Shown: in pieces, positions 1-64,000 of the stretch
How the letters are laid out: every line of letters starts with the position of its first letter
How positions within the stretch are numbered: position 1 is the first letter of the stretch
Origin: Haladaptatus halobius
GTDB lineage: Archaea; Halobacteriota; Halobacteria; Halobacteriales; Haladaptataceae
Length of the DNA: 64,000 nt
NCBI RefSeq assembly: GCF_020618475.1
Contig: NZ_CP085335.1
Location: forward strand, 744,001 to 808,000
Direction of reading: 5' to 3'
The notes under the pieces: model-generated
The model's input: the letters and a program-made list of their open reading frames with translations, nothing else
Database searches by the model: none
Told to the model about the DNA's origin: nothing
Made by a program: the position numbers and the translations under genes

Positions 1-254
1 AGGATACGACGGGTGACGTCACGGACGGCGTCGGCGACACGACCACCACCGAGACGACCACTGATACGACCACGGATACCGCGACTTCATATACGACGAC
101 CGAGACGACCACGGACGATGGACTAGGACTGCTCGATACGACGACGTTGAACACGACGACGGAGACGAACACCACGACCGGGGGGACGGACGGAACGACC
201 ACGACCGACGACGGACTGCTGTCGAAACGCTTCGTCGGCGCTAAAATCGCGTAA
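1..254 (+). CDS. C-terminal end of a Thr-rich (probably surface) protein, 5' partial
   Basis: An open frame runs from the left edge to TAA at 252-254. About 70 of its 83 residues form a Thr/Asp/Glu/Gly-rich low-complexity stretch (DTTTTETTTDTTTDT-like). It ends in a short basic tail, LLSKRFVGAKIA. Such Thr-rich segments are typical of the glycosylated stalk of haloarchaeal secreted or cell-wall proteins. The terminus shows no hydrophobic anchor, so surface anchoring is not proven. The N-terminus lies outside the window, so the function cannot be assigned. Confidence 0.6.
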   Translation, partial: DTTGDVTDGVGDTTTTETTTDTTTDTATSYTTTETTTDDGLGLLDTTTLNTTTETNTTTGGTDGTTTTDDGLLSKRFVGAKIA

Positions 255-311
255 CGGCGGTATCGGGCGGAAACGGTTTCCTTTTTGAATCCGCTGGGAT
301 GTTCGTTCTTC

Positions 312-1298
312 CTACCCGTTCTGGGGTTTGAAGATATCGGCGATTCGTCCGACGAACGAGTTCCCCGCGTCGGCGTCCTCCGCGACTTCGTACTCGCGTC
401 GGAGGGAGCCGTTTTGCAGACTCAGGACGGCCATCCCGTCGCCAGAAACGAGTTCTTCGACGTTCCCCCCGACTACCGACCCGGAAGTGGTGACTAGCGT
501 CGCGCGTGCATCCGCGTCCGACGCGACCGATCGGAGCGCCGCGACGTCCCTCTCGTCCGGTCGTTCGTGGACGGCGGCGACCACGTGGTCGTTCAGCAGT
601 TCGTCCCGCGCGTAGACGTGGACGGGAACATCGTCGCCCTCTCGGTCGGTCACGGTGGTGTCTATCTCCGTCTTCAGCTTCCTGTCCTCGAATATCTCGG
701 CCACCGACTGTCGCGCGGTCAGTTGCTCTTCGACCCACTCGGCCCCCCGTTCGCTGAGGTAGTATCGGTAGAGAATCCGCTCGATGGTCTGCAACGGCGG
801 GAAGACGAAGTGACAGTCGCGGCAGCGAAGTCGGTGCTCCGGAGTTTCGAATATCTCCTCGCAGTCCTCGCAGACGTGCGCGGCGTCCGATTCGAGGTGT
901 TGTAACGATTCTAACGCCGTCTTGCACTCGGGACAGACGACGCCGTCCGCCTCAACGAACTGCTCCCGGATTCCCTCGTACCCGCAGTCCGAATGTCGAT
1001 ACCGATCCGTCCGAATCGTCAGCGGGGACTCGCAGGTGGGACACGCCGTCGTGTACTGCATCCCCTTCGTCTCGCACCGCGGACAGATGTACTGCTTTTC
1101 CTGAAACTCGCGGTGGAGGAGTTCCCGTTCGGCGAGCGTCTCCAGTACGTCGAAGGTCTCACCGTCGCGTTCGTCAAGGCGTTCGTCAGCGTCGGGATAC
1201 GTGACCTCTCCCGTCCCCGTATCGAGTGTCGGCCGAATCTCGTCGAGCGAATCGTCCCAAAGGGCGGTCAACAACCGAACCGTACCCGGCGAAGCCAT
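312..1298 (-). CDS. Multi zinc-ribbon protein, probably TackOD1-domain metal-binding protein
   Basis: Predicted protein of 328 aa. The central part carries a ladder of Cys pairs: YICPRCETKG, TACPTCESP, VVCPECKTAL, HVCEDCEEIF and RLRCRDCHFVF. These make several zinc ribbons. The C-terminal third is an acidic alpha/beta domain of the kind haloarchaeal annotators call TackOD1 (a predicted signalling output domain). I recognise this by general resemblance only. A TTG 15 nt upstream (1311-1313) extends the frame. The ATG at 1298 is preferred because a TATA-like run at about 1321-1328 would place the transcript start at that codon, giving a leaderless mRNA. A role in regulation or nucleic-acid binding is inference. 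Confidence 0.72.
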   Translation of the reverse strand: MASPGTVRLLTALWDDSLDEIRPTLDTGTGEVTYPDADERLDERDGETFDVLETLAERELLHREFQEKQYICPRCETKGMQYTTACPTCESPLTIRTDRYRHSDCGYEGIREQFVEADGVVCPECKTALESLQHLESDAAHVCEDCEEIFETPEHRLRCRDCHFVFPPLQTIERILYRYYLSERGAEWVEEQLTARQSVAEIFEDRKLKTEIDTTVTDREGDDVPVHVYARDELLNDHVVAAVHERPDERDVAALRSVASDADARATLVTTSGSVVGGNVEELVSGDGMAVLSLQNGSLRREYEVAEDADAGNSFVGRIADIFKPQNG

Positions 1299-1503
1299 GC
1301 TGTCAACTAACAAGGTTCAACTATTTAACCATCACTCAAATAGTAACCATTAATTTATAATCTTTGTTTAAGGTTCGGCCGGGCGCGCCTCAAAGCGTTC
1401 CGCTCGGGCGTGAAACGAACTACGGTCTCCTGCTCTCGACCGCGGGGAGCACGAGCGTGGCCGGACGTTCGCTCGAATTATCGATATCCGTGATCTCGAC
1501 GAA

Positions 1504-2031
1504 TTACTTCTCCATCACTTGTCCGTAGGCGACGCCCAGCATCCCGCCGTACAGCACCCACACGAGGATACCGAGGTCGACGTTCGGCACCGGTACCGGG
1601 ATGTTCATGACGTACCGCAACCAGACCGGCAACAGCAGCGCGTAGAGGACGAGCGCGAGCGCGAGTCCGTACGCGAGTCCGAGGTTGAACGCGGTCAGCG
1701 TCAGCGCAGACCGCCGGAGGAGCGGCACCAGAAGCTTTCGGAGGTGCTCCTGTTGGCTCGACATAGTGATCACCCAAGTGACGAACGAGTTGACCGTTCG
1801 GGAGAGGAACTCGACGAACACGAGGGCGAATGCGGCGCTCACGACGAGCAACACGATCCACCCAACCGAGTAGCTAGCACCCACGAGGCGTCCGAACTCC
1901 GTCACCGCAACGTTGCTGTTCGTCACTTGTAGCAGAATTCCGACGAGAATCGCCCCGGAGAGCGCCGCCAGCGTCGCCGCGTGCGCTTCCTCCCTGGTGA
2001 TGGCGGTTCGCGTCTGTAGTCGTACGGACAT
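1504..2031 (-). CDS. Four-helix membrane protein of unknown function
   Basis: Predicted protein of 175 aa with about four transmembrane segments, near residues 20-40, 52-75, 108-132 and 148-170. The short loops are charged, and a cytoplasmic-looking stretch with SSQQEHLRKLL lies in the middle. I recognise no catalytic motif or named family. The ATG at 2029-2031 is the only good start. It is followed upstream by an inverted repeat GGTTGT-N9-ACAACC (2032-2052) that could be an operator. The gene stands alone between a zinc-ribbon gene and a pseudogene. Confidence 0.7.
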   Translation of the reverse strand: MSVRLQTRTAITREEAHAATLAALSGAILVGILLQVTNSNVAVTEFGRLVGASYSVGWIVLLVVSAAFALVFVEFLSRTVNSFVTWVITMSSQQEHLRKLLVPLLRRSALTLTAFNLGLAYGLALALVLYALLLPVWLRYVMNIPVPVPNVDLGILVWVLYGGMLGVAYGQVMEK

Positions 2032-2253
2032 GGTTGTTACATGTTCACAACCCTCGATGAAGCTACTGCGCCGTTTACACGGCTATTTTTATCCGGTTCG
2101 ATTTTCGAGACGGCGAGGCGGGGACGAGAGATTTCGAATCCTGCACGGGCTTCGAAAACTCGTCCTACCACCAGTTGATAAAATGTGAACATCTGTCTTC
2201 TCTATTCGATTACTTTAAAAATGTTGGTGTCCTTGCCAAATTAGTAACGTCGT

Positions 2254-3540
2254 GTGCTTGTCGATACCGTATCGATGGAGAGACGAAAACGAGTCCGTTC
2301 CGCGTTCCTGCTCGTCGCGCTCGTTCTGTTCGCGTCCCTCGGTGTCAGTTACGTCACCGCCACCCAGCACGCGTCGGCGGATCAGTCGGGCCAGACGGAG
2401 CGGTTCACCTCGCGCACCGGTCAGAAGCAGGTCGCTCCGGCGAGTTCGAACACGACCGTCATCACGTCCGTCGCGTTTTAAGGATACACGCAGTCGGCGG
2501 AGATGATGGCGATATCGCCTGCCGGTACGGTCGTCTACTACAACGACACGTACGATTCCTACTGGGACGTCGAACCCACCTCGTCGGGGTCGAAGACGGT
2601 GCTCTACTCCGCGGCCGAGAAAGTGACGAACGAGAGCCTTTGTTCGGATACGCAGTGTCTCCGAAACGTCGTCGAGCAGGTCAACCTCTCGACCGGGAAC
2701 GTCACCCGGCTCTACTCGCGGGTCGAACCCAACTACCACAACTCGGAGTGGCACAACGTCGACCGCATCAACGAGACGCATTTTCTCGTCGCCGACATTG
2801 CTCCAGAACCGCGTGTTCGTTGTCAACGCGTCGAGCGGCGTCATCACGTGAGAGTGGGAGGCGCAGAGTCACTTTCCGCTCGCGGCGGGTGGCCCCTACC
2901 CCCACGACTGGTCGCACATCAACGACTTCGAACTGCTGGACGACGGCCGAATCATGATGAGTCCTCGGAACATGGATCAGGTCATCTTCGTCGACCGAAA
3001 GACGGGACGCGTGCGGTCGAACTGGACGCTCGGCACGGACGACGACCACGCGACCCTCTACGAACAGCACAACCCCGACTACATCCCCACCTTCAGTCGC
3101 CCCGCGACGCAAACCGCCTGCCGAACGACCACACCCACGTCACCGATACGCACGGCGACCGTGTTCTCGAAGTGAACCGGCAGGGCGACGTCGTCTGGAG
3201 CGTCGCCGTCATGCTTCCATACGAGGCGGAACGGCTGGAAACCGGGGACGGTTCGACCAACGGTTTAAGTGCGACCGCGGCGGGACTCGCCTCTCGCGGG
3301 GGCGGAACCGCGGAGGAATCCGGCGGGCGGGCCGGCGTGCTTTCGCGGGTCGCCGATAGCTTGCCGCCGAAACTGGTCAACGGCATCCTCTTCGTGATAC
3401 CGCGTTGGATGGGGCTGTTCGAAATCGCGGGGTCGCTCCTCCTCGTCGCCGTGCTGCCCTCTGGGGGCGCTCGAACTCTACTGGTCGCCTCTCTCGGTTC
3501 GGATTCGGTACGGCAAGGGTAACGCCGACGAGACTTCGTT
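2254..3540 (+). pseudogene. Arylsulfotransferase (ASST)-like membrane protein, degraded
   Basis: Joined across frames, the translation resembles haloarchaeal ASST-like beta-propeller proteins with an N-terminal membrane helix (residues 15-35 from the GTG at 2254) and a C-terminal one. Recognisable blocks are MMAISPAGTVVYYNDTYDSY, VFVVNASSGVITWEWEA (with W as a stop), NMDQVIFVDRKTGRV, EQHNPDYIP, HGDRVLEVNRQGDVVWSV and LPPKLVNGILF. Lesions: in-frame TAA at 2479-2481, frameshift near 2800, TGA at 2849-2851, a frameshift with apparent loss of about 40 residues near 3105, and a frameshift near 3460. The 3' end is approximate and abuts the convergent acyl-CoA synthetase gene. Five or more lesions make sequencing error an unlikely full explanation. 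Confidence 0.8.
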
Positions 3541-3557
3541 CTCGGCTCGTCGGTGCC

Positions 3558-5258
3558 CTACTCGACTGTGGCTTCGTCGCCGTCGTGTCGCTCTCTCAGT
3601 TGCTTCTTGTCGGTCTTGCCGATCGCCGTCAGCGGTATCTCCTCGACGAACTCGACCGATTCGGGTCGCGCGTGACGCGGCACCTCGTCCGCGAGGTACT
3701 CCCGGATGTCGTCGGCCGTGAGGTCGCCGTCGTAGGTGGGGTCGGGTTCGACGTACACCTTGACGAGTTCGCTCCCCGGTCGGTCGGGGTCGGGGACGCC
3801 AACGGTCGCCGGTCGTCGCACGCCCTCGTGGCCGAACAGTATCTCGTCCACCTCCTCGGAGTACACTTTCAACCCGGAGACGTTTATCATGTCCTTGACG
3901 CGGTCGACAACGTAGAATCGACCCTGCTCGTCGACCCTGACGACGTCCCCGGTGGGGACGAACCCGTCGTCGTCGAACGGCGAGGTCTCGGCGTCGAGGT
4001 AGCCGAGCATGCGCTGGGGGCCGTTCAGATACATCTCCCCTTCCAGTCCGTCCTCGATGGCGCGCGCCATCGGTATTTCCTCGCCGGAGTCGATATCGAC
4101 CAACTTGACCTCGGTGTCGGGCACCGGAACGCCGATGGTCGGCTGGTCGAGACCGTCGTCGTCGGGGGCGTTTCCGAGCATCATCTCGTACACGCCGCGG
4201 ATGTCGAAGTGCGTGATGGGGGACATCTCCGAGAGACCGTACCCCTGCGAGACGCCGGTGCTGCTGCGCTCGAACGACTCCTTCGTCTCGCTCGCCAGCG
4301 GCGCCGACCCGGAGATGCCGACGACGCTCGTATCGAGTTCCTCGTCGACGATGTCCATGAACTGCGTCGGCACGCCGAACAGCAACACCGGACCCTGTTC
4401 GTCGATGAGGTCGACCATCGATTTCGTGTCCCGTGGGTCGGGAGCGAGCAGGACGGTGACCGGCAGATCGAGCAAGGAGTGGGTCACCGAGTAGCCGTAG
4501 GCGTGGTAGATGGGAAGCGCGAGGAGCGCGGATTCGCTCCCACGGAGCATCGCCGCCAGTTGCGACATGCTCGCCACCCCTTGTCTGGCGTTGGCGAGGA
4601 CGTTGCGATGTGAGAGCAGACATCCTTTCGGTCGCCCGGTTGTCCCGCCCGTGAACAGGATGGTGTGTACGTCCGACTCGACGTCGAACTCCACGTCCGG
4701 CGGGTTCGGTTGGGTGTCCTCGATGACGTTCACGAGCCACTCGGCGTTCGGGGCTACGTCGTGGGTCGGCGGGTCGGTCGAGTAGTCGTCTATCTCCGTG
4801 ATCAGGAGGTGTTCGATGTCGAGTTCGTCGTACAGGTCGTAGAGGAGTTCGCTGTTCTCGGCGTTTCCGACGAGCACCTGCGGGTTCCCCTGTTCGAGTC
4901 GGTACTTCAGATCGGATTCGGCGTCGAGGAAGTCGTTCGAGATGTGGACGCCGCCCGCCCGCGTGATGGCGTGCTCCGTGACGATGAACTGGATGGACGT
5001 CGGCAGCACCGTCGCGACGCGAGTCCCCTTCTCGACGCCGCGTTCCCGAAGCGCAGTCGCGAGGCGTTCGACGTGGTCGTGCAGTTCGGGATACGTGACG
5101 GTGCGCCCGCGCTGGACGACCCCGGCGTCCGGATAGTCGGTCGCGGCCTCTTCTATGATCTCGTGCACCGGCGTATCCGGATACGGGCGAAGCGACTCCG
5201 GAATGCCGAACTCGCGATACTCCCGAAACCACGGTTTTCCCATCTCCGACTGTGTCAT
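3558..5258 (-). CDS. Acyl-CoA synthetase (AMP-forming, ANL superfamily)
   Basis: Predicted protein of 566 aa, full length for fatty-acyl-CoA ligases. It activates a carboxylic acid to acyl-AMP and then acyl-CoA in the cytoplasm. Visible motifs are the AMP-binding loop ILFTGGTTGRPKG (about 199-211), the YGLSE motif followed by the adenine site, the hinge GDVVRVDEQGRFYVVDR, and the C-terminal lysine region IPLTAIGKTDKKQLRE (about 540-555). Chain-length preference cannot be read from sequence. The acyl-CoA dehydrogenase and SCP2 genes at 11.7-14 kb suggest lipid catabolism, but they are not in one operon with it. The ATG at 5258 fits the family N-terminus. Confidence 0.93.
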   Translation of the reverse strand: MTQSEMGKPWFREYREFGIPESLRPYPDTPVHEIIEEAATDYPDAGVVQRGRTVTYPELHDHVERLATALRERGVEKGTRVATVLPTSIQFIVTEHAITRAGGVHISNDFLDAESDLKYRLEQGNPQVLVGNAENSELLYDLYDELDIEHLLITEIDDYSTDPPTHDVAPNAEWLVNVIEDTQPNPPDVEFDVESDVHTILFTGGTTGRPKGCLLSHRNVLANARQGVASMSQLAAMLRGSESALLALPIYHAYGYSVTHSLLDLPVTVLLAPDPRDTKSMVDLIDEQGPVLLFGVPTQFMDIVDEELDTSVVGISGSAPLASETKESFERSSTGVSQGYGLSEMSPITHFDIRGVYEMMLGNAPDDDGLDQPTIGVPVPDTEVKLVDIDSGEEIPMARAIEDGLEGEMYLNGPQRMLGYLDAETSPFDDDGFVPTGDVVRVDEQGRFYVVDRVKDMINVSGLKVYSEEVDEILFGHEGVRRPATVGVPDPDRPGSELVKVYVEPDPTYDGDLTADDIREYLADEVPRHARPESVEFVEEIPLTAIGKTDKKQLRERHDGDEATVE

Positions 5259-5703
5259 GCGTTAGATTCTCTCAAGCTTCACCTAAGTCGATACGCCCCG
5301 CATGGGGAGCCATTGAAGGCGGCGACCGTCGCGTTTCGGAACGGACGCGACTCGCCGATACGGGTGAATCGACTCGACATCCGGCGCACCACCCCGTCGC
5401 TGTCGTCGAATAGGCGGAATAGCTAACCCTGTTCACGAGGTACTGTTGCACGCTACGAGCGTCACGGGGTATCACTCCGTGACGGAGTCACGACTCGACT
5501 TGGGGGTGTGTCAGTCATGAGTAAACGGGAGGAGAGAATGTCGAGAACTGAATCGCCGAGACGACCGTTCGCCGAACGCGGCGATTCAGTTCGCTCGCTC
5601 GCCGACTTCGAGCCGGCAAGGGAAAGCGGTGCGTGTCACCGCTCGATGCCGGTCGGGACTCGAACGACGTTCCGACCCTGTTCGAGGGGAGGGTGGTCGA
5701 ACG
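5259..5703. other. Gene-poor interval with alternating GTCACGG/CCGTGAC arms
   Basis: I see no convincing gene here. The AT-rich start (5259-5290) should hold the promoter of the leftward acyl-CoA synthetase. At 5461-5492 three related arms follow each other: GTCACGG (5461-5467), CCGTGAC (5477-5483) and GTCACG (5487-5492). Two mutually exclusive hairpins could form. A short frame from ATG 5517 to 5711 reaches into the next gene but has no recognisable content. Confidence 0.4.
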
Positions 5704-7225
5704 GTGAGTAGATCCGAACTGTCGGAACTCACCGAGCCGGTGAGCGAGCGCGACCACGTCAGGGGCCCGGATGACGCCGCCGTGACGCTCGTCCAGTACG
5801 GGAACTTCGAGTGTCCCTCTTGCGGCGACATGTTTCCCGTCCTGAAGCGGATTCGAGACCGCCTCGGCAATCAACTTCGGTTCGCCTTCCGTCACTTCCC
5901 GCTGGCGCAGAGTCACCCCCACGCACAGCAGGCGGCCGAGGCCGCCGAGGCCGCTGCGGCGCAGGGGGCGTTCTGGCGGATGCAAGACCTGCTCTACGAG
6001 AACCAGCGCGCGCTCACCCGCGACGACCTCGTGGACTACGCCGCGGAGCTGGGACTCGATACGGAGCAGCTCGAGCGCGAATTGGCGGAGGGCGTCCACG
6101 AAGAGCGCGTTCACGAAGATTTTTTCGAGCGGCATGCGAAGCGGCGTCAACGGAACCCCCACGTTCTTCATCAACGGCGAGCGCTACGACGGCTTGCTGG
6201 AGTTCGAACCACTGTTGTTGGCGCTAGCGGACGCGGGCGGTATCGCCGAGATGCAGGTGTCGGTTCGCCGCGACAACGTCGAACTCCGGGACACCATCGA
6301 CCGCTCGGAGCGGGGCGCGCCGGCGGCGGGGCAGGCGCTCCACGACCTGTTCTCTGCCGACGAGATATTCCAGCGAATCACCGCGACCGCCGACGAGGAG
6401 GTCAACCAGAGCGCCCGACTCCTGTTTTTCAACGGTCTCGCCGCGGGGTTGGTCATCACGCTGTCTTTTTTCGCGCGGTCGGTCATCGCCGCAGCAGTTC
6501 CGCAAGACCCCACGAACCTCCTCGCCAGTTTGGCGTACCCTATCGGGTTTGTCTTCATCGTCCTGGGTCGCTCGCAGCTCTACACCGAGAACACGCTGAC
6601 CCCCGTCACGCTCGTGCTGACTCGAATCGTCAGCGTTCCGATCCTCCTTCGCGTCTGGGGAATCGTACTGTTCGCGAACGTCCTCGGGGCGGCCATCGGC
6701 GCGTACCTGTTGGCGACGACCGGCGTCTTCGACCCCGGCGTCGGGGACGTCGCCGGAGAGTTCGGCGAGCACGCGCTCTCGGTGGGATGGTCGGCGCTCT
6801 TCTAGAAGGGCGTGTTCGCGGGGTGGCTGGTCGCCGGAATGGTCTGGCTCACGCACGCCGCGCGGGATACGATTACGCGATTCTTCCTGGTCTACGTCAT
6901 CATGTTCCTCATCCCCGCCGGGGGACTCTTCCACTGCATCATCGGTGCGTGCGAGGTGTTCTACCTCGTCTTCCGGGGAAGCGTGGAGTTCACGGGCGCG
7001 TTCTTTCAGTTCTTCGTCCCCGTGTTGCTCGGGAACACGGTCGGCGGCGTCGTGCTGGTGGCGCTGTTGGTGTACGGGATGACGGCCGACCGTCGGTTCC
7101 CGAACCGGAACTACCGTCAGCTAGAACTCTCGTGGTTCGAATGGTTGTTCGGTCGGCACACCGGCCAGCCGCGAACCGTCTCGTCGAGGGACGCGTCCGC
7201 CGACTCCGAGGAGTCGACGCCGTGA
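5704..7225 (+). pseudogene. DsbA-like thioredoxin fused to formate/nitrite transporter, interrupted twice
   Basis: From the GTG at 5704 the frame gives a DsbA-type domain: a leader with ERDHVRGPDDAAVTLV, the active site FECPSCGDMF (CxxC), and a helical insert. At 6120-6125 a run of six T breaks the frame. With five T the protein continues as SSGMRSGVNGTPTFFINGE (cis-Pro loop). A formate/nitrite-transporter domain of about six helices then follows, with FNGLAAGLVITLSFF, LGRSQLYTENTLTPV and GGLFHCIIGACEV. An in-frame TAG at 6803-6805 splits the transporter, and the frame resumes to TGA at 7223-7225. The N-terminal part, the middle (6134-6805) and the tail (from 6806) are each clearly coding. 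Either the gene has decayed or the two lesions are sequence errors. Confidence 0.82.
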
Positions 7226-7246
7226 GTACGGACGCGCCTCTCGTCC

Positions 7247-7585
7247 CTACGGACGCAGGTACGCGTAGCCTTCGTTCTCCAACCGCGTGACTTCGACGGC
7301 ACCTTCCGGAACCGTTTCGATACCGTCGACGAGGTCGGACTCGTCGAGGTTCATCATATCGAGCGTGTTGCTGCACGCTTTGAACGCGACACCCTCGTCC
7401 AACAGCGACCGCACCTGCTCCTCGCTGTCTCCCCCGGCGGTGACCGACTCGATACCCTTCGACTGGGCGACGACCGCGACGTCGTCGATGGTGCCGCTCT
7501 CGTCGTTCAAGAGATTTTTCACGATGGCGAGCGCGGTCTGCCGTTCGTCCTCGTCTCCCGACACGAGGTGGACTACCGATTGCAT
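7247..7585 (-). CDS. DsrE/DsrF-like family protein
   Basis: Predicted protein of 112 aa, the usual length for single-domain DsrE/YchN-like proteins, which form small alpha/beta oligomers in sulfur relay or redox roles. The pattern fits: an N-terminal strand VVHLVSG, a helix LAIVKNLLND, the central strand VAVVAQSKGI, and one conserved Cys in VAFKACSNTLDMM where sulfur-relay members carry theirs. It converges on the disrupted DsbA-FNT gene, 21 nt from its end, so both neighbours have thiol chemistry. Any shared pathway is inference. Confidence 0.82.
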   Translation of the reverse strand: MQSVVHLVSGDEDERQTALAIVKNLLNDESGTIDDVAVVAQSKGIESVTAGGDSEEQVRSLLDEGVAFKACSNTLDMMNLDESDLVDGIETVPEGAVEVTRLENEGYAYLRP

Positions 7586-7712
7586 AGCTTGAGAACGGTC
7601 GCTCGAAATGTACTAAAAACTGCTGGCTACGCCTACGAGGCCGCCATCGTCGGCTGACCGATTCGGAACGCGGTCGGGAGCGGGCCAACCTAAGGAGGAA
7701 GTCCCCCGGCTC

Positions 7713-7721
7713 GATATAAAG
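7713..7721 (+). promoter_or_regulatory. TATA box of the SDR gene
   Basis: GATATAAAG lies about 60 bp before the ATG at 7778. It predicts transcription starting near 7744 with a leader of about 34 nt. The leader holds no clear Shine-Dalgarno sequence. Confidence 0.5.
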
Positions 7722-7777
7722 CGCCGCGCATCCGGCGAACAAGCGACTTCCGCCCGCTTTCCGACGATACGAACGAG

Positions 7778-8554
7778 ATGGATTTCGGACTCGATGGCCG
7801 AACCGCGCTGGTCACGGGCGGCGGCGGACGAATCGGAAGCGTCGACTGTGAAACGCTCGCGGCGGAAGAGGCGGAGATCATCGTCCTCGACGTGGACGTG
7901 GAAGCGGCACAGACGGTCGTCGACGACATCGAAGACGACGGCGGCGTGGCGGCCGCGGTCGAGTGCGACCTCACGGACAGGGCCGAGGTGTCGGCGACCG
8001 TCGAGGAGATACGCGACGAGTTCGACGGAATCGACGTGCTCGTCAACAACGCCGGAATGGTCGACGCCCAGTCGAAACTCGAAGACTACGACGACGACAT
8101 CTGGGACCGCGACATGGATATCAACCTCACCGGGACGTACAACGTGACCCAAGAGGTGTTTCCGGCGATGTGCGACCGCGAGTGGGGTCGAATCGTCACC
8201 ATGAGTTCGATAGCCGGTTGGCAGGGCGGGTACGGGCAAGCGTCGTACGCCGCGACGAAGGCGGCCCTCATCGGGTTCGGGAAGACGCTCGCGCTCGAAG
8301 GTGCCCAACACGGCGTGACCTCGAACGTCGTCGCGCCGAGCATCGTCGTCGGTGCGCTCGCAGATCTCCCGCTGGAACAGTTGAAGGAAGTCAACGAGTA
8401 CTACGGTCGCATCGCCGAGGCGACGCCGATGCGCCAACTCGGTCGGGAAGAGGACGTCGCGAATCTCGTCGCCTACCTCGCCAGCGAGCAGGCGAGTTAC
8501 ATCACCGGGCAGGTGGTCGGCGTCACCGGCGGCGTCGACCTCTTCTCGTTCTGA
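7778..8554 (+). CDS. SDR-family oxidoreductase
   Basis: Predicted protein of 258 aa, classical short-chain dehydrogenase size. The cofactor loop is VTGGGGRIG (residues 12-20), where the usual second Gly is Arg18. VLVNNAG spans about 88-93. The catalytic set Ser143 (TMSS), Tyr157 and Lys161 (SYAATKAAL) is intact. An acidic residue after the second strand (VLDVD) favours NAD over NADP. The C-terminus ASYITGQVVGVTGGVDL is typical of 3-oxoacyl-ACP reductase or 3-hydroxyacyl-CoA dehydrogenase-like members. The substrate cannot be told. It is monocistronic with its own TATA box. Confidence 0.9.
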   Translation: MDFGLDGRTALVTGGGGRIGSVDCETLAAEEAEIIVLDVDVEAAQTVVDDIEDDGGVAAAVECDLTDRAEVSATVEEIRDEFDGIDVLVNNAGMVDAQSKLEDYDDDIWDRDMDINLTGTYNVTQEVFPAMCDREWGRIVTMSSIAGWQGGYGQASYAATKAALIGFGKTLALEGAQHGVTSNVVAPSIVVGALADLPLEQLKEVNEYYGRIAEATPMRQLGREEDVANLVAYLASEQASYITGQVVGVTGGVDLFSF

Positions 8555-8603
8555 AGCCGCGCCGAGACGAGCCGCCGGATTTGTCTGGTCATAATCGAAA
8601 AAA

Positions 8604-8613
8604 CATTTAAGAT
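8604..8613 (+). promoter_or_regulatory. TATA box for leaderless HTH_10 gene
   Basis: CATTTAAGAT is centred about 26 bp before the ATG at 8634. This is the spacing of a leaderless archaeal transcript and supports that start codon. Confidence 0.6.
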
Positions 8614-8633
8614 TATTCTTCTCATCTATTGAT

Positions 8634-9287
8634 ATGCGGTACGTCAAGTTCGTTCTCATCCCCGACGACGGTGGGCTTCACCCGATCGACAAAGCGTTCG
8701 CGTCGGAACCGTCGCTCAACCGGCAGTTCATCCACGAGATATCGCTACTCAACGACAGGACGGCGATCACGATCTATCAGCTATCCGGTGACGCCGACGT
8801 GGTCGAGGATATCCTCGCCGACCACGACGAGGTGGTGATGTCGCACGTCTCACAGCCGCGGGACAGCGTCCACGTCTACGTCCAGTTCGAGCCGAACGAC
8901 GTCATCGAGACCTTGCTGGAGATTCCGCGCGAGTACGAACTCATCGTCGACACGCCGCTGGAGTTCACCGACCGCGGCGGACTCCGACTCACGGTCGTCG
9001 GCGAAGAGAAGAAGGTTCGACGGGCCATCCCCGAACTTCCCACATCGCTCCGCCCGAAGTTGGAACAGACCGGGGATTACAAACCGCAGAACGAACGGCT
9101 CTTTTCCGTGCTCACCGAGCGCCAGCAGGAGATACTAAGGACGGCGGTGGAACTGGGCTACTACTCGGTTCCGCGTCGCGTGACTCACGAGGATCTGGCC
9201 AGCGAACTCGACTGCTCTCCGAGCAACGTGGGCGAACTCCTCCGCAAGGTCGAGTCGACCATCCTCACCGAGGTAACGCCCCGCTGA
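8634..9287 (+). CDS. HTH_10 (bacterio-opsin activator type) regulator
   Basis: Predicted protein of 217 aa. The first 150 residues form the alpha/beta sensor-like domain common in this haloarchaeal family (starting MRYVKFVLIPDD). The C-terminus carries the HTH_10 signature: LTERQQEILRTAVELGYY, RRVTHEDLASELDCSPSNVG, and a dimer helix ELLRKVESTIL. The family acts as DNA-binding transcription regulators. Targets here are unknown. The leaderless promoter fixes the start. A broken paralogue of similar design lies at 30775-31461. Confidence 0.88.
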   Translation: MRYVKFVLIPDDGGLHPIDKAFASEPSLNRQFIHEISLLNDRTAITIYQLSGDADVVEDILADHDEVVMSHVSQPRDSVHVYVQFEPNDVIETLLEIPREYELIVDTPLEFTDRGGLRLTVVGEEKKVRRAIPELPTSLRPKLEQTGDYKPQNERLFSVLTERQQEILRTAVELGYYSVPRRVTHEDLASELDCSPSNVGELLRKVESTILTEVTPR

Positions 9288-9684
9288 TCTTCTTCAGTCG
9301 GCGGTCACGTCGCGGTATAATAAATGTTGAGACTACACGGGCTATAACTCCGCCAGAATGCACGATTTCACCCGAACCAACGAACTGGAACTGATTCAAA
9401 CTGGGCCTCGAAAGCCGATTCAATTAGCATTCTAACTCGTTCTTCTTTAGAAGAGATTTAAGCCAGCGTTGCCGCAATGATTCGGAAAACCTCGCGTCGA
9501 GATACTCGTGTTGGTAGCATGCCTACTTCGATGTTTCTCGGAAATTCTCACTACCAGTGCACATCCACACCGGCACCTGCACGCTGTCCATTCGTGTCCT
9601 GCCTGCTCTCCGACTCTTGTGGGGGCCGTAAGGTCGGTTATGTACGGCCCTACGACAGCCGATGTTTTAGCCGTGACTTGATCC
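9288..9684. other. AT-richer gene-less interval with a perfect hairpin near its end
   Basis: No convincing gene. Frames on both strands at about 9447-9737 have unusual codon use (many TCA, AAT, CGT and several Cys) and match nothing I recognise. They may be remnants of foreign DNA. A perfect inverted repeat GGGCCGTA / TACGGCCC (9624-9631 and 9644-9651) lies 34 bp beyond the stop of the leftward MFS gene and could be its terminator. Confidence 0.4.
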
Positions 9685-10911
9685 CTAATCTCCATCGAAT
9701 TTTCCTGATTCTGGCAGTGAATCGAGGCCAACATTGAATTCCTCTGGGTTGATATCGTTCATCGCTGGAAGGTGACGTAATTGCGGCTGTACTGCGTAGA
9801 AGAGGCTCACAGATCCAAGCATTAACCCAGCTACTGCCATCGTGCTCACAGACCTGATTGTGCTGCCCACTACACCGCCAAGCAAGGCACCAATCGGTAA
9901 TGTGAGCGTCGATGCGCTGGCGGTAACGGAAGCAACACGACCAAGCAGGTGGTTCGGTGTCACTACCTGCTCCAACGTATTTCCCATCACGCCTGCAATA
10001 CCGGCCGGAATCCACGCGAGAACGAACAAGCCGACGGCAAGGGGTGGCCACGGTGCGTAGACTACTCCGAGCCACAGGATGCATCCACTGGCAGCGGTGA
10101 CGATCCGCAGGTGACCGAACTGTATCGTCTCCAGTCTCGATGCGAGAGCTGCACCGACTGCTCTTCCAACCCCGAGCGCTCCGAGCATCGCTCCAAAGAG
10201 GGCTGGTCCAGCCCGAATATCCGCAAAGCTCGGCAGGACTGCGGGCGTCATTCCAGTACCGAAATTCGAAACCATCGTTACGAGCGTCATGTCGACGAAT
10301 ACCGACCCACGCAAGCATCTGAAGCCATCAGCCATGTCGGCGAGATACCCGGACACGTCGATTTCACTGGCTTCTTCGTCTGGGCGTTTCGTTGGTGGAA
10401 TCCGGACGCCGACGAACAAGAGCGCCGCGACGACGAACGTGACCGAATCCAGCACGAAGAGCGATGCTGCTCCGACGAGGGCGATGAGTATCCCGCCGAA
10501 TGCTTCGAAGAGTATATCTAACCCGTGGAACGTGAACGAGAACGCGGAATTGGCACGTGTCAGTTGGTCGTCGGAGACGGTCCGGGGGAGCGCAGCACTC
10601 TGTGCCGGATAGACGAACTGATTCAACAGCGCGAGGAGCGGAATCGTCACCAGCAGGAGTTCGACCGTTAGATTCCCCGTATACGCAGCAACGGGAAGCG
10701 AGAGAATCGCAAGGGCTTGGATGAGTTGTATCGACACCAGCGTACGGATGATAGGCCACCGATCGACGAGCGGCCCGGAGATGAACTGCAACACTAGTGG
10801 GAGGAGGAGCAACGCCTCGGCGATGCCGGTAAATACCATCGATCGTGTGATGTCGTACACTAGCCACATCGCTGCGACGGCGTAGAGACTATCGCCGGCG
10901 TTCGTCACCAA
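9685..10911 (-). CDS. MFS transporter (MFS_3/EntS-like), start codon unclear
   Basis: At least 408 aa with about 10-12 membrane helices. Major-facilitator features include the motif-A-like loop ISGPLVDRWPIIRTL and the helices around LNQFVYPAQSAALPRTV, as in drug or siderophore exporters. The only start in frame is a TTG at 10911. Upstream the frame stays open to a TAA near 11101 and encodes residues expected of the true N-terminus (LRKNRDFLRLLLGRL) at about 10912-10960, but without any ATG, GTG or TTG. The native start is therefore lost or altered. Codon use is less GC-rich than the neighbours, suggesting acquisition. The substrate is unknown. Confidence 0.75.
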   Translation of the reverse strand: MVTNAGDSLYAVAAMWLVYDITRSMVFTGIAEALLLLPLVLQFISGPLVDRWPIIRTLVSIQLIQALAILSLPVAAYTGNLTVELLLVTIPLLALLNQFVYPAQSAALPRTVSDDQLTRANSAFSFTFHGLDILFEAFGGILIALVGAASLFVLDSVTFVVAALLFVGVRIPPTKRPDEEASEIDVSGYLADMADGFRCLRGSVFVDMTLVTMVSNFGTGMTPAVLPSFADIRAGPALFGAMLGALGVGRAVGAALASRLETIQFGHLRIVTAASGCILWLGVVYAPWPPLAVGLFVLAWIPAGIAGVMGNTLEQVVTPNHLLGRVASVTASASTLTLPIGALLGGVVGSTIRSVSTMAVAGLMLGSVSLFYAVQPQLRHLPAMNDINPEEFNVGLDSLPESGKFDGD

Positions 10912-11696
10912 TCGCCCGAGCAGGAGCCGCAGGAAATCCCGATTTTTTCGGAGCGATGGATAGCTCTCGTCCGCAGCCTGCGCTGACTCTATCTGATTAC
11001 TTATCTCCGTGACCTCGACGAATGTCTGGTTGTGCGCTCGTCCCGTCGGTCGGTGAGGGAGACCGGATCCCCATTCCGCCGAACGTGACAGTTGTGTGAT
11101 TTATCGTGGTAGCTGCTGGCTGTATGTCAACTGGAGTCGGTTCGAGTTGCGGACCGATTGCGTCTCCAGCGCTGTCCTGACCACTGGGGATCAGGAACTC
11201 GGTGGGTGTCGGCATGTGCGTGCGTGTGTTCTACTGAAGAAGTTACAACTACGGAACACGTAGTGAGGCGACCCGGGTGTTGCTGCTATCCGACCTATTG
11301 CGCAGCTGGGCGCGTGAGGGGATCAAAAACCGGCCGAAGTACGAGCCAGCGGGTCATAAGCCTCTACTCTCTATCCGTCAAACGATTAGCATCTTATAAC
11401 TTCCGATCGAACCGACAAGTAGTCGGTCATCTACACTCGATATCGAGGTGTAGCTGTCAGAGCTAAAGGAGAGTCGGTAGTGAACTCTCTATGACCGTTG
11501 CCGCCACTCCGATCACTATATGAGTAGTTTTGAGGAGAGTCCTATGCATTGGGAGCGCCGGTCTCAACTTCTGGGATATAAAAATCCCCGTGTATGCGAC
11601 GAAGTAGACCCTTCGGCGTTTCGTTCGAACTATCGCACGCAGACGCCCCGGAACACCCCGTCTCGGGGTGTCCGGGTCACACAGGTGGTGACACTG
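10912..11696. other. Long low-GC intergenic region upstream of MFS and SCP2 genes
   Basis: The stretch next to the MFS gene is the unstarted continuation of its reading frame (to about 10990). The remainder has frames on both strands with poor codon use and nothing recognisable. The right end carries the SCP2 promoter: a TATA box within GGGATATAAAAATCC (11573-11587) and a strong stem-loop at 11647-11676. Confidence 0.4.
11647..11676 (+). promoter_or_regulatory. Strong stem-loop in the leader of the SCP2 gene
   Basis: CCCGGAACACCCCG, a TCT loop, then CGGGGTGTCCGGG pair over 13 bp with one bulged A. The TATA box lies upstream at about 11574, so the hairpin falls inside the 5' untranslated RNA, ending 20 nt before the ATG at 11697. 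It could modulate translation or mRNA stability, or end upstream transcription. Confidence 0.5.
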
Positions 11697-12260
11697 ATGA
11701 CCGACGATCTGATACAACGCATCGAAGCCGCGACGGAAAAGTCAGACGAAGAACTCGAACGCGAACTTCCGGGACTGCTCGACGAGATAGACGGGCAGGA
11801 GCGGGAACTCGTCCGCGAGCATCCGGTGACGTTCGGTCGCGTCGTCGACCGGATGAAGACGCTCGACACCGCGGAGTTCGTCTCGGAGAACCCGGAGACG
11901 GCGGATCAGTTCCAGGAGCTACTCTGGGCCGGCGTCGAGGTGCTCGTCGAGCAACAGCCGGAGGTACAGGAACAGATAAACGACGACATCACCGTGAACT
12001 TCTCGGCGACTGACTGCCAGATGGATGGCCACCTCGAAGTGGACAAGGACGCGCAGATGATGCGTGGCGGTGCCGGGACGCTGGACGACCCGATGCTCGA
12101 GATCACCGGCCCGGCCGACACGCTCGTCGGACTGGTCACGGGGAACGTCGACCCGATACAGGGGTTCATGCAACAGAAGTACGAGATGGACGGTCCGGTC
12201 AACAAGGGGACGCGCCTCGCACCGGTCATCAACTCCGTCTCCGATAACATCCCGAGCTAA
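11697..12260 (+). CDS. SCP2 sterol-carrier-domain protein
   Basis: Predicted protein of 187 aa. The first 80 residues are acidic and helical (IQRIEAATEKSDEELE). The C-terminal half is an SCP2-like lipid-binding fold, seen as strands ITVNFSATDCQMDGHLEVD and ending with the amphipathic motif LVTGNVDPIQGFMQQKYEMD. SCP2 domains bind acyl-CoAs or lipids. Its stop overlaps the next start (TAATG), so it is co-translated with an acyl-CoA dehydrogenase and probably presents or holds its substrate (inference). The frame is open upstream to 11520, but the TATA box at 11574 and the stem-loop leader favour the ATG at 11697. Confidence 0.85.
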   Translation: MTDDLIQRIEAATEKSDEELERELPGLLDEIDGQERELVREHPVTFGRVVDRMKTLDTAEFVSENPETADQFQELLWAGVEVLVEQQPEVQEQINDDITVNFSATDCQMDGHLEVDKDAQMMRGGAGTLDDPMLEITGPADTLVGLVTGNVDPIQGFMQQKYEMDGPVNKGTRLAPVINSVSDNIPS

Positions 12261-13462
12261 TGCAGTTGACAGACAAACAGCGGGCGTTCCGCGAGAATCT
12301 CCGTCGGTATCTGGACGAGAACGTCGAACCGGTCGTCGACGAGCAAGACCAGGAACCGTTCACCAGAGCGGAACTGCTGGAGTACGTCGACGACCTCCGC
12401 GAACTCGGCATCGGGTTCGATCCCGAGACCGCGGAGTCGTACTTCGGCGACCTGCGGCGATACACCATCTGCTCCGAGGAGATGAGCCGCGTCTGGCCGA
12501 GCCTCAACGTCGCGCTGAACATGTCGTTTCCGTCGCTGTTCGCCCAGTTTGCGAGCGACGCCACGCGGGACGCGATGCGCTCGAAGCTGAATGCGGGCGA
12601 GTGTATCGGCTGTCTCGCGGTGACCGAACCGGAAGGCGGGAGCGACACCGCCCGTCCCCGGACGACGGCGCGAAAGGAGGGCGACGAGTTCGTCATTAAC
12701 GGGCAGAAGACGTGGGTCGGAAACGCCCAGATCGCCGACGTGGCGCTCGTCGTCGCCCACGACGAGAGCACCGATTCGCAGGACATGTTCCTCGTCGACC
12801 AGGAGATCGCGCCGTTCGAGACTGAGGGCATCAGCAAACTGGGCTGGAAGGCGGTGCCGAACGGTCACATCTACTTGGACGAAGTGCGCGTCCCGGTGGA
12901 CAACCGCCTCTCCACGATGTTCGAGAACGCCATTCTGGAGGGCAAGGATATCTCGGACATCGTTCCGTTCCCCGATAGCGTCACGCAGTTGTTTCTCGAC
13001 CAGAAGCCGCTCAACGCGACGTTCTCGTTCATGCGAACCGGGATGGCGTTCATGGCGGTCGGCATCATGCAGGCCGCGTTCGACGAGTCGCTGGCGTACG
13101 CGAAAGACCGCGAGACGTTCGGCGAGCCCATCGGCCAACACCAGTTGATCCAGGAGAAGCTCTACGACATCAAGTGCGCCCTCGAATCCTCGCGGTGTCT
13201 CGCCCACCGCGTCGTCGAACTGCTCGAAGAGGGCAGCTCGGACGCGCGCATGATGTCGTCGCTGGCGAAAGGGTACGCCTGCGAGAAGTCGGTCGAAGCG
13301 ACCTCGGACGCCATCCAAGTCCACGGCGCGGAAGGGCTGAAGACCGATAACCGCCTCGAACGCTACTACCGCGACGCGCGGACGATGCCCATTCCCGACG
13401 GGACGACGGAGATCCAGAAGCTCATCGTCGGTAAGGAACTGACGGGGATGGCCGCCTATTGA
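12260..13462 (+). CDS. Acyl-CoA dehydrogenase
   Basis: Predicted protein of 400 aa, full length for the flavin-dependent family that introduces an alpha-beta double bond in acyl-CoAs and passes electrons to ETF. Seen: CLAVTEPEGGSDT (FAD/substrate loop), FVINGQKTWVGNAQIAD, FMAVGIMQAAFDESLAYAKD with RETFGEPIGQHQLIQEKL, and VHGAEGLKTDNRLERYYRDA. The usual catalytic Glu of the (Y)EGT motif is replaced by Asp: the sequence is MPIPDGTTEIQKLIVG. This suggests a divergent substrate class. It shares one base with the upstream SCP2 gene. Confidence 0.93.
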   Translation: MQLTDKQRAFRENLRRYLDENVEPVVDEQDQEPFTRAELLEYVDDLRELGIGFDPETAESYFGDLRRYTICSEEMSRVWPSLNVALNMSFPSLFAQFASDATRDAMRSKLNAGECIGCLAVTEPEGGSDTARPRTTARKEGDEFVINGQKTWVGNAQIADVALVVAHDESTDSQDMFLVDQEIAPFETEGISKLGWKAVPNGHIYLDEVRVPVDNRLSTMFENAILEGKDISDIVPFPDSVTQLFLDQKPLNATFSFMRTGMAFMAVGIMQAAFDESLAYAKDRETFGEPIGQHQLIQEKLYDIKCALESSRCLAHRVVELLEEGSSDARMMSSLAKGYACEKSVEATSDAIQVHGAEGLKTDNRLERYYRDARTMPIPDGTTEIQKLIVGKELTGMAAY

Positions 13463-13515
13463 CGGAGTAGTTGGCGACACCCCGCAACTCTTCTGCGAAA
13501 AAGTGAATCGACGAA

Positions 13516-14043
13516 CTATGTGAACTTCTCTCGCGCGAACCTCGCGTCTATCGACGCGGCGAGCGACGTGAGCCGCTGTGCAGAGTCCGAATACTGCAGT
13601 ATCTTCTGCATGTCGCCGTCGAGTTCGAACTTCCCGCTCATCAGCCCTTGGATGATGTCAGTGTCGCCGCGGAGCAACGCCTCCCAGTCCTCGTTGTGAG
13701 CGGTGAGGTGGAAGCCGTTATCGACGGCGTCCGGGCCGGTTATCAGATCCGACCCCGTACACCGACCGTCCTCCAGTCCGAGGTACGCGTACCCTGTGTA
13801 GCCGTTTTCCGTCTCTGTCAAGTACTGGTCGAGTTCGTCCTGTAGGTACTCCGGCATCGCCGCGACGTCGAGGTCGTCGACCGGCATGTCGGTCATCTCA
13901 AACACGATGTCGCCGTCGAACCCGACGCCCCACCCTTCGCTCATCTCGTTGTACTCGTCGTCGTCGTTGATTGTCTTCTCGTACCGGGAGAACCACGCTT
14001 GACTGGGGAAGTACAACGGCTCTGGATAGTCATTATCTACCAT
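13516..14043 (-). CDS. Second SCP2-like lipid-carrier protein
   Basis: Predicted protein of 175 aa, convergent with the acyl-CoA dehydrogenase. The fold signature resembles the SCP2 protein at 11697: central strands GDIVFEMTD and GYAYLGLEDGRCTG, then DWEALLRGDTDIIQGLMSGKFELDGD, the same WxxLLxGxxDxxxxxMxGxxxxxG ending as sterol-carrier domains. The start MVDNDYPEP (ATG at 14043) is chosen over longer frames because a TATA-like sequence (CATAATAAAG on the minus strand) at 14106-14115 places the transcript start near 14084. The 5' leader holds hairpins. Confidence 0.78.
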   Translation of the reverse strand: MVDNDYPEPLYFPSQAWFSRYEKTINDDDEYNEMSEGWGVGFDGDIVFEMTDMPVDDLDVAAMPEYLQDELDQYLTETENGYTGYAYLGLEDGRCTGSDLITGPDAVDNGFHLTAHNEDWEALLRGDTDIIQGLMSGKFELDGDMQKILQYSDSAQRLTSLAASIDARFAREKFT

Positions 14044-14060
14044 GCGAATTCGTTTGGATA

Positions 14061-14128
14061 CTCGCGTAGCGAGGAGAATCAAAATTCTCCGCCGTATCGA
14101 CGGCGCTTTATTATGCCGGCGACGCCGG
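14061..14128 (-). promoter_or_regulatory. Four consecutive perfect inverted repeats in SCP2 promoter/leader
   Basis: Side by side lie CTCGC-GTA-GCGAG (14061-14073), GGAGAAT-CAAA-ATTCTCC (14073-14090), GCCGT-ATCG-ACGGC (14091-14104) and CCGGC-GAC-GCCGG (14116-14128). The probable TATA box (14106-14115) lies between the third and fourth. The first two would be in the mRNA leader of the leftward SCP2 gene. The third lies between TATA box and start site and may be an operator. Confidence 0.55.
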
Positions 14129-14259
14129 TTTGGAGACCGTTTCGGTCGATGTGTCGGTCGCCGGTAGTCGAACGTTCTAGCAGTGGAACCATCCGTGCAC
14201 GGTACGCTCTCGCACGGGAGATACCACCGAAAAACTGCACAAGCCGAGATTAGAGTCTT

Positions 14260-14550
14260 GTGTTTCGGTTGGTCGTGACCCTCTGTCTGAGCCTCGCGGT
14301 CACCGCACTTCTCGGCACCGAAGCCGGTCTCAGTCTCTTCGTCGCCGTCGTCGGTCTCCACGTCGCCGCGCAGATATCGGCGGCGACCCGCTGGAACTCC
14401 ATCTCACCCTCGTTCGCGAGCGGTGAGGCCGCCGAACTGTCGGCGGTCGTCGGACGAGTCGTACGAGGGCTTAACCTCCCCGTGTCGAACGTCGTCATCG
14501 AGAATTCGTCGGTTCCGAACGCCTACACCGTCGGCGTCCTCCTGAACTGA
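14260..14550 (+). pseudogene. Truncated M48 (HtpX-like) peptidase remnant
   Basis: Frame of 96 aa from GTG 14260 with two hydrophobic stretches (about 3-20 and 24-42). It continues with AELSAVVGRVVRGLNLPVS and SSVPNAYTVG. This matches the part of HtpX/Ste24-type membrane proteases just before the zinc motif (PELHxxVxRL ... VPNAFATG). The protein stops at VLLN, and no HExxH follows, so it cannot be an active protease. I identify it from recall of the family pattern. An intact short membrane protein is the alternative. Confidence 0.5.
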
Positions 14551-14628
14551 AGTCGGCTCGTCGTGACCCGAAGGTTGTATTCGCCTCCGCAATTCAACGC
14601 TAAATGAGCAAAATCCCTCGATTTCCGA

Positions 14629-15813
14629 CTAATTCACCGTGGTGATGGTGACTTCGTCGGTGGTTTTCGCGCCCTTGTCGTCGGTCACTTGCAAGATGAC
14701 GCGGTAGCTTCCGCACTTGTTCAGCGTCATCTTCGCCGTCTTCCCGTCGGTTTCGAACGAGCCGTCGCCGTCCAAGTCCCACATGTACTCCACGATTTCG
14801 CTGTCGCCGTCCTCGGATTTGGACGCGTCGAGCGTGACGGCCTGGCCCTTTTCGAGCGACCCGTCGCTCACGTTGCTCGGCGTCGTCCGAATCCGCGCGA
14901 CGGGAGGTTCGTTCTTCTCGTCGCCGGAGCCGGTGTCATCGTTTCCACTGTCTCCACCATCTCCGCCTTTGTTTCCTTCGTCGCCATCCCCGCCATCGCT
15001 ACCCTCGTCGCCGTCTCCGCCGTCGCCCGACGTCGCCAGTAGCTCCTCTTCGACGAGTTGCTGGGCGAGTTTCGTGTGCCACTGCACGCGCTTGTCGAGC
15101 GACGTATCCTGCGAGGTCACCTCCGCGAGGTAGGCGCGCGCACCGAGGTCTCGGGCCGCCTTGTGGGTGAACAGGTCGTTCGGTTCGTTCGAGGTCGGGG
15201 AGAACGCGTCAGTGGAGAACTCGTACCCGTCGCGGGAGACGTAGTTCTCGTTCAGGTAGTCTGCGGTCGTCTTGGCCTCGCTGGACGCCGCTTCTTCCCA
15301 GCTGTAGAAGATCGCCTGTCCGACGCCGCCGACCATGTCGCCGTCGTAGATGCCGACCGATTCGTGGAGGTCGGCGACCATGTCGGGCTGGTACTCCTCG
15401 ACGACGCCCCAGATGGCGCGGGCGAGGTCCGTCTCCGGCGCTTCGCCCGTGGGGAACTGTCGGTTCAGATCGCCGTCGCCGTCGGACGTCCGCGAATCTT
15501 CCTCGACGGCTTCGGCGTTCACCCTCGGGATCGTCACGAGCGTCCCGCGCTTGATGTCCCACTGGGCGATCTTCTCCGCGGCTCTGTATCCAGCCTCCTC
15601 GTTCCCGTGCATTCCGCCGACGATGAGCGCCGTCGGCCCGGATTGATCCGCCTTCGTCACGTGCACTTTCGTCGCTTTGTTGGTTCCGCTCATGAGGATG
15701 AACGACTCCCTCGAAAGCGACGACGTGTCGCTCTCACCGCTCGTCTGTACTGCGCCAAGTCCGAGTAATCCTGCGGTTCCGGCTGCCGTCAAGAACGTGC
15801 GTCGTGTTGTCAT
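14629..15813 (-). CDS. Tat-exported AstE/AspA-type deacylase with PKD domain
   Basis: Predicted protein of 394 aa. The Tat signal TTRRTFLTAAGTAGLLGLG (residues 2-20) predicts export folded. Residues about 35-255 are a succinylglutamate desuccinylase/aspartoacylase-like zinc hydrolase: GGMHGNEEAGYRAAEK (His and Glu ligands), VNAEAVEEDSR, DLNRQFPTG, and VADLHES (third ligand). A Gly/Asp-rich linker (about 262-300) joins a PKD-type beta-sandwich (VTLDASKSEDGD ... YRVILQVTDDKGAKTTDEV). The linked, acidic architecture fits an extracellular enzyme. The substrate is unknown. The AT-rich 240 bp upstream (15814-16054) holds its promoter and probably that of the divergent M42 gene. Confidence 0.86.
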   Translation of the reverse strand: MTTRRTFLTAAGTAGLLGLGAVQTSGESDTSSLSRESFILMSGTNKATKVHVTKADQSGPTALIVGGMHGNEEAGYRAAEKIAQWDIKRGTLVTIPRVNAEAVEEDSRTSDGDGDLNRQFPTGEAPETDLARAIWGVVEEYQPDMVADLHESVGIYDGDMVGGVGQAIFYSWEEAASSEAKTTADYLNENYVSRDGYEFSTDAFSPTSNEPNDLFTHKAARDLGARAYLAEVTSQDTSLDKRVQWHTKLAQQLVEEELLATSGDGGDGDEGSDGGDGDEGNKGGDGGDSGNDDTGSGDEKNEPPVARIRTTPSNVSDGSLEKGQAVTLDASKSEDGDSEIVEYMWDLDGDGSFETDGKTAKMTLNKCGSYRVILQVTDDKGAKTTDEVTITTVN

Positions 15814-16054
15814 TGCTGCTCAGTTGGTCGTTGAAGCGCGGCGTTATGTTTTTTCGGGTTTCGTCCAAAAATAGACGGCTTTCACACATAATAATGCAGA
15901 AATGTCGGTCGTATTATTGAGAATATAATTATATTTCCATTTTCATATGATTTGTGGAACTGGAAAACGGTCAGAACGGTCGAACGGAATCTCGAGGAAG
16001 CATCCGGATTGCGGTTACCCGAACGGTTAACCTTCGTTCGAACTCGCATCACGC

Positions 16055-17122
16055 ATGCACGTTTCGCTCGACGACCTCGAAACGCTGGTCGAAGCGCCCG
16101 GTGCGCCCGGAAACGAGTACGCCGTCGCGGATCGGTTCGCCGAACTAATAGAACCGCACGTGGACGACGTCTCCTTCGACGCGATGGGGAACGTCGTCGC
16201 CACGAGCGAGGGGAGCGACTTCGAAATTGCGCTCGCGGCCCACACCGACGAACTGGGATTTCTCGTCGACAGCGTGGACGAAGACGGCTTCATCCGGTTC
16301 CGAATGCTGGGCGGTCACTACAAGGGAAATCTGTCCGGTCAGCGGGTTCGCGTCGGGCCCGACGGTGTCCTCGGCGTCGTCGGGCCGCGGTGTCGCCACT
16401 ACATGAGCGACGAGGAAAAGGAATCCCTGCCGAAGAACCTCCGCATCGACATCGGTGCCGCTTCACCCGAAGAGGTGGCGGCGTTGAACGTCGAACCCGG
16501 CGACTACGCGACGTGGGACTGCGGCGTCTCTGAACTCTCCAACGACCGCGTCGCGGGGCGGGCGCTGGACGACCGCATCGCGCTGGCGGTGCTGCTCGCC
16601 GTCGCGCGCGAGGAGGACGCGGATGCCACGGTTCACTACGTCGCCACCGTGCAGGAGGAGGTCGGTCTCCGCGGGGCGCGGGCGGCGGGACACAACATCG
16701 ACCCGGACGTCGGCATCGCAATCGAAATCTTTCCGGTGGACGACTACCCCGCCGGGAGGAGCGATGGCGTGAACGCGACGCTGGACGGCGGCCCCGTCGT
16801 CGAGTTCGCCGACGGCACCTCGGAGTACCTCTTCGGCGGCGTCATCGTCGACAGGCAGACCAGAACGTGGCTCCGCGACGCGGCGGAGGCGGCGGGCGTT
16901 TCGGTTCAACACGACGTGATGCTCTCCGGTTCGACCGACGCGACCGAACTCCAGCAGGTGCGGGGCGGTCGCCACGCCGGAGCAATCGCGGTGCCCTGTC
17001 GCTACTCGCACTCGCCGGTCGAGACGCTCTCGATGCGCGACGCGGAGGAGACCGCGGAGGTACTGCTTTCGGCGCTCGGACGGGAGTTCCCGGGTCGGGA
17101 CGAGATTCGACGGCCGCGGTGA
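16055..17122 (+). CDS. M42-family aminopeptidase
   Basis: Predicted protein of 355 aa, normal for M42 (glutamyl/tetrahedral) aminopeptidases, which form large cytoplasmic complexes trimming peptides. Metal and catalytic motifs are present: ALAAHTDELGFLV (His63, Asp65), GRALDDRIALAV (bridging Asp), TVQEEVGLRGA (catalytic and ligand Glu), and AVPCRYSHSPVE (C-terminal His). In the motif that usually reads AxDx, the sequence is IAIEIFPVDD. It ends inside a 26-bp palindrome shared with the siderophore operon's terminus. Confidence 0.9.
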   Translation: MHVSLDDLETLVEAPGAPGNEYAVADRFAELIEPHVDDVSFDAMGNVVATSEGSDFEIALAAHTDELGFLVDSVDEDGFIRFRMLGGHYKGNLSGQRVRVGPDGVLGVVGPRCRHYMSDEEKESLPKNLRIDIGAASPEEVAALNVEPGDYATWDCGVSELSNDRVAGRALDDRIALAVLLAVAREEDADATVHYVATVQEEVGLRGARAAGHNIDPDVGIAIEIFPVDDYPAGRSDGVNATLDGGPVVEFADGTSEYLFGGVIVDRQTRTWLRDAAEAAGVSVQHDVMLSGSTDATELQQVRGGRHAGAIAVPCRYSHSPVETLSMRDAEETAEVLLSALGREFPGRDEIRRPR

Positions 17123-17144
17123 GCGTCGGTCGACCGACGCTCAC
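17119..17144. terminator. 26-bp perfect palindrome containing both convergent stop codons
   Basis: The sequence from 17119 to 17144 equals its own reverse complement (arms GTGAGCGTCGGTC / GACCGACGCTCAC). The M42 stop TGA (17120-17122) and the iucC-like stop (17141-17143 on the minus strand) both lie in it. A bidirectional terminator or mRNA 3'-end stabiliser is the natural reading. Confidence 0.65.
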
Positions 17145-18964
17145 TCGGTCTCCGCCGCGACCTCGTGGAGCGGGTTCGGAACCGTCCCGTGCTCGGAGGC
17201 GTGCGGGCGACCGTCGGCGTCCTCGTAGCCGTACTCCAGCAGTCGGTTCCGGTTCAGACAGAGTTTCGTGAACTCGGGGCGGAGCAGGTCGAACAGTTCG
17301 AAGCGGTCTTCGAGTTCGGGGAATCGGGACTGGTAGTCGAGCACCGCCTCCCGCACCTGCATCCAGAACCGCTCTTCCGGGTAGTCCGAGTGCCTCGCCA
17401 GCGTATCCGCGACGTACCGGAAGACGCAGACGAACAGCCCGGAGAAGACGAACTGGCAGAGTCCCTCCGGCGGTTCCGCGCGGAGGACGGCCCGGAGTTC
17501 GTCCGGAAGCGATTCGAGTTCCGGAAGCGGTCGGTCGCTGACGTTCACGTCGTCCACGAAGTCCTTCACTGCGAGGCGGTGCGGTTGTCCCTCTTTCAGC
17601 ACGAGGATGGCGTTCTGACCGTGCGGGGAGAACACCGTCCCGTAGCGATAGAGGTAGTGAAGCAGCGGCGGGAGTACCGTCGCGAATAGTTCGTCCAGCC
17701 ACCCTTCCATCGTCAACCCCGACCGTTCCGCGAGCGATTCGAGGAACGGGGTTCCGTCCTCCTCGTGCATCAGTGCCGACAGCGTGACGGCTCGCTCGTC
17801 GTCGTCGAGGAAGGTGTAGATGCTCTCGCGCCAGACGCAGCCGAGCAGTTCGTCGTACTGGTAGGCCGAACCGTCGAGTTCGGCGAAGTCCGGGTGGTCG
17901 TAGTTCACCCCCGCGATTTCGCCGGGGAGGACGAGGTCGCACTCCTCGCGCAGGAACTCGTCGTCATCGCGGATACGCTTTACGTACTCCGTGACGACAG
18001 GGGCGACTTCCGTGCGCTCGCCCGGCAGGCCGCGGTAGACGAGCGTGTTGAGGATGCGCATCGGCACCTTGACGTGGTGGCGCTCCTCCTCGTCCACGTT
18101 CACGAACGTCCGTATCGACTGCTGGGGGAGGTACTCGTCCGGCCCGTCCCCGAGCGGAACGATGTTCCCCGACGCGATCTCGTCCGCGAACAGTTGGACG
18201 ATGCTATCGTTCCACTGCCACTCGTGCACCGGGAGGAAGTAGTAGCCGTCCGGGTCGAGTCCCCGCGAATCGAATTTCGCCCGGAACCGCTCGCGGTGCC
18301 GGCCGAGTTCGCTTTCGACCAGCGAGTCGTGGTCGAGTCCGGAGACGGCGCTGAACGTCGCCCGGTCACGGGAGACGGCGACCCACACCAGTTTCGTCGT
18401 CTCCTTTCTCTCCGGCGCGTAGTCGAGGTAGTCGTCGTAGCCGAAGCCGAGGCGACCCTTGTTGTACGTTATCCACGGGTGGCCGGTCATCTCACCTTCG
18501 AGTTCGGCGTAGTCGAGCGCCGTCGGGTCGAACGCCTCTCGCTCGCGCGCTCTGGCTTCGACGTGCGCGTCGGCGAGCATCGTGTTCCGATACTCCCGAA
18601 TCAGATGGCCCGCCGTCATGTCGGAGACGCCGACGGTCTCCTGCGCGTCGAGGAGGAACCGGACGGGGTCAGTCGCCGGTTCCCAGTCACCCGTCCCCCG
18701 ACGCGCTATTGATTCGGGGCGGACGCTGAGCCAGTCGAACAGTCGCTCCTCGGCCTCGAACCGATACTCGACGCCGTCGGTCAGTCCGAGGTGATAGTGT
18801 CCGTCCTCCGTTTGCTCGGGAGCGACGAGTTCCTCGTAGCTGAACTCCGCCAGCATCTTCGCCAGCAGTCGCCGGCCGACTGTCGCCCAGATTTCTGGCG
18901 TCAGTGCGTTCCGCAGTCGTTCGTACTCGATTCCGTCGTCCGCGTCGGTGGTGAGTTCCTGCAT
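17141..18964 (-). CDS. iucC: IucC-like NIS siderophore synthetase (RhbF type)
   Basis: Predicted protein of 607 aa, standard for NRPS-independent (IucA/IucC) siderophore synthetases, which join a citrate carboxylate to a hydroxamate amine through an acyl-adenylate. Motifs: TGHPWITYNKGRLGF, YFLPVHEWQWND, QQSIRTFVNV, and FSPHGQNAILVLKEG (nucleotide/citrate site), with a FhuF-like C-terminal tail. It is last in the operon, 2 nt after iucD. By analogy with rhbF or iucC it should perform the second, final condensation. Confidence 0.93.
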   Translation of the reverse strand: MQELTTDADDGIEYERLRNALTPEIWATVGRRLLAKMLAEFSYEELVAPEQTEDGHYHLGLTDGVEYRFEAEERLFDWLSVRPESIARRGTGDWEPATDPVRFLLDAQETVGVSDMTAGHLIREYRNTMLADAHVEARAREREAFDPTALDYAELEGEMTGHPWITYNKGRLGFGYDDYLDYAPERKETTKLVWVAVSRDRATFSAVSGLDHDSLVESELGRHRERFRAKFDSRGLDPDGYYFLPVHEWQWNDSIVQLFADEIASGNIVPLGDGPDEYLPQQSIRTFVNVDEEERHHVKVPMRILNTLVYRGLPGERTEVAPVVTEYVKRIRDDDEFLREECDLVLPGEIAGVNYDHPDFAELDGSAYQYDELLGCVWRESIYTFLDDDERAVTLSALMHEEDGTPFLESLAERSGLTMEGWLDELFATVLPPLLHYLYRYGTVFSPHGQNAILVLKEGQPHRLAVKDFVDDVNVSDRPLPELESLPDELRAVLRAEPPEGLCQFVFSGLFVCVFRYVADTLARHSDYPEERFWMQVREAVLDYQSRFPELEDRFELFDLLRPEFTKLCLNRNRLLEYGYEDADGRPHASEHGTVPNPLHEVAAETE

Positions 18965-18966
18965 GG

Positions 18967-20346
18967 TCAGTCCTCCTGTAACGGGGTGGCGTTTCGCAAT
19001 CGCTCGCTGTCGGGCGCGTTCGAGACGAACCGCTCGACCGAGAAGTCCTGGAAGACGGTGTCCTCGTCTATCGGATACACTTCCTCCCCGACCAGTGATT
19101 CAATGATGGTCGCGTTTCGATAACAGCCCAATCCGAGGTCGGGCGTCCCGACGCCGTGGGCGTGGAGTCCGGCGTTCTGGACGAACACCCGACCGGACGC
19201 GTCGAACGCGACTTCGTAGTTCTCGTCGATGCGGAGTCGTCCCTTCGCGTCGCGGTCGATGTCGTCCTCGATACCGACGAGGAACTGCGGCGTCGGGCGG
19301 TGGTAACCGGTCGAGAGGACGACGACCTCGCTCTCGTGGGCGAACCGCTCGCCCTCCTGCCACTGCTCACAGGTCAGTCGGTAGCGGTCGCCGGTTCGCT
19401 CGATATCCTCGACCTCGGTCGTGGCGAGCATGCCGACCTCCGGGTCGGCGTCGCCGACGGAGCGCTCGTAGAGCAGGTCGAATATCTCCTCGCTGGTGCC
19501 CTCGTCGATGCCCTTGTACAGTAAGTCCTGTTCGGGCAGCACGTCGTCTTTCGTCGCCTGTGGTAGGTCGTGGAAGTACTGTGTGTACTCCGGCGTGAAG
19601 TGCTGAAGTCCCAGCTTCGAGTACTCCATCGGGAAGAAGCCCTCCGAGCGCGTGAACCAGTCCAGCCGATAGCCCGCCCCCGGTTGCGCCCGGAGCAGGT
19701 CGAGGAACACCTCGGCGGCGCTCTGGCCCGACCCGACGACCGTGACGGAATCGGCGTCGAGACAGCGTTCCCGGCGGTCGAGATACGACGCCGAGTGGAA
19801 CACGTCCTCGTCCGGATGGCCCCGGAGCGATTCGGGGACGAACGGGACGCTTCCGACGCCGACGACCACGTCGTTCGCGCGGTACTCGAACGTCTCGCCG
19901 CCGTCGGGGTCGCGGGCAGTGACGCAGAAGACCCCCTCGCCGTCGTCGTACCGCACGTCGGTCACCTGCCGACTGAACCGCGTACTGTCCAGGTTCTCTG
20001 CAACCCACCGACAGTAGTCGTCGTACTCCCGGCGCGGAACCTGGAACGTCTCGTAGAAGTAGAACTCGTAGATGCGGTCGTGTTCGCGGAGGTAGTTCAG
20101 GTAGCTGTGCTCGCTGGTCGGGTCGGCGAGCGTCACGAGGTCGGCGAGGAACGGGACTTCGAGGGTCGCGTCCTCGATGAGCATCCCGCCGTGCCACTCG
20201 AACTCGGGTTTCTGCTCGAGAAACGCCGCCTCGCAGTCGGTGTCGTCCAGTAGCGCAGCGAGTCCGAGGTTGAACGGGCCGAGTCCGACGCCCACGACGT
20301 CGTACACATCTGCCTGCGTCTCGTCGGCTTGCGAACTGTCGGTCAT
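18967..20346 (-). CDS. iucD: Diamine/lysine N6-monooxygenase (IucD/RhbE type)
   Basis: Predicted protein of 459 aa. A flavin-dependent N-hydroxylating monooxygenase makes the hydroxamate nitrogen. FAD motif VGVGLGPFNLGLA (about residues 18-30); substrate part LEQKPEFEWHGGMLIED; NADPH motif VTVVGSGQSAAEVFLDLL; and the late ATGYH-like motif VVVLSTGYHRPTPQFL. The upstream diaminobutyrate genes suggest that the substrate is 1,3-diaminopropane rather than lysine. The start MTDSSQAD overlaps the upstream acetyltransferase stop by ATGA. Confidence 0.93.
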   Translation of the reverse strand: MTDSSQADETQADVYDVVGVGLGPFNLGLAALLDDTDCEAAFLEQKPEFEWHGGMLIEDATLEVPFLADLVTLADPTSEHSYLNYLREHDRIYEFYFYETFQVPRREYDDYCRWVAENLDSTRFSRQVTDVRYDDGEGVFCVTARDPDGGETFEYRANDVVVGVGSVPFVPESLRGHPDEDVFHSASYLDRRERCLDADSVTVVGSGQSAAEVFLDLLRAQPGAGYRLDWFTRSEGFFPMEYSKLGLQHFTPEYTQYFHDLPQATKDDVLPEQDLLYKGIDEGTSEEIFDLLYERSVGDADPEVGMLATTEVEDIERTGDRYRLTCEQWQEGERFAHESEVVVLSTGYHRPTPQFLVGIEDDIDRDAKGRLRIDENYEVAFDASGRVFVQNAGLHAHGVGTPDLGLGCYRNATIIESLVGEEVYPIDEDTVFQDFSVERFVSNAPDSERLRNATPLQED

Positions 20347-20936
20347 CGACCCGTCACCTCCGACTCGAATCGCTCGCGCTCGCAGACCATCAGCAGGGCG
20401 TCCTTTTTGCCCATCGAAATCTCGCGTCGGGGTTCGAAGCCGCACTGCTCGAATACGTGGATGACCGTCTCGTTGCGAACGTCGGGTTCCGTCACTACCC
20501 GCTCCGTCTCGTCCTGACGGAACTGGAAGGCAGTCATCGCCCGGAGGAGCGGTTCCGCGTAGCCGTGTCCGAGAAACTCCGGGACCCCGATGAGCAGGTG
20601 GATGCCCTGGTCGGCGGGGTGGGCGTCGTAGTAATCCGCGAGGCCGTCGTCCGCCGCCCAGTAGGACTCCCAGTAGCTCATTGGTACGTGGTCGAGGTGG
20701 CCGACGTAGAGCGTCTGGTGGGCGTCGTCCAGCTTCTCGGCGAGCCTCGTCCGGAACTCGGGAAGCGGGTCGTCCCACTGCCAGTACGGGAGGACGTGCG
20801 GTTCGTTCAGCCAGCGGTGGAGGCGACCGAGGTCGCGCTCCATCGACGCCCGCCGGAACGATATCGTCTTCTCGATGGCGTCGTCGCGGGTCTGGTAATC
20901 GTAATTCGACGCCACAATTCCGGTCGGGCCGGTCAT
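20343..20936 (-). CDS. iucB: Siderophore acetyltransferase (IucB/RhbD type, GNAT)
   Basis: Predicted protein of 197 aa. It belongs to the AlcB/IucB acetyltransferase group, seen from LGRLHRWLNEPHVLPYW, HQTLYVGHLDHVPMSYWE, DQGIHLLIGVPEFLGHGYAEPLLRA (acetyl-CoA site) and ETVIHVFEQCGFEPRREI. It should acetylate the N-hydroxy-diamine to a hydroxamate. Overlaps of 4 nt on both sides imply translational coupling. Confidence 0.92.
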   Translation of the reverse strand: MTGPTGIVASNYDYQTRDDAIEKTISFRRASMERDLGRLHRWLNEPHVLPYWQWDDPLPEFRTRLAEKLDDAHQTLYVGHLDHVPMSYWESYWAADDGLADYYDAHPADQGIHLLIGVPEFLGHGYAEPLLRAMTAFQFRQDETERVVTEPDVRNETVIHVFEQCGFEPRREISMGKKDALLMVCERERFESEVTGR

Positions 20937-22705
20937 GCTCTCACCTCCAACTCCCGCACCAGGGGGTTGGGAATCTCCGTGTAGACGGACTGGTTTTCGA
21001 GCGACCCCGTCAGTTCGTCCATGCCGCGGAATCGCGTCAGCAAGTTCGCCTTGCAGGGGAGTCGCCGGTTGGAGAGGAGACTCGAAACCAGCGACGACTC
21101 CTCGCGGTCGAACTCACGGAGCGATTCGAGCTCCTCGCGGAGGATCGAAAGCAGGTCGCGTTCGTCTACGAGTCCGGCGGTTCCGAAGGCGTTGACGACG
21201 CCAAACGCGTTGTTCAGCACGACGTAGTACCGGATTCGCTCGTCCGCCACCGCGTCGGTGACCAACGTGTCCGCGCGCTCCGCGACGCCCGGCAACAGGT
21301 CGTCCACCTCCTCGTGCGTCGATTCAGTAAAGTAGTAGCCCTGATTGTCCCGATACCGGTACTCGGCGGGGTAGCCGTCGCGGAGCGTCAGGACGCCGTT
21401 CTGCTGGTGCGCTTCGAGACCGACGCCGTAGGTCAGGTACAGCCACAGCACGGGCCGAATCGAGACGGCGAGATACCGGCGGAACCAGTCCTCGCTCACG
21501 GCGGAGGTCGTCCTCCCTTCGCAGTCGGCGATTTCCTCGACGACGTTGGCGAGTCGCGAGTTGCCGCCGAACGCATGGTCTTGACAGAGACCGACGACGG
21601 GCGTCGCGTTTCGCGCGTCGTCGCCACGGAAGGGGTTCTCTCGCAGGACGACCTCGAACCCGGACTCCGGCTTCGACCCCGCTTCGACGGTCAGGTAGGC
21701 CGGGTCGCGCACGACGTCGAAGTCAGGGAAGCGCGACCGCAGTTCGGAGCCGAGGTCGGTGGCCAGCAGTTCGGTGATGGCGACGCCGCGCTCCAGTTCG
21801 GGGCGCTTGTTCGTCCGCTCCGAGTTGGTGATGTTTACCGCGAGCGACCCCTTCACCATTAACGACGATTCCGGGGAGTACAGCGTCCGAACCGACGATG
21901 TGGGGTGGAATTGACGCCCGCGACCGCCGAGGTAGCTGAGAGAACCATCCGCCAGCAGCGACTCGACGTGCGGCTGGTTCAACAGATGTTCGGCCTGCCA
22001 CGGATGAACCGGAATCAGCGCATCACCGCTCTCGACGTGCTCCCGGCGGAACGACGCCGAAATCGCCGGGTCGTCGCGCAGTTCCGACTTCACCCACTCG
22101 GCGGCGCTCTCGTCCCGCGCCGAATCCTGTACGACGACGCCGGGGTCGGCCCGGAAGTAGTGCAGGGGGAACGAGCCGCGCAGCTCCGGGGCGTACGTCG
22201 GCGCGTCGCGCTCCGCGATTCCCTGCCGACTCTTCGGCGTCGGATGGAGGAGGTGGCCGAAGACGAGCGACTGCTCGGCGTCTACGAAGTCGAACTCGGT
22301 TCCGTAGAGCCGGTCGCCGTCGTCCGCGCGGGCAGCGACGAACCGCTCGGTGGCTCGCTCGCTCGAAAGGACGCGGCGAAGTAGCTCGTCGGCGACGTGG
22401 TCGCCCGCCCGTTCGAGCGACAGTTCCTTCGTGACGAGGCTCGCCAGCGTCGCGTAGTCAACGTCGTTCCAGTCGCCGCCCGCCCGGAACCGAACTGGGG
22501 GATCGAACAGGTGTCGCCCCGTCGGCGAGCGATACGACAGCGGCGCGAGCAGTTCAACGCCGACGGTTGACAGTTCGATGCGCATCGACTCGCCCGTCGA
22601 CGCCGAGTCGTCCGGCACGATGTCGTAGTTCCCTGTCTCCCGGAGATAGGAGTTGAGGAACGCGTGGAGCGTCGCCGATTTGGCGGCGGCCGCCTCGTCG
22701 CTCAT
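20933..22705 (-). CDS. iucA: IucA-like NIS siderophore synthetase (RhbC type)
   Basis: Predicted protein of 590 aa from ATG 22705. Family motifs: EHVESGDALIPVHPWQAEHLL, SSVRTLYSPESSLMVKGSL, LAVNITNSERTNKRP (ATP/citrate binding), and EAHQQNGVLTLRDGYP. It should make the first citrate amide. Together with the iucC-like enzyme it would give a symmetric dihydroxamate of the schizokinen/rhizobactin class (inference). The ATGA overlap with the decarboxylase upstream fixes the start. Confidence 0.93.
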   Translation of the reverse strand: MSDEAAAAKSATLHAFLNSYLRETGNYDIVPDDSASTGESMRIELSTVGVELLAPLSYRSPTGRHLFDPPVRFRAGGDWNDVDYATLASLVTKELSLERAGDHVADELLRRVLSSERATERFVAARADDGDRLYGTEFDFVDAEQSLVFGHLLHPTPKSRQGIAERDAPTYAPELRGSFPLHYFRADPGVVVQDSARDESAAEWVKSELRDDPAISASFRREHVESGDALIPVHPWQAEHLLNQPHVESLLADGSLSYLGGRGRQFHPTSSVRTLYSPESSLMVKGSLAVNITNSERTNKRPELERGVAITELLATDLGSELRSRFPDFDVVRDPAYLTVEAGSKPESGFEVVLRENPFRGDDARNATPVVGLCQDHAFGGNSRLANVVEEIADCEGRTTSAVSEDWFRRYLAVSIRPVLWLYLTYGVGLEAHQQNGVLTLRDGYPAEYRYRDNQGYYFTESTHEEVDDLLPGVAERADTLVTDAVADERIRYYVVLNNAFGVVNAFGTAGLVDERDLLSILREELESLREFDREESSLVSSLLSNRRLPCKANLLTRFRGMDELTGSLENQSVYTEIPNPLVRELEVRA

Positions 22706-24222
22706 CGTCCCACCCCCGGCGAGATGGCGCGAAGGGAATCGCCGCGACGCTCTATCTTGTCCAGGATGGTCGCCGCGTCGGAGAGCGTCGTGCGCGGATT
22801 GAGCAGCGTGAACTTCAGCGCGCCGACGCCGTCGACCTCGGTGCGGGCGACGACGGCCTCGCCCTCTCGGAGCAAGGATTCGCGTACCGCCTCGTTCATC
22901 CAACCCACGTGCTCGTCCGTCGCGTCGAGGTCGTCCGGGCGGTAGCGGAAGACGACGGCGTTCAGCGTCGGCTCGGCGACCAACTCAAACGCCGAGTCGG
23001 TGGCGAGGAGGGACGCGACCTCCTCGGCGAGGTCGATGGTTCCGTCGATCAACTCCGCGAGGCCGCGCCGACCGAGCGCCCGAAAGGCGACGAACGGTTT
23101 CAGTGCGTCGAACCGTCTGGTCGTCTGCACCGACTTGGCGACGAGGTTCGGGGCGGAATCGTCCTCCGGGTTGAGGTACGAGGCGTTCTGCGCGACGAGT
23201 TCGTACCGCGAGCCGTCGCGCAGGAGGAACGCGCCGCAGCTTATCGGCTGGTAGAACAGCTTGTGGAAATCGACGGCGATGGAGTCCGCACGGTCGATGC
23301 CCGCGAGCAGGTCGGAGCGGCGGTCGCTGAGCGCCAGCGCGCCGCCGTACGCCGCGTCGACGTGGAACCACAGTCCGTGTTCCTCGGCGCGTTCGGCCAG
23401 TTCGTCGAGGGGGTCGATGCTCCCGAAGTCGGTCGTCCCTGCGGTGCCGACCAGCGCGAACGGGAGCAGTTCGCGCTCGTGCAGTTCCGCGAGCGTCCGG
23501 TCGAGCGCGTCGGGGTTCATCCGTCGGCTTTCGTCGGTTTCGACGGGTACGACCGCGTTCTCCCCGAGTCCGAGGTGGGACGCGGCCTGTTCGGCGGTGA
23601 AGTGGGCGTCCTCCGAACAGAGGAGTCGCAGCGCCTTTGCCCGGTGGGGCAGTCCCGAGCGCTGAACGTCGGTGCCGAATCGGTTCTGGGCGTACCAATC
23701 TCGGGCCAACAGTAACCCCATAAAGTTCGACTGCGTCCCGCCGCTCGTGAACACGCCGTCCCCGGCGTCGTCGTACCCGAACAGGTCGCAGAGTTCCTGG
23801 ACCATTCGGGTTTCGAGCACCGTCGCCGCCGGACTCTGATCCCACGAATCCATCGACTGGTTCGTCGCCGTCAGCATCGCCTCCGCGGCGAGACTCGGCA
23901 CCATTGGCGGACACTGGAGGTGGGCGACGCAGCGCGGGTCGGAGACCCCGACCGAGTGTCGCAGTATCGGCCCCGCCGCGTCGAGCGCCGCGTCCATCCC
24001 CTCGCCGTCCTCCGGAATCATCGCCGCGTCTTCGAGGCGCTCGCGGAGCGATTCGGGACTCTCGCCCGAGTAAGGCGTCGCGCTCTCGACGAAAGCGTCG
24101 AGCACCGCGTCCGTCGCTCGCTCCATCGCTGTTCGGTAGGCGTCCGCGCTCCCGTCGCCGCCGAGGAACAGCGATTCGGCCCGAGCGTCGAGCGAGCGCC
24201 GGAGTTCGGTCGCTTCGCTCAT
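22702..24222 (-). CDS. ddc: PLP-dependent L-2,4-diaminobutyrate decarboxylase
   Basis: Predicted protein of 506 aa of group II decarboxylases. Motifs: HLQCPPMVPSLAAEAML, VFTSGGTQSNFMGLLLAR, the His ring-stacking segment SEDAHFTAEQAAS, GTAGTTDFGSIDPLDEL, WFHVDAAYGGAL, and the PLP lysine in IAVDFHKLFYQPISCGA. It makes 1,3-diaminopropane for the siderophore. It follows the aminotransferase with an ATGA overlap. A 28-bp palindrome ends two bases before this ATG on the coding strand. In Haloferax the equivalent gene is called bdb; the rhizobactin counterpart is rhbB. Confidence 0.93.
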   Translation of the reverse strand: MSEATELRRSLDARAESLFLGGDGSADAYRTAMERATDAVLDAFVESATPYSGESPESLRERLEDAAMIPEDGEGMDAALDAAGPILRHSVGVSDPRCVAHLQCPPMVPSLAAEAMLTATNQSMDSWDQSPAATVLETRMVQELCDLFGYDDAGDGVFTSGGTQSNFMGLLLARDWYAQNRFGTDVQRSGLPHRAKALRLLCSEDAHFTAEQAASHLGLGENAVVPVETDESRRMNPDALDRTLAELHERELLPFALVGTAGTTDFGSIDPLDELAERAEEHGLWFHVDAAYGGALALSDRRSDLLAGIDRADSIAVDFHKLFYQPISCGAFLLRDGSRYELVAQNASYLNPEDDSAPNLVAKSVQTTRRFDALKPFVAFRALGRRGLAELIDGTIDLAEEVASLLATDSAFELVAEPTLNAVVFRYRPDDLDATDEHVGWMNEAVRESLLREGEAVVARTEVDGVGALKFTLLNPRTTLSDAATILDKIERRGDSLRAISPGVGR

Positions 24223-25640
24223 GTGGCGGTCACCTCGCGCGAGGTGACCGCCTCGCCGACCGCTTCGTGGAAGCGTTCCGCGATGGCGTCCACGTCGTCT
24301 TTCGTGACGACGAGCGGCGGGAGGAATCGGACGGTGCTGCTGTGTCGCCCGCCCAGTTCCACGACGAGACCGCGCTCGAAACACGCCGTCCGGATGGCCG
24401 ACGCGCGGTCGGCGTCGGTGGGGTAGCTCCCGAGGTCGTCCGGCTCCGCCTTCGGGTCGACGATCTCGACGCCGAGCATCAGCCCGCGTCCGCGAACGTC
24501 GCCGACGCAGTCGAACGTCTCGGCGGTCGATTCGAGACGACTTCGCAGTCGGTCGCCCATCCTCGCGGCGCGATCGTCGAGGTCGTTTTCGACGATGTAC
24601 TCGATGGTCGCGCGACCCGCCGCCATCGCCAGTTGGTCGCCGCGGAACGTTCCGGCGTGCGCGCCGGGCTCCCACACGTCGAGTTCCTCGTCGTAGACGA
24701 CGACCGCCAGCGGCAGGCCGCCGCCGACCGCCTTCGAGAGCGTCACCGCGTCGGGGACGATGTCGGCGTGCTCGAAGGCGTACAGTTCGCCAGTGCGACC
24801 CAGTCCGGTCTGTATCTCGTCCACGACGAGTGGAACGTCGCGTTCGCTGGTCATCCGCCTAATCTCCCGCGTCCAGTCGTCGGGAGCGGGAATCGCGCCG
24901 CCCTCGCCCTGCACGAGTTCGAGCACCATCCCCGCCGGGTCGGTGATGCCGCTTTCCGGGTCGTCCAGGACGTGCTCGACGTACCGACTGGCGGTTCGGT
25001 GGCCGGATTCGCCGCCGATGCCGAACGGACAGCGGTAATCGTAGGGGTAGGGCAGGTGGTGCACGTCGGGCATCGTCCCCGGCACGTCCGCCTTCGGGTC
25101 GGCGTCGCCCATCAGACCCAGTGCACCATGGGTCATCCCGTGGTAGCCGCCCTGAAACGCGAGAACCGAGCGATTACCGGTCGCGGTCTTGACGAGCTTC
25201 AGTGCGGCTTCGACGGCGTCGGTTCCCGCGGGGCTACAGAACTGCACCCGCGCGGAGTCGGCGAACTCGTCGGGGAGGCTGTCGAACAGCGCGTCCACGA
25301 ACCCGTCTTTCGTCGGCGTTGTGAGGTCGAGCGCGTGCAGTGGGCCGTTCGCCTCCAACACCTCCTCGATGGCCTGCACAACCACGGGATGGTTGTGTCC
25401 GAGCGCGAGGGTTCCCGCGCCCGCGAGGCAGTCGTAGTAGACGTTCCCGTCCGCATCCTCGACCTCGACTCCCTCCGCACGCCGAATCGCCATCGGGAGG
25501 TGGCGGGGGTAGGTTCGCGCGTTCGATTCGTGGCGGGCCTGCTTTTCTAGCAGGCGCTCGTTTTCGGTTCGGCTCACGGCGACACCTCCGTTGAGTCGCA
25601 TCGCAGAGCCGCAGCTATTCGTCCGTTCTGTGGCTTGCAT
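24219..25640 (-). CDS. dat: Diaminobutyrate-2-oxoglutarate aminotransferase, first gene of siderophore operon
   Basis: Predicted protein of 473 aa, class III aminotransferase. Motifs: [64 protein letters not shown], the PLP lysine in [15 protein letters not shown], and [15 protein letters not shown]. It makes 2,4-diaminobutyrate from aspartate semialdehyde with a glutamate donor. The ATG at 25640 lies 15 bp from an iron-box palindrome, so the operon is probably repressed by an iron-sensing DtxR-family protein. The last residues (VTSREVTAT) are encoded by a perfect palindrome. Confidence 0.93.
24225..24252. repeat. 28-bp perfect palindrome at the dat/ddc junction
   Basis: Two 14-bp arms (GGCGGTCACCTCGC and GCGAGGTGACCGCC) touch with no spacer. 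On the mRNA the hairpin would end two bases before the ddc ATG (24222), inside the dat 3' end. It may regulate translational coupling or be a processing site. Confidence 0.7.
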
Positions 25641-25655
25641 CGGCGCATCACAGGC

Positions 25656-25671
25656 TTTAGGCTAACCTAAA
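25656..25671. promoter_or_regulatory. DtxR/IdeR-type iron box 1
   Basis: TTTAGGCTAACCTAAA is a near-perfect palindrome (7 of 8 positions pair). It contains the right half of the classical DtxR/IdeR consensus (GGCTAACCTAA). It sits 15 bp upstream of the dat start codon, where a bound repressor would block transcription. Confidence 0.75.
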
Positions 25672-25691
25672 ACGAGTAAAAGCTTGCGGTT

Positions 25692-25707
25692 TTTAGGCAC
25701 GCCTAAA
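25692..25707. promoter_or_regulatory. DtxR/IdeR-type iron box 2
   Basis: TTTAGGC-AC-GCCTAAA is a perfect palindrome with a two-base centre. Its centre is 36 bp from that of the first box. The promoter of the leftward operon lies between or over the two sites, and the AT-rich CTTTTACTC between them is the likely TATA element. A 240-bp gap (25641-25880) holds these and nothing else recognisable. Confidence 0.72.
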
Positions 25708-25880
25708 TGATAACGGGACAATAGATTTCGGTTGATCGTCGGCTAATCCATCGGTATCGATTCGAGTTCGCAAGGGAAGTTCCGCGGAGCGATTCGTCGC
25801 GATATCGGCCCACCGACGAACCGGACGGGTCGGCTCCGTTCCCGAAGATTTACTTCGTAATATCTAGGAATTGTCATTAG

Positions 25881-27250
25881 ATGGTCGTCCGACTCCTACA
25901 GTACGCCGACGTGGAGAACACGTACGATTCTCCCCAGCGAATTGGTCGACTCGCCGGCTGTATCAAAGAGTTGCGCGACGAGCGAACGCTCGTCTGTGGG
26001 GCCGGCGACGACACCGGCCCCGGCGTCCTCTCGCTCGTCACCGAGGGGAGACAGTCGCTCCCGTTCTTCGACACCGTCTCGCCCACCTTCGAGACGTTCG
26101 GCAACCACGACTTCGACCACGGGTTCGACGCGATCCGCGAGATAGTTCGGAGATCGCCGCAACGATGGATCGCCGCGAACGTCGAACGAAACGGAGCGCA
26201 GTTCGCCGCGGATGACACCGCCCCGACCGCGCTGGTCGAACGCGGCGGCCACCGAGTTGGATTCGTCGGCGTGACCGCTCCCGAAACGCCGGATATCAAT
26301 CCCGCCGCGGAGGAAATGACGGTTCTCGACCCGAAGCCGGTCGTCCGCGAGGCGACGGCGAGCCTCCGCGACTGGGGTGCCGACTACGTCGTCGTCGTCT
26401 CGCACTGCGGCGACGACACCGAACTCGCGGAACTCGACGTCGACGTGGTTCTCGGCGGTCACGAGCACGAGGAGCGAATCGAGCACGTAGACGGAACGCT
26501 TCTCACTCGACCGGGCGACCTCGGATGAACCCTGCTCGAAGTGGAACTCGGCGAAGGACGCCCGACCCCGACGCACCACGACACCGGAGATGCGACGCCC
26601 GACACGGACGTGGTCGCCGCCCTCCGAGACCTGATGGACGAAACCGGCCTGACCGAGGTGGTCGGGTCACTCGACGAACCGATACTTCGACACGACCGCA
26701 CCCGGAAAGCCGGCGAGAGTCGCCTCGGTAATCTCGTCGTCGACGCTCACCGCTGGCGCGCCGACGCCGACGTCGCCCTCTCGCTCGGAGGAATCCGTCC
26801 GGGCGACCCATTAGAAGGTGCCGTCACGGCCGCCCACCTCGTCGGGGTGATGCCCTACGGCAACGACCTCCTCGTGGTCGAACTCCCGGGCGAGCGTCTC
26901 GCTGAAGCGTTCAGGAAACTTTCGCTGTCGTACCAGTTTCCCGACTCGCCGCGGTACATGTTCGGTCACGTCTCGGGCGCGACCGTGACGTGGGACGACC
27001 GCCACGATACGTTATCGGAGGCGACCGTCGACGATCGACCACTCGACTGCGAGAGGCGGTACGAAGTCGCCGTCTCGGAGTACTTCGTGGAAGCGGACAA
27101 CCTTTTCACGGCGTTCGACCGCGACGCCGCGATTCGAACCTGCGGAACCGTCCCGACGCGCTGGTCGAGTACGCCCGCGAGCGCGGACTCACCCCGACCG
27201 TCGACGGCCGCATCCGACGACCGCACTTTGACCCGCCGACGGTTCGCTGA
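25881..27250 (+). pseudogene. 5'-nucleotidase/metallophosphoesterase (UshA-like), interrupted
   Basis: The N-terminal part (214 aa) is a calcineurin-like metallophosphoesterase: LQYADVENTYDSP (where family members have DxH), ETFGNHDFDHGFDAI (GNHD), VVVVSHCGDD and VVLGGHEHE (GHxH). An in-frame TGA at 26525-26527 stops it. The same frame resumes with TLLEVELGEGRP and a 5'-nucleotidase C-terminal domain (GNLVVDAHRWRADADVALS, GVMPYGNDLLVVELPG). A frameshift near 27140 then shifts to the frame ending DALVEYARERGLTPTVDGR and stopping at 27250. It would have hydrolysed nucleotides or UDP-sugars. No signal peptide is visible, so a cytoplasmic role was likely. Confidence 0.82.
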
Positions 27251-27778
27251 TATCGATACTCGTCGGAGAATTCGGCGGCGTTCCGGCGTGCCCCGGTCAG
27301 CACACGAAGACCTGACCGACAGTTCGACGTAGAGACCGTAGTAGGTTCCGTCCCGTTCGAGATACGCGTGCCTATCCTCGGCCTGTCGTTCCGCGCGTTC
27401 GGCGACGCGGTCGACGAACCGGTGGAACACGTCGGAGGGGTCGCACGTCCCGTATCCGCCTTCTTCGACGACGGTTCGGAGGATCGATTTCTCGGCGGAC
27501 GAGAGCGTCGAAAGCGGGATGGGTGCGTACTCGCCGCCGAGTTCGGAACGAACTCGCTCGACTCTAACGACGCTGTCGTGCATCCCGTCGTGCGTCTCCC
27601 CGCAGTCGATCGAGCGCTCCCAGTCGGTCAACGACGAGTCGTTATCGCCGGTCTTCTCGCTCTCTCCGGGTCGCTCGCGTTTCGTCTTTTCGGACGTGCT
27701 ACCCGGAGTCGACCGGCCGAGACAACCGCCAACCGCGAAAACGGAGGGGAGACCGGCGACGAACGCGCGACGGTTCAT
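26966..27778 (-). CDS. Tat/lipobox lipoprotein, C-terminal end uncertain
   Basis: Frame of 270 aa beginning MNRRAFVAGLPSVFAVGGCL: a Tat-type signal with a lipobox Cys at residue 19, so a membrane-anchored lipoprotein. Residues 60-160 look like a real acidic haloarchaeal domain (ERSIDCGETHDGMHDSVVR, AEKSILRTVVEEGGYGTCD, YLERDGTYYGLYVEL). The last 100 residues are Arg/Ser-rich and antisense to the 3' end of the nucleotidase pseudogene. They look like an accidental read-through after a frameshift near 27320. The family is not recognised by name. Confidence 0.6.
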   Translation of the reverse strand: MNRRAFVAGLPSVFAVGGCLGRSTPGSTSEKTKRERPGESEKTGDNDSSLTDWERSIDCGETHDGMHDSVVRVERVRSELGGEYAPIPLSTLSSAEKSILRTVVEEGGYGTCDPSDVFHRFVDRVAERAERQAEDRHAYLERDGTYYGLYVELSVRSSCADRGTPERRRILRRVSISANRRRVKVRSSDAAVDGRGESALAGVLDQRVGTVPQVRIAASRSNAVKRLSASTKYSETATSYRLSQSSGRSSTVASDNVSWRSSHVTVAPET

Positions 27779-27843
27779 ACCGGTCGTACTCGCCGTTCGC
27801 TCCTAATAGTTCGGAAGGCTGAAAGAACCGTTTGACCGTTCGA

Positions 27844-29112
27844 CTACTCCAGCGCGCTTCCGGCCCGAATCACGCGCTCCTCGCTGAACTTCGGCCCGAT
27901 GAACTGCACGCCGACCGGGAGGCCGTCGGTGTCGCCCGCCGGAACCGAGATGGCGGGGAGGTCGGCGAGGTTCACTGGGACGGTGTTGGCGTCCGCGAGG
28001 TACATCTGGAGCGGGTCGTCCAGACTCTCGCCGAGTTCGAACGGCGGCGTTGGCATGGTCGGGCTGGCGAGCACGTCCACGTCCTCGAAGGCGGCGTCGA
28101 AGTCCTGCTTGACCCACGCCCGAGCGTCCTGTGCTTTCTTATAATACTTGTCGTGGTAACCCGCCGAGAGCGCGTAGGTTCCGAGTAAGATTCGTCGTTT
28201 TACCTCGTCGCCGAAGGCCTCCTCGCGGGCTTCCGAGAATACTTCGTTCCAGTTGCCGTCGAACCCGCCGGAGTGGCCGTAGCGCACGCCGTCGTAGCGC
28301 GCGAGGTTCGAGGACGCCTCGGACATGGCGATGACGTAGTAGGCTTCGACCGCGTGCTCGACCGAGGGGAGCGAGACCTCATGTACCGTCGCACCCTCTG
28401 ATTCGAGGGCGTCCATCGCGGCCCGGAACCGTTCGACGACGCCCTCGTCGGCACCCTCCACCAGTTCGGTGGGGATGCCCACGTCGAGTTCGGCCACGTC
28501 GCCGTTCGCCGCGCCTGCGTAGTCAGCGCCCGCACCCTCGTCCCTGGTCGTGGAGTCGTGCTCGTCCGGCCCGGCGATAACGTCGAGTAGTTCGGCGGTC
28601 TCCTCGACCGTCGGGGCAATCGGGCCGACCTGTTCGAGGCTGTTTGCGTACGCGACCAGTCCGTACCGCGAGACGAGACCGTAGGTTGGCTTGATGCCGA
28701 CGACGCCGCAGAAGGCGGCGGGACAGCGAATCGAGCCGCCCGTGTCGGTGCCGAGCGCGAGGTTCGCTTCGTCCGCCGCGACCGCCGCGGCGCTGCCGCC
28801 CGAAGAACCGCCCGGAACGCGCCCCTCGGCGACGGGATTTTCGGTCGGGCCGAAGGCAGACGTTTCGGTGGTCGTGCCCATGCCGAACTCGTCCATGTTC
28901 GCCTTGCCGACGATGGTCGCGCCCGCATCTTTCAGCTTCGTGACGACGGTGGCGTCGTATGGCGGAACGTAGTCGTCGAGCATCGAGGAGCCGCAGGTCG
29001 TTCGAACACCCTCGGTACTGATGTTGTCCTTGACGGCGACCGTCTTCCCGGCGAGTGGGCCGTCTCCCTCGCCGTCGATGGTCTCCTCGGTGATGAACGC
29101 GTTGTGGTTCAT
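27844..29112 (-). CDS. gatA: Asp-tRNA(Asn)/Glu-tRNA(Gln) amidotransferase subunit A
   Basis: Predicted protein of 422 aa. Amidase-signature enzyme that releases ammonia from glutamine for tRNA-dependent Asn/Gln formation. The Ser-cisSer-Lys triad is visible: Lys28 in VAVKDNIS, Ser103 in PGGSSGGSAAA, Ser127 in GTDTGGSIRCP. The N-terminus is short, as in other haloarchaeal GatA. It overlaps gatC by ATGA. No gatB lies in this window. Confidence 0.95.
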   Translation of the reverse strand: MNHNAFITEETIDGEGDGPLAGKTVAVKDNISTEGVRTTCGSSMLDDYVPPYDATVVTKLKDAGATIVGKANMDEFGMGTTTETSAFGPTENPVAEGRVPGGSSGGSAAAVAADEANLALGTDTGGSIRCPAAFCGVVGIKPTYGLVSRYGLVAYANSLEQVGPIAPTVEETAELLDVIAGPDEHDSTTRDEGAGADYAGAANGDVAELDVGIPTELVEGADEGVVERFRAAMDALESEGATVHEVSLPSVEHAVEAYYVIAMSEASSNLARYDGVRYGHSGGFDGNWNEVFSEAREEAFGDEVKRRILLGTYALSAGYHDKYYKKAQDARAWVKQDFDAAFEDVDVLASPTMPTPPFELGESLDDPLQMYLADANTVPVNLADLPAISVPAGDTDGLPVGVQFIGPKFSEERVIRAGSALE

Positions 29113-29387
29113 GAGACGTTCGGCCCCTTGAAGTAGCCTTCTTCGGACTCCGGGGCGTTCTTCAGCGCTTCTTCCTGTTCGAGACCGTCGCGCACTTCGT
29201 CCTCGCGCATGACGTTCACGAGGTCGGATTCGCGTTCGATTTCGGGCACCTCGTCCAGCGTCTCGAAATAGCCGAGGATGTCCGCGAACTGCTCGGCGAA
29301 TCGCTTGGCTTCCGCGTCGGCGATGCCGACGCGGGCCAACCGTGCGATGTACCGAACTTCGTCGGGGCCGGGAGGCGTATCGCTCAT
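29109..29387 (-). CDS. gatC: Asp-tRNA(Asn)/Glu-tRNA(Gln) amidotransferase subunit C
   Basis: Predicted protein of 92 aa, usual GatC length, which clamps GatA to GatB. Typical sequence: VRYIARLARVGIADAEAKRF, EQFADILGYFETLDEV, and the end EEGYFKGPNVS. It is the first gene of a gatCA operon behind a clear TATA box. Confidence 0.93.
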   Translation of the reverse strand: MSDTPPGPDEVRYIARLARVGIADAEAKRFAEQFADILGYFETLDEVPEIERESDLVNVMREDEVRDGLEQEEALKNAPESEEGYFKGPNVS

Positions 29388-29449
29388 GTGTTGACGAACC
29401 CGCGGACGAGCGGTAAGGGTTTCGATACGCTACCTCACCGGTCGCCGAT

Positions 29450-29459
29450 CTTTATAAAG
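29450..29459 (-). promoter_or_regulatory. TATA box of gatCA
   Basis: CTTTATAAAG, symmetric, lies 63-72 bp upstream of the gatC ATG on the minus strand. Transcription would start near 29428 and leave a leader of about 40 nt. Confidence 0.55.
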
Positions 29460-29596
29460 TGGGCTAGCACCTGAGTCGTGCACACGTTTCGAATACTGCA
29501 TTCTTCCCGAGAAGGGTCGGATGAATCCGTATTTTAGCGACTGAGAAAATCGGCCAATCATCCACTGGACTTAAGTAGATGGAAGTGCTACATGAT

Positions 29597-29710
29597 ATGT
29601 CTATCGATTACTTCGAATCTCGGTCTATCGACCAACTTCTGAGTGCCATATACGCGACTAACACACGTACCCGACCGGACGCAAAAACCGAACACAGCAC
29701 GCGCCCATGA
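29597..29710 (+). CDS. Candidate 37-codon upstream ORF of the TFB gene
   Basis: ATG 29597 opens a 37-codon frame (MSIDYFESRSIDQLLSAIY...) ending in TGA at 29708-29710, which overlaps the TFB start as ATGA. A TATA-like GACTTAAGTAG at 29567-29577 lies about 25 bp before this ATG, exactly right for a leaderless message. Third-position GC is only about half, so coding is not assured. A second TATA-like CCATATAC (29646-29653) could serve TFB directly. A regulatory leader peptide is inference. Confidence 0.4.
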   Translation: MSIDYFESRSIDQLLSAIYATNTRTRPDAKTEHSTRP

Positions 29711-30681
29711 CTGATACACGCACCCGAACGAACGACGAAACTGAGACCAGCGACGAGCGAACGGAAGAGCGAGCCGACGAGCGACAGCGTTGCCCTGAAT
29801 GCGGTGGCCCGCTCGTGACCGATGAGGAGCGAGGGGAGCGAGTGTGCGCCGACTGCGGACTGGTCGTCGAAGAGGACGCCGTCGACCGCGGTCCGGAGTG
29901 GCGCGCCTTCGACGCGGCCGAACGCGAACAGAAGTCCCGCGTCGGTGCGCCGACGACGACGATGATGCACGACAAGGGACTGTCGACCAACATCGACTGG
30001 CGCGACAAGGACGCCTACGGGAACTCGCTGGGGTCGCGCCAGCGCGAGAAGATGCAGCGCCTGCGGAAGTGGAATGAGCGGTTCCGCACGCGCGACTCGA
30101 AAGAGCGCAACTTGAAACAGGCGCTGGGCGAGATCGACCGGATGGCGAGCGCGCTCGGCCTGCCGGACAACGTCCGCGAGATGGCCAGCGTCATCTACCG
30201 CCGGGCGCTCGACGAGAACCTCCTCCCAGGACGCTCCATCGAGGGCGTTGCGACCGGGGCGCTCTACGCCGCCGCCCGACAGGCGCGAACGCCGCGCAGT
30301 CTGGACGAACTCACCGCCGTCTCGCGCGTCGAGAAGGACGAGATAGCCCGCACTTACCGATACGTCGCCCGCGAACTCGGCCTCGAAATCGAACCGGCCG
30401 ACCCGAAGAGCTACGTCCCGCGGTTCGCCTCGGAACTCGACCTCTCGGACGAGACCGAGCGCCGCGCCCGGTCGTTGCTCGATTCGGCGATCAAACAGGG
30501 GCTCCACAGCGGCAAATCGCCGGTCGGTCTGGCCGCCGCCGCGGTCTACGCCGCCGCCCTCCTCACGAACGAGAAGGTGACCCAGAGCGAGGTGAGCGAG
30601 GTGGCGAGCATCAGCGAGGTCACCATCCGCAACCGCTACCACGAACTGCTCGACGCCGAAGAGGGAACCGTCGCGCCGTAG
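29707..30681 (+). CDS. tfb: Transcription initiation factor IIB (TFB)
   Basis: Predicted protein of 324 aa. It recruits RNA polymerase to the TBP-TATA complex. N-terminal zinc ribbon with Cys29, Cys32, Cys47 and Cys50 (RCPECGG ... VCADCG); B-finger region RGPEWRAFDAAEREQKSRVG; then two cyclin folds (about 120-215 and 220-320), including AAARQARTPRSLDEL and KSPVGLAAAAVYAAALL. Haloarchaea have several TFB paralogues with partly distinct promoters, and this is one of them. Confidence 0.95.
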   Translation: MTDTRTRTNDETETSDERTEERADERQRCPECGGPLVTDEERGERVCADCGLVVEEDAVDRGPEWRAFDAAEREQKSRVGAPTTTMMHDKGLSTNIDWRDKDAYGNSLGSRQREKMQRLRKWNERFRTRDSKERNLKQALGEIDRMASALGLPDNVREMASVIYRRALDENLLPGRSIEGVATGALYAAARQARTPRSLDELTAVSRVEKDEIARTYRYVARELGLEIEPADPKSYVPRFASELDLSDETERRARSLLDSAIKQGLHSGKSPVGLAAAAVYAAALLTNEKVTQSEVSEVASISEVTIRNRYHELLDAEEGTVAP

Positions 30682-30774
30682 CGACCGTCCCGCTTTTTCC
30701 ACGTCGCGAGAAGACCACTTCGACGCGACCTCGACGCGGCGTAAATCCGATACCGCGCACCGACTCCAAACCCC

Positions 30775-31461
30775 TTATTCCGACACCGCGTCCGACTCCG
30801 CTCGTAACACCGTTTCTAGAAGCTTCGCCTCGCCTTTTTGGAGGTGTTCGGAGCGCTGCCCAGTCGTTCGGCCACGTCCTCGTGCGTGGCTCTCCGCGGG
30901 TGGTCGTAGTACCCGAGTTCGAGAGCGGCCAGTACGGCCTCGCGCTGGCGTTCGCTGAGCGTCGAAACGGGCGACTCCCGACCGACGTCGGACTCGCCGA
31001 CGGCGTGGATATCGACGTCGACGCTCGGCGGGAGGTCGGCGACCACGGACTGGAGGACGGATGCGGTTCCGACGATGCACGCGTGTACTCGTCCGTCCCG
31101 GTAGACGATGGCCGTCCCGGTAGACGATGGGCTTGACGACGACGAGATCCAGCCTGGTCAACACCGGAAAAACGGCTCGCATCAGCGGTATCTCCGAGAC
31201 TCGAAATCGAACGAGCAAGTAGAAGCGGTCGTCCGTAATCCGACTGATGACGGCGTCGATGACGCCCGAAACGTCGGCCAGGCCGCCCCGAATCCGTTCG
31301 ACGTCGCCGTCGATCTCGAACAGGATGGTCGCGGAGTCGCTGTCGGCCAGATTCCAGTCACACAGGCGCGTCTCGGTCACGTGCGAGCCCCCGGCCCACA
31401 ACGAAAAGACGCGGGGTACTCGTTCCGGTTCCGGCGTCCCCGTCAGCCGGAGATATTTCAT
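30775..31461 (-). pseudogene. HTH_10 regulator with 19-bp duplication and second frameshift
   Basis: From ATG 31461 the N-terminal sensor part reads normally (MKYLRLTGTPEPERVPRVFS ... LTRLDLVVVKPIVYRDG). A 19-bp tandem duplication at 31093-31130 throws the frame. Deleting one copy restores the frame giving GRVHACIVGTASVLQSM and the HTH_10 motif LSERQREAVLAALELGYYDHP, RRATHEDVAERLGSAPN. Near 30850 a second indel returns the frame to EHLQKGEAKLLETVL and the stop at 30775. The present frame has no internal stop, so a full-length protein with a scrambled middle (about 115-200) and no HTH could be made. It is divergent from a broken ABC gene. Confidence 0.8.
31093..31130. repeat. Perfect 19-bp tandem duplication
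   Basis: The unit CCGTCCCGGTAGACGATGG occurs at 31093-31111 and again at 31112-31130. It lies inside the HTH_10 gene. Because 19 is not a multiple of three it explains the frameshift exactly. Confidence 0.95.
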
Positions 31462-31546
31462 ACGGTGAGGGTGTCGAGGCGTCGGTATAAACCCCCCGGC
31501 TATACCCGTCAGAAGGAGTATCGGAGATTCGCTCTTTTGTTTTCGT

Positions 31547-32336
31547 ATGGAAGCAGACGAAGCGCGTTCGATACGCATCGACGGCCTCAGGCGCGAATTC
31601 GGGGCCATCACCGCGCTCGACGGGGTGACCCTCGACATCGAGGAGCCACAGATAGTCGGCGTCGCCGGTCCGAACGGGTCGGGAAAGACGACGCTCATTC
31701 GCACCTTGCTCGGAACCCTCCTACCCACTTCCGGGTCGGTCGAGGTCAACGGCATCGACCCGCTGTCGTTCACAGGGACTGATCGCGCGCGACTCGGCTA
31801 CATGCCCCAGAACGAGACGGTGTATCCGGATCTCATGGTTCGAGAGAACGTCACCTTCTTCGCCCGACTCTACGGCGTCGAGAACGTGGCGGACGCGGTC
31901 GACCGAGTGCTCGGATTCGTCGACCTCTCCGGTCGCCGAAACTCGCTCGTCGGCGACCTCTCGGGCGGGATGGGTTCGACGGACGAATCTCGCCTGCGCG
32001 GTCGTCCATCGACCGAACCTGCTGTTTCTGGACGAACTGACGGTCGGTCTCGACCCGCAACTCCGGGCGTCCATGTGGGAGGGATTTCGGGAACGGCGCG
32101 ACCGCGGTACCCTCATCGTCGTCTCGACTCACTACCTCGGCGAAGCGCGGCACTGCGACCGCGTCCTCTTCCTGCGCGACGGTCGGGTGCTCGCGTTCGA
32201 CGCACCTGAATCGTTTCTCGAAGCGACCGGAACCAAAACGCTGGACGACGCGTTTCTCGCGCTTCTCGACCGCAACGCCGCGAACGAATCCGTCGGCGAA
32301 GACCAAGAGTCCGCGGGCGAGGAGGTGGCGTCGTGA
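31547..32336 (+). pseudogene. ABC transporter ATP-binding protein, frameshifted
   Basis: ATPase subunit of an ABC-2 exporter. First frame from ATG 31547: Walker A GVAGPNGSGKTTLIRTLLG, Q-loop LGYMPQNETVYPDL, signature LVGDLSGGM. At 31972-31974 an extra G in a GGG run breaks the frame. With two G it reads SGGMVRRTNLACAVVHRPN and runs on through Walker B LLFLDELTVGLDP, the H-loop VSTHYLGEARHCDRV, to TGA at 32334-32336. The permease start overlaps this stop. As written the ATPase would lack Walker B and be inactive. One base decides between pseudogene and sequencing error. Confidence 0.85.
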
Positions 32337-33004
32337 ACGGCGCGGTCACGGTTTCGCGCCGCCTTCTGCTGGCGCTCAGGAGCGACCGACGAACCTTCGG
32401 TCTCGTGCTCGTCGTGCCCGCGTTCATCATCTACCTGCTCAGCGAAGCCTTCCCTCGTCCGGAACCCGTCGCGCCGATACTGCTCGCCGTCTTCGTCTTC
32501 TTCCTCACGTACCTCCTCACCGCCGTCGGCTTTCTCCGCGAACAGACCGCCGGAACCTTGGAATGCATCCTCGTCTCGCCGATTTCGAGGGGTGAACTCG
32601 TCCTCGGGTACGTCGTCGGATTCGGTCTCCTCGCCGCCGTCCAGTCGGTCGTACTGCTGGGTGCCAGCGTCTACTTCCTCGACGTGGAGTTCGCCCACGG
32701 CGTCGGTCTCTTTTTCCTCCTCTCCCTGTTCGCCGAGAACGAGTTTCAAGCCCTCCAGTTCATCCCGGTGGTCATCGCGCCGCAGGTCATCCTCGGCGGG
32801 ACGTTCAGACCGGTCGAGGAACTCCCGATATTTCTCGAACTTCCCGCGCGAGCGATGCCCATCACCTACCTTGTCGACGAAATGGAGTACGTCGTCATCG
32901 ACCGCGGAAGCGTCGAAGATGCGTGGCTGGCGATGGGCGTCCTCGCCGTCCTGACGACCCTTTCGATAGCGACCGCGGCCGTGGCAGTTCGACGAGCGGA
33001 TTGA
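32333..33004 (+). CDS. ABC-2 type permease
   Basis: Predicted protein of 223 aa with about five to six membrane helices. Typical features: FLREQTAGTLECILVSPISRGELVLGY (the ABC-2 coupling segment), then FAENEFQALQFIPVVIAPQVILGGTF and MPITYLVDEMEYVVIDR. It is shorter than usual, and the join GLFFLLSLFAENEFQ suggests that one helix of about 20 residues is missing. The GTG start overlaps the stop of its (frameshifted) ATPase, so it probably lost function with it. Cargo unknown. Confidence 0.8.
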   Translation: MNGAVTVSRRLLLALRSDRRTFGLVLVVPAFIIYLLSEAFPRPEPVAPILLAVFVFFLTYLLTAVGFLREQTAGTLECILVSPISRGELVLGYVVGFGLLAAVQSVVLLGASVYFLDVEFAHGVGLFFLLSLFAENEFQALQFIPVVIAPQVILGGTFRPVEELPIFLELPARAMPITYLVDEMEYVVIDRGSVEDAWLAMGVLAVLTTLSIATAAVAVRRAD

Positions 33005-33062
33005 ACCCGCGGTTCACCCGCTAGACCGTAAGCAGCAAGTACCGCCTTCCCGCCGTTCCACC

Positions 33063-33545
33063 ATGGAGACGACGCGACACTTCACGGCGACGACGTACGT
33101 CGTCCACGACGGCGACTGTCTGCTCCACCAACACGACCGACTCGGCATGTGGCTCCCTCCGGGCGGTCACCTCGACCGCGACGAACTTCCCCGCGAGGCC
33201 GCCCTGCGGGAACTCCGCGAGGAGACGGGGTTGGACGCGACCCTCCTCGAACCGGAGACGGACGTGTCCGCCAAATTCGGGCGGGAACTCTCGCCCGCCG
33301 AGCGCACCATGCTCTACGACATCGATACCGCGGACGGTGAGGTAGCCCACCAGCACGTCGACTTCGTCTACTACGCCGAAGCGTCGAACCGAACTCTCTC
33401 GCCTGACGACGGCGAGGCGAAGGCCGGCGAGTGGCGGTGGTTCTCCCCCGACGAACTGCGCGACCGGGGCGGGCTGACCGAGGAGGTCACGACGCTCGGA
33501 ATCGAGGCCATCGAGCGCGTCGAATCCGCTCGACCCGGTGATTAA
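33063..33545 (+). CDS. Nudix hydrolase
   Basis: Predicted protein of 160 aa. The Nudix box is complete: GGHLDRDELPREAALRELRE followed by ETGLD, matching GX5EX7REUXEEXGU, at about residues 37-60. Nudix enzymes cleave nucleoside-diphosphate-X bonds with Mg2+. The substrate is not predictable. The N-terminus TTRHFTATTYVVHDGDCLLH is the usual first strand. Standalone gene. Confidence 0.9.
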   Translation: METTRHFTATTYVVHDGDCLLHQHDRLGMWLPPGGHLDRDELPREAALRELREETGLDATLLEPETDVSAKFGRELSPAERTMLYDIDTADGEVAHQHVDFVYYAEASNRTLSPDDGEAKAGEWRWFSPDELRDRGGLTEEVTTLGIEAIERVESARPGD

Positions 33546-33550
33546 GCGGT

Positions 33551-33558
33551 GTATAATA
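33551..33558 (+). promoter_or_regulatory. TATA box of first zinc-ribbon microprotein gene
   Basis: TATAATAA within GGTGTATAATAA. It lies 28-35 bp before the ATG at 33586, which argues against the alternative ATG at 33574. The same 12-mer recurs 300 bp downstream before the next gene. Confidence 0.55.
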
Positions 33559-33585
33559 AGGTCGATTCGGTGGATGGCCGACTCC

Positions 33586-33744
33586 ATGAGCATCATCGAC
33601 CGGCTACAACAGCGGCTCGGCGGCGACAACGACGACGAACCGCGACCGACCTACGTCTGCACTGGTTGCGGGAAGGCGTTCGACGCGGAGCGCGAACTCT
33701 GTCCCGACTGCGGGGGCGAGAACGTCATAACGCCGCGACACTGA
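33586..33744 (+). CDS. Zinc-ribbon microprotein
   Basis: Predicted protein of 52 aa (56 if the ATG at 33574 is used). An amphipathic start MSIIDRLQQRLGGDNDDE is followed by a zinc knuckle pair YVCTGCGKAFDAERELCPDC. Similar small CxxC/CxxC proteins are abundant in haloarchaea and are mostly uncharacterised. Its neighbour at 33890 has the same plan and a matching promoter, so the two may be paralogues. Confidence 0.75.
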   Translation: MSIIDRLQQRLGGDNDDEPRPTYVCTGCGKAFDAERELCPDCGGENVITPRH

Positions 33745-33851
33745 CAGAATTCATACCTGTCGATATATGATATTTGATTATTACCTCGATGGTATTTCGG
33801 CAAAATCCGAATTTGCGCCTGAAATAGCGTTCTACGGGGGTTTACCAGGTG

Positions 33852-33859
33852 TATAATAA
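33852..33859 (+). promoter_or_regulatory. TATA box of second zinc-ribbon microprotein gene
   Basis: TATAATAA within GGTGTATAATAA, identical to the element at 33548-33559. It is 31-38 bp before the ATG at 33890. Confidence 0.5.
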
Positions 33860-33889
33860 TGGGGATTCTCCGTGTCGAACGATTCAGAG

Positions 33890-34084
33890 ATGAGATTTGT
33901 CAGGAGGATGGGTCTGGACTTTGGGAGCCCGGGCCCGGCACGATTCGAGTGTAAGGGCTGTGGGACGCCGTACGAACTCGACCGACAGGTGTGTACGGAG
34001 TGTGGCGGCTGTTGTATCGGTTACCGCGATTCGTGGCTCGAACGAGAACTAGGAGAGCGGGCGTCGCGGCCACGAACGTACTGA
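33890..34084 (+). CDS. Second zinc-ribbon microprotein
   Basis: Predicted protein of 64 aa. MRFVRRMGLDFGSPGPARFE precedes two zinc knuckles, CKGCGTPYELD and VCTECGGCC, then IGYRDSWLERELGERA. A GTG 18 nt upstream (33872) is an alternative start, but the TATA box position favours the ATG. Function unknown. It could bind nucleic acid or protein. Confidence 0.68.
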   Translation: MRFVRRMGLDFGSPGPARFECKGCGTPYELDRQVCTECGGCCIGYRDSWLERELGERASRPRTY

Positions 34085-34105
34085 GTCACTCTCCCGCGGG
34101 GCGAG

Positions 34106-35176
34106 TCACTCCAACCGCGAGCGAACGTACTTCGTCACGTGGTCGTCCATCCGGCGCTTGTACCCGGCCTGCCGTGCGAGACGGTCGAGTTCTCGTGCTA
34201 CGAGACTCCCGTACTGAACCGCTTTCTTCCGCCGCGTCGCCACATCGTCGGGGACGAACCGCCGGGCCACCTCCCTGAGCGCCCACTTTCGTACCCCTTT
34301 GTCGGAGACGAGCATGCGTCCGGACAGTCGAAGCGCGGTCACAACTACTCGGTCGTCCAGCAGTGGCGCGACGGGGTCGACGCCCGCGGCCCGAAGTGCG
34401 AGCACGTCCCGGGGCAACTGCTCGGGGAGGGTTCGAATCGTCTCGCGGACCGCGCCTCGCACCGTCTCGGCCTCGACGCGATGATCCGCGCGGGCGACCT
34501 TCTCGTAGCCGCCGAACAGTTCGTCCGCGCCCTGTCCGACCGCGAGCCGGTCGTACCCGTCCGCCTGCGCTCGCTCGGCGGTCAGGTACAGCGGGAGCGC
34601 GATCTGCACGTCCATCGCGTTCGTGCGTCCGATGGCGCGGGCCACCTCGGGGACGGCGCGTTCGATATCGTCGTGGGCGAGTTCGACCACCCGAACCTCG
34701 CGGCTCATTCGTTCCACCGCGGTTCGGGCGGCCTCCACGTCGTGGCTATCGGGAAATCCCGCGACGTACAGCGGGCAGTCGAAGGCGCTGGCGACGACCG
34801 CCGAATCGACGCCCCCCGAGAACGCCACCGCGAGGTCGGCGTCGGAGACGTCTTTCAGACTCGCGTCGATGGCGTCGCCGACCGCCGATACCGCTTCCGC
34901 CTCGTCCGCGAAGACGGACGGGCCGGGAAGCCGCCAGAGTCGTTCATCCCCGTCTCGCGTCCGGGCGTGGCCCGCCGGAACCGGGTCGGGGCCGTCCAAG
35001 TCGGTCGGGTCGAAACTCCACGCCGTCGGGTCGGTCGATTCGGAGAAGAGCGGGTAGCGTCCGAGCACGTCCCGAACGAGTCGGCCGTCAAGTTCGCCGG
35101 CGAACCCTCGCGTGCCCGGAAGCGGGTTACCCCCATCGATAGCTCGGCGAACGAGGTTCGGGTCTGCGCCCCGCAT
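34106..35176 (-). CDS. Asparagine-synthetase-like protein (C-terminal domain only)
   Basis: Predicted protein of 356 aa. The PP-loop ATP pyrophosphatase motif AVAFSGGVDSAVVAS (about 117-130) and VGQGADELFGGYEKVA mark the synthetase domain of AsnB. No N-terminal Cys2 glutaminase domain is present: the protein starts MRGADPNLVRRAIDGG. It may use free ammonia or amidate another substrate. Its start codon overlaps the stop of the upstream PHP gene by one base, so both are co-translated. Confidence 0.85.
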   Translation of the reverse strand: MRGADPNLVRRAIDGGNPLPGTRGFAGELDGRLVRDVLGRYPLFSESTDPTAWSFDPTDLDGPDPVPAGHARTRDGDERLWRLPGPSVFADEAEAVSAVGDAIDASLKDVSDADLAVAFSGGVDSAVVASAFDCPLYVAGFPDSHDVEAARTAVERMSREVRVVELAHDDIERAVPEVARAIGRTNAMDVQIALPLYLTAERAQADGYDRLAVGQGADELFGGYEKVARADHRVEAETVRGAVRETIRTLPEQLPRDVLALRAAGVDPVAPLLDDRVVVTALRLSGRMLVSDKGVRKWALREVARRFVPDDVATRRKKAVQYGSLVARELDRLARQAGYKRRMDDHVTKYVRSRLE

Positions 35177-35859
35177 CAGCCGAAGAACTGCGCGACGCGG
35201 CTGACAACTCTGCGTTTCGCGCCGCCCGCGGCTTGGCGGAAGCTGATGCGCCACGGCGTTCGTTTCCCCTGCACTTCGGTTCGCCCCTCCGCGATGGCGT
35301 CGAGGATGGCCTGCACGTCGGGTGCGGCGTCGATTCTCGTCACGGCCTGTCCGACCATCTCGCTGATGTGGGCGTCGCTTCCCGCCGTCATCGGAATCCT
35401 ATGTCTGCGGGCGAACGCCTTCGCCCGGCGATTACCCCGTCCGGTCAGCAGGCGCGAGTTGTACACTTCGATGGCGTCCGCCTTGATGAGTTCTGCGCGG
35501 TCGATGTTTGCGACGACGCCGCTTCGGGACTTTTGGAAAGGGTGTGGAACGACGGCGACGCCGCCCTGTTCCCTGATTCGGTCGAGCGTCTCGCCGAACG
35601 ACAACCCCGGCGGAACGCGCTCTCGGACGCCGATTCCGAGGACGTGTCCGGCGCGCGTCGTGATCTCCATGCTCGGAATGCCGACCAGTCCGTAGTCGGG
35701 TGCGCGTTCCGCGACTTCGAGGCTCGCCTCGATCTGGTCGTGGTCGGTGACGGCGATGGCGTCGAGACCGACCGCTTTCGCCTGTTCCAAGATGAGGCCA
35801 ACCGGGTCGCGGCCGTCGTGCGAGAGCGCGGAGTGACAGTGCAACTCGACCGAAAGCAC
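35176..35859 (-). CDS. PHP-domain phosphoesterase
   Basis: Predicted protein of 227 aa. PHP metal motifs are all present: VELHCHSALSHDG (His7, His9), IAVTDHDQIE (Asp-His-Asp), GIPSMEITT (Glu), VVPHPFQ (His), and MTAGSDAHISEMVGQA (Asp-x-His). Standalone PHP proteins are phosphoesterases, e.g. histidinol-phosphatase-like or RNase AM-like. The exact substrate is unclear. It is the first gene of a two-gene operon with the asparagine-synthetase-like gene. Confidence 0.9.
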   Translation of the reverse strand: MLSVELHCHSALSHDGRDPVGLILEQAKAVGLDAIAVTDHDQIEASLEVAERAPDYGLVGIPSMEITTRAGHVLGIGVRERVPPGLSFGETLDRIREQGGVAVVPHPFQKSRSGVVANIDRAELIKADAIEVYNSRLLTGRGNRRAKAFARRHRIPMTAGSDAHISEMVGQAVTRIDAAPDVQAILDAIAEGRTEVQGKRTPWRISFRQAAGGAKRRVVSRVAQFFG

Positions 35860-36299
35860 GACCGACCGTTGGGCGAGTGGGGGGAAAAACGCCTCGGTCT
35901 GCGACGAAGGACGCGTTTTCGTGAAACGGCGTCGACCCTTCTGTGTCCGGAGTAGCGAGTCCTCCCGCTCGAATTCGATAGTAGGTGAGGAATCTCGAAC
36001 CCGTCCTCGGAAGTTACTACGATCGATTCTGGGCGTCGAGTACGGACATCGAAAGCGGCGACATCACTCACGAAACGACTCGAAAGGCAAGTGTTGCACG
36101 AAAAACGGCGACGGCACGGTGCATCGCCGTCGAAGATACGGATAGCGGGGCGTAGACCAGCAATCACAGAGTCATGGTAGGTCGTCGTGGTAGCGTTCCC
36201 TCGCTTATTCTCTCCCTCCTATTTGGAACATCAGAACTACGCGGCCGCTACGTGATGACGTTCGGAACGCAGCCGCGAAAAGGAGCTGATAGCGGAGCA
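35860..36299. other. Interval without recognised gene
   Basis: It contains the promoter of the leftward PHP gene and nothing else I can name. ACGGCGA and TCGCCGT arms occur within 36100-36135. No frame here has convincing composition. Confidence 0.35.
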
Positions 36300-36337
36300 G
36301 AAAGTATTTATCAGGAGGCGACCTCCGTCATCTTAAC

Positions 36338-36355
36338 CGGACGGTAAACCGTCCG
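36338..36355. promoter_or_regulatory. Perfect palindrome CGGACGG-TAAA-CCGTCCG (operator candidate)
   Basis: It lies between a TATA-like AGTATTTAT (36303-36311) and the ATG at 36366, near the expected transcription start. A smaller repeat GGAGG-CGA-CCTCC (36314-36326) sits just before it. The shape resembles a TetR-family operator, but no such regulator is adjacent. Confidence 0.55.
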
Positions 36356-36365
36356 TGACCACAAA

Positions 36366-36527
36366 ATGAACGCCCTCCACACATTCCCCGAGCGAATCGC
36401 CGTAAAATCAGTCACATTCGCGTTGACCCCCGTCGCAATTCTCATCGTGGCGATGGCCCTCATCTTCGAAGGACGATTCACCGAGTCGGTATCGTGGGTC
36501 TTCGGCGATTGGAGAGATCCGCTTTAA
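36366..36527 (+). CDS. 53-aa single-helix membrane microprotein
   Basis: ATG 36366 to TAA 36525-36527. Sequence starts MNALHTFPERIAVKSVTFAL, has one membrane helix (about 17-37, with PVAILIVAMALIFEG), and ends WVFGDWRDPL. Third codon positions are mostly G/C, as expected for a real gene here. A promoter and palindromic operator precede it. It matches nothing I know. It could also be a decayed 5' end of a larger transporter gene. Confidence 0.55.
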   Translation: MNALHTFPERIAVKSVTFALTPVAILIVAMALIFEGRFTESVSWVFGDWRDPL

Positions 36528-37010
36528 GAGATAGACCTCGATGGAACCGATCGAAACACACGGTTAGAGGGATCGTTTCGATTGTAACACCGTTTTCCCC
36601 TCGAGACGAGGTGAGCGTCCGTAACTCGAACGGCACGGATTTTCGTTCGGCTCGTCGTGGCGAGCCTTACAGCGAGAGTCGCTACTACCGTGGGTTCGGA
36701 ATGTGACGGTATAATTGACGAGAAAGACCTCGATACGAAGAACGGTTACTCTTCTATGGCACGAGAATGGCACCTGACGGGCCTGACGCGAGTTAGACCG
36801 AACACCGCAAACACTTTCGAAACCGATTCTGTGATCCCCCGTACTTCGTACGATGGCCGCATATCGGACAGGCGGCGGAGTCTTCGTCCGCCGCGGTGGG
36901 GTGTACGCGCTTTTGTTTGCGTGAACCACCAGGTTTAATGTACTTTCCTATCTTGAGTAACAACATAGATAATCAAAATTACTAACTTGCTCAAGTGAGA
37001 GCGGAACACT
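36528..37010. other. Interval without recognised gene; one strong hairpin
   Basis: No convincing gene. GCGGCGGA (36872-36879) and TCCGCCGC (36887-36894) form a perfect 8-bp stem that could terminate transcription. The right end is AT-rich (36935-37000) and should contain the promoter of the 88-aa HTH protein. Confidence 0.4.
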
Positions 37011-37277
37011 ATGAAACGGAGGTCTGGAACTAGCGTCACCAAGCCACCGGAAACGTATCTCCCACCAACGACCGAGTTTTCAGTCGAGGAAATCGTCGAG
37101 ATTGCTAGCGAGGCAAGGACGCTCTTCGAAGTGTGCCAACGGACGCGCCTCTCGCGGCAAACCATCCGAAAATTACTCCGCGCTTCTGAGGCGTATCACG
37201 AAGTCGAGTTCGGGTTCGGAAACGACGTGGAAAGCTCGATTACCCGTCTCGAGAAATTGAGAGAGGAGTTCGGGTAG
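37011..37277 (+). CDS. Small HTH protein, family unknown
   Basis: Predicted protein of 88 aa. Residues about 25-62 look like a helix-turn-helix: FSVEEIVEIASEARTLFEVC, then RTRLSRQTIRKLLRA as recognition helix. The tail ESSITRLEKLREEFG may be a short coiled coil. It is likely a small DNA-binding protein. No neighbour shares an operon with it. Confidence 0.68.
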   Translation: MKRRSGTSVTKPPETYLPPTTEFSVEEIVEIASEARTLFEVCQRTRLSRQTIRKLLRASEAYHEVEFGFGNDVESSITRLEKLREEFG

Positions 37278-37721
37278 TATTTTCGTAGCCGCCGCGGAAG
37301 CGCGCTGGTTCGACTTCGTCGTGCGGTTCACGCCTATTTTACCCCGTACAGACGGAATCTATCCACAGTCGGACCGTACTACAACTATTGATTACCGCGT
37401 GTTATTTTCTAATTCTGTTAGTTAAGTTTATGACCGATCGGGAGGGACACTGAACTGCCCCTCTAAAGGGCAAAAAACGATAGCCAGTGACCGTGGCAGA
37501 CGGACAAGGAAAGAATGGGCTTCACCTCCCTTCGTTTTGATTTTCCGGTGGTGAATGTAGTGAGAGCCGTCGGCCAATTTCGCACCGTCGGACAGACGCT
37601 CACCCTTCGGACGACCTCCGGGTGTCGAACCCGGCCGCTGTTCGTTCGAGTCACCGTTTTCTTCGTGTCGCGGTACCTCGAAGCATCGGTGTTCAAGGAG
37701 TAGCACGTTCGTGCACATAGA
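37278..37721. other. Interval with a possible non-coding transcript
   Basis: No convincing protein gene. A TATA-like GTTAAGTTTA (37421-37430) would start transcription near 37451, just before a small hairpin GCCC-CTCTAAA-GGGC (37457-37471). On the opposite strand CCGGGT and ACCCGG arms (about 37630) resemble a T-arm, but no tRNA can be folded around them. An unannotated RNA is possible but unproven. Confidence 0.3.
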
Positions 37722-37737
37722 AAGGCATTAATCCGCC

Positions 37738-37754
37738 CTGTCTGTACAGGACAG
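37738..37754. promoter_or_regulatory. CTGT/ACAG palindromic site in the purL promoter
   Basis: CTGTCTGTACAGGACAG contains CTGTC...GACAG arms and a central CTGTACAG palindrome. It lies between a TATA-like GCATTAATCC (37725-37734) and the ATG at 37758, so a bound protein would block initiation. Confidence 0.5.
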
Positions 37755-37757
37755 TGA

Positions 37758-39878
37758 ATGAGCCTGTCCGAGTCCGACCGAGAGTTGGTCGTCGCCGAAC
37801 TCGGCCGCGACCCGACTCCGGCCGAGGAAGCGCTGTTCGAGAACCTCTGGAGCGAACACTGTGCGTATCGTTCGTCGCGTCCCCTACTGTCGGCGTTCGA
37901 GTCGGAGAGCGATGACGTGGTCGTCGGCCCCGGCGACGACGCCGCGGTCGTCGCGCTCGATAACGAGACCTACATCACGATGGGTATCGAGAGCCACAAC
38001 CACCCCTCCTACGTCGACCCCTACGACGGCGCGGCGACAGGCGTCGGCGGCATCGTCCGCGACACGCTCTCGATGGGTGCCTACCCCATTGCGCTCGCGG
38101 ACAGCCTCTACTTCGGCGGATTCGACCGCGAACACTCCCGCTACCTGCTGGAAGGGGTGGTCGAAGGTATCGCCGACTATGGGAACTCCATCGGGGTTCC
38201 GACGGTGACGGGGAGCACGCAGTTCCACCCCGACTACGAGGGAAACCCCCTCGTCAACGTGGCCTGCATCGGACTGCTCCCGGCCGACCGCCTCGTTACG
38301 GCGAACGCGCAGACGGCGGGCAATAAGCTCGTCCTCGTCGGCAACGCGACCGGTCGGGACGGACTCGGCGGCGCGAGCTTCGCTAGCGAAGACCTCTCGG
38401 AGGACGCCGAAACCGAAGACCGTCCCGCGGTGCAGGTCGGCGACCCGTACACTGAGAAACTGCTCATCGAAGCGAACGAGGAACTCGTCAACGGTGGGCT
38501 CGTGGAATCGGCCCGCGACCTCGGCGCGGCGGGCCTCGGCGGCGCGTCCAGCGAGTTGGTTGCGAAGGGCGGTCTCGGAGCCGACATCGAACTCGACCGC
38601 GTCCACCAGCGCGAACCGAACATGAACGCGCTCGAAATCCTACTCGCGGAGTCCCAAGAACGAATGTGCTACGAGGTTCGCCCCGAAAACGTCGACGCGG
38701 TGGCCGCCATCGCCGAGAAGTACGACCTCGGCTGTTCGGTCATCGGCGACGTGACCGAGGGGAACTACGTCTGCTCGTTCGAGGGCGAGGCGGTCGTGGA
38801 CGTGCCCGCCGAGTTCATCGGCGACGGCGCGCCGATGAACGACCTGCCCGCAACGGAACCGACACGACGCGAACGCGACTTGCCCGACGCAGATCTTCAC
38901 GAGGCGTTCGACGCGGTCGTCGGCTCACCCAACTGCGCGAGCAAACGGTGGGTCTACCGGCAGTACGACCACGAAGTGCAGACCCGCACCGCGATCGCGC
39001 CGGGCGACGACGCGGCGGTGCTCGCCATCAGGGACGCGAACCTCGCCCTCGCCTTCTCCGCGGGCGCGAACCCGCACTGGACGACCGCCGCGCCCTACGA
39101 CGGTGCTCGCGCCGTCGCGCTCGAAAACGCGACGAACCTCGCGGCGAAGGGCGCACACCCTCTCGCGGCGGTGGACTGCCTGAACGGCGGCAACCCCGAA
39201 AAGCCGGACGTGTACGGTGGGTTCAAGGGAATCGTTGACGGTCTCGCGGACATGTGCAGCGCCCTCGCGGTTCCCATCGTCGGCGGGAACGTCTCGCTCT
39301 ACAACGACTCACCGAGCGGCCCGATTCCGCCGACGCCGACGCTGGCGATGGCTGGCACGACCGCCGACTACGACGCTCCGCCGGCCAAACTTTCGGGAGA
39401 CGGTACCCTGCTCCTCGTCGGCGAACCCTCCGGCGCACTCGGCGGGTCGGAGTACCTCGCGCAGGTCGGCGGGAGCGACCGTTTCCCCGAACTCCCCGAG
39501 AACGCCCGCGAACTCGTCGCTCGCCTGCGCGAAGTCGCTACGCAGGAAGGAACGCTCGCGATGCACGACGTGAGCGACGGCGGTCTCGCGGTGACGCTAG
39601 CCGAGATAATCTCCGATGACGCGGGCGCGTCGGTGTCGCTTTCGGGCGATGCGACCGCCGCGGAACTGCTGTTCAACGAACTCCCCGGACGAGTCGTGGT
39701 CGAGACGACCGCCCCCGAGGACGTATTCCGCGCGTTCGACGGCGTCGCACCGGTCGCCGAAATCGGCGCGGCGAACGACTCCGGCATGCTCAAGATCGAG
39801 GTCGGCGACGAGGAGCTTCGCCGTTCGGCCAGTGAGATTGCCGGACTTCGAGACGTGCTCGCCCGAGACCTAGAGTAG
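37758..39878 (+). CDS. purL: Phosphoribosylformylglycinamidine synthase, subunit PurL
   Basis: Predicted protein of 706 aa, the small-type PurL that works with PurS and PurQ in step four of purine synthesis. Motifs: [15 protein letters not shown] (catalytic His), [51 protein letters not shown], and the second half with [13 protein letters not shown] and [15 protein letters not shown]. purS and purQ are not in the window. The ATG is near-leaderless behind a palindromic site. Confidence 0.96.
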
Positions 39879-40172
39879 TGCGGTTTCGATTCCGGAACCG
39901 CAGTAGGCCTCGAAATTGTCACATAAAATATACAACCCACCGCTATTCGTTGCGGATACGGTCCCTCGTTCGCGTCGTGCGGCCCCTCGACGGTGCTGCG
40001 TTCTCGTTCGTCGGCTGGTCGCTTCGGAGTTGATCGCCGTCGTCGGCTATTCGGTCGGTCTAACGGGCCGAAAAATCGAAGCGACGACCGGGTTCGAAAC
40101 GGAAGCCTAATTTCCGGCGTTCAGTCTCGAACGCGGCGGACAGTTCGGAGAACGTCGAGAAGAGGTCGGTGC

Positions 40173-40316
40173 TCAGAGCAACAGCGGGACGCCGAACGTG
40201 ACGACCAGTCCGACGACGAGGACGAGCAGTCCGGTCGTCACCTGGCTCATCGTAAAGTCCTGCTGCGGTGCCGTCACTCGGTCTCTCTCTTCGGCGTCGT
40301 ACTCGTGACCACTCAT
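40173..40316 (-). CDS. 47-aa membrane protein (DUF7550-like)
   Basis: ATG 40316 to TGA 40173-40175. A charged N-terminus (MSGHEYDAEERDRVTAPQQ) is followed by one membrane helix LLVLVVGLVVTFGVPLLL to the very end. It resembles a widespread haloarchaeal small-protein family known only as a DUF (DUF7550 as I recall). It is too short for usual gene calls. The 290 bp between purL and this gene hold nothing else I can see. Confidence 0.72.
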   Translation of the reverse strand: MSGHEYDAEERDRVTAPQQDFTMSQVTTGLLVLVVGLVVTFGVPLLL

Positions 40317-41019
40317 ACCCGGAGTTGTGGGTGCCCGGTACTTCGATGTATCGGTGTTAGTATCGCGTTACGAGGGAGGTATTCGAATTGGGGTGGTAAC
40401 TCGTCGGTCGTTGCGGGCGCTTTCGTCGTGATGAGCGAGTTATCGCAGTGAAGTTCTTGGAGTGAAGTCGTCCCGGAAAGCCCCCGCACGCTCGACTACC
40501 GGAAGCCGTTCCTGCTCGCTCACGTCGTTCGCTGCGCGGGCGTGCGACTTCCGTGATCACCCTCACTGCGTTCGCGTGACTCGCACGTCTCGCTGCGCTC
40601 CTCGGTTCAGTCGCGTTGCTCCCTCACCGTGCGGTACTTAGCTGGCGAGAGCGAAGCTCTCGCTGCCTCCCCCTCACTCACATTCGTTCACTCGCGAGAG
40701 CGTCATCGTGCTTCGCCGACTGCCCGGCCCTTTCAGTCCCCCCGACCGCCACAGCCACCGCACCTCGTCCTCCCCAACCTCCTCGCTCCCTACGGTCGCT
40801 CGTCCCTCGCGTGACGGCCAGACAGCCTCTCGGACGACCGCCGTCCTCGGGCCCGCCGGCGCACGCGCCGGGCGGAGAAATCGACGCTCTACGGCTACGG
40901 TGGCCACTTCTACACCGGGTGACCCATTGGGCCACCGGATCAGCAACTGAACGGTCGGTCGCCAACGCTACCTCAAACCGATCCCTTTTGACGACCGACT
41001 CCCTACCGTCTTCCAATCG
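40317..41019. other. Long intergenic region with hairpin and dispersed repeat
   Basis: No gene. It holds Ser/Arg-codon-like low-complexity DNA, a perfect hairpin GCGAGAGC-GAA-GCTCTCGC (40645-40663), and a repeat copy at 40742-40870. The last 60 bp include the promoter region of hisF. Confidence 0.5.
40742..40870. repeat. Dispersed intergenic repeat, copy 1
   Basis: It shares with 52444-52575 an ordered set of blocks: CCGC-rich lead, CCTCCCCAACC, TCGCTCCCTA(T)CGGTCGCTC, TCCCTCG, then a GC-rich CCGCC tail. Both copies are in intergenic DNA in the same orientation. Confidence 0.6.
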
Positions 41020-41835
41020 ATGACCCTCACCAAGCGAATTGTTCCGTGCATCGACGTGGACGTGGACGAGGACGGGAACCCGGCGGTCTACACCGGCGTC
41101 AACTTCGAAGACCTCCGGTACACCGGCGACCCGGTGGAGATGGCCCGGCGGTACAACGAGGCGGGCGCGGACGAGTTCGTCTTCCTCGACATCACGGCCA
41201 GCACGGAGGGGCGCGAGACGATGCTCGGCGTGGTCTCCGCGGTGGCCGACGAGGTGTTCATCCCCCTCACCGTCGGGGGCGGCATCCGCACGCGCGAAGA
41301 CATCAAAGAGACGCTCCGCGCCGGCGCGGACAAGGTCTCCATCAACACCGCCGCGCTGGAACGCCCGGAACTCGTCACCGAGGGCGCGGAGGCGTTCGGC
41401 AACCAATGCATTGTCATCAGCGTGGACGCCCGCAGGCGATTCGACGAGGAGGGCGAACACTACGCGCAGGTCGACGGCGAATCCTGCTGGTTCGAGTGCA
41501 CCGTCAAGGGCGGCCGTGAAGGAACCGGCGTGGACGTGGTCGAGTGGGCGACGGAAGCCGAATCGCGCGGCGCTGGCGAACTGTTCGTCAACTCCATCGA
41601 CGCCGACGGGACGAAAGATGGCTACGACGTACCACTGACGAGAGCGGTCTGCGACGCCGTCTCCACGCCGGTCATCGCCTCTTCGGGTTGCGGCGGTCCG
41701 GAGGACGCCTACGAGGTGTTCACCGAGGCGAACGCGGACGCGGCGCTCGCGGCTTCCATCTTCCACTACGGCGAATTCTCGATTCGGGAGGTCAAGGAGT
41801 ACCTCGCGGAGCGCGACGTACCGGTTCGGCTGTAG
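41020..41835 (+). CDS. hisF: Imidazole glycerol phosphate synthase, cyclase subunit
   Basis: Predicted protein of 271 aa, a (beta/alpha)8 barrel which closes the imidazole ring using ammonia from HisH. Key residues: Asp12 in [15 protein letters not shown], the phosphate sites [20 protein letters not shown] and [14 protein letters not shown], and the acid [14 protein letters not shown]. Other his genes are not nearby, as usual in haloarchaea. Confidence 0.96.
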
Positions 41836-41857
41836 TCTCCGCTCGGTCGACCGACGC

Positions 41858-41872
41858 GACCGCTTCGCGGTC
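41858..41872. terminator. Hairpin between convergent hisF and trmB
   Basis: GACCGC-TTC-GCGGTC, a 6-bp perfect stem, lies in the 43-bp space between the two stop codons. It could serve both strands. Confidence 0.4.
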
Positions 41873-41878
41873 CGGTGT

Positions 41879-42667
41879 TCATTCGGTCGTTCCAGTGCCG
41901 CCACCCCGCTCCGCGAGCAACTCGCGTATCCAAGTGGCGAATCCGTGGTCGTGGCCGTGAGTCCACACCGCCGTCTCCTCCGTCACCTCTGGAAGGTCGC
42001 TCTCCTCGACGCCGCTGGCGAGAATCGCGCGATGGTCGACCAGCGCCAACTGTCCCGGCCACTTCTTCTCGACTTTATCCGTCTGCTCCAGTTTTTCCGT
42101 GACCGTAATGTGTGCGTTCGGGACAGCCTGCCCGATGCGTTCCCCTACCGACTCCGACGGTGCCTCCACCGTGACGGCGACGCCGCGGTCGGTGGCGGCC
42201 GCCAGTCGGTCGAGCACCCGATCTCTGAGCACCGTCTTTTCGGCGACGATGAACGCGACGCTGTCTTCCGCGTCGTCGAGCAGCGCCACCAGCCTGTTGC
42301 TCACGTGTTCCGCGTCCCCGACCGCCCACACCCCTTTGTCCTCCCCCGTCTCCGTCGACTCTACTTCTTCGAGCGCAGCGTTCGCCGCCTCGATGTTGGC
42401 GTGATAGTTCCGTCGGCCCACGTCGAACGCCTCGTCCTTGGGAACCGCCCTGTACTCCCGCGGGTCGGACTCTTGGATGTCCGCCAATCCACGCTTGTGG
42501 AGACGTTCGACCGTGTCGTAGACACGCGACCGAGGAACCTCGGAGAGTTGGCTGATATCCTTCGCGGTGGTCTTGGGAACGCGAGTGAGCGCGACGAAAC
42601 ACTTCGCCTCGTACTCGGTCAACCCCAAATTCTCCAACGCGCTGACCGCCTCGCGTTCGCCAGTCAT
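41879..42667 (-). CDS. TrmB-family transcriptional regulator
   Basis: Predicted protein of 262 aa. N-terminal winged helix of the TrmB type: LENLGLTEYEAKCFVALTRV, KDISQLSEVPRSRVYDTVERLHKRGLADIQ. The C-terminal part has the phospholipase-D-like strand pattern (VAFIVAEKTVLRDRVLDRL) seen in sugar-responsive TrmB proteins. It ends with many His/Thr residues (VWTHGHDHGFATWI). A TATA-like GGGTTTATCC lies about 26 bp upstream of the ATG, so the gene is leaderless. Effector unknown. Confidence 0.87.
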   Translation of the reverse strand: MTGEREAVSALENLGLTEYEAKCFVALTRVPKTTAKDISQLSEVPRSRVYDTVERLHKRGLADIQESDPREYRAVPKDEAFDVGRRNYHANIEAANAALEEVESTETGEDKGVWAVGDAEHVSNRLVALLDDAEDSVAFIVAEKTVLRDRVLDRLAAATDRGVAVTVEAPSESVGERIGQAVPNAHITVTEKLEQTDKVEKKWPGQLALVDHRAILASGVEESDLPEVTEETAVWTHGHDHGFATWIRELLAERGGGTGTTE

Positions 42668-42712
42668 GGGACGAGTAACGGAGCGACGGATAAACCCGCG
42701 TTGGCGGCGAGG

Positions 42713-43072
42713 CTACCGTCGCTGCTCGACCAGTCGGAGGAGCACTCGAACTCGTCCGACGCGCTCCGCAAGCGAAACTGTGTGTCGCTTTTGATCGTAC
42801 TCCACGACGCTCGCGTCCGCAAGTTTCGGGACATGTTTGTGATAGAGCGATAGATAGATTCGCTTTACCTCCTCGACCGGAACGTCCGATAGCCGCGACT
42901 CGTATTCCCGCACCGCGACCTCGTCCGCCAAGTCGGCCAACGCGATAGGCGACCCGTGCGTTTCGATGCATCGAAGGATGCAACGACGGCGTCGATGTGC
43001 GACGATGTCGAACTGCTCGTCGAGGGGAAGGGTTTCTCCGATCGTACGAACGTCGCGTTCGGTATCCATCAT
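42713..43072 (-). CDS. DUF7344-type winged-helix regulator
   Basis: Predicted protein of 119 aa. DUF7344-like HTH: LDEQFDIVAHRRRRCILRCI, ALADLADEVAVREYESR, VKRIYLSLYHKHVPKLADAS, VVEYDQKRHTVSLAE. An ATG at 43114 would be in frame, but the TATA box (CTTAAATAT on the minus strand at 43092-43100) shows that transcription starts near 43070. ATG 43072 or 43069 is therefore used. A larger relative with membrane helices is at 61417. Confidence 0.8.
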   Translation of the reverse strand: MMDTERDVRTIGETLPLDEQFDIVAHRRRRCILRCIETHGSPIALADLADEVAVREYESRLSDVPVEEVKRIYLSLYHKHVPKLADASVVEYDQKRHTVSLAERVGRVRVLLRLVEQRR

Positions 43073-43189
43073 CGCGTCGTAGCAGACGACGATATTTAAG
43101 TAAACTGTCATCATTGGCGGTGCAACGCGCCGTTTACTACGGAGATAACAACGCCGAGAACCGCGGAAGATGCGCCGTGAGTCCGGCGC

Positions 43190-44206
43190 TCAGACGGTGT
43201 ACGTCTCGTAGAGCGCGGCCACCCCCCCGAAAGCAAGGACGAACCAGTAACTCGCCACCCGGTAGACGAGCGCGATAGCGGCCGCGGTGTCGGCCGACAC
43301 CGACGCGAGGGCGACGAGGAGCGCCACGATGGCGACCTCGACGCCGCCGAGACCGCCGGGGGTGGGGACGATTCCGGCGACGGTGCTCGCCGGGACGACG
43401 AACAGGACGACAATGGGGTCGAGGCGAACGCCGAACGTCAATCCTGCCAGATAGAGCGGTAGCGCGAAGAACAGCCACCCCACGTAGGCGTACGGGAGCG
43501 TCCGTTTGACGGCGGTCGGATGGGTTCGAATCTCGTCGATTCCGAGGAAGAACTCCCGAATCCGTTCACGAACCGACTCCATCTCGACGCGCGAGGTGCG
43601 AGCGGCGAGCGGTTCGAGGAGGCGGGCGACGAATCGCTCGACGAGTCCCCGCTTTCGCCAGCCCGCGTACGCGACCGCCGGGACGACGACCGCCAGTCCG
43701 GCCAGTCCGGCGACGAGGAGGTTCGTCCGCCCGGTGATGTCGGTTCGGAACGCTAGCGCGACTCCCCCCACGGTAGCGAAGGTGAAGAACGGAAAGAGAT
43801 TCAGGAGGTCGGCGGCGACGACGCCCGCGAAACTCTCCTGGAAGTTGGCGCGCTCGTCCGACGAGAGGACGAGGGCGATGAACGGACCCCCGCCGGCCTT
43901 ACCGAACGGGGTCGCGTAGTCGGCGAACGTCGCCGCGAAGTAGGTGACGACGAGCGACCGAAACGGAATTCGAACGCCGACGGCCGAGAGAACGATGTGC
44001 CACGCCTTCGACCAGATGACGAGGCTGACGACGCTCGACGCGCACCCGACGACGATCCACCTCCAGTCGGCCTCCGCGAACGCCTGCTGTATCGCTCCCC
44101 ACCCGACGACCCGACCGAATAGATACAGAAGTAACCCAGCGACCGCGAAGCCGACGAGCACCTTCGCCACCGTACGACTTCCCACCGCAGTTTTAGTTCC
44201 TGACAT
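43190..44206 (-). CDS. UPF0104/LPG-synthase-like transmembrane protein
   Basis: Predicted protein of 338 aa with about eight membrane helices, of the AglD/lysylphosphatidylglycerol-synthase transmembrane family (flippase-like domain). Marker segments: YFAATFADYATPFGKAGGGPF, VVPASTVAGIVPTPGGLGGVE and IALVYRVASYWFVLAFGG. Relatives include AglD, which adds the final mannose in haloarchaeal N-glycosylation, but a glycosyltransferase domain is absent here. Start MSGTKTAVG (44206) is chosen over an ATG 21 nt upstream. Confidence 0.85.
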   Translation of the reverse strand: MSGTKTAVGSRTVAKVLVGFAVAGLLLYLFGRVVGWGAIQQAFAEADWRWIVVGCASSVVSLVIWSKAWHIVLSAVGVRIPFRSLVVTYFAATFADYATPFGKAGGGPFIALVLSSDERANFQESFAGVVAADLLNLFPFFTFATVGGVALAFRTDITGRTNLLVAGLAGLAVVVPAVAYAGWRKRGLVERFVARLLEPLAARTSRVEMESVRERIREFFLGIDEIRTHPTAVKRTLPYAYVGWLFFALPLYLAGLTFGVRLDPIVVLFVVPASTVAGIVPTPGGLGGVEVAIVALLVALASVSADTAAAIALVYRVASYWFVLAFGGVAALYETYTV

Positions 44207-44309
44207 GAATCCCTGTTTTCGGTTCACCCTACGGCACTGCTAGTTCTCACGGGAATCCTAGTCGGGACCGACGGTTGTGTCTGTTGGCGTCGGAAACGCG
44301 TCCGAAGAA

Positions 44310-44594
44310 TCAGGCCGCGGTCTCGAACGCCTCGCGGAAGGCGCTCGCCTTATCTTTGATGTTCTGCGCGCCGGCTTCCAGCGCGTCGAGGGGGTCTATG
44401 CCGATTTCGGTTTTGAGACTGAGAATCGGGTCGGTCTGACCGCCGGACTGTTCGGGGTTCACGTCGTAGGTGGCCGCCGAGACGCCCTCGGTTTCGAGGA
44501 GCGCACCCTTGAGCACGTTCATGAACGTGTGGTTCTCGCCCCCGATTTCTATCTGGAGTTCGGTGTCGCTCTTCTCGATAACCCGCAGTTCCAT
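44310..44594 (-). CDS. rpo11: RNA polymerase subunit Rpo11 (L)
   Basis: Predicted protein of 94 aa, orthologue of eukaryotic Rpb11, which pairs with Rpo3 for polymerase assembly. Typical sequence: [40 protein letters not shown], and a terminal helix [24 protein letters not shown]- or ATG-like start 30 nt upstream is in frame, but the family begins at MELRV. Confidence 0.93.
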
Positions 44595-44784
44595 ACTCAC
44601 GAATTCTGCGTTGTCGCGTTTCAATCTTGCGAAGCGTGCGTTTCGGGCGGTTTCGTGATCCGGGATGTCGCCGTAGTACCGTCGCTCGTCAGCGCCGAAG
44701 GCTCCGCTGCGACGGCAATTGCTGGGACTTCGCGCATGCGGACGGTGAGCGCCGGTCGCGCGAACGAAAAGTAAATCGGCCGGT

Positions 44785-45648
44785 TCAGATGTTCATCTCC
44801 GCGCCGAAGTACAGCACGACGACGAGGAAGATCCAGACCGCGTCCACGAAGTGCCAGTACATTGAAACCGTCGTGACCGAGAGGTGTCGGTCGGCGGAGT
44901 ACTGTCCGTAGAGCGCGCGCACGAAGACGATGCCGATGAGCACCGCGCCCATGGAGACGTGCAGGCCGTGCAGTCCCGTCAGGCCAAAGAACGCGCTGTT
45001 GAACACGCCGCCCGTGAACGTGAAGTGGTGTCCGTGGATGAACTCGTAGTACTCCAGAACCTGGCCGCCGATGAACACGATACCCAACAGGAGCGTCGCG
45101 CCCATTCCGGCGAGGAACCGACTCCGATTGTTCTTTCGGAGTTCGACTTCAGCCCAGTGGAGCGTGATACTGCTCGCTATCAGCAGCGCGGTGTTGATGA
45201 GCACGAGCGAGGTCGTCAGTTCAGGAAGCGAATCACCCGCCGGAGGCCACGCTCCCGTGCGGATGAAGAAGTAGTAGACGAACCCCGCGCCGAACGTGGC
45301 CACTTCCGACCCGAGGAACGCGATCATGCCCCAGCGGAGCGCGTTCGCGCCGGATTCGTGCGCATCTCTGCTCCAGAAGTGCTTGACGAAGGCGTGATAC
45401 ACCCAGCCGTACAGGCCTGCGAGGAAGACGACGGTGCTGGCGATGAACACCGCCGGGCCAATCGTCGGGCCGACGAGATTGTTTCCTCCGTGTCCGAGGA
45501 TGAACAGCGCGGCACCGACGTAGAATCCGGCGCCGCCGATAGCGGTGACGAAGGGCCACCACGACGCCTCGCCGAAGCCCTTCGGCCAGTCCTCGACGGC
45601 CGGGAGGTGGTGGCCGTGCTCCTCTGTCGAATCGTCCGTTACCGTCAT
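44785..45648 (-). CDS. coxC: Cytochrome c oxidase subunit III
   Basis: Predicted protein of 287 aa with seven membrane helices, matching heme-copper oxidase subunit III. Landmarks: [40 protein letters not shown] (conserved Glu of helix III), [14 protein letters not shown], and [20 protein letters not shown]. It lies 130 nt after coxB on the same strand. No subunit I gene is in the window. Confidence 0.93.
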
Positions 45649-45778
45649 ACTGAGACGGTTACCGTCCGACCACTAAAAATGCACCCAAAAGCCTCCGCTG
45701 TCTCAAACGTTCGCGCCGCGTCGGATGAAGTGGTTGTATCGCTGACGTATCCCACGATTGAAGGGAGAAAAGTCGGTC

Positions 45779-46582
45779 TCAGGCCGAGCTGTTGTTGCCG
45801 CCCGAACTCCCGTTACCTGAACTACTGTTGCCGGCCGAACTACTGTTATTACCGCCGCTCTGCTGGCCCTGATACCCCGGCTGGTTCTGGAGCCACTGCT
45901 GATACTCGGATTGATTGACGACCTTGACGGTGCCGAGCATACTGGAGTGGCCCACTCCACAGTACTCCGCGCAGTAGAGCTGATACGTTCCTTCCTCCGT
46001 GGCCCTCGTCTTGATGACGTTGTGCTGGTTCGGGATGGCATCCTGTTTCAGCCCGAGTTGGGGGACGTGGAACGCGTGAAGCCAGTCCTTGGAGGTGACG
46101 TTGAAGTAGACCGGGCGGTTCTTCGGGATGACCGCGTTCGTGGAGGCCGAGACGTTCTGACCTTTGTAGTTGAACGTCCACGCGTACCGCTCGGCGACCA
46201 CTTCTATCTCGACCGCGTTCTTCTCCACGTTCTGCGCCTGCTCCGGCGTCGTCGTGACGTACTCGTTCGCCATCACGCCGTAGGAGGCGTAGCCGACGAA
46301 CAGCAGGACGATGGCGGTGGCGACCGTCCACGTGATTTCGAGTCGTCGGTTCTCCTTCGTCGGGAGCGGGTTCTCGTTGTTGCGGAACTTCCACACGGTG
46401 TAGATGAGGATGCCCTCGACCAACACCGTGATGGGAATCGCGGCGTACAGCAACTGGGTGTTGAGCGTCCGGATGAGTTCCTCGGTCGTCGAGTCGTACC
46501 CCTGCGCGAGCGCGGGGTCTACCGCGACCGCGAGGAGGGCCGCGCCGAGCACCGAAACGAACGCTATCCGCTTCGAATCCAT
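45779..46582 (-). CDS. coxB: Cytochrome c oxidase subunit II
   Basis: Predicted protein of 267 aa. Signal peptide (residues 1-26), two membrane helices (about 45-65 and 85-108), then the extracellular cupredoxin domain with a complete CuA site: DWLHAFHVPQLGLKQDAIP and YQLYCAEYCGVGHSSMLG. The last 45 residues are an Asn/Ser/Gly-rich tail (SGGNNSSSAGNSSSGN), unusual in length and likely surface-exposed, perhaps glycosylated. It accepts electrons from a copper protein or cytochrome. Confidence 0.94.
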   Translation of the reverse strand: MDSKRIAFVSVLGAALLAVAVDPALAQGYDSTTEELIRTLNTQLLYAAIPITVLVEGILIYTVWKFRNNENPLPTKENRRLEITWTVATAIVLLFVGYASYGVMANEYVTTTPEQAQNVEKNAVEIEVVAERYAWTFNYKGQNVSASTNAVIPKNRPVYFNVTSKDWLHAFHVPQLGLKQDAIPNQHNVIKTRATEEGTYQLYCAEYCGVGHSSMLGTVKVVNQSEYQQWLQNQPGYQGQQSGGNNSSSAGNSSSGNGSSGGNNSSA

Positions 46583-46607
46583 ACTACCTTAGGCTTGGGA
46601 AGTGCTC

Positions 46608-46617
46608 CATAAATATG
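46608..46617. promoter_or_regulatory. Symmetric TATA element between coxB and ctaAB
   Basis: CATAAATATG-like sequence centred about 28 bp upstream of the coxB ATG (leaderless) and about 70 bp upstream of the ctaAB GTG. It may serve both directions. It overlaps an in-frame ATG (46615) of the rightward gene, which therefore cannot be the real start. Confidence 0.45.
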
Positions 46618-46683
46618 TGCTGTCTTCGTCTTCGGGGGAAGTCGGATGGCCTAAGTACGCGGGAAGGCAACCGTCGTACAACG

Positions 46684-48072
46684 GTGGCATCGCAGGATAT
46701 TCCCTCGGGTCGGTTCGAACGCGCGCTGACGGCAACAGCAGTCGGCGTCTACTTGCTGGTCGTCGTTGGTGCGACCACGTCGCTGACGGACGCGGCAGCG
46801 GCCTGCCCGACGTGGCCCGCCTGTAACGGCCACTGGGTCGTCTCCTTCGACGACCCGAAACTCGCCATCGCATGGGGTCACCGCGTCGTCGCGCTCGCCG
46901 TCGGTCTGCTCCTCGCCGTCACGACGCTCTTCGCGTGGCTGCGCGACTCGCGACCGCGGGTTCGAGCGACCCTCTCGATCGCCGCGGTGCTCTACCCGGT
47001 GCAGATCGGACTCGGCGCGCTCGCGGCGACGACGGCCACGACCGCGTCGTTCGCCGCCGTCCACCTCGTCGTCGGGATGACGATCTTCGCGGGCTGCGTG
47101 CTCGCGCTCGCGTGGACGCTCGAACCCGCGGAGCGGGACGCCCCGGTCGAGACGAGCATCCGGCCCGCGGGGGTGCCCGCGACGCCGGACGAAGGGCGGA
47201 CCTCGCCCGGCCCGAAAGCGACCGCCTACGCCTACTTTCAACTGATGAAGCCGCGACTGATGTGGCTCCTGTGTCTCGTCGCGTCCGCCGGGATGGCGCT
47301 CGCGGCGGGGCCGAACCTCGAAGTGGGAACCGTCGTCGCCACGCTCACGGGCGGTGTCCTCTCCATCGGCGCGAGCGGGACGTTCAACCACGTCCTCGAA
47401 CGCGACGTCGATAAGCGGATGTCCAGAACGGCCGACCGACCGGCGGCGACGGCGCAGATTCCGGTTCGGAACGCGGTCGCCTTCGGACTCCTGTTGGCTG
47501 TGGCCTCCCTCGCCGTCTTCCTCTCGGTGAACCTCCTCGTCGCGGTGCTGGGGCTGACGGCCATCGTCTACTACAGCGTCGTCTACACCCTCCTGTTGAA
47601 GCCGAACACGGTGCAGAACACGGTCATCGGCGGCTTTGCGGGGTCGCTTCCGGCGCTCATCGGCTGGGCCGCCGTCACCGACGGCGTCGGCTTGCCCGCG
47701 CTGGTGCTCGCCGGGGTCATCTTCCTCTGGACGCCGGCGCACTTCTACAATCTCGCGCTCGCGTACAAGGACGACTACGCGCGCGGGGGCTTCCCGATGA
47801 TGCCGGTCGTCCGCGGCGAGGTCGAGACTCGGAAACACATCATGTTGTGGCTCGGGGCGACGCTCCTCGCGGCGGGCGCGCTCGCCACGGTGACGACGCT
47901 CGGGTGGCTGTACGCCCTCACGACGCTCGTCTTCGGAGCCGTTTTCCTCGCGGCGGTCGTCAAACTACACCACGACCGCGACGAACGGGCGGCGTTCCGT
48001 TCGTTCCACGCCTCGAACGCCTACCTCGGGGCGCTCCTCGTCGCCATCGTGGTCGACGCACTCGCACTATGA
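46684..48072 (+). CDS. ctaB: Heme A synthase-type / protoheme IX farnesyltransferase fusion
   Basis: Predicted protein of 462 aa from GTG 46684. The N-terminal part (about 10-150) has four helices of CtaA/COX15 type (AACPTWPACNGHWVV, GHRVVALAVG, AAVHLVVGMTIFAG). The C-terminal 290 residues are a UbiA-type prenyltransferase, CtaB: SGTFNHVLERDVDKRMSRTA (first Asp-rich motif) and YKDDYARGGFPMMPVVRG (second). It makes heme O and possibly heme A for the adjacent oxidase. An upstream ATG (46615) is rejected because it lies in the TATA element. Confidence 0.92.
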   Translation: MASQDIPSGRFERALTATAVGVYLLVVVGATTSLTDAAAACPTWPACNGHWVVSFDDPKLAIAWGHRVVALAVGLLLAVTTLFAWLRDSRPRVRATLSIAAVLYPVQIGLGALAATTATTASFAAVHLVVGMTIFAGCVLALAWTLEPAERDAPVETSIRPAGVPATPDEGRTSPGPKATAYAYFQLMKPRLMWLLCLVASAGMALAAGPNLEVGTVVATLTGGVLSIGASGTFNHVLERDVDKRMSRTADRPAATAQIPVRNAVAFGLLLAVASLAVFLSVNLLVAVLGLTAIVYYSVVYTLLLKPNTVQNTVIGGFAGSLPALIGWAAVTDGVGLPALVLAGVIFLWTPAHFYNLALAYKDDYARGGFPMMPVVRGEVETRKHIMLWLGATLLAAGALATVTTLGWLYALTTLVFGAVFLAAVVKLHHDRDERAAFRSFHASNAYLGALLVAIVVDALAL

Positions 48073-48731
48073 GCACGCAAATCGCGCGATTTCGACCGAG
48101 CGGAGAAACCCTACTGTGGGGAGCGGCCCTGCTCAACGCCGAGTTCCTCTTGCTTTTGTTGTACTTTTCCGTCTCCAACCAAGCCGGCGGCGACCTCCGC
48201 TACCTCCTCTACCCCTTCGTCTGGATAAACGTCGCGCTGTTCGCGGTGTGGGGAACGAACCCCGTCGCTGAGAGCGACCGCGACCGAGTCCTGGGAATCG
48301 TCGTCGCCGCGGGCTACTTCCTCGTCCTCGGCTACGTCGGCGGACTGTTCGGCCCCGGCCACTCGATGCCCGGAATGTCGGCCGGTAACTTCCGAATTGC
48401 GTGGCTTCCGCCGGGGTGGGGTCCGGCCCTGCTCTATAACGGCGACCTGCTTCGCCTCTCGATCCTCCCGTTCAAGCTGATCGGCTATCTCGCCCTCGCG
48501 TACCTCGTCTACGCCACCGTGCTCGACGCCGCGGGGTCCGTCGTCGCCGGACTCCTCGGCCTGTTCTCGTGCGTAAGTTGCACGTTCCCCGTCGTCGCCT
48601 CCGTCGTCACCGGTATCGCGGGTGCGGGAACGGGACTCGCCGCGACGGTTTCGTCCGGTTCCTACGACATCTCGACGGTCGTGTTCGTCGTGACCGTCGC
48701 GCTGCTCTACTGGCGACCGACGATTCGATAA
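48069..48731 (+). CDS. Membrane protein following ctaB (DUF7546-like)
   Basis: Predicted protein of 220 aa with about six helices. Its ATG overlaps the ctaB stop (ATGA). A Met/His/Pro-rich loop GPGHSMPGMSAGNF and a Cys pair in LFSCVSCTFPVVAS are potential copper ligands. This gene type commonly follows ctaB in haloarchaea and is annotated only as a DUF. A role in oxidase copper or heme assembly is inference from position and motif. Confidence 0.82.
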   Translation: MSTQIARFRPSGETLLWGAALLNAEFLLLLLYFSVSNQAGGDLRYLLYPFVWINVALFAVWGTNPVAESDRDRVLGIVVAAGYFLVLGYVGGLFGPGHSMPGMSAGNFRIAWLPPGWGPALLYNGDLLRLSILPFKLIGYLALAYLVYATVLDAAGSVVAGLLGLFSCVSCTFPVVASVVTGIAGAGTGLAATVSSGSYDISTVVFVVTVALLYWRPTIR

Positions 48732-48771
48732 TCGAAGCAGTGATTGTTCTCGGTTGATATTTTTCGGTCGA

Positions 48772-49091
48772 ATGAACTGGGAAGCCGACAGAACCCTTCG
48801 ACTTCGGATGGCGCTCGCGCTCTGTCTCGTCGCCGTCCTTCCGTTCGAGTTCGTCGCCCCCTCCTCGTCCTCGTCGGTGTCGCGTTTCCGCACGTCGTGA
48901 CGGGTTCGAACCTCCGGCTCGGACTCGGGATGATCGTCGTCGGAACGCCGCTCTTGCTCGGATTTCTGTACGTCGTCGGCAAGTGCGCGACGCTTCGGTC
49001 GGTCGGTGTGCGCCGGGTCGGACGGGACGAAGCGCCCGTCGTTTCAAAGTTCTTCATCAGTCGGACGAGCGTCGCAAGTCGATACAGGTGA
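48772..49091 (+). pseudogene. HtpX-like (M48) N-terminal remnant, frameshifted
   Basis: ATG 48772 starts MNWEADRTLRLRMALALCLV, like haloarchaeal HtpX (MNWxxDRxLxxRM). That frame stops at 48898-48900. After one frameshift near 48860 the adjacent frame continues VLVGVAFPHVVTGSNLRL and GMIVVGTPLLLGFLYVVG, then ATLRSVGVRRVGRDEAPVVS, matching the region before the protease domain. No HExxH follows. In other haloarchaea htpX often sits next to ctaB. The right boundary is approximate. Confidence 0.5.
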
Positions 49092-49477
49092 CGGCGTTTG
49101 GAAAAGTCGTAATCTCGGGCGAGCGAGTTCGTCCGACTGTACCCTCGTACAGTCGTTCGCAGAGTCGTCCGTAGCGGTGGCGACTTTCAGCACGATCCTC
49201 TCCGTCTCGGTCGCCTGAGATTTTCCTCGGTTTGGCGTTCCACGGAGAGCGAGTAGACTGCGTTCTTTCCGTGCTCGGTCGGTTCCAGGTCGTCGATTCG
49301 CGCGTTCGGGAACGCCGTCGCGGATTTCGCCGTCGGAAAGCGGGTCGTCCGACGAACCGTCTCGTCCGTCGGAACTCTCTCCTGTCATTCGCGTTTCGAG
49401 CGACGGGAAGTTCACCCATATACTTTCCCGGACGCCGAATCGAACCCCTTACCTGCGGACGAGGGTAAGTTTCGAGC
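49092..49477. other. Interval without recognised gene
   Basis: It follows the HtpX remnant. A minus-strand frame here (49044-49415) is Arg/Ser/Asp-rich without recognisable motifs and I do not accept it. The right end should carry the promoter of the ABC exporter operon. Confidence 0.35.
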
Positions 49478-50416
49478 ATGACCGACGCACTCGTCGCCGA
49501 GAACCTTCGACGGCGATACGGCGACACCGTGGCGCTCGACGGCGTCTCGCTCTCTGTCGGCGCGGGCGAGGTGTTCGCGCTCATCGGCCCGAACGGCGCG
49601 GGGAAGACGACGCTCGTTCGGTCGCTCACCGGGACGACGACGCCCGACGAGGGAGAGGTGTCCGTCCTCGGCGTGCCGCCAGCCGAGGTGGACAAATCGC
49701 GGGTCGGTCTGCTCCCGCAGTCGTTCGACCCGCCCGCACGTCTCTCGGCGCGGGAACTCGTGCGGTACTATGCGGGGCTGTACGACGACGCCCGCGACCC
49801 GGACGAAGCACTGGCGGAAGTCGGACTGGCGGACGCCGGAGATACGTGGTACGAGAACCTCTCCGGCGGGCAACGGCGTCGCGCCTGTGTGGCGGCGACG
49901 CTGGTCAACGACCCCGACGTGCTCTTTCTCGACGAACCGACCACGGGCATCGACCCCGCGGGACGACGCGCGCTCTGGTCGCTCGTCGAGACGCTCGCGG
50001 ACGGCGGAACGACCGTCTTCCTGACGACGCACTACATGGCGGAGGCCGAACGACTCGCCGACCGGGTCGGTCTGCTCGCCGACGGCGAACTCGTCGCCGT
50101 CGGCACGCCGGAATCGCTCGTCGCGGATCACGGCGGGGAGAGTCGTCTCGTCGTGGAGACCGAGGCGTCGCGCACCGCGGTCGAGACTCGGTTCACCGTC
50201 GAAGAGACCGAAACCGGCCTCGTCTTCGACGGGGTCACCCCGGCCGACATCGGTGCGGTGGTGTCGGAGCTGAACGACCGCGGTATCGAGTACGAGGCGC
50301 TGACGTGGACCGAACCCGACTTGGAGGACGCGTACCTCCGATTGACGGGCGCGTCGCTCGGCCCGGAAGCGACGCGAGAAGCGAGCCAGACCGCCGTCGC
50401 GGAGGGTGAGCGATGA
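49478..50416 (+). CDS. ABC exporter ATP-binding protein
   Basis: Predicted protein of 312 aa. Walker A IGPNGAGKTTLVRSLTG (about 36-52), Q-loop LLPQSF, signature NLSGGQRRRACVAATLV, Walker B VLFLDEPTTGIDP, H-loop FLTTHYMAEAERL, plus a C-terminal extension of about 80 residues (DUF4162-like) typical of ABC-2/NatA exporters. It overlaps its permease by ATGA. In haloarchaea such a pair often lies in oxidase assembly clusters. The cargo is unknown. Confidence 0.92.
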   Translation: MTDALVAENLRRRYGDTVALDGVSLSVGAGEVFALIGPNGAGKTTLVRSLTGTTTPDEGEVSVLGVPPAEVDKSRVGLLPQSFDPPARLSARELVRYYAGLYDDARDPDEALAEVGLADAGDTWYENLSGGQRRRACVAATLVNDPDVLFLDEPTTGIDPAGRRALWSLVETLADGGTTVFLTTHYMAEAERLADRVGLLADGELVAVGTPESLVADHGGESRLVVETEASRTAVETRFTVEETETGLVFDGVTPADIGAVVSELNDRGIEYEALTWTEPDLEDAYLRLTGASLGPEATREASQTAVAEGER

Positions 50417-51225
50417 CCGGAGCGACGACTGCGACGCGGCGAGTTCGCGCGGAGGCGGGCGCGGCGTGGCGGTCGTTCCTCCGGCGGCGCACCGCCGTCT
50501 TCTTCACGTTCTTCTTCCCGGTCATCCTCATCCTCATCTTCGCGGTGCTCGTGCAGACGAACCCCGGCGACAGCGGTTCGGGCGGCGGTCTCTTCGCGGA
50601 GCCGCCCGCGTACTACCTGCCGGGCTACCTCGCGGTCGTCGTGCTGTTCACGCCGCTCTCGCGGGTCGGCAGTTCCGTCTCTCGTCACCGCGAGTCCAAC
50701 CGCTACGAGAAACTGGCGACGACGCCGCTCACGCGCGCCGAGTGGTTGCTGGCGCACACTCTCGTCAACGTCGTCATCATCGGACTGGCGGGTCTAATCA
50801 TCCTCGCGCTGATGGCGCTCGTGACGAACGCGGGCGTCTCGTTCGCGGCGTTGCCGCTCGTCGCCGTTTTCGTCGCGCTAGCGGTCGCGCTGTTCTGCGG
50901 CGTCGGCGCGCTCCTCGGTAGTTTCGCGGGGTCGCAGGACGGCGTCATCGCGGCGAGCAACGCGATCGCCCTCCCGCTCCTCTTTCTCTCGAATACGTTC
51001 GTCACGCCGGAGCTCCTGCCGGCGTGGTTCCGGCCGGTGATGAATCTCTCGCCCCTGACCTACTTCGCCCGCGGCGTACGGGAACTGACCTACGACGCAC
51101 CCTCCACCGCCGTCGTCAGTGGTTCGAATCCCCTCGGCGGGTGGGAAATCAACCTCCTCGTCCTCGCGGTGCTCGCGGTCGCCTTCTTCGTCGCCGGGGC
51201 GCGTGCGATTCCGCGAACCGACTGA
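50413..51225 (+). CDS. ABC-2 type permease
   Basis: Predicted protein of 270 aa with six helices. ABC-2 segments: RRRTAVFFTFFFPVILILIF, RVGSSVSRHRESNRYEKLAT (coupling region), and LPLLFLSNTFVTPELLPAWF, MNLSPLTYFARGVRELTYD. It pairs with the upstream ATPase. Confidence 0.91.
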   Translation: MTGATTATRRVRAEAGAAWRSFLRRRTAVFFTFFFPVILILIFAVLVQTNPGDSGSGGGLFAEPPAYYLPGYLAVVVLFTPLSRVGSSVSRHRESNRYEKLATTPLTRAEWLLAHTLVNVVIIGLAGLIILALMALVTNAGVSFAALPLVAVFVALAVALFCGVGALLGSFAGSQDGVIAASNAIALPLLFLSNTFVTPELLPAWFRPVMNLSPLTYFARGVRELTYDAPSTAVVSGSNPLGGWEINLLVLAVLAVAFFVAGARAIPRTD

Positions 51226-51293
51226 TTCGGCCCGTCTGATTTCGACGGAATCGTATCCGGAACGAATATTACAAGCCGGCGTCACTTTCCCGC

Positions 51294-51764
51294 ATGGTTG
51301 GTCGCCCCTCTTCGCAATCGAACACCCGTCGATGGCATCGGCTCGTCGAACACTACACGCCGGACGGTGCCCTCGGGAGAGTCCTCCTCGCGGCGGCATC
51401 TGGGTCGGTCAGCGGGTTCGCCTTGCTCGCAACGCTCTTCAGTATCGCCGAGCCCGACCTGCTTCTGTTCGTCCTCTTTCCACTCTGGGCGGGACTCTGT
51501 CTCGGAACCGCCGTCCTGACCGTCGTCGCGCTCTGGCCGGTGTATCTCTCCCTCATCGGAAACGTGGCGTCGGCGAAGGATTATCCGCGAACCTCGTCCC
51601 CGTCCTCGTCGTCGGACGGGAGCGACGAAACCGACCCGATTGAAACCGACAGCGTTCCTCACTCTGTTCGAACGCGCCACGTATCCCGCATCGAGCGAGA
51701 CGACGCCGGCGGCGGGTTTAAAATTAGGGAAGTTTCTCACATCGTGACGTGCGTCCAGCCGTAG
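51294..51764 (+). CDS. Two-helix membrane protein with disordered tail
   Basis: Predicted protein of 156 aa. Two membrane helices (about 27-48 and 52-80: VLLAAASGSVSGFALLATLF, LLLFVLFPLWAGLCLGTAVL). Then an acidic Ser-rich tail (RTSSPSSSSDGSDETDPIET). The last nine codons overlap the convergent DUF420 gene by 28 bp, so the real end may have changed. Family unknown. Confidence 0.6.
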   Translation: MVGRPSSQSNTRRWHRLVEHYTPDGALGRVLLAAASGSVSGFALLATLFSIAEPDLLLFVLFPLWAGLCLGTAVLTVVALWPVYLSLIGNVASAKDYPRTSSPSSSSDGSDETDPIETDSVPHSVRTRHVSRIERDDAGGGFKIREVSHIVTCVQP

Positions 51765-52327
51765 GTGTGGTTCAACATCACGTAGGTGACGACGCCCAGC
51801 ACGAGCGAGAGAATCCACGCCGAGGCCGCGATTCGACCCACCCTCGCGTGCGACGTGCTCCGCAGTTCGGCGGGCGTGTGGGTCAGACCGAGCACGAGGG
51901 CGTACAGCACGACCGGAACCGAGACGACCGAGAGCACGATGTGTATCGCCAACATGGCGATGTAGGCGTAGTAGACGAGTCCCGGCGCGAGGTCGATGTG
52001 TTTCTCTCCACCGCCGCCGACCTTCGTAAGGTAGAGCGCGAGGAAGACGAGGATGAGGGCGAACGCGGTGAGCATGGCGACCCGGTGCTTTCGAACGTCG
52101 CCCTTGCGAATCCAGTACCAGCCGAGGACGAGCGAGACGGTCGCCGCGCTGTTGACGACCGCGATGGCGTCCGAGAGCAGATTGATTGTTTCGATGCCGA
52201 TCTCCGGATAGATGGGGAGGACGCCCGCGAACGTTCCGAGCACGAGTACGTACCCGACCGCCGAGAGCACTGCCGTCACCTTCGCCGGACTCTCCCGTGC
52301 GCGCTGTCGCGCGGTCGCCGTGGCCAT
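51737..52327 (-). CDS. DUF420 membrane protein (CtaM-like)
   Basis: Predicted protein of 196 aa with five to six helices and conserved histidines: LLSDAIAVVNSAATVSLVLG, RKGDVRKHRVAMLTAFALIL, YYAYIAMLAIHIVLSVVSVP and TSHARVGRIAASAWILSLVLG. DUF420 members are near cytochrome oxidase genes; CtaM of firmicutes is needed for heme A-dependent oxidase. This supports an assembly role for the whole 44.8-52.3 kb cluster. Confidence 0.88.
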   Translation of the reverse strand: MATATARQRARESPAKVTAVLSAVGYVLVLGTFAGVLPIYPEIGIETINLLSDAIAVVNSAATVSLVLGWYWIRKGDVRKHRVAMLTAFALILVFLALYLTKVGGGGEKHIDLAPGLVYYAYIAMLAIHIVLSVVSVPVVLYALVLGLTHTPAELRSTSHARVGRIAASAWILSLVLGVVTYVMLNHTYGWTHVTM

Positions 52328-52737
52328 GCGCGGGAGTAGGGAGTGGTGTGGTAAGGTGCCTTCGTTTCTCCTTCGACGTTCCCGACTCGCCGACTATCAA
52401 CTCGACCACCGCCGACGCAACCGCAGAAATCGTAGAGCCAAAAACCGCAACCGCACCGCATCAGCCACACCCTCCCCAACCGATTCCTTCGCTCCCTATC
52501 GGTCGCTCCGTCATCCCTCGTGCGAGCGTCTGGCGGCTCGGCCGACCGCCGGCCTCGCCGCCGCGCCAGCGCGCGCCGAGGTAACATTGTCGAACTCGCG
52601 TCCCTCGATAGTTCGTCCAGCCGGTGTGCAACGTCGGCCGTCTCGCCTATCTATCACAACTTGAGTTGCCTATTTTCAACTGTGATTTCACACGTATTTC
52701 CGTTAAAGTGAAACCCGGACGCGGGGAAGGGTGGAGT
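52328..52737. other. Intergenic region with dispersed repeat and promoter
   Basis: No gene. It contains repeat copy 2 at 52444-52575. An AT-rich promoter zone lies at 52650-52715, where CGTTAAAGTG (52701-52710) is about 30 bp before the ATG at 52738. Confidence 0.5.
52444..52575. repeat. Dispersed intergenic repeat, copy 2
   Basis: It matches the copy at 40742-40870 in block order and sequence (CCTCCCCAACC, TTCGCTCCCTATCGGTCGCT, ATCCCTCG, then CCGACCGCCGGCCTCGCC). There are small indels between the copies. Confidence 0.6.
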
Positions 52738-53154
52738 ATGAGCGCAGATCAGGAACAGCAGTCGATTCGCTGCCTCGTCGCCAAGGTCGGTCTAGACGGT
52801 CACGACCGCGGGGCGCATGTCATCGCCCGCGCCTTCCGCGACGCGGGATTCGAAGTCGTCTACTCAGGTCTCCACAACGCCCCCGACGAGATCGTGCAGG
52901 CCGCCGTACAGGAGGACGTGAACGTCCTTGGGATCTCCATTCTCTCCGGAGCGCACAACACCCTCATCCCCAAGATAGTCGACGGGCTGAAAGAGTACGA
53001 CGCCTTCGAAGACACCCTCATCCTCGTCGGCGGCGTCGTGCCGGACGACGACAAGGCGAAACTCAAGGAACTCGGTGTCGCGGAGGTGTTCGGTCCGGGC
53101 ACGCCGATGGAAGAGACTATCCGATTCGTCCGCGAAAACGCGCCCGAACGATGA
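52738..53154 (+). CDS. mcmB: Methylmalonyl-CoA mutase B12-binding subunit
   Basis: Predicted protein of 138 aa, the C-terminal cobalamin domain as a separate subunit. The B12 motif is KVGLDGHDRGAHVIARAFRD (lower-ligand His in DGHDRG), followed by LGISILSGAH and VGGVVPDDD. It works with the large subunit (not in this window) to interconvert methylmalonyl- and succinyl-CoA in propionate metabolism. Overlaps meaB by ATGA. Confidence 0.94.
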   Translation: MSADQEQQSIRCLVAKVGLDGHDRGAHVIARAFRDAGFEVVYSGLHNAPDEIVQAAVQEDVNVLGISILSGAHNTLIPKIVDGLKEYDAFEDTLILVGGVVPDDDKAKLKELGVAEVFGPGTPMEETIRFVRENAPER

Positions 53155-54149
53155 GCGCGAAGCACGCGGAGTTGCTGGACGACCTCCTCGCTGGAAAGCA
53201 CCGGGCGTTGGCGCGCGTCATCACGAAGATAGAGAACCGCGATTCCGGCTACCGAGAACTCGTTTCGGAACTGCACGACCACACCGGCGACGCCGAGGTT
53301 ATCGGCATCACCGGCAGTCCCGGCGCGGGCAAATCGACGCTCGTGGACAAGGTGGCGAACCGCTACCGCGAGCGCGGCGAGACGGTCGGCGTCATCGCCA
53401 TCGACCCCTCCTCGCCGTTCACCGGCGGCGCGGTGCTCGGCGACCGCATCCGGATGGCGAGCAACGTCGGCGATATGGACGTGTTTTTCCGGTCAATGAG
53501 CGCCCGCGGCAGCCTCGGCGGCCTCTCCACCGCGACGACGGACGCCGTGAAGGCGCTCGACGCCTTCGGCAAGGACAAGGTGATAGTCGAGACGGTCGGT
53601 GCGGGACAGAACGAGATCGATATCGTGCGAACCGCCGACACGGTCGCGGTGCTGGTGCCTCCGGAGAGCGGCGACGCCGTCCAGATGCTCAAGGCGGGCA
53701 TCCTCGAAATCGCCGACGTGTTCGCGGTGAACAAGGCCGACCTCCCCGGCGCAGATCGGGCGGTACAGGAACTCACGGAGATGATAGAGATGCGCGGCCA
53801 CCAGCCCACGCTCGAATTCGCCGACGGCGTGGAGGGGTACGACTGGACGCCCCGCGTCGTCGAGACGGTCGCGAAAGACGGCGAGGGCGTCACCGAGTTC
53901 GTGAGCGTGCTGGACGAGCACCACGATCTGCTCGAATCGACGGGAATGCTGGAAGCGAAGGCACGAACCCGCTACGCCGAGGAGATTCGAACGCTTCTGC
54001 GCGAGGATGTAAACGAACTCGTCGCAGAGGAGATCGAGGCTCAGGACGGGATGCGGGAGTTGGTCGACAGCGTGCTCGAACGCGAAACCGACCCCTACTC
54101 CGTGGCCGACGAAATAATCACGCCGATCGAAGACTGCCTACACGACTGA
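53151..54149 (+). CDS. meaB: MeaB-type GTPase, methylmalonyl-CoA mutase chaperone
   Basis: Predicted protein of 332 aa. SIMIBI-class G protein that protects and reloads the B12 mutase. Motifs: Walker A GITGSPGAGKSTLVDKVANR (about 52-70), AIDPSSPFTGGAVLGDRIRM, the switch region FFRSMSARGSLGGLSTATTD, VETVGAGQNEIDI, and NKADLPGAD. A C-terminal dimer helix region is present. Co-translated with the B12 subunit. Confidence 0.95.
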   Translation: MSAKHAELLDDLLAGKHRALARVITKIENRDSGYRELVSELHDHTGDAEVIGITGSPGAGKSTLVDKVANRYRERGETVGVIAIDPSSPFTGGAVLGDRIRMASNVGDMDVFFRSMSARGSLGGLSTATTDAVKALDAFGKDKVIVETVGAGQNEIDIVRTADTVAVLVPPESGDAVQMLKAGILEIADVFAVNKADLPGADRAVQELTEMIEMRGHQPTLEFADGVEGYDWTPRVVETVAKDGEGVTEFVSVLDEHHDLLESTGMLEAKARTRYAEEIRTLLREDVNELVAEEIEAQDGMRELVDSVLERETDPYSVADEIITPIEDCLHD

Positions 54150-54193
54150 TTTTTGGCATAACCGATAAACCCGTTCGCACCGCCTTGGTACGT

Positions 54194-55132
54194 ATGAAAC
54201 TTCGTCGACTCGCCACGGCCACCGCGGGCGGGCTGGGACTCGCCGCGCTCGCCAATCGGACGCTAGCTCGGCAGGTGGAACCACTCGACCCGCCGCTGTC
54301 GGGGGAGCAGGGAACCTACCACTGGCGCGGGTTCGACGTGGCCTACACCGAAGCGGGCGACCCGAACGACCCGGACGTGCTCTTGCTGCACGGCATCCAC
54401 GCCGCCGCCTCGAACAAGGAGTTCGACAAGATCTTCGAGCAGCTCTCGACGCAGTATCACGTCCTCGCACCCGACTTCCCCGGTTTCGGTCGCTCGTCGC
54501 GCCCGCCGGTCGAGTATTCGGCGTCGCTGTACACCGCCTTCGTCGTGGACTTCGCCGAGGACATGACCGACGACGCCATCTGCCTCGCGTCGTCGCTCTC
54601 CGGAGCCTACGCGACGCTCGCGCAGAACGAAACGGGGGCGTTCTCTCGGCTGGAACTCATCTGCCCAACCGCCGACACCGGTTCGCGGCGGTCGTGGCTT
54701 CGGGCGCTCTTTCGCGCTCCGGTCGTCGGCACCGCACTGTTCAACGCCCTCGCCAGCAAACGCTCGATTCGGCGGTTCAACGAGCGCGACGGCTACTTCA
54801 GCGAGGCGTCATACACGGAGCGCGACGTGGAGTTCGAGTGGCAGACCGCGCATCAGCCCGGCGCCCGGTTCGCGCCCGCGTCGTTCGTGGCGAACTACCT
54901 TGACCCCGACGTCGATCTCGGCGAGGAGCTAGCGCGAGCGGACGTGCCGGTGACCCTCGTCTGGGGGCGGGAAGCGAAGGTCACGCCGCTAGAAGACGGC
55001 CAGAAGCTCGCGGACCAAGGAGATACGCGGCTCATCGTCTTCGACGAAGCGCGACTCCTCCCGCACGTCGAACATCCCGGCCCGTTCTTGGAAGTGCTGT
55101 TCGACGAGCTAACGGCGCTCGAACAGCAATAA
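54194..55132 (+). CDS. Alpha/beta hydrolase
   Basis: Predicted protein of 312 aa. The oxyanion region is DVLLLHGIHAAASNKEFDKI; the lid and next strand are VLAPDFPGFGRSSRPPVEYS. The nucleophile elbow reads CLASSLSGAYATL: a Ser with Ser instead of Gly on one side, as in many haloarchaeal members. A late His (LLPHVEHPGPFLEVLF) completes the triad. A hydrophobic N-terminus (RLATATAGGLGLAALANRTL) may be a signal or anchor. Its 3' end overlaps the convergent DUF35 gene by 24 bp. Substrate unknown. Confidence 0.88.
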   Translation: MKLRRLATATAGGLGLAALANRTLARQVEPLDPPLSGEQGTYHWRGFDVAYTEAGDPNDPDVLLLHGIHAAASNKEFDKIFEQLSTQYHVLAPDFPGFGRSSRPPVEYSASLYTAFVVDFAEDMTDDAICLASSLSGAYATLAQNETGAFSRLELICPTADTGSRRSWLRALFRAPVVGTALFNALASKRSIRRFNERDGYFSEASYTERDVEFEWQTAHQPGARFAPASFVANYLDPDVDLGEELARADVPVTLVWGREAKVTPLEDGQKLADQGDTRLIVFDEARLLPHVEHPGPFLEVLFDELTALEQQ

Positions 55133-55480
55133 TCGTTCGCCCGCCGTCTCCGTCTCACCCACGGCCGCGGCGACCTTCGTGCCGACTCCTACGTCGTCGT
55201 TCGCCACGCCGGTCAGTCGAACCGGGCCGAAGTCGGCGATGGCGGTCGTGTAGGGCACGTCGTCCGCGAACGACGGCGCGGCGACGTGGACGACGGTGTA
55301 CGTCTCTATCTCGCCCGTCTCGGGCAGCGTCGTCTCTTCGAGGTCGGTCGCGCCGCACCGGGGGCAGACTCGACGCGGCGGGAGCGAGCCGTGACCGTTC
55401 TCGCATTCCAGGTAGTAACTCTCGCCCTCGGCGACGGCGTCAAGCCACTCGTCGTAGCCCGTGTTAGCGTGGTCGCTCAT
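55109..55480 (-). CDS. DUF35 OB-fold/zinc-ribbon partner of thiolase
   Basis: Predicted protein of 123 aa. Zinc ribbon LECENGHGSLPPRRVCPRC (one pair shows Cys/His) followed by an OB fold (TYTVVHVAAPSFADDVPYTT). Such DUF35 proteins form complexes with thiolase-fold enzymes, e.g. in archaeal mevalonate synthesis, and channel acyl-CoA. The thiolase 55 nt upstream is the obvious partner. Confidence 0.9.
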   Translation of the reverse strand: MSDHANTGYDEWLDAVAEGESYYLECENGHGSLPPRRVCPRCGATDLEETTLPETGEIETYTVVHVAAPSFADDVPYTTAIADFGPVRLTGVANDDVGVGTKVAAAVGETETAGERLLLFERR

Positions 55481-55535
55481 TCTTCCACCTCCAGAGCACA
55501 GCTCTGGCGTACTCTCGTTCGCTCGCAGTGCTCGT

Positions 55536-56702
55536 TCACGAGACCACCTCCAGCACGTGGACGGTGGCGCTGGCGACGGTACCACCCGCGTTGTGAGCGA
55601 CGCCGACAGTTGCGTCCGGCACGGTGTCGCTGTTCGGGTGGTCGCCGCGCAGGAGGCGCGTCAACTCCGCGAGTTGGCTCGTCCCCGTCGCGCCGACCGG
55701 GTGGCCCTTCGCCTTCAGGCCGCCGGAGAGGTTGACCGGGCGCTCGCCGTCGCGGGTCGTCTCGCCGCGCCGTGCCGCGCCGATTCCTTCGCCGGGCGCG
55801 TAGAAGTCGAGGGCTTCGAGCGCGAGGACTTCGGCGATAGTGAAACAGTCGTGCACCTCGGCCACGTCCACGTTCGTCGCGTCGATGCCCGCCTCGGCGT
55901 AGGCCTCTTCGGCGGCCTCCTCGGCGGCCGGCGAGCGGGCGAGATACTCCCGACCGTGGAGAGCCATGCGGTCGCCGCCTTGTCCGGTGCCCGTGATGGA
56001 CACCGGCGCGTCGAGTCCGTGTTCTGCAGCGAACTCGTCGCTGACGAGCACGGCGGCTGACGCCCCGTCGGTGATGGGGCAGGCGTCGAACAGCCCGAGC
56101 GGTTCCGCGATCATCGGGGCGTCGAGCGCCTGCTCCACGCTGATCTCCTTCTGGAACTGGGCGTGTTCGTTCGGCAGGGCGTGCTCGTGGTTCTTGACCG
56201 CGACGTGGGCCAAATCCTCGTGCGAACCGCCGTATCGCTCGAAGTAGGCGCGAGCCATCAGCGCGTAGGCACCGGGGAAGGTCATTCCGGCCCGAACCTC
56301 GTATAGGTCGTCCGCGGCGATGGCGAGGGCTTCGGTGGTTCTGGCGGTTCCGAGGTTGTTCATACGCTCCGCGCCGCCGACTAGCAGGGCGTCGGCTTCG
56401 CCGTTGCGGATGTCCTTGACGGCCTGCCGGATCGCCACGCCACTGGAGGCGCACGCGCTCTCGTAACGCGTGGCGGGCGCGCGAACCCCCGCGGCCTCGG
56501 CCATTAGCGGCCCTTGGTGGCCCTGGTGTTCGGCCAACTCGCCCATGAAGTTGCCGTAGTAGAGTCCTTCGATGTCCTCACGGGAGACGTTGCCGTCGGC
56601 GAACGCCGTCGCGCTCGCCTCGGCGAAGAGGTCTCTCCCCGTTCGCTCGGGATGCTTCCCGAAGTGGGTCAACCCGACTCCCGCAATCCGAACGCCTGTC
56701 AT
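55536..56702 (-). CDS. Thiolase-family protein (SCP2-thiolase type)
   Basis: Predicted protein of 388 aa. Thiolase fold with the nucleophile Cys in TRYESACASSGVAIRQAV, histidine/acid motif AEVHDCFTIAEVLALE, GHPVGATGTSQLAEL and a C-terminal HNAGGTVASATVHVLE. This subgroup pairs with DUF35 proteins and acts in acyl-CoA condensation or thiolysis. The reaction direction cannot be read. An inverted repeat sits at its transcription start. Confidence 0.92.
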   Translation of the reverse strand: MTGVRIAGVGLTHFGKHPERTGRDLFAEASATAFADGNVSREDIEGLYYGNFMGELAEHQGHQGPLMAEAAGVRAPATRYESACASSGVAIRQAVKDIRNGEADALLVGGAERMNNLGTARTTEALAIAADDLYEVRAGMTFPGAYALMARAYFERYGGSHEDLAHVAVKNHEHALPNEHAQFQKEISVEQALDAPMIAEPLGLFDACPITDGASAAVLVSDEFAAEHGLDAPVSITGTGQGGDRMALHGREYLARSPAAEEAAEEAYAEAGIDATNVDVAEVHDCFTIAEVLALEALDFYAPGEGIGAARRGETTRDGERPVNLSGGLKAKGHPVGATGTSQLAELTRLLRGDHPNSDTVPDATVGVAHNAGGTVASATVHVLEVVS

Positions 56703-56718
56703 ACCCGTAGTTACGGGT
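56703..56718. promoter_or_regulatory. Inverted repeat at the thiolase transcription start
   Basis: ACCCGTA-GT-TACGGGT, a perfect 7-bp stem, abuts the thiolase ATG (56702) on the minus strand. A TATA-like CTTACTTAAC lies just upstream (about 56724-56733), so the repeat covers the initiation site. Operator or leader hairpin. Confidence 0.5.
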
Positions 56719-56850
56719 GGCAGAGTTAAGTAAGCCACTCCTTTCAAACTCGAGAGACGGGAACCCACTCGGCGGCCGATAGAACGACGAAAATGCGTAC
56801 CTCTTGGAAACTCGAGAACGAAAACGTCGGGGGAGAAATCGACCGGCGAG

Positions 56851-57120
56851 TTACGACACCGCGACTTCGTCAGCGTGTTTGATGACCTCGACGGTCTCGG
56901 CGTCGACGACCTCGGTGTCGAGCCAGTGGGGAACGTAGTTTCGAGCCTCGAAATCGTCGCGTTCGTCTTCGCCGCCGATGACGCACCAGAGCTGAGGTTC
57001 GTCCGGACCGTGCCAGTCGCCCTGCCGAGTGACGGAGAAGCAGACGACCTCGGCACCGTCGTGTTCGATGATGGCGTTCTTGCGAATGCCGGGGTCGCCG
57101 TGGATGATGAGCCGCTTCAT
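56851..57120 (-). CDS. HAH_0734-family small protein
   Basis: Predicted protein of 89 aa, a conserved haloarchaeal protein of unknown function annotated as HAH_0734 family. Recognisable by MKRLIIHGDPGIRKNAIIEH, ARNYVPHWLDTEVVDAETVE. It is soluble and acidic, with no catalytic motif visible. Single gene. Confidence 0.85.
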   Translation of the reverse strand: MKRLIIHGDPGIRKNAIIEHDGAEVVCFSVTRQGDWHGPDEPQLWCVIGGEDERDDFEARNYVPHWLDTEVVDAETVEVIKHADEVAVS

Positions 57121-57165
57121 ACACAGGGGTTCGGAAGGCGGTCAATTAAGCGCTTCGCAACCGCC

Positions 57166-58062
57166 TTAGCCGTACGAGGAATCGTTGGCCATGTGGTAGA
57201 CGACGTCGTCCGCGCAGTTGGCCATGTACCCCGAGTGGTTCGAACCGACCTGCGAGGTCACGTCGTTCTCGACGTAGTTGCTCGGAACCGTGCCGTCCTC
57301 GTAGCCCGTCTCGCCGAGCGCGCGGTCGGCTTCGCGCGGCCAGTAGAGGTTCTGGAGCGTGCTGTCGTCGTCGCTATGGTAGTTGAACGTCGCCGACGTC
57401 TCGTTCAGGATGGCGTAGTAGGTCTTCGGCCACTCCTTGGTCGGCGCTTCGTTGTCCTGCGCCGCGCCGAGGAAGTGGACGCTGGCGAATCGAAGGTAGC
57501 CGTCGTCCCAGTAGGAATTCGTATCGAGTATCCGGAGCGCGTTCAAGACAACCTGCGCGCCGAGTGAGTGGCAGGTGAGTCGGAGGTCGCCGTTCGGGCA
57601 TGCGTACTTGTAGTCGAGAGCGAACTGCGCGAGCGCGTACCCGTTCTTCTGGGCGATCTCCTGCCCGGTGCCGAAGCCGCCCCAATCGCCGGGATCGTAC
57701 TTGTCCGGGGCGTTCGAATCCCACGAAAATCCGGCGACTTCGCCGCCGTATCCGACGCTCGTCAGGTTGTGGTAGGCTTCGTCGAAGTTGTTCAGCGCAC
57801 CCTGTCGGTCGTTGTCGTATCCGTGGACGTGCACGGTCAGTTCACCGGTACAGCCGGTGTCGACGCCGGGGACGCTCCCGTCAGTATCATAATCGGTCTG
57901 CGCATACCCGGCGTTGAGGTCACCCGAGCTGTTGTAGTGACCCCTCGTCGAGATGACCGAGTAGCCGTGGGCCGACGCGAGACCGGCGGTTCCGAGAACG
58001 CTGAGTCCGGTCGTTGCTGCTGCTGTGCCGCGGAGATATCGTCTGCGGGTAAATCGTTTCAT
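57166..58062 (-). CDS. Tat-exported alpha/beta hydrolase (lipase-like), copy A
   Basis: Predicted protein of 298 aa. Tat signal MKRFTRRRYLRGTAAATTGL (RR at residues 6-8) with cleavage near ASA-HG. The mature part has TVHVHGYDNDR (oxyanion His-Gly), EVAGFSWDSN, and the nucleophile elbow LTCHSLGAQVVLNAL (xHSLG). A terminal His in QVGSNHSGYM may be catalytic. It is secreted and probably an esterase or lipase. About half identical by eye to the next gene, 53 bp away, so this is a tandem duplicate, likely in one operon. Confidence 0.85.
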   Translation of the reverse strand: MKRFTRRRYLRGTAAATTGLSVLGTAGLASAHGYSVISTRGHYNSSGDLNAGYAQTDYDTDGSVPGVDTGCTGELTVHVHGYDNDRQGALNNFDEAYHNLTSVGYGGEVAGFSWDSNAPDKYDPGDWGGFGTGQEIAQKNGYALAQFALDYKYACPNGDLRLTCHSLGAQVVLNALRILDTNSYWDDGYLRFASVHFLGAAQDNEAPTKEWPKTYYAILNETSATFNYHSDDDSTLQNLYWPREADRALGETGYEDGTVPSNYVENDVTSQVGSNHSGYMANCADDVVYHMANDSSYG

Positions 58063-58115
58063 TTCGTATCGGTCGCTAGTCCGCGCGTTCGTGAAATCGG
58101 GACTGACGTACGCCG

Positions 58116-59021
58116 TCAGTCGTAGGACGGCACGTTGTTCATGTGGTAGACTATCTCGTCGCCGAGGTGGTCGAGGTAGCCCGAGTGGTCGTGACCCACC
58201 TGCGAGGTGGCGTCGAACTCGTTGTAGTTCGGCGCGGGCGTGTTACCGCTCTCGTAGCCCGTCTCGCCGAGGGCTTGGTCGAATTCGTAGGAGTTGTATA
58301 TCCACTGGAGCACGTCGTCCTCGTGGCTGTGGTAGTTGAACGTCGCCGCCGTCTCGTTGGCGATGGCGTAGTAGGTGTTCGACGACTCTTGGGTCGGTTT
58401 CTCGTTGTCGGTTGCGCCGCCGAGGATGTGCGTCGAGTACACCTGGTGGCCCTGATTATCCCACCACGAAGTCACGTCGAGCGAGCGGAGCGAACTCAAC
58501 AGCACCTGCGCGCCGAGCGAGTGACTGGCGAATCGGAGCGTCGCGTTCGGACAGTAGTATTTGAAATCGACCGCGAACTGCGCGAGTTTCTGCCCGTTCT
58601 CCTGCGCGACGGTCTGGGCCGTCCCCCAGCCATAGTCCGCGTCGCCGCTTCCGGCGTCGTTGTCCCACGAGTAGCCGACGAGCGTTCCGCCGTACCCCGC
58701 GTTTGCGAGCGTGTTCTTCGCGTCGAGGAACTTGTCCTTCGCGTCCTGCTCGGGGTTGTCGCCCTTCTTGTGCCAGCCGTGGATGAACACGGTCAGGTCG
58801 TTTACGCAGGAAGTGTCGACGCCTGGCACGTCGCCTGTCGTGTCGTAACTCGTCTGCGTCTCGCCCGCGGCGAGGCTACCGTCGTCGTTGTAGTGGCCGC
58901 GCGTGGAGACGATGGGAATGCCGTATCGCTCCGCGTTGGCGGTGCCGATGCCGAGCGTCGCCAGTCCGGTCGCGGCGACGCCCGTTCGCTCGAGAAACCG
59001 TCGTCGGTTAACGTCTACCAT
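58116..59021 (-). CDS. Tat-exported alpha/beta hydrolase (lipase-like), copy B
   Basis: Predicted protein of 301 aa. Tat signal VNRRRFLERTGVAATGLATL, cleavage after ANA. TVFIHGWHKKGDNPE, TLVGYSWDND, nucleophile elbow RFASHSLGAQVLLSSL, and HDHSGYLDHLGDEIVYHMNN at the end. It shares with copy A the block structure STRGHYN..G, VPGVDT.C, YYAI.NET.ATFNYHS. The two paired Cys residues may form disulfides. AT-rich promoter upstream at 59055-59095. Confidence 0.85.
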   Translation of the reverse strand: MVDVNRRRFLERTGVAATGLATLGIGTANAERYGIPIVSTRGHYNDDGSLAAGETQTSYDTTGDVPGVDTSCVNDLTVFIHGWHKKGDNPEQDAKDKFLDAKNTLANAGYGGTLVGYSWDNDAGSGDADYGWGTAQTVAQENGQKLAQFAVDFKYYCPNATLRFASHSLGAQVLLSSLRSLDVTSWWDNQGHQVYSTHILGGATDNEKPTQESSNTYYAIANETAATFNYHSHEDDVLQWIYNSYEFDQALGETGYESGNTPAPNYNEFDATSQVGHDHSGYLDHLGDEIVYHMNNVPSYD

Positions 59022-59220
59022 GGGTGGTACGAAGTATGTTTCGGACCGCTACTACTTCAAAATTTTTATTTCGGATATAGGATAAAATATCTCAGAACGA
59101 GACGATATATAGGTGTTGCTCGGAGTAGTCGTCCGAAGCAGTCGTGCGATCCCACCGCCGGACGCGAAACCAAACGGGTTTTAAGTCCCGGTCTACAAAC
59201 TCTCCGTAAGGTCGATATCT

Positions 59221-59502
59221 ATGCAGATGCCACGTCGATTTAACACGTATTGTCCGCACTGTCACGAACACCAAGAACACGAGGTCGAGAAGGTTCGAAC
59301 CGGCCGCCGAACGGGCATGAAGTGGAACGCCCGCCAGCAGAAGCGCGGCAAGGCCGTCATCGGTAACGCCGGTGGCTTCTCGAAGGTGCCCGGCGGAGAC
59401 AAGCCGACGAAGAAGACCGACCTCAAATACCGCTGTAGCGAGTGCGGCAAGGCCCACCTCCGCAAAGGATGGCGCGCCGGCCGACTCGAATTCCAGGAGT
59501 AA
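59221..59502 (+). CDS. rpl44e: 50S ribosomal protein L44e
   Basis: Predicted protein of 93 aa. Zinc-binding L44e with Cys11/Cys14 ([17 protein letters not shown]) and Cys72/Cys75 ([18 protein letters not shown]). MPRRFN two codons later is an alternative start. First gene of a classical archaeal operon L44e-S27e-aIF2alpha-Nop10. A TTTTAAG TATA element near 59178 precedes it. Confidence 0.97.
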
Positions 59503-59506
59503 CACC

Positions 59507-59680
59507 ATGGCAGGAAACTTCTACACCGTTCAGTGTCCGGACTGCGAGAACGAACAGACCCTCTTCGGGAAAGCCGCGACCGAGGTCAACTGCGTCGTCT
59601 GCGGGCACCGACTCGCCTCGCCGACCGGCGGTGAGGCCGAAATCGACGGCGACGTCGTAGAAACGATTCAATCCCGATGA
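59507..59680 (+). CDS. rps27e: 30S ribosomal protein S27e
   Basis: Predicted protein of 57 aa. Zinc ribbon with Cys10, Cys13, Cys29 and Cys32 ([28 protein letters not shown]). It lies 4 nt after L44e and overlaps aIF2alpha by ATGA. Confidence 0.96.
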
Positions 59681-60477
59681 AGTACAGTGGCTGGCCGGAA
59701 ATTGGCGAACTCGTCGTCGGGAAAGTCGACGAGATAGAGGACTTCGGGGTGTTCATCGACCTCGAGGAGTACGAGGACAAACGCGGTCTCGTCCACGTCA
59801 GCGAAGTCGCCAGCGGGTGGATAAAGAATGTCCGCGACCACGTCAACGAGGGCCAGACGGTCGTCTGTAAGGTGCTCGACGTGGACGAGGGGTCACAGCA
59901 GATAGACCTCTCTATCAAGGATGTCAACGAACACCAGCGCAGCGACAAGATACAAGACTGGAAGAATGAGCAGAAAGCCGACAAGTGGATGTCCCTCGCG
60001 TTCGGCGAGGAGATGACCGACGAGCAGTACACGGACGTCGCCAACGAACTCCTCGCTGAGTTCGGCAGCATCTATGACGGCTTCGAACAGGCGGCCATCC
60101 ACGGACCGGAGGCGCTCGCCGACACCGACCTCTCGGACGAAGAGATCGATTCGTTGGTCGAGACCGCCCGAGAGAACGTCTCGGTACCCTACGTCAACGT
60201 CACCGGCTACGTCGACCTCAGGAATCCGGGGAAAGACGGCGTCGACGCCATCAAGGAGGCGCTGAAAGCCGCCGAAGGAAACGGTGACATCCCCGAGGAG
60301 ATCGAACTCGCCGTGACGTACGTCGGTGCGCCCGAGTACCGGATTCGGGTCAAGGCACCGAACTACAAGACCGCCGAGGCGCAACTGGAACAGAGCGCCG
60401 CCCGCGCCGAGGCCGTCATGGAGGAGGTCGGCGGTACCGCCGCCTTCCACCGCGACCGCCACACCGACGACGAATGA
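59677..60477 (+). CDS. eif2a: Translation initiation factor 2 subunit alpha
   Basis: Predicted protein of 266 aa. N-terminal S1 RNA-binding domain (about 8-85: [40 protein letters not shown]), a helical middle domain, and a C-terminal alpha/beta domain that contacts the gamma subunit. Part of aIF2, which delivers initiator Met-tRNA. Overlaps both neighbours by 4 nt. Confidence 0.97.
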
Positions 60478-60656
60478 AATCCGACATCCGGGTGTGTTCC
60501 GCGTGGGAGGCGGAGCACGACCGCCCGGTGTACACCCTTTCTTCTACCTGTCCGGAGTGCGGAGCCGAGGCCGTAAACAGCGCCCCTGCCCCGTTCGACC
60601 CGGACGACCCCTACGGCGAGTACCGACGCGCTCTTAAGCGGCGCGCCCGCGAATAA
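60474..60656 (+). CDS. nop10: H/ACA RNP protein Nop10
   Basis: Predicted protein of 60 aa. Zinc-binding N-terminus with RVCSAWE and [20 protein letters not shown], then [14 protein letters not shown]. With Cbf5, Gar1 and L7Ae it guides RNA pseudouridylation. Confidence 0.96.
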
Positions 60657-60661
60657 GCCAC

Positions 60662-61420
60662 ATGGACGAAGTTGATATCGAGATCGTCGCAAATCCGGAC
60701 GTAGAAGCCCCGATACTCATCGAAGGGCTACCAGGCGTCGGCCACGTCGGCAAACTCGTCACCGAACACCTCCTCGAAGAGAAGGAGTGCGAACTCGTCC
60801 GGCGGGTGTACTCCGAGCACCTACCACCGCAGGTGAGCGTCGGCGACGACGGGACGACCGAACTGGTCTGCGTCGAACTCCACGCCCTAACGCTCGACGG
60901 ACAAGACGTACTCCTTTTGACCGGGGATTATCAGGCGCAGGACAACGTCGGTCACTACCGACTCACCGACGCTTTCCTCGACGTCGCCGAGGAGTTCGGC
61001 GTCGAGCGCGCGTTCGCCCTCGGCGGCGTGCCGACCGGCGAACTCATTGAGGAGTACGACGTGTTGGGCGCGGCGACGACATCCGAGTTCGTCGCGGAAC
61101 TCGAAGACGTCGGCGTCGAATTCCGCGAGGACGAACCGGCGGGCGGCATCGTCGGCACGAGCGGTCTCCTGCTCGGTCTCGGCCAGCGCCGCGGCGTCGA
61201 AGTGGCCTGCCTGATGGGCGAAACGAGTGGCTACCTCGTCGACCCGAAGAGCGCGCAAGCGGTGCTCGAAATCTTACAGGAGCTGCTCGGATTCGAGGTG
61301 GACTTCGGCTCACTCGAAGACCGCGCGGAGGAGATGGAGGAAGTCGTCGGCAAGATAGAGGAGATGGAGTCACAGCAGGCCGCGATGCCGTCCGACGACG
61401 ACCTCAGGTACATCGGCTAG
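60662..61420 (+). CDS. PAC2-family proteasome assembly chaperone
   Basis: Predicted protein of 252 aa. PAC2 signature: PILIEGLPGVGHVGKLVTEH, LLLTGDYQAQDNVGHYRLTD, AFALGGVPTGEL, SGLLLGLGQRRGVEVACLMG. It ends in a coiled-coil-like tail (RAEEMEEVVGKIEEMESQQ). It lies 5 nt after nop10 and probably belongs to the operon. It converges with the DUF7344-type gene, with a 4-nt overlap. Confidence 0.93.
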   Translation: MDEVDIEIVANPDVEAPILIEGLPGVGHVGKLVTEHLLEEKECELVRRVYSEHLPPQVSVGDDGTTELVCVELHALTLDGQDVLLLTGDYQAQDNVGHYRLTDAFLDVAEEFGVERAFALGGVPTGELIEEYDVLGAATTSEFVAELEDVGVEFREDEPAGGIVGTSGLLLGLGQRRGVEVACLMGETSGYLVDPKSAQAVLEILQELLGFEVDFGSLEDRAEEMEEVVGKIEEMESQQAAMPSDDDLRYIG

Positions 61421-61986
61421 AACAGCGCCTTTTCTTGTTCGCTGTAGATGTGGTAGAGCGCGGACAGGACGAAAAGCGCGAGGAAGAACCACGTCCAGAA
61501 CTCGAAATCGAGTATCTCCACCGAGAAGAGGCTGAGCTTCGCCGCGAAGAGGACGACGAGTTCGAGTGCGCCGAGACCGAGGTAGTACGCCGCCCACGAC
61601 ACGTCGTGTTGCGGGACGACCTCCATGTACACTTCGACCTCTCGCACTCGGTCTTCGAGCGTAAGCTCTTTCGACCGTTGGTCGTACGCCACGATACCGA
61701 GATCGTCCAGTTTCGGGAGATGCGTCTGGTGGAGCGAGACGTAGACGCTCTTTCTGACGTTCCGCGGCGGCGGCGATTCGCTCGTCTCTAGCGTGGCGAT
61801 GTGCTCCGAGAGATCGTCGACCGACAGCGAGCCTTCCGATTCCCGGAGGTATCGAAGCGTCTCACGTCGTCTGTCGTTCCGTAGGACGTTGTGAATCTCG
61901 CTCTCGTCGAGTTCTCGTCTGTCCTCCGGTTGAGTGAGTTTCATGATGGAGACATCGATGTTGATTCGACAGGGTTCGTTACTCAT
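61417..61986 (-). CDS. DUF7344-type HTH regulator with membrane tail
   Basis: Predicted protein of 189 aa. Residues 20-120 are the winged helix (LRNDRRRETLRYLRESEGSL, RKSVYVSLHQTHLPKLDDLG, IVAYDQRSKELTLED). Two membrane helices follow (about 130-150 and 158-180: YLGLGALELVVLFAAKLSLF, FWTWFFLALFVLSALYHIYS). It is probably a membrane-tethered transcription regulator. The start is taken at ATG 61986. A TATA-like TATTAAG at 62006-62012 supports a leaderless start there. Confidence 0.86.
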   Translation of the reverse strand: MSNEPCRINIDVSIMKLTQPEDRRELDESEIHNVLRNDRRRETLRYLRESEGSLSVDDLSEHIATLETSESPPPRNVRKSVYVSLHQTHLPKLDDLGIVAYDQRSKELTLEDRVREVEVYMEVVPQHDVSWAAYYLGLGALELVVLFAAKLSLFSVEILDFEFWTWFFLALFVLSALYHIYSEQEKALF

Positions 61987-62147
61987 ACACATCATAACCG
62001 ACGGGTATTAAGTTTGCCATTATTTCAGGACGCCAACTCGGGAATGATTTGTCGGAGAGGGTGAATCGTAGTGAACCGAGTACAGGTCAGTTCGCTTCAG
62101 CGTTCTCGGCGGGAGTTTCTTTATTGTTGGTCTCCTACAGGAACACC

Positions 62148-62714
62148 ATGCCCGACTGGCTGGTTCTGGGCCTGTGGTTGTCGGTGGCGGTGGCGGTGGT
62201 CATCACCGGGATATTTCTCGTCGGTGCGCGCCTGTTTCCTACTCGCCGAGCGACCAACGCCACCTACGTGTTCGGCGAGGGGAAACGCCGAACCGAGATC
62301 CGCCAGTATCTCCGCGCCATCGGCGAAGATTTCGCGGAAGACCACTTCGTCGCAGGCCAGCACGTCGCGTTCTACCTCCCGAAACGGGACGTCGCAATCA
62401 CCTTCGACGCTCGGGCGTTCTTCCGCATCGAGAAATCAGAGACGTACGCCGTCCTCGTCGAACACGAGATGCCCGGCTACCACCTCGGCGACCGCCTCCC
62501 GTTCGAAACGCCAATACTGGACGACGAGCAGGAAGTCGATACCACGCGGGCCGCGTTCGCAGTTCTCGGAGTGCCGACCAACGCGACGCTCTCGGAGATC
62601 AAATCGGCCTACCGCGAAAAGGTGAAAGACGTGCATCCCGACCACGGCGGCACGCGGGAAGAGTTCCAGCGCGTCCGCGAAGCATACACGACCGCGAAGC
62701 GACGCGCTAGCTGA
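62148..62714 (+). CDS. Membrane-anchored J-domain protein
   Basis: Predicted protein of 188 aa. One N-terminal helix (about 5-27: VLGLWLSVAVAVVITGIFLV), a soluble domain, then a C-terminal J domain (about 133-188: AAFAVLGVPTNATLSEIKSA, YREKVKDVHPDHGGTREEF) with the intact HPD motif that stimulates Hsp70 ATPase. It is likely a membrane-located DnaK co-chaperone. The frame overlaps the convergent regulator by 8 bp. Confidence 0.9.
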   Translation: MPDWLVLGLWLSVAVAVVITGIFLVGARLFPTRRATNATYVFGEGKRRTEIRQYLRAIGEDFAEDHFVAGQHVAFYLPKRDVAITFDARAFFRIEKSETYAVLVEHEMPGYHLGDRLPFETPILDDEQEVDTTRAAFAVLGVPTNATLSEIKSAYREKVKDVHPDHGGTREEFQRVREAYTTAKRRAS

Positions 62715-63489
62715 CGTTCGCCACTTCGTACGCGACGCCCGCATCGCGGAGGGCGTCCGTCACCCTCCCTACGCTGTCGGCGGTCGCAACGATGACCACG
62801 TCGAGCCCGCGCTCCGCTCCCTCGGCGGCGACTTCGCCCGCCGCGAACGTCGTGTCCGGTTCGACGTTCGCGGCGCGAAGGGCGACGACGGCTTCGACGC
62901 CGGTCGCCGCGAGCACGTCGCCTCGTTCGCACGCCGCCGCCAGCGCGTCGGAATCGACCGCTCGACTCCCGCCGGAGCGAACCGGCGGAATCTGGTACAC
63001 CGCCACCCGGCCTGGTTCGAGGTCGATGATGCCCTCGAACTCCGTGACGCCGACCTCCTCGCCCGCCTCCGCGTCGGTCGTGGCGATGCCGGTGGCCGGT
63101 CCCTCGTCGCTCGGTCGGGCGTGGAGCAGTCCACCCCGTAGCGAGAGCGTCACGGCCGACCCTTCCTCGACGTCGGTTATCGCTATCGCGGCGTCCTCGC
63201 CGACGTTCCCGAGGATGTCGTCGGTGACATGGTCGGCAAACCGGCGCACGTCAGTCGCCGACTGTAGGAGCCAATCGACCCCTTCTTTCGTCACGCTGTA
63301 GCGCGAGCGACCCTCCTTCTCAACGAGTTCGTCGTCGACGAGTCCCCGGATGTACTCGCTCACGGCCTGACTCGTGACGCCGACGGCATCCGCTATCTCG
63401 CCCTGGCTCACCGCCGGTTGGCGGTCCGCTATCTCGGAGAGGATGCGAAACCGGGTCGCGGCACGCTTGTCCTCCAGCACGTCGGCCAT
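62707..63489 (-). CDS. MarR/winged-helix regulator with large ligand domain
   Basis: Predicted protein of 260 aa. N-terminal winged helix (AATRFRILSEIADRQPAVSQ, GEIADAVGVTSQAVSEYIRG, LVDDELVEKEGRSRYSVTKE). The remaining 160 residues form an alpha/beta domain (AIAITDVEEGSAVTLSLRGG, LDVVIVATADSVGRVTDALRD) common in a haloarchaeal regulator family I recall only as a DUF. Leaderless from ATG 63489, with a TATA-like run at 63510-63518. Confidence 0.85.
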   Translation of the reverse strand: MADVLEDKRAATRFRILSEIADRQPAVSQGEIADAVGVTSQAVSEYIRGLVDDELVEKEGRSRYSVTKEGVDWLLQSATDVRRFADHVTDDILGNVGEDAAIAITDVEEGSAVTLSLRGGLLHARPSDEGPATGIATTDAEAGEEVGVTEFEGIIDLEPGRVAVYQIPPVRSGGSRAVDSDALAAACERGDVLAATGVEAVVALRAANVEPDTTFAAGEVAAEGAERGLDVVIVATADSVGRVTDALRDAGVAYEVANVS

Positions 63490-63509
63490 GTGCGAACAGT
63501 CGGGCGGAG

Positions 63510-63573
63510 CGATAAAAATACCAGCGGTGTTCCGCCGTCCTCCGGCAGTCCGGAAGAGCGTCAGGTCTATATT
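63510..63573. promoter_or_regulatory. Divergent leaderless promoters of the regulator and artA
   Basis: GATAAAAATA (63510-63519) is about 25 bp from the leftward ATG (63489). TCTATATTTT (63566-63575) is about 25 bp from the rightward GTG (63596). Both spacings fit leaderless transcripts, and the two boxes are 56 bp apart. Confidence 0.55.
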
Positions 63574-63595
63574 TTGGGACGACAACCCACGAACA

Positions 63596-64000
63596 GTGAC
63601 CGCAGCACTCCCTGAAATCCTCCCCGACGTACCCCTCACCGCCCTTCCCGACGTACTCGCGTGGCTGGTCGTCGCCGCGTTCGTCGCAACCGCGGTGCTC
63701 GAACGGTTCGACCGCCGAACGGCCCGAACCGTCGGAGCCGGGGCGTGGGTGCTGTTCGGCGCGTTCTGGGGCGTCCTCTTCCCACGGTTCGCGTTCGAGA
63801 TGAAGAGTTTCGTGGAAGGGGCGCTCAGCCTCGCGGCGGTGCCCCTCTGCGTCTACGCCGGGTACCAACTCTACGCAGGTCGAGACTCCCTGTTCGTGCT
63901 CTCCCGCGCCGTGGCGGCGATGGGCGTCATCTACCTCCCATTTACCGGCGTCGGCTTCCTCCGCGAGTGGCTGGTCGAGACGGTGAGTTACCAGACGAAC
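63596..64000 (+). CDS. artA: Archaeosortase A, N-terminal part (3' cut by window)
   Basis: The first 135 aa are present. Starts at GTG 63596 (VTAALPEILPDVPLTALPDV). Four membrane helices are visible, with VLAWLVVAAFVATAVLERFD, AWVLFGAFWGVLFPRFAFEM, SFVEGALSLAAVPLCVYAGY and LFVLSRAVAAMGVIYLPF, in the characteristic order of haloarchaeal ArtA. ArtA cleaves PGF-CTERM tails and links surface proteins to lipid. The catalytic Cys lies beyond the window. The promoter predicts a leaderless message. Confidence 0.9.
   Translation, partial: MTAALPEILPDVPLTALPDVLAWLVVAAFVATAVLERFDRRTARTVGAGAWVLFGAFWGVLFPRFAFEMKSFVEGALSLAAVPLCVYAGYQLYAGRDSLFVLSRAVAAMGVIYLPFTGVGFLREWLVETVSYQTN

Follow-up and report, generated by a model that had tools for sequence, protein, structure and literature searches.

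The closest described relatives of the gene considered here are HTH_10 regulators with an HVO_0513_N domain (PF04967 + PF24278). Both domains were carried by all four homologues that were scanned; a literature search on HVO_0513 found no papers. Pseudogenes are known to form when a short segment is duplicated in tandem or when sequence between two short repeats is deleted. In the window, that is, the whole 64-kb stretch of DNA that was analysed, pieces of one gene matched both profiles in the same order as in these regulators, but the HVO_0513_N and HTH_10 domains fell in different reading frames, and the HTH was split again near its end. This gene lies in a 2.4-kb block together with the genes of an ABC exporter (Table 1). 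In our judgement the regulator-exporter block, itself probably acquired, is decaying through small insertions and deletions, one of which is a 19-bp tandem duplication (probability roughly 0.86).

Table 1. Positions in the window of the regulator-exporter block, its flanks and its lesions
Feature	Position	Strand	Remarks and basis
TFB gene, left flank	29707-30681	+	Open; common to sister species
Block of regulator and ABC exporter, 2.4 kb	30682-33062		Between the TFB and Nudix genes
Putative pseudogene of an HVO_0513_N/HTH_10 regulator	30775-31461	-	228-codon open frame with scrambled middle; frames, profiles, homologues
Middle piece in the other frame	30819-31112	-	End of HVO_0513_N and HTH_10 positions 1-41 of 53; profile and tblastn
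10-nt word read in both frames	30843-30852	-	About 13 bp short of homologue spacing; frame returns
Exact 19-bp tandem duplication	31093-31130		Copies 31093-31111 and 31112-31130; shifts regulator frame
Putative pseudogene of an ABC transporter ATPase	31547-32336	+	Extra base in G run 31972-31974; DEPT changed to DELT
ABC-2 type permease gene	32333-33004	+	Near 32720, 15 residues (45 bp) missing in frame; comparison with relatives
Nudix hydrolase gene, right flank	33063-33545	+	Open; next to TFB in five sister genomes

The open frame and the perfect 19-bp repeat named in a preliminary description of the locus were both found at the positions given in Table 1: the frame has 228 codons counted from the ATG, and the two copies of the repeat are identical. 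A GTG at 31773 lengthens the regulator frame upstream of the ATG at 31461. Compared with the Pfam profiles, the 228-codon frame matched HVO_0513_N over profile positions 8-96 of 134 (37.9 bits, family cut-off 29.8). This was its sole match at 0.1 or better, HTH_10 being absent. The piece 31112-30819, read in the other frame, matched HTH_10 at 6.8e-12 over the positions listed in Table 1, and also HVO_0513_N positions 97-133 with 21.3 bits, a score that alone lies under the family cut-off. The remaining frames after the duplication (two pieces, one of them in the frame of the ORF) gave no Pfam family at 0.1. The first frame of the minus strand is made up of the N-terminus up to the duplication and of the C-terminal EHLQKGEAKLLETVL, and the piece between them belongs to the other frame. 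The misread stretch after the duplication comprises about 85 of the 228 codons, slightly above one third, and contains most of the HTH, in agreement with the earlier statement that the middle third and the DNA-binding helices are read in the wrong frame. It had also been proposed that removal of one copy brings the HTH-bearing segment into frame with the N-terminus; this frame analysis is supported by the profile matches and by the homologues described below. Elsewhere in the window, a plus-strand open frame (8634-9287), downstream of a gene that by eye is SDR-like, encodes a product that ends, likewise as judged by eye, in an HTH_10-like segment.

Homologues of the N-terminal part of the regulator were found in 42 of 79 genomes, the own genome counted. 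Fifteen full-length homologues were read, 14 from other genomes and one, L003, a paralogue in the own genome. They were taken from the better matches and the block-bearing loci; weaker matches and the second copy in L087 were left out. All fifteen are single open reading frames of 215-235 amino acids, in which the YRDG-type motif occurs once and the HTH end is continuous. When the other-frame piece was used in tblastn, it matched 11 of the 12 loci first searched with 40-61% identity; the twelfth, L051, is without a regulator. The homologues agree with the other frame in the middle and with the first frame at both ends. The preliminary description had named homologues with a middle region like the uncorrected frame as evidence against its interpretation, and the middles matched the other frame instead. 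Judged against these intact homologues, the changes in the regulator gene appear disabling, and the gene is probably a pseudogene.

The absence of a stop codon in the scrambled gene, which had been presented as a notable feature, turned out to be unremarkable. The corresponding shifted frame was stop-free in 7 of the 15 homologues (over 87-89 codons). Since these stay open too, an open shifted frame is a property of GC-rich coding sequence and not a sign of selection. The same comparison bears on the idea that the scrambled gene encodes a new functional protein, in which a compensated double frameshift has joined the HVO_0513_N sensor part to an arginine-rich tail. In favour of this idea, no stop interrupts the 228 codons, both ends are kept in their frame, and inspection by eye shows an arginine-rich tail. 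However, the shifted frame contained 10-35 arginines in each of the 15 homologues, and with the lack of stops in seven of them both features follow from GC-rich coding. Moreover, the scrambled middle occurred in none of the 15 homologues read, and the adjoining genes are broken. We regard such a new protein as very improbable, and equally so the version in which it is expressed and was retained after the exporter under its control had been lost. If this interpretation were true, the arginine-rich tail would be unusual for a halophile. Taken as a decaying regulator gene, the locus offers a caution for GC-rich genomes: a full-length open frame may conceal a disabled gene, as illustrated by the seven homologues that would stay open.

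The 19-bp duplication is the longest exact tandem duplication of the window (periods 10-60 scanned), and its 38-bp double unit was found only once when the whole 7.28-Mb assembly was searched. When the window was simulated 40 times with a first-order Markov model (periods 8-60), exact tandem periods reached 11 bp at most, and chance therefore does not explain the duplication. The preliminary description offered a choice between a recent loss and a reversible slip-strand switch, in which gain and loss of a 19-bp copy would turn the regulator off and on. Exact tandem duplications can revert by slippage, and here both copies are still identical. However, there are only two copies, and none of the 15 homologous regulator genes read contains any exact tandem duplication when periods of 8-60 bp are scanned. 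Furthermore, a single slip would fail to restore an intact protein: in the single-copy state the other frame still meets a stop at 30816-30818, and because of the second indel HTH_10 is cut at position 41 of 53. Since the one-copy HTH stays truncated and the divergent exporter genes are damaged as well, a switch is most unlikely. The part of the choice that stands is the loss, which is supported by the match of the homologues to the corrected frames.

The second, frame-restoring indel predicted near 30850 was located at the 10-nt word listed in Table 1, after which the C-terminal EHLQKGEAKLLETVL is again in the first frame. Duplication and second indel add up to a net gain of 6 bp, and the reading frame therefore returns. 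A deletion of about 13 bp between two copies of the word would explain why the spacing is shorter than in the homologues. In the homologues the two corresponding 10-nt words agree at only 2-7 of 10 positions (n = 15), and this comparison gave no support to the HTH_10 motif as a general slippage hotspot.

Damage was also found in the two exporter genes. Compared with all ten relatives, the ATPase gene has one extra base in its G run, right after the LSGG motif (LSGGM), and its DEPT motif is altered. The ATPase frame is open in 9 of the 10 relatives; L088 has a stop of its own. In the permease, 15 residues of a hydrophobic stretch are gone, which are present in all ten relatives. As to L088 (G277), the stop in its ATPase gene (match from 3830) comes after 81 codons, and the closely similar copy in L089 is open; the L088 copy may be decaying as well.

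Errors of sequencing or assembly were considered as a source of the indels. The lesion in the ATPase gene, an extra G in a G run, is of a typical error type, and the assembly, which consists of 9 contigs and with 7.28 Mb is large for a haloarchaeon, has an estimated contamination of 9.51%. However, homopolymer errors do not take the form of an exact 19-bp duplication or of losses of about 13 bp and 45 bp. The window compared with the sister genome G007 served as a control (54,816 alignment columns in 16 pieces, the codon phase being tested strictly on either side of an indel cluster). Among 46 clusters with non-triplet indels two carried the codon phase through, one at 8568, after a stop codon, and one at 6125, inside a gene; the strict test may overlook short, slowly evolving or weakly periodic genes, the cluster at 27153 being a doubtful case. 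All four lesions are located in one 2.4-kb block, as against one in-gene, phase-carrying indel by the strict test in the 54,816 columns elsewhere, with the qualification that the relatives used to judge the block were more distant than the one used for the control region. Three frame-breaking indels and a 45-bp loss within 2.4 kb exceed what was seen in the flanks, a contrast that speaks against assembly noise of a general kind. We therefore consider error an improbable explanation of the four lesions together, although any single one of them may be an assembly error.

The control indel at 6125 is situated in a gene for a fusion of a thioredoxin (DsbA-like) and a formate-nitrite transporter (5689-7234), in which a T run at about 6125 carries a frameshift and an in-frame stop follows further on. 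Its counterpart in G007 is open over 515 codons (L099:6514-8058). The fusion gene of the window is likely a second pseudogene. As at least this one gene outside the block is broken too, decay in the window extends beyond the block.

The block is absent from the TFB-Nudix site in five of the eight same-genus genomes, where the flanks are 40-72 bp apart. In the sister G007 the gap is 40 bp, compared with 2.4 kb in the window, and the TFB side has 92% DNA identity; in G006, G008, G005 and G002 the gap is 60-72 bp. In the other three (G004, G003 and G001) the TFB gene is followed by other sequence, and neither the block nor the Nudix gene was matched within the 11-12 kb read. The genus search also hit the own genome at several other TFB-like places. 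The permease was found, at an E value of 1e-30, in none of the eight same-genus genomes and in 10 of 391 other genomes of the order that were examined, which are a sample of a larger group. The carriers include Halapricum hydrolyticum, Haloferax denitrificans, Haloferax sulfurifontis and four Halobacteriales MAGs, and intact copies of the block are present in other haloarchaeal families. A divergent regulator is located beside the permease in 7 of the 10 carriers; in the other three the ATPase and the permease stand alone within the 10 kb read.

The patchy presence of the block and the empty site in sister genomes favour a gain in the own lineage over many losses. The composition of the block is not foreign (63.7% GC, compared with 63.5% for the window) and therefore lends no support to a recent transfer. 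No clear terminal or inverted repeat was seen at the junctions 30682 and 33062, either by eye or among the repeats listed, which comprised 20 of the 32 direct families and 25 of the 48 inverted pairs. Matches to the permease were found in 92 plasmid records, all with under 60% identity and one covering at least 80% of the query; no haloarchaeal plasmid was among the 20 of these records that were listed. From the distribution we infer that the block was, quite likely, gained laterally from another haloarchaeal lineage.

The present state of the locus is best explained as follows. A three-gene block, made up of an ABC-2 exporter and an HTH_10 regulator divergent from it, was probably gained from another haloarchaeal lineage; in the own genome its function has probably been lost, and it is decaying, with at least four indels. 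The 19-bp duplication, most likely a result of replication slippage, moved the last part of the sensor domain and the greater part of the HTH into the wrong frame; the last HTH residues were brought back by a second event, in which about 13 bp were lost at the short word. In the exporter genes, the extra G in the ATPase shifts the frame past the signature motif, and the permease has lost 45 bp that encode a hydrophobic stretch. A protein made from the regulator frame, if there is one, would have no working DNA-binding domain, and the exporter would be without a complete ATPase. The cassette appears to be seen between gain and loss, and its significance beyond annotation is small.

The cassettes of Halapricum hydrolyticum (L085/L103) and of the MAG QS_8_69_26 (L048/L104) have the three genes of the window, arranged divergently as they are there. 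In the seven genomes that have this arrangement all three frames are open, whereas the block in the window has at least four indels. What the locus shares with pseudogenes formed by the two known routes named at the outset is the 19-bp tandem duplication and, at the deletion, the 10-nt word common to both frames; otherwise the case is unexceptional, and the probable gene decay here is ordinary.
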